Of a stretch of DNA of 11,175 bases, positions 1-11,175 are shown in pieces. The stretch covers positions 1 to 11,175 of the forward strand of contig JAKFWB010000386.1 of assembly GCA_021732945.1 (NCBI GenBank), written 5' to 3'. Position 1 is the stretch's first letter, and each line of letters opens with the position of its first letter. Source of the stretch: Porphyrobacter sp. (GTDB lineage Bacteria; Pseudomonadota; Alphaproteobacteria; Sphingomonadales; Sphingomonadaceae). Both the position numbers and the translations under genes were made by a program. Below the pieces are notes generated by a model. The model worked only from the letters and a program-made list of their open reading frames with translations, was not told the origin of the DNA and did no database searches.

Positions 1-856
1 AACCCGTGAGGTCGGTGGTTATCAGGCGATTGCCGCTCAGCACCGAGCGCGCCGGGCCGGTAATCCTCAGGACGACGGGTAGCGGATCGCTCTGGCTGGT
101 GACCCCGGTCGAGGCATCGACCCCGACGATCACCGTGGCGGGCGCATAGCTGTTGGGCGGGAGGTAGTCGCGGCTCGCCTCCAGCAGCAGCGGCGGAGAA
201 CCGTCGGCCGCCCTCGGTTTTGCCGCGGCGGGTTTGTCGCCCGCGAAGCTCAGCAGGCTCGGCTTCGCCTCGCCTTGCGGGCCGCCGAACGGATCGGGCG
301 CTGCGGCCTGCCCGCCGGGCGTGCGCGGATCGCCGATGGGGACAGGTGCTACCGGCGGGTTGGCGCGGACCGCCTCGAGTTCGGAGCGCAGCGCGGCATT
401 TTCGGCAGAGATCGCATCGATCGCTGCCTGGCCGTCGCTGACCATGCGTGCGTTCTCGCCCCGCAGCGTTTCGAGTTCCTGCTCGATCGAGGCCCTGGGC
501 AGCTGGCTCTCCTGCAAATCCTTGATCGCACGGCCCTGCGCATCGAGACGGTTGCCGTAGGTGGCGACGAACTCCCGGTTGGAGAGGTTGCGGTTGACGA
601 GCGCGCCGGTCTCGATGGTCTCGGCGCCTGCGCCGGTAGTTTCGTCCTCGTCGTCGCCGCCGAAGATGAACATCGATCCGGCGAGGAGCGCGAGGGTGCC
701 GATGCCGCCGAGCAGCAACTTCTGACGCTGGGCGACCGTGCGGTTGAGGTCGCGCCGCGGTTCCCCGTGGGCGCGGTTGTCATCGCCCTTGCTGGTGTCA
801 GGGCGCTTCTCGGCAGCGGTCTGCGGCGCGCTGTCGCGGGTGTCCTGGTCGGCCAT
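1..856 (-). CDS. traB: Conjugative transfer protein TraB, N-terminal part (runs off the left edge)
   Basis: TraB is the inner-membrane-anchored channel protein of F-type type IV secretion systems (VirB10-like). It spans the periplasm and meets TraK/TraV in the outer-membrane core complex. The 285 codons visible fit that plan. A charged cytoplasmic N-terminus (residues 1-45) is followed by one membrane helix (about 46-65), an acidic stretch (GGDDEDE), a predicted coiled coil (about 108-166, rich in E, L, A and R), and a Pro/Gly-rich linker (about 168-220). The start of the beta domain follows, reading RITGPARSVLSGNRLITTDL near the edge, as in TraB proteins. The ATG overlaps the traK stop (TAATG), so the two are translationally coupled. 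The frame is open to base 2. The F protein is about 475 residues, so roughly the C-terminal 40% lies outside. Identification rests on architecture plus operon position. Confidence 0.9.
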   Translation of the reverse strand, partial: MADQDTRDSAPQTAAEKRPDTSKGDDNRAHGEPRRDLNRTVAQRQKLLLGGIGTLALLAGSMFIFGGDDEDETTGAGAETIETGALVNRNLSNREFVATYGNRLDAQGRAIKDLQESQLPRASIEQELETLRGENARMVSDGQAAIDAISAENAALRSELEAVRANPPVAPVPIGDPRTPGGQAAAPDPFGGPQGEAKPSLLSFAGDKPAAAKPRAADGSPPLLLEASRDYLPPNSYAPATVIVGVDASTGVTSQSDPLPVVLRITGPARSVLSGNRLITTDLTG

Positions 857-1686
857 TATTCGAGCCCTCCTGCGGCAAAGACGAGGAACGCCTGGGTGGT
901 CTCGCCAGGTGCCAGCGTGTCGCGGCCATAGGCAAAGGCGAGCGCGCCTGCCGGTGCCTCGCGCTCCGCGCCGAGATTGATCGGCGCGGCGCCCACATTG
1001 CGCAGCGTGAACGCCTGGCCGGTCAGCTCGGCGCCGCGGTATTCGGCGACCTGCTGGACTTCGATCGTGTCGGTGCGGCGCGGCCGCGAGAGCGCTGCGC
1101 GCACCCGGAAGCCTGGCAGCACGGCATTGCTTGCCATCGCTTCGATCAGGCGGACTGTGGCATCCTCTCCGCTGAGCGCGGCCTGTTCCCATTCACCGGC
1201 CTCGGGCCTGGCGAGCGCCGGGTTGGTGACGAACAACTGGCTCGCGTCCTCGCCTTCGACGCGGCAGACGAACTTGTAGACGTAGCCGCCCGTGCTGGTG
1301 GCGAAGAAGCTGACTTTTGCGCTCGCATATTGCAGCGGCACCGAGACATAGATGTCGCCGCGGACCGGCTCGTGGGTCACCTCGAAATCATTGTAAGGAT
1401 AGCCGCTCGCCATCTTGGAGACGTTGGCGAATCCGTCCTCCACGAGCGCAATCCGGGTGAGCGCGCCGCGAGCGAGCACGCAGTCGATCGCCGCGCCGTC
1501 GGCGGCCTCGACGAACTGGTCGGCATGCGCCGGGCCTGGCGTCAGCGCGAGCGCCAGCGAGCTGCCGAGCGCGGCGAGACCGGATGGCTTAAGGCCCGGA
1601 TCGGGACGCCGGATCGTTCCGGTTGCGAACAGGGTCACGCCGGCCGTAGCGAGCAGGGCAGGAAGGGGCTGGGCGAGCAGGGTCAT
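856..1686 (-). CDS. traK: Conjugative transfer protein TraK (secretin-like, outer-membrane core)
   Basis: TraK is the VirB9/secretin-like periplasmic protein of F-type secretion systems, which forms the outer-membrane core complex with TraB and TraV. The product is 276 aa, compared with about 242 in F. The visible body (about residues 56-276) is beta-rich and ends in a typical domain (FTLRNVGAAPINL...APAGALAFAYGRDTLAPGETTQAFLV). A signal cleavage site is likely at AHA|DQ near residue 55. The N-terminus is odd because two hydrophobic stretches (about 3-22 and 36-52) are separated by RRPDPGLKPSG. This makes the leader about 55 residues if the ATG is used. A GTG at 1638 (residue 17) would give a more normal leader. 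I keep the ATG because it overlaps the traE stop (ATGA) and has AGGA-like sequence just upstream. The gene lies between traE and traB, as in F. Confidence 0.9.
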   Translation of the reverse strand: MTLLAQPLPALLATAGVTLFATGTIRRPDPGLKPSGLAALGSSLALALTPGPAHADQFVEAADGAAIDCVLARGALTRIALVEDGFANVSKMASGYPYNDFEVTHEPVRGDIYVSVPLQYASAKVSFFATSTGGYVYKFVCRVEGEDASQLFVTNPALARPEAGEWEQAALSGEDATVRLIEAMASNAVLPGFRVRAALSRPRRTDTIEVQQVAEYRGAELTGQAFTLRNVGAAPINLGAEREAPAGALAFAYGRDTLAPGETTQAFLVFAAGGLE

Positions 1687-2264
1687 TGGTCCTGGTCCTT
1701 GTTCTGGTTTTCCTGGGGGTCGGGAAGCTGGCGGAACCCGGTGAGACCAAGGCTCAGGCCCCGGCGCCTCCAGGTGAAGGCAAAGCTGCGCTGCTGGCTG
1801 GCGATCACCTGCGCTCCGACAAAGGTCTTGAGCGTGCCGGTGACGGTTGCGGTCAGTGCGCCCGGATCAACTTCCATTCGCGCAATCACGAAGGCCTGGC
1901 TGATGTCCGACCCGCGCTGCTCGTCGACGATCTTGACGAGCGCGGCCTTGAGGTGGCCGTGCGCGGCGGGATCGGCGAGCTTGAGGACTTGCTCCATCCA
2001 GTAGTCGAGGCTCTCGGGCGCACGGTTGAGCAGCATCAGCGCGGTGTCGCGGGTAACAAGCTCGAGGTAGTGCGCCTCGAGAGCGCCGCTGGTAAGCGTC
2101 AGCCGTTCGGCGGTGACGGGCACGAGGATCACGCTCTCCTCGCGCGTCGCGGCGACGCCGATTGCGACGAGGCTGGTGAGGCCGAGCATCGCGGCGAGCG
2201 CGGCGAAGCGGTTGCGCTGTGCGAGATGGCGCTGGGCTTCCTCGTAGGCGAATTCGTGTTTCAT
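1683..2264 (-). CDS. traE: Conjugative transfer protein TraE (VirB5/VirB8-like inner-membrane protein)
   Basis: TraE is a small inner-membrane protein of F-type conjugation systems, structurally related to VirB8 and needed for pilus assembly. The product is 193 aa (F TraE is 188). Residues 1-19 are a charged cytoplasmic tail (MKHEFAYEEAQRHLAQRNRF), residues about 20-39 form one membrane helix, and the rest is a periplasmic domain with the usual VPV...Y...R pattern and an LTGFRQLPD tail. The start is well supported by GGGAGG centred about 8 nt upstream, directly after the traL stop. The stop overlaps the traK start by 4 nt. Confidence 0.92.
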   Translation of the reverse strand: MKHEFAYEEAQRHLAQRNRFAALAAMLGLTSLVAIGVAATREESVILVPVTAERLTLTSGALEAHYLELVTRDTALMLLNRAPESLDYWMEQVLKLADPAAHGHLKAALVKIVDEQRGSDISQAFVIARMEVDPGALTATVTGTLKTFVGAQVIASQQRSFAFTWRRRGLSLGLTGFRQLPDPQENQNKDQDQ

Positions 2265-2276
2265 GGTGGTCCTCCC

Positions 2277-2564
2277 TCAGCCTGCAAGCAGGCGGCAGTG
2301 GGAGGGCGGCGTGGCCTTCAGCCCGAGGAAGCTCCCCGGCAGGTACCAATAGGCAGCATGGACCAGTTTCGACCCGGCACCCGACGCCTTCGCCTTTCGA
2401 AGAGCGAACCAGGTGAGCCCGGACAGGGCGGTGCCGATGATGATGTGCTGCGCAAGGATGCCCCAGGCGAACGGGACGAGCAGTCCCGCAAACTCGTCGA
2501 TGGTCCAGAAGCCTATCAGCTCCGGATCGTCGAGCCGTCTTGGAACGAGATACCTGTCGGCCAT
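2277..2564 (-). CDS. traL: Conjugative transfer protein TraL (small inner-membrane assembly protein)
   Basis: TraL is the VirB3-like small membrane protein of F-type pilus assembly. The product is 95 aa (F TraL is 91). It starts with the characteristic RYLVPRRLDDPELIGFWTID and has one or two membrane segments at about residues 24-60 (AGLLVPFAWGIL and HIIIGTALSGLTWFAL). A basic loop follows (RKAKASGAGSK) and then the conserved aromatic end (HAAYWYLPG). GGGAGGG lies about 5 nt before the ATG. The gene sits 25 nt after traA and 12 nt before traE, the same order as in F. Confidence 0.93.
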   Translation of the reverse strand: MADRYLVPRRLDDPELIGFWTIDEFAGLLVPFAWGILAQHIIIGTALSGLTWFALRKAKASGAGSKLVHAAYWYLPGSFLGLKATPPSHCRLLAG

Positions 2565-2589
2565 GCCGCCCTCCCTTCGTAGCCGCGGA

Positions 2590-2916
2590 TCAGATGACCG
2601 CGGTCACGACCGAAGTGACGATCGGCACACCGGTACCGACGCCGATCCCGACACCCACCGGGACCGCGACCTGCCCGAGCGCGAAGCGGCCCGAGGCAAG
2701 GGCAATGAGGCCGCCGGCGAGGCTGAGGACGGTGATGATCTTGCCGCCCGAACCTTCGAGGAAGTCGGTGAACTTGGCGAGCGCCGGATCGAAGGTGGTG
2801 TCGGCACCTGCATAGGCCGCGCCTGCACAGGCCAGAGCGATAGCGGCGGGCAGGATGTAATCCCGGGCGCGAGTGGTGCTTTTGTGCCGGGAGGGAAGGG
2901 CGATTGTCTTGGTCAT
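2590..2916 (-). CDS. traA: Probable conjugative pilin precursor (TraA-like)
   Basis: This is the likely pilus subunit, made as a prepilin, inserted in the inner membrane and polymerised outside the cell. The product is 108 aa. A basic N-terminus (KSTTRARD) precedes a hydrophobic leader ending AAYA|GADTTF at residue 36, so mature pilin would be about 72 aa, close to F pilin (70). The mature part shows a short amphipathic start, a membrane helix (about 59-75, IITVLSLAGGLIALASG), a short basic turn (GR) and a second Gly/Val-rich helix to the end, the two-helix plan of F/VirB2 pilins. Sequence identity to F TraA is not obvious, so the call depends on topology and on being first in the operon. The start at 2916 is chosen because the upstream frame lacks coding character; GGAG lies 10 nt upstream. 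That start codon is involved in a striking inverted repeat (see separate entry). Confidence 0.82.
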   Translation of the reverse strand: MTKTIALPSRHKSTTRARDYILPAAIALACAGAAYAGADTTFDPALAKFTDFLEGSGGKIITVLSLAGGLIALASGRFALGQVAVPVGVGIGVGTGVPIVTSVVTAVI

Positions 2917-2973
2917 CGAGGAACTCCGTGTCGAACATACAGCGATGTGTTCGCTGTATGTTCTTTCCTCGAT
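2915..2973 (-). promoter_or_regulatory. Composite inverted repeat covering the traA leader, ribosome-binding site and start codon
   Basis: Two nested perfect inverted repeats are visible. The inner arms are GAACATACAGCGA (2933-2945) and TCGCTGTATGTTC (2951-2963), 13 bp with a 5-nt loop. The outer arms are ATCGAGGAA (2915-2923) and TTCCTCGAT (2965-2973), 9 bp. In traA mRNA the outer stem would pair the leader with the bases that include AU of the AUG, and the GGAG sequence would lie in a 9-nt bulge (2924-2932). As DNA, the inner repeat could also be a protein operator. Whether it works as RNA, DNA or both cannot be told from the sequence, and RNA action requires transcription to start upstream of 2973. 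Confidence 0.7.
2949..2963 (+). promoter_or_regulatory. Candidate LexA (SOS) box in front of traA
   Basis: The sequence GTTCGCTGTATGTTC matches the alphaproteobacterial LexA recognition pattern GTTC-N7-GTTC exactly. It lies 33-47 nt upstream of the traA start codon and overlaps the right arm of the inner inverted repeat. In Caulobacter, Rhodobacter and rhizobia, LexA bound at such boxes represses SOS genes. Occupancy here is inference. Confidence 0.6.
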
Positions 2974-2978
2974 TGAGC

Positions 2979-3001
2979 GGCAGGGTGTAGGAAATCGGAA
3001 A
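2979..3001 (-). repeat. 23-bp mirrored promoter-region motif, traA side
   Basis: Read on the minus strand, this stretch contains TTTCCTACACCCT (2994 to 2982) and matches 20 of 23 positions of the plus-strand stretch 3204-3226 in front of the divergent regulator gene. The two copies point outward toward the two divergent genes. They may be part of both promoters (TACACC could serve as a -10-like element) or operators for a shared regulator. Confidence 0.6.
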
Positions 3002-3013
3002 CGCGCCGAAGCG

Positions 3014-3042
3014 GATAGATCGCCAAGAAAAATCGGCAGCAA
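3014..3042 (-). promoter_or_regulatory. Weak candidate promoter for the tra operon
   Basis: On the minus strand, TTGCTG (3042-3037) and TCTATC (3019-3014) are separated by 17 nt. The match to sigma-70-type hexamers is only partial. Transcription from here would include the whole traA hairpin in the leader. The shared 23-bp motif just downstream is an alternative promoter location. Confidence 0.25.
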
Positions 3043-3052
3043 CACTAGCGAT

Positions 3053-3157
3053 TGACGCAATCTGCGCTCGCGAAGCCGTGGCATGCGCTCCAATTGCCGG
3101 AATATGCGCATGACGTGCCGGGAATTGCGTAGAGGGTGCCGGTTTTTGCGCGAATCA
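3053..3157. repeat. Array of five 21-bp iteron-like direct repeats
   Basis: Five units start at 3053, 3074, 3095, 3116 and 3137, exactly 21 bp apart (about two helical turns). The approximate consensus is TGCCGGAATTTGCGC plus six variable bases. G2, C4, G5 and TGCG at positions 11-14 are present in all five units, and the last three begin TGCCGG. A sixth unit is not visible on either side. The array is nearly central between the two mirrored 23-bp motifs and the divergent start codons. Such phased repeats are usually binding sites for a regulator, partition or replication protein. The repeats would also encode a heptad (C/S-R-x-L/M-R-x-x) in the plus frame, discussed under findings. Confidence 0.65.
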
Positions 3158-3188
3158 CGGGCAGGCAAGGTAAATCAAAGCACTCCAT

Positions 3189-3203
3189 GTTCCCTTTCTG
3201 TTC
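3189..3203 (+). promoter_or_regulatory. Candidate LexA (SOS) box in front of the regulator gene
   Basis: The sequence GTTCCCTTTCTGTTC is a second perfect GTTC-N7-GTTC match, 45-59 nt upstream of the 3248 start codon and 1 nt before the plus-strand copy of the 23-bp motif. Two perfect matches within about 250 bp are far more than expected by chance for eight fixed bases. Confidence 0.55.
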
Positions 3204-3226
3204 TTTTCGTTTTCCTACACCCTTCC
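3204..3226 (+). repeat. 23-bp mirrored promoter-region motif, regulator side
   Basis: This is the partner of the minus-strand copy at 2979-3001. It contains TTTCCTACACCCT (3211-3223), identical in both copies, and 20 of 23 positions match overall. It ends 21 nt before the 3248 ATG, which places it where a core promoter or operator is expected. Confidence 0.6.
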
Positions 3227-3247
3227 TATGGGGGTACGGGTGAGTCG

Positions 3248-3733
3248 ATGACAACCAGGGAGATAAGATGCGCAATGCCAGACCCCGCCTGCCCCGCAGA
3301 AATACCACTTGATGACGGCCTGGATCGGCTGCTCCTGTCCGCTGTGACCGCAAGCGGCAGGTCGCGCCAGGACATTGGCCAAGAAGCGCGCATCCATAAG
3401 GATGCGCTGCGACTGATCCTCGAAGGTAAGCGCGCCGCGACGCTTGACGAGGCCATCCGCATTCTATCGGCCAGCGGCGCCAAGCCGCATGTGGCTCTGG
3501 CGCTTCAGCTGCTTGGGGAAACCGGCAAGGCTGCAGAATGGATGTACACCGATCTCGGATCTTTCCTCGAGATATTCCTGCAAGAGCTCCCCGAAGCACT
3601 CGAAGCAATTTTGGGCTGCCAGCTGCACGAGGTCAGGCCTCGCTGGGCCAAGGGGGCGGCGCACAGGGTGGCGAGCCTTCTGGCCGAGCATATCGACGAT
3701 CTCGAGCGAAGGGACACGCTCTATGCGAGATGA
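3248..3733 (+). CDS. Helix-turn-helix transcriptional regulator, probable control gene of the transfer operon
   Basis: The product is 161 aa from the ATG at 3248, or 152 aa from the ATG at 3275. The segment SRQDIGQEARIHKDALRLIL, followed by EGKRAATLDEAIRILSASG, has the shape of a Cro/cI-type helix-turn-helix. The C-terminal half (FLEIFLQELPEALE..., then RPRWAKGAAHRVASLLAEHI) looks helical and may serve for dimerisation; I do not recognise it. The 3248 start has GGTGAG only 3 nt upstream, whereas 3275 has AGGGAG 11 nt upstream, so the start is uncertain. The frame is open back to 3056, but that part is the repeat array and is unlikely to be coding. The gene diverges from the tra operon, overlaps the alpA-like gene, and lies behind a LexA-type box, so I infer a repressor or activator of transfer genes. 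Confidence 0.7.
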   Translation: MTTREIRCAMPDPACPAEIPLDDGLDRLLLSAVTASGRSRQDIGQEARIHKDALRLILEGKRAATLDEAIRILSASGAKPHVALALQLLGETGKAAEWMYTDLGSFLEIFLQELPEALEAILGCQLHEVRPRWAKGAAHRVASLLAEHIDDLERRDTLYAR

Positions 3734-3995
3734 GCCCAATTCAGTGCCTAGTGAAGGTCGCACAATCGCAAGTAAAGCGCATGACCAGCCGATTCCGGGA
3801 GGATTTGCTCTGCCGGAACGTCTCTTGCGCCTGCCAGAGGTTATCGAGCGTGTCGGTCTTAAACGCACCGCAATTTACCAGCGAGCAAAAGAGGGGCGCT
3901 TTCCAAAGCCTCGATCACTGGGAACCAGGTGTACGGTGTGGGTCGAATCCGAAGTCGACGAATGGATTCAAGCCGTCCGAACCATAGATCTGTAG
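3723..3995 (+). CDS. AlpA-family DNA-binding regulator
   Basis: The product is a small 90-aa protein. Residues about 29-90 match the AlpA/excisionase-like winged helix-turn-helix family: ERLLRLPEVIERVGLKRTAI, then Y-x-R-x-K-E-G-R-F-P-K-P, then W-V-E-S-E-V-D-E-W-I. This is the family signature in which the first helix-turn-helix is followed by a wing (GRFPKP) and a W...E..EW ending. AlpA proteins activate integrase/excision genes of prophage-like elements or act as regulators of mobile elements. The ATG lies inside the end of the upstream regulator gene (11-nt overlap), so the two are a transcription unit. Its stop is only 5 nt before the IS-end fragment, so whatever once followed has been lost or displaced. 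Confidence 0.85.
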   Translation: MRDEPNSVPSEGRTIASKAHDQPIPGGFALPERLLRLPEVIERVGLKRTAIYQRAKEGRFPKPRSLGTRCTVWVESEVDEWIQAVRTIDL

Positions 3996-4000
3996 CCGCT

Positions 4001-4099
4001 GATCATGCTGGCAAACTCAGCCGGTGAAACCAGCCCACCGGATCTGGGCAAGGCGGAAAACTCCAGACCCTAGTGGTCCGAGGTTGGGTAGCAGTGCAC
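4001..4099 (+). mobile_element. IS3-family right-end fragment, copy A
   Basis: This 99-bp stretch matches 5518-5616 at 91 of 99 positions in the same orientation. It corresponds to the last 30 or so codons of an IS3-family transposase plus the right tip (…GGGTAGCAGTGCAC). Its reading frame has acquired an early TAG (CCC TAG in place of CCC GAG). It is a solo fragment with no transposase body beside it. Its left boundary falls 5 nt after the alpA-like stop codon. Confidence 0.8.
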
Positions 4100-4149
4100 A
4101 ACCACCGCCCTGCTCTAAGCCCAGCCGGGGGAAAGCGGGGGGCATGTCT

Positions 4150-4773
4150 TTAAACGCCATAGGCCTTTAGAAACCGGTCTACGGCATCACTCACGTTCGC
4201 GCACAGTTTTTCCCGGTCGGGCTCTTCGGTTGAAAAGCGCGCCATGCACATGTCGAAGCCGCACAGTAGTCCAAAAAGATGGCCTGCCGCGAGGCGGCAG
4301 TCATGGCAGCGGATTTTTCCGTTTGCGACTGACGCCTCCAACAGCGCGGTCAATTCGCGCTGCATCCGCCGCGGTCCGGTATTCAGGAATAATTCGCCGA
4401 CTTCTGGCCGCAATTCCGCTTCGGCACCGATACGGCGCCCAAAACTAATTATGTGGGGCTGGGTAAGGAAGTGGATCACCGCTTGTCCAAAAGTCATCAG
4501 TGTGTCCCTGAGGTCGCCACCGGCTTCTTCAGGTGAGACAAAATCCGCTCCCATCATGACGCATTCGCGTTGTACCATGGCTGTGAACAGGGCCTCCTTG
4601 GTCTTAAACCTGTTGTACACCGTGACTTTTGAAACAGCGCTGCGGCTGGCGATGGTTTCGATTGAGGCACCAGCAAAGCCATGCATGAAAAATTCGTCGC
4701 GCGCCGCGTCCAAAATCGCCTCACGCTTGGCAAGGTCGATGGGGCGGTGCCTTGGCCATTTTCCTGCATTCAC
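4150..4773 (-). CDS. TetR/AcrR-family transcriptional regulator
   Basis: The product is 207 aa from the GTG at 4773. A TetR N-terminal DNA-binding domain is clear at about residues 16-62: EAILDAARDEFFMHGFAGAS, then IETIASRSAVSKVTVYNRFK, then TKEALF. The C-terminal ligand domain (REC..MGADFVSPEEAGGDLRDT and FLNTGPRRMQRELTALLE) resembles the AefR-like class. A longer reading begins at a TTG (4809), but that codon sits next to the palindrome 4813-4824 and has no ribosome-binding sequence, while GTG 4773 has AAGG about 9 nt upstream. A -10-like GATAAT (4832-4827) lies just upstream of the palindrome. The gene lies between two IS-end copies and is lower in GC than tra or ppdK, so it was probably brought in by transfer. 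Its regulated target is not evident beside it. Confidence 0.88.
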   Translation of the reverse strand: MNAGKWPRHRPIDLAKREAILDAARDEFFMHGFAGASIETIASRSAVSKVTVYNRFKTKEALFTAMVQRECVMMGADFVSPEEAGGDLRDTLMTFGQAVIHFLTQPHIISFGRRIGAEAELRPEVGELFLNTGPRRMQRELTALLEASVANGKIRCHDCRLAAGHLFGLLCGFDMCMARFSTEEPDREKLCANVSDAVDRFLKAYGV

Positions 4774-4812
4774 ATCTTGCTGCCTTGCATTATGAGCGCA
4801 GGCGTTCAATTT

Positions 4813-4824
4813 GACGCATGCGTC
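4813..4824. promoter_or_regulatory. Perfect 12-bp palindrome, candidate operator of the TetR gene
   Basis: GACGCATGCGTC is its own reverse complement and lies 40 nt upstream of the GTG start. It is immediately downstream of a minus-strand GATAAT that could be the -10 element, so it would cover the transcription start. TetR-family proteins commonly repress their own gene through such palindromes. Assignment is inference. Confidence 0.45.
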
Positions 4825-5220
4825 TATTATCTAATATCGACAAGTAGGGCGTAAGGCCACCCAGCAGGTGGCTAATTTTGTCAACCTGATCCGGCGCGGC
4901 GCCTCTGCCGTACAAAATATCGATACGGTCGATTTGTCGGTGATGGATCCGGCATCGCGCACCACCGATGTTGTCTTTCCCATACCATCAAAGGCGCCCG
5001 TACGGGTGCGCGGGGTGAAGGGTGTCGAATGGGCAGCAAACCATTTGTAATCCGGCACTATCATCCACACGCCTAAGGGGGACCTCGAGGGGTCAGCGTC
5101 ATTGGTGTTGACGATAGTACCTTGATTGTCCTGCCCCATGAAGGACACAGTTACGTTCGTCGGCTTCGTTGGTAGCAGTCCGCAAATCCGCACAACCCAG
5201 CCAGACGCATCGATCATCAT
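4825..5220. other. Unassigned stretch between the TetR gene and the IS3 remnant
   Basis: No gene is recognised with confidence. The minus strand has a 129-codon open frame (5220-4831) with no family resemblance that I can see and a start right at the IS junction. The plus strand has 60 codons from a GTG at 4868 that end at TAA 5048. These include LSVMDPASRT, and then VVFPIPSKAPVRVR, which vaguely recalls a YVTN/NHL-type beta-propeller blade. A second blade-like segment (VSVIGVDDSTLIVLPHEG) appears from 5092 in another frame. This could be a decayed beta-propeller gene read divergently from tetR, but the evidence is weak. Confidence 0.3.
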
Positions 5221-5608
5221 CGTACCCGAAGGCGATCAGGGTGGACAATGGCAGCGAGTTCATCTCTCGGGACATGGACCTATGGGCTTACCAACGAGGG
5301 GTGATCCTTGACTTCTCCCGTCCTGGTAAGCCCACAGATAATCCTGCCCTGAGCCTGTCGAAGGGGCATTCATCAAAGCATTCAACAGCAAGCTGCGCAG
5401 CGAATGCCTGAACGCGCACTCGTTCTTATCGCTGGAAGATGCTTGCGAAACGCTGGAGGCGTGGCGCAAACATTACAACGAAGAGCGACCGCACAGCGCG
5501 ATCGGGAATATCCCCCCGATCATGCTGGCAAACTCAGCCGGTGCAACCAGCCCATCGGACATGAGCAAGGCGGAATACTCCAGACCCGAGTGGACCGAGG
5601 TTGGGTAG
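5221..5608 (+). pseudogene. IS3-family transposase (OrfB) remnant, truncated and frameshifted
   Basis: The integrase core of an IS3-family (IS407-like) transposase is recognisable in two frames. Bases 5221-5342 encode YPKAIRVDNGSEFISRD and on to RPGKPTDN, which includes the second catalytic Asp (VDNGSEF). Bases 5366-5608 encode AFIKAFNSKLRSECLN and on through WRKHYNEERPHSAIG to the TAG stop. The two parts are separated by a 23-nt insertion that breaks the frame. The catalytic Glu expected in FIEAFN, 35 residues after the Asp, is Lys here (AAA for GAA). The N-terminal half, including the first Asp, is absent. The product cannot be active. Confidence 0.88.
5343..5365 (+). repeat. REP-like element inserted in the transposase gene
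   Basis: Twenty-three nucleotides containing CCCTGAGCCTGTCGAAGGG (5347-5365) interrupt the transposase frame exactly between the codons for Asn (AAT) and Ala (GCA) of the conserved TDN-AFIEAFN block. The ends CCCT and AGGG are complementary. From memory this matches a repetitive extragenic motif that is common in sphingomonad genomes; no other copy is seen in this window. Confidence 0.65.
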
Positions 5609-5616
5609 CAGTGCAC

Positions 5617-5776
5617 TGACGACGGACGACCGTCAATGATGCCGAAGCTCAGAGACGCCCATTCCGCCTCAGGTCACTTGCGCCTTTGTGCAATGCGTTG
5701 CACTATGTGGCGGACCTTCTTGCGATTCGAAGGCTAACGGGCAAATCTTGTCACGTTCAGGGAAACCAGCTTCATT
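5617..5776 (+). promoter_or_regulatory. Upstream region of ppdK with a 16-bp inverted repeat
   Basis: The region holds GTGCAA-TGCG-TTGCAC (5688-5703), a perfect 6-bp inverted repeat with a 4-nt centre. TTGCGC (5679-5684) lies 17 nt before CACTAT (5702-5707), a weak promoter-like pair that overlaps the repeat. A second small inverted repeat, GACGG-ACGA-CCGTC (5621-5634), follows the IS end. AGGGA (5759-5763) is the only ribosome-binding candidate, 13 nt before the ATG. Confidence 0.35.
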
Positions 5777-8443
5777 ATGAACAATCAAGTCTACGCCTTC
5801 GGCGGCGGCGCCAACAGCCAGGATCCGCGCAGCCGCGACAAGACGATTGTCGGCGGCAAGGGCGCAAACCTGGCGGAAATGGCCGGAATCGGCCTGCCAG
5901 TTCCCCCGGGCTTTACCATCACCACCGAACAATGCGTGTTTTATCTGGCGGAAGGGAATGACTTTTCCGACAGTCTGAAGGCCGAAGTGGCCGTAGCGCT
6001 GGCCCATATCGAGGCTGCGGTTGGCAAAAGCTTTGGCAATCCGGCCGATCCCTTGCTGGTTTCGGTCCGTTCGGGCGCACGGGTGTCGATGCCCGGGATG
6101 ATGGATACCGTGCTCAATCTAGGGCTCAATCACGCCACCGTTGCGGGGCTGGCGCAAACTTCGGGCGATCCGCGCTTTGCCTGGGACTCCTATCGCCGCT
6201 TCATCCAGATGTATTCCGATGTGGTGCTGGGTGTGGACCACCACCTGTTTGAAGGCGCACTGGAAATCGTCAAGGAGAACAACGGCTTTTACTCCGATGT
6301 TGAGATGGAGGTGCAGCATTGGCAGGCGCTGGTCAAGGAATACGAAGAGATTGTCGAGGCTGAGCTGGGCCGCCCGTTCCCTCAGGATGTCCACGAACAG
6401 TTGTGGGGAGCGATTCGAGCGGTGTTTGACAGCTGGGATGCCGACCGGGCCAAGGTCTATCGCCGGCTAAATAACATCCCGGGCGACTGGGGCACCGCGG
6501 TCAACGTCCAGGCAATGGTCTTCGGCAACATGGGCGATACCAGCGCCACAGGTGTGGCTTTTACCCGCGATCCAGCCACTGGTGAGCGGGCGTTCTATGG
6601 CGAATGGCTGGTCAATGCCCAGGGCGAAGACGTGGTCGCCGGGATCCGTACCCCGCAATACCTGACCAAGGCCGCGCGCGAGCGGGCCAAGGCCAAGCCG
6701 CTATCGATGGAAGAGGCAATGCCGGCAGCTTACGGCAAACTGGCTGCGGTTTTCGAGCTGCTTGAAAAACACTACCGCGACATGCAGGACATCGAATTCA
6801 CGGTTGAACGCGGGCAGCTGTGGATGCTCCAGACCCGCAGCGGCAAGCGCACCGCCAAGGCCGCGCTGAAGATGGCGGTCGACATGGTCCACGAAGGGCT
6901 GATCGACGAAAAGACCGCGATCCTGCGGGTCGATCCGATGGCGCTTGATCAGCTGCTGCACCCAACGCTCGATCCCCAGGCCCCGCGTGACGTCTTGACG
7001 CACGGCCTGCCGGCATCGCCCGGGGCGGCATCGGGCGCGATCGTGCTCGATTCCGACAGCGCTGAAAAGCGTTCGGCGATGGGCGAGGCGGTAATCCTGG
7101 TGCGGGTGGAAACCAGTCCGGAAGATATTCACGGCATGCACGCCGCCAAGGGCATTCTGACCGCGCGCGGGGGCATGACCAGCCACGCCGCGGTGGTGGC
7201 GCGTGGCATGGGGCGGCCCTGCGTTTCTGGCGCCTCGGTCGTCTCGATCGACCTCGCCAGCCGGTCACTGCGGATCGGCAACCGCGAGTTGAAGGAAGGC
7301 GATGTCATCACCCTGGACGGTGCCAGCGGCGAGGTTATGGCCGGGCTGGTAAAGACGATCGAGCCCGAACTGGTCGGCGATTTCGGCGTCCTGATGGAAT
7401 GGGCCGACCGGCACCGCCGGATGAAGGTTCGCACCAATGCCGAAACCCCGGCCGATTGCCATACCGCGCGTCAGTTTGGCGCCGAAGGGGTCGGCCTGTG
7501 CCGGACCGAGCATATGTTCTTTGACGCCAAGCGGATCGCCTCGGTACGCCAGATGATCTTAGCTGAAGACGATGCCCAGCGACGCGCCGCCTTGGCCAAG
7601 CTGTTGCCCGAACAGCGCGCCGATTTTCACGCGATTTTTGAGGTCATGGCGGGCCTTCCCGTGACGATCCGCCTGCTCGATCCGCCGCTCCACGAGTTTC
7701 TGCCGCACGAAGAAGCCGAGTTCGAGGATCTGGCCGAGATGATCGGAGTAGGGGCGGCAACCCTGCGCCGCCGGGCCAACGAACTGCACGAATTCAACCC
7801 GATGCTGGGGCACCGCGGCTGCCGCTTGGGGATCACCTTCCCGGAAATCTACGAGATGCAGGCCCGCGCGATCTTCGAAGCAGCCTGCGATGTCGAGGCG
7901 CGCGATGGCCGCGCCGTGGTTCCCGAGGTGATGATCCCGCTGGTCGCGACCCGCAAGGAACTGGAAATTCTCAAGGCCCTGGTCGACCGGACCGCTGCGG
8001 CGGTGTTCGCCGAAAAGGGCCGGACGCTGGTCTATCAGGTCGGCACCATGATTGAACTGCCGCGCGCCGCGCTGATGGCCGGCGAGATTTCCGAAGTTGG
8101 TGAATTCTTCTCGTTCGGGACCAACGATCTGACCCAGACTACGCTGGGCGTCAGCCGCGACGATGCCGCGCGGTTCCTTGGCGCTTATGTCGAAAAGGGA
8201 ATCTTCCCGCGCGATCCGTTCGTCAGCCTGGATATCGAAGGGGTCGGCCAGCTGGTCCGGCTGGCGGCCGAACGCGGGCGGTCGACGCGGCCCGACATCA
8301 AGCTGGGGATCTGCGGCGAGCATGGCGGCGATCCGGACAGCATTGCCTTCTGTGAGGAGGTCCGGCTGGACTATGTCAGCGCATCGCCCTTCCGGGTACC
8401 GATCGCGAGGCTGGCCGCAGCCCAGGCAATTTTGCAGAAATGA
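5777..8443 (+). CDS. ppdK: Pyruvate, phosphate dikinase
   Basis: PpdK interconverts pyruvate + ATP + phosphate and phosphoenolpyruvate + AMP + diphosphate in the cytosol (EC 2.7.9.1), feeding gluconeogenesis or, in reverse, glycolysis. The product is complete at 888 aa, normal for the family. The N-terminal ATP-grasp part (about 1-350) has GGKGANLAEMAGIGLPVPPG and GARVSMPGMMDTVLNLGLN. The swivelling phosphohistidine domain carries GGMTSHAAVVARGMGRPCVS with the catalytic His at residue 470. The C-terminal PEP/pyruvate barrel has CRTEHMFF, LPHEEAEFEDL, LGHRGCRLGITFPEIYEMQ, FFSFGTNDLTQTTLG and GICGEHGG with the catalytic Cys at residue 846. All key residues are intact. In many alphaproteobacteria ppdK follows glycyl-tRNA synthetase genes; here an IS remnant is directly upstream, so an older neighbourhood has probably been broken. 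Confidence 0.98.
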   Translation: MNNQVYAFGGGANSQDPRSRDKTIVGGKGANLAEMAGIGLPVPPGFTITTEQCVFYLAEGNDFSDSLKAEVAVALAHIEAAVGKSFGNPADPLLVSVRSGARVSMPGMMDTVLNLGLNHATVAGLAQTSGDPRFAWDSYRRFIQMYSDVVLGVDHHLFEGALEIVKENNGFYSDVEMEVQHWQALVKEYEEIVEAELGRPFPQDVHEQLWGAIRAVFDSWDADRAKVYRRLNNIPGDWGTAVNVQAMVFGNMGDTSATGVAFTRDPATGERAFYGEWLVNAQGEDVVAGIRTPQYLTKAARERAKAKPLSMEEAMPAAYGKLAAVFELLEKHYRDMQDIEFTVERGQLWMLQTRSGKRTAKAALKMAVDMVHEGLIDEKTAILRVDPMALDQLLHPTLDPQAPRDVLTHGLPASPGAASGAIVLDSDSAEKRSAMGEAVILVRVETSPEDIHGMHAAKGILTARGGMTSHAAVVARGMGRPCVSGASVVSIDLASRSLRIGNRELKEGDVITLDGASGEVMAGLVKTIEPELVGDFGVLMEWADRHRRMKVRTNAETPADCHTARQFGAEGVGLCRTEHMFFDAKRIASVRQMILAEDDAQRRAALAKLLPEQRADFHAIFEVMAGLPVTIRLLDPPLHEFLPHEEAEFEDLAEMIGVGAATLRRRANELHEFNPMLGHRGCRLGITFPEIYEMQARAIFEAACDVEARDGRAVVPEVMIPLVATRKELEILKALVDRTAAAVFAEKGRTLVYQVGTMIELPRAALMAGEISEVGEFFSFGTNDLTQTTLGVSRDDAARFLGAYVEKGIFPRDPFVSLDIEGVGQLVRLAAERGRSTRPDIKLGICGEHGGDPDSIAFCEEVRLDYVSASPFRVPIARLAAAQAILQK

Positions 8444-8818
8444 AGGACAGGCTCCTTAAGTCGGTGAATATTCTTACACTGTCCATCAAAAGTTTCTCGG
8501 TTACAAAATCACCATCAGCCTCTTGCTCGATCAGTTCGATCAGACCTTTTTTGCCTAAAGACATCGTCATAGTCTAAGGTCGAAATCGCGTCCGGACCTA
8601 GCGAGAACTCCATAGAAGCGTTGGAGGCGATCCTTGGTGTTAGGAAGGCCGCCCAGACCGAGCGCTTAGCACTGATGCCAATCGACCAGCTAGGTAATGA
8701 CCTCAGCGCGGTAGCATGGGACGATATGGCTGTGCCGATCATGACAAATTTTGAGACTGATGCTGCATATTTGCGGGCCTACGTGCGCGATGATCGAACG
8801 GTTGTAGGCGGCCAGGGG
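8444..8818. other. 375-bp stretch without a confident gene
   Basis: No complete gene is seen. A minus-strand frame from ATG 8570 begins MTMSLGKKGLIELIEQEADG and runs antisense into the ppdK end. Its first 25 residues faintly recall N-termini of IS256-type transposases, but it does not continue. A plus-strand frame (8573-8857) reads protein-like (EALEAILGVRKAAQTERLA, then MPIDQLGNDLSAVAWDDM) but lacks a good start and overlaps the MFS gene end. This may be debris of former genes. AAGGA-CAGGC-TCCTT (8445-8459) just after the ppdK stop is too weak, and lacks the T-run, to be called a terminator. Confidence 0.3.
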
Positions 8819-10237
8819 TCACTCAACCATTGTGGTCCTGCTCCGATCTTTTCGTAGCAGGGTTGCGCTAGCCACCGCCAGAGCAATCAAGGCCGCAGCT
8901 ACGATTGGCGCGTCACTCTGCGCGCCAAATTTGCGAAACAGCAATGCGGCCAGAATGGCCCCTAACGTTTGACCAATCAGCCTTGACAACGACAGCATTG
9001 CCGAAGCCGCTCCAGCGCGGGCGTGTGGAGCAATAGCGATCATACTATGGTTGTTGGGAACCTGGAAAATGCCGAAGCCGATGCCGCAAATCGCTGCCGC
9101 TGCGACGAGCTGGAAAGTCGAAACGCCCGGTTGCAACAATGACAGCCAAATTGCGCCACCGGTTAGGACGATCAACCCCGAAGCGCACAGCCAGGCTGAC
9201 GCATAGCGATTGACCAGACGCCCGGAAACGAACGCTGCAATCACGATGCCGAGCGGCAGTGGCACCATGAAAAGGCCGATAGTCTCAGGTTTGAAGTGAA
9301 ACCGTTGTTGCAGAATGAATGGGAATGACAATGTGATCAGCATCATGACAGCATAGGCTGTTGCAGACATAGCATAAGCTGTGCGCAGCGAGTCCAGCTT
9401 CAGCAAATCGAGCGGTACCATCGAGTCCTGGTTGGCTGTCGTGCGTTTACCGAGGAACCATATGGCCGGGATCGCGATGCTGATTGAAAGCAATGTCCAC
9501 CGAGAAACGGAATCTTGAGCCAGATCATTGAGGAAGAGGAATAAGGCCGCAAAGCCCGCACAGCACAACAAGGCCGAACGGTAATCGAATGCCTTTTTTT
9601 GCGACCCGGTCGAAGGGATTGCCCAGAATCCGAGTGCAAGCGCGAGCAAGCCGAACGGAAGCCCCACTGCAAAAATGGCGTGCCATCCCGCAATCGAAAG
9701 GACGAGCGCACCGACCGCCGGTCCGGCGGCCGAAGCAATCGAAACGGCGATGGTATTGTATCCTATGCCGCGCGGGACCAATGCAGGAGGGTAGATTGTC
9801 CGAACCAATGCCCCGCTGACCACCATTACTGCCGCGGCACCGATACCTTGCACAAAGCGCGACGACGCCAGAACTGCCAAACTGTGTGCGTTGATACTGC
9901 CAAAGGCCGCAAGCATGAAAATCAAGAGGCCGCCCAGATAGACTTTCTTGTAGCCAAGGATTTCGGCGGCCTTCGCCATCGGCAAAAGCGCCATCACGAT
10001 GGCGATCTGATAGGCGTTGATTGCCCATACCGATTTTGCCGCAGTTATGGCCAAACCTTTCGAGATAAAAGGCAGAGCTACGTTAGCAATTGATACGTCC
10101 ATAATGGTAAGAAATATGGCACTCCAGATCGAGAGTGCCGCCCAGAACCGACGAGGAACTGGAAGCCCGGTTGTAGGTTGGGATCCGTCCGCAATAGTTG
10201 ACGTCCCGACTTGGGGCGCTCCATCGATCGAGCTCAT
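8819..10237 (-). CDS. MFS transporter, DHA2 (14-helix drug:H+ antiporter) family
   Basis: This is a proton-driven efflux pump of the inner membrane, related to QacA/SmvA/EmrB-type exporters. The product is 472 aa from the ATG at 10237; about 14 hydrophobic segments can be counted. Family motifs are visible. TIMDVSIANVALPFI in the first helix is the DHA2 motif D1. LPMAKAAEILGYKKVYLGG is motif A, with the usual G-x-x-x-D-R replaced by A-E-I-L-G. SAAGPAVGALVL is motif C, the antiporter signature. A conserved central loop (SQKKAFDYRSALL) joins the two halves. The frame is open to a TTG at 10315, which would add 26 hydrophilic residues, but no ribosome-binding sequence precedes it. At the ATG, translation may be coupled to a short leader reading frame (separate entry). 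The substrate cannot be told; the upstream alcohol dehydrogenase gene in the same orientation suggests a detoxification or aromatic-compound context. GC is visibly lower than in ppdK. Confidence 0.9.
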   Translation of the reverse strand: MSSIDGAPQVGTSTIADGSQPTTGLPVPRRFWAALSIWSAIFLTIMDVSIANVALPFISKGLAITAAKSVWAINAYQIAIVMALLPMAKAAEILGYKKVYLGGLLIFMLAAFGSINAHSLAVLASSRFVQGIGAAAVMVVSGALVRTIYPPALVPRGIGYNTIAVSIASAAGPAVGALVLSIAGWHAIFAVGLPFGLLALALGFWAIPSTGSQKKAFDYRSALLCCAGFAALFLFLNDLAQDSVSRWTLLSISIAIPAIWFLGKRTTANQDSMVPLDLLKLDSLRTAYAMSATAYAVMMLITLSFPFILQQRFHFKPETIGLFMVPLPLGIVIAAFVSGRLVNRYASAWLCASGLIVLTGGAIWLSLLQPGVSTFQLVAAAAICGIGFGIFQVPNNHSMIAIAPHARAGAASAMLSLSRLIGQTLGAILAALLFRKFGAQSDAPIVAAALIALAVASATLLRKDRSRTTMVE

Positions 10238-10287
10238 GACGCCGCTGCTTGGGGTTTTTGGCCCATCCTGTTGCACTTCCCAAACAT
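10234..10287 (-). CDS. Possible 17-codon leader peptide coupled to the MFS gene
   Basis: ATG at 10287 has AAGGA (10300-10296) 8 nt upstream, the best ribosome-binding match in this area. The frame encodes MFGKCNRMGQKPQAAAS and its TGA overlaps the MFS ATG as ATGA, the typical geometry of translational coupling. It is in a different frame from the transporter. A short frame of this kind can arise by chance. Confidence 0.35.
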   Translation of the reverse strand: MFGKCNRMGQKPQAAAS

Positions 10288-10315
10288 TATGACGGTCCTT
10301 AGCGTTATCCGCCAA

Positions 10316-10544
10316 GTGCGAGGCACGCGGTTTGCAGGTCTCTATTCGACTTCAGAATAATAAACCCAACCTTGGTCATCGACGTGCGGCTTGCCGCATA
10401 GAGCGCTAAGAGCGAACGGCAGGCGATGCTCCAGTCCGTTCGCTCCCATTTCGTGGCCCTGCTGGTTGATCGGCCCCTAATCGGTCTAGCCCTGCGCCGC
10501 ACTCTGTTGCCGCGATCGACCGCAGAGTGGGCGCAAAGGCCGCA
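10316..10544. other. Intergenic region between alcohol dehydrogenase and MFS genes, with two inverted repeats
   Basis: No gene is seen in these 229 bp. Two inverted repeats are present: TGCGGC-TT-GCCGCA (10385-10398) and GAGCGAACGG ... CCGTTCGCTC (10410-10419 and 10436-10445, 16-nt spacer, perfect 10-bp arms). The second could end the upstream dehydrogenase transcript, but no T-run follows on the minus strand, so it may be an operator instead. A TATTAT (10363-10358, minus strand) could be a -10 for the MFS gene; no good -35 is seen. Confidence 0.4.
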
Positions 10545-11175
10545 TTACATCTTGAGAATGGCCTTGATCGCATTGCCGGAAACTTCCGTTTCCTCGACGG
10601 CTTGATTGATCTGGTCGAAATCGTAGAACGTGCAGAGCCGTTCGAACGGAAACAGACCGGCCTCGCGCATCGCAATCAGTTGCGGGATGAAGACTTGTGG
10701 TGTGCTCGAACCTTCGACCACCCCTCGCAATTTGCGGCCGAAAAGCATGTCGTTCATGTCGAGCGAGAATTCAGTTCCCAACTTCGCCCCGCCGACTACG
10801 GCCGTTTCCCCCATTGTATGGGTACTGTCTACCGCGCTGCGCAGAACCTGCGGAATGGCGGTGGTATCAATCGCATAGTCCGCGCCGCCCCCCGTCATGG
10901 CAATGATCGTTTCCTGAGCATTGTTGGTGTTGGCATCAATAATGTCGGTTGCACCAAGTTCACGGGCCAACTGCAGACGCGTGGGATTGCGGCCGACAGC
11001 TATAATCTTGACGCAACCGGAAGCCTTTGCAGCCATCACCGCGCTGAGGCCAACCGAGCCGACGCCGAAGATTGCAATCGACGAGCCGGGGGCTGGCTGC
11101 AGCGCATTGAGGACGGTGCCTGCGCCTGTCTGAATTCCGCAGCCTAATGGGCCGAGAAGCTCAATCGGTGCGTTG
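10545..11175 (-). CDS. Zinc-dependent alcohol dehydrogenase, aryl/benzyl-alcohol type, C-terminal part (runs off the right edge)
   Basis: This is a medium-chain dehydrogenase/reductase that oxidises alcohols with NAD(P)+. The 210 codons visible contain the third ligand of the catalytic zinc in LLGPLGCGIQTGAGTVLN (the Cys of GCG), the Rossmann nucleotide site GVGSVG followed by LSAVMAAKASGC and IIAVGRNPTRLQLARELGAT, then GGGADYAIDTT and VVGGAKLGTEFSLDM. The C-terminal block NDMLFGRKLRGVVEGSS...QVFIPQLI...FPFERL..FYDFDQINQAVE closely follows the benzyl-alcohol dehydrogenase (XylB-like) and related aryl/terpene-alcohol enzymes. The first zinc-binding half lies outside. It is upstream of, and in the same direction as, the MFS gene with a 230-bp gap. 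The exact substrate is not determined. Confidence 0.93.
   Translation of the reverse strand, partial: NAPIELLGPLGCGIQTGAGTVLNALQPAPGSSIAIFGVGSVGLSAVMAAKASGCVKIIAVGRNPTRLQLARELGATDIIDANTNNAQETIIAMTGGGADYAIDTTAIPQVLRSAVDSTHTMGETAVVGGAKLGTEFSLDMNDMLFGRKLRGVVEGSSTPQVFIPQLIAMREAGLFPFERLCTFYDFDQINQAVEETEVSGNAIKAILKM

Follow-up and report, generated by a model that had tools for sequence, protein, structure and literature searches.

A conjugative element of the ICE type appears to be under the direct control of host LexA, acting through boxes that are predicted LexA operators; we put the probability of this reading at about 85%. Transfer of the element is probably switched on directly by host DNA damage. 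The window we analyzed (the whole stretch of 11,175 nucleotides from Porphyrobacter sp.) holds two GTTC-N7-GTTC boxes between the pilin gene traA and a divergent pair of regulator genes (Table 1). The earlier note on this DNA had placed both boxes correctly; each is an exact match on the + strand.

Table 1. Features in and around the control region of the window
Feature	Position	Strand	Basis or remark
traK	856..1686	-	Pfam PF06586, PF23536
traE	1683..2264	-	Pfam PF05309
traL	2277..2564	-	Pfam PF07178
traA, pilin (TrbC/VirB2-like, TraA family)	2590..2916	-	PF04956 (E 1.3e-4) and NF041281 (E 3.3e-6), both below cut-off; position before traL-E-K
Perfect inverted repeat, 13-bp arms 2933-2945 / 2951-2963	2933..2963	.	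traA-side box is the right arm
LexA-type box, traA side, GTTCGCTGTATGTTC	2949-2963	+	exact GTTC-N7-GTTC; 32 bases to traA start codon at 2916
Second conserved motif, TGTAGGAAA on + strand, equal to TTTCCTACA on traA strand	2986..2994	-	sequence comparison of relatives
LexA-type box, regulator side, GTTCCCTTTCTGTTC	3189-3203	+	exact GTTC-N7-GTTC; 44 or 71 bases to candidate start codons 3248 / 3275
Second conserved motif, TTTCCTACA	3211..3219	+	7 bases from regulator-side box
Helix-turn-helix (HTH) regulator gene	3248..3733	+	start 3248 or 3275; weak profile similarity to HTH chains of antidotes and C-proteins
AlpA-family regulator	3744..3995	+	start inferred, GTG; Pfam PF05930, E 4e-19 for 3726-3995

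In an undamaged cell, host LexA bound to both boxes would keep expression low from traA, with which the tra operon begins, as well as from the HTH-AlpA operon. In relatives, LexA would also sit before the primase-helicase-ParB operon, the S24-peptidase regulator gene and, in some lineages, the integrase gene. When DNA is damaged, RecA would trigger LexA self-cleavage, and the LexA-boxed promoters would rise together. This joint derepression would permit replication, pilus building, and excision via AlpA and, where it is boxed, the integrase. An ICE organized as a LexA regulon would thus have its regulator, replication and transfer genes derepressed together by damage. We infer the steps of LexA binding, repression and induction by damage, the part of AlpA, and which protein binds the second motif, TTTCCTACA.

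The number of boxes in the window exceeds expectation. Three GTTC-N7-GTTC matches occur in it, against 0.30 expected from 200 dinucleotide shuffles, none of which (0/200) reached three. Rescaled, the shuffles give ~0.009 matches per 330 bp, in close agreement with the ~0.01 per 330-bp region calculated in the earlier note. The third match (10145-10159, - strand) lies within an MFS transporter gene and is probably due to chance. Across the whole source assembly (G000; 3.1 Mb in 594 contigs, 74% complete), the bare pattern is found at 77 places versus 90 for a reversed control, and many of the 77 fall within genes. Because there is no genome-wide excess, the evidence is that of position and conservation, not of bulk count. 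No Rfam match and no tRNA were found in the window, and the HTH protein had no match in Pfam or NCBIfam.

Conservation of the boxes upstream of traA in related elements had been proposed as a check on the pattern, and the pair came through it well. The HTH protein of the window was detected in 67 of 397 family genomes, counting the source genome itself (91 rows). With three weak fragment rows left out, 88 loci were examined: the window, a second element on another contig (C165) of the same assembly, and 86 others. A pair of boxes 190-270 bp apart was found by the family search in 70 of these loci, 66 with a traA-type box and four (L059, L061, L073, L103) with another left-hand box. Among the 18 loci without a pair, L116 has traA and no box, and L117, L118 and L121 have traA and the regulator-side box only. 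Six distant relatives (L135-L138, L140, L142) have a single traA-side GTTC-N7-GTTC in the other orientation and with other spacers; the remaining loci are truncated, remnant or lack traA.

A second set, which overlaps the first in part and consists of close relatives only, was taken from the best 80 of 198 relatives in a scan of named genomes. After four truncated loci were dropped, every locus with sufficient upstream sequence (76/76) showed the pair. In 31 dereplicated regions, the seven-base spacing accounts for 62 sites, two per region in 31/31, against 0-6 sites for each of the other spacings from 0 to 20. The DNA between the two boxes is largely unconserved, and the boxes are more conserved than the bases that flank them. 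The spacer of the regulator-side box is variable and AT-rich across relatives. The second element of the source assembly (L031, G000:C165, 4300-5758) carries a diverged copy of the control region, with both boxes, 222 bp apart.

One might attribute the pair to chance, or to shared DNA ancestry without selection, given that the pattern has only eight fixed bases and no genome-wide excess and that the elements are mutually related. However, two copies are kept in every dereplicated region amid mostly unconserved DNA, and the same box recurs at further promoters of the same elements. We regard this explanation as barely conceivable. Chance as the origin of the box pair was ruled out by the preponderance of the seven-base spacing over all others.

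Sphingomonad plasmids such as pSWIT01 and pISP1 share the F-type traA-L-E-K-B order and a divergent gene past a gap of ~250-450 bp. The divergent neighbors in the plasmids are annotated as hypothetical, unlike the HTH-AlpA genes of the element. Out of 86 matching records, the traA regions of six plasmids were inspected, and GTTC-N7-GTTC was absent from 6/6; a copy in L053, at 5095, lies outside the traA region. A tblastn search with the window HTH protein against 72,556 plasmid records returned no match. Shared plasmid ancestry was rejected on these two results, and viral contigs likewise yielded no relative.

The direct repeat GTTC-N7-GTTC is, in the accessible parts of the literature, the published LexA motif of Alphaproteobacteria (PMC3323433), among them C. 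crescentus (PMC12907096), and is shared by their SOS regulon; here, the sites are on an ICE, of which those parts make no mention. In relatives of our source genome the motif lies upstream of lexA in 10/10 genomes and of recA in 9/9. The lexA set consists of the ten genomes with a match over the family cut-off, E. sanguineus among them, and the recA set of the nine genomes having recA. The occurrence of the same motif before both genes marks GTTC-N7-GTTC as the host LexA site, as the note had recognized from the pattern.

The source assembly itself, which is incomplete, yielded only a lexA fragment and no recA match. Genes of this assembly that start close to a box include radA, nrdA, a uvrD/pcrA-like helicase gene, uvrA, gyrA, a dprA-like gene and mmcB. 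These belong to 20 box-adjacent proteins that were annotated, selected for boxes of SOS-like or intergenic appearance. Roughly half of the 20 either have no known SOS role or gave no match (the rpsB region, DNA methyltransferases, a glyoxalase and others), and two, a primase-like and an S24 protein, are of the ICE type. A small host-box model, built on 14 distinct boxes that were partly hand-chosen, ranked the regulator-side boxes 5 and 17 among the 77 places, the traA-side box of the window 20 and its L031 copy 29.

The nature of the element is seen best in Erythrobacter sanguineus DSM 11032. Over its full length, the window matches part of a 203-kb contig from this strain (G397:C13) at 98.2% identity. 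The contig unites integrase, relaxase, coupling protein and mating-pair genes and carries the window's tra operon at 98% identity. Gene order on the contig runs from tRNA-Met through a tyrosine integrase, a primase (Toprim/DUF7146), a ParB-like protein, a TrwB-type coupling protein and a TrwC-type relaxase to helicase and restriction-type genes, the S24-peptidase regulator with a divergent small gene, TraG, the tra operon, traA and HTH-AlpA. Integrase and AlpA are ~56 kb apart. Judged by the gene content of this one contig, the element is conjugative and of the ICE type, and the conjugative gene set supports the initial description of the boxes as flanking the control region of a conjugation operon. 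The tRNA-Met gene adjoins the integrase; no copy of its 3' end was found in 11 kb around and to the right of HTH-AlpA in E. sanguineus.

Eight elements were read from integrase to HTH-AlpA, that of E. sanguineus and those of seven other genomes. Every element with a primase operon and an S24 gene (7/7) has boxes ahead of both. One genome, G290, has the box pair but neither the primase nor the S24 genes, nor their boxes. Among 15 integrases paired by position with an HTH gene, seven show a box in the 170 bases preceding the match and eight show none; the E. sanguineus integrase has no box upstream. The description of the boxes as belonging to traA and HTH-AlpA was supported, with both conserved at these promoters in most relatives, but too narrow, as boxes are also found at the primase operon, the S24 regulator and some integrases.

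The presence of the S24 protein raises an alternative, namely that the boxes are operators of this element-encoded regulator and that damage acts via S24 cleavage, as with SetR of SXT. The S24-peptidase protein is encoded in 7/8 elements, where 48-69 bp separate a box from the called gene downstream of it. It retains an Ala-Gly, the GDSM serine and the VVKR lysine, presumably the residues expected for self-cleavage. However, GTTC-N7-GTTC also stands before host lexA and recA, and G290 retains both boxes without an S24 gene. The similarity of one S24 protein to one LexA was not significant (E 0.6), and the S24 promoters carry, as judged by eye, TAGGAA/TTCCTA half-sites in both orientations, which are likelier S24 operators. 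It is therefore improbable that the S24 protein acts through these boxes, and direct control by host LexA is preferred. The note had contrasted such direct control with the SXT route, in which a phage-type repressor is cleaved. The host LexA motif on the boxes favors the first half of that statement; the S24 regulator with its own box softens the contrast with SXT, and a second, SXT-like layer of control is possible.

The boxes do not stand alone. At the traA, HTH and primase promoters, the boxes have TTTCCTACA or its complement next to them, and the motif occurs there in either orientation. The eight elements (520 kb) contain 47 sites with the seven-base spacing, of which 27 have TTTCCTA no more than 60 bp away; every other spacing gives 0-4 such sites. 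These counts come from related elements and are not independent. The motif is most likely the operator of an element-encoded co-regulator, with the HTH, AlpA and S24 proteins as candidates.

The traA-side box differs from its partner in having a spacer that is nearly invariant across relatives (GCTGTNT, i.e. GCTGT[A/C/G]T). A near-fixed spacer is unneeded for LexA alone and indicates a constraint besides LexA, which suggests that this box carries an overlapping function. The inverted repeat to which the box belongs in the window, a feature absent from the note, would let the traA leader RNA fold into a hairpin, and the inner CAGC of the box is paired in 33/33 predicted folds of nonredundant traA leaders. 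These three features could mean that LexA acts at the regulator-side box alone and that the traA-side copy is kept as the operator of a second protein or as a leader hairpin. To contrast, traA-side copies with differing last spacer bases (AT, GT, CT, TC) keep all eight GTTC bases, albeit in copies chosen by pattern search, and in the distant relatives mentioned above the traA-side GTTC-N7-GTTC points the opposite way and encloses different spacers. The RNA stem also lacks covariation support. We consider this explanation unlikely, with a probability that can overlap with that of direct LexA control. An RNA stem backed by covariation was itself rejected, as none of the five predicted pairs of the traA leader stem had changed on both sides.

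SOS-triggered transfer is best known via the cleavage of element-encoded repressors. In SXT/R391, as portrayed in the available portion of one account, the regulators lie near one end, an activator acts on several promoters, transfer is thought to be released by SOS with cleavage of the CI-related SetR, and LexA is tied only to rumAB (PMC4344509). The present element resembles SXT/R391 in being an ICE with regulators near one end and with transfer that would be tied to SOS. It is unlike SXT/R391 in having host-type LexA boxes on tra, regulator, primase and some integrase promoters, yet most of the elements read also encode an S24 regulator. The accessible text of two papers (PMC9578287, PMC4344509) covers SetR control of SXT/R391 as well as the control of integrons and colicins by LexA. 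SOS-controlled integron integrases and colicin plasmids, like our element, have LexA sites on mobile-element promoters, but there the targets are single genes or bacteriocins, whereas here they would be a regulator-replication-conjugation programme (PMC9578287). The part available of a paper on Sphingopyxis granuli mentions putative ICEs and, in that part, makes no mention of LexA-type control (PMC4741004). Among the matches listed from the open-licence literature, outside which most subscription journals fall, no report of an ICE carrying LexA boxes at its tra and replication promoters came up. Titles and abstract openings of these matches gave no description of Erythrobacteraceae or AlpA ICEs with such control.

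If our reading is true, DNA-damaging stress, such as UV in surface waters, antibiotics or pollutants, would mobilize this ICE family directly. The genes past AlpA differ between elements, making this a possible cargo spot. In two copies examined, the cargo looks like arsenic- and copper-handling genes: arsenic-type genes (an SBF transporter, a low-molecular-weight phosphatase and a glyoxalase) lie downstream of AlpA in L169, and a multicopper oxidase gene in L170. In the window, a 104-bp direct repeat (3996-4099 / 5513-5616, 90% identical) flanks a TetR gene just past AlpA. Apparent insertion-sequence remnants, identified by eye, lie between the repeats beside the TetR gene, with similar matches in E. 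sanguineus. Elsewhere in the family, L205 (G251, 14393-18710) carries McrBC-like restriction, AAA ATPase and cytosine methylase genes within the ICE, and the cytosine methylase gene has its own GTTCTCTAAATGTTC box 52 bp upstream.

Some loci appear to be short derivatives of the element. In 11 of the 76 close relatives, a lytic transglycosylase gene takes the place of traA (L171, G323:C4, 8001-9800, the same locus as L251; L249, L256, L267, L268, L272, L284, L287, L290, L291 and L301). The junction in L171 between the SNase-transglycosylase end of the full element and its HTH end falls within a CTGTAGGAAA common to both. All 11 have, by eye, a box, a short gap, TGTAGGAAA, and then sequence like that of the traA-HTH intergenic region, and all retain both boxes. 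In three such loci, a distance of 2-3 kb separates the integrase and HTH genes, leaving no room for transfer genes; in the others only 2 kb was viewed.

It is tempting to speculate that a Sphingomonadales-wide ICE family hands its life-cycle switch (regulators, replication, pilus and, in some lineages, integrase) to host LexA, with its own co-regulator at TTTCCTACA. The derivatives, joined at TTTCCTACA and keeping the integrase, SNase, lytic transglycosylase, both boxes and HTH-AlpA, may then be satellites that fire on the same SOS signal. This wider proposal is a tentative one, and we hold it to be possible but doubtful.

A further locus, L168 (G033:C1, 2363-10200), is 97.4% identical to window positions 3338-11175. 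Within 19 kb it has no match to the DNA before window position 3338, which includes the HTH start, the boxes and the tra genes, and an integrase gene adjoins. From this arrangement, L168 is a probable scar of a deleted element.
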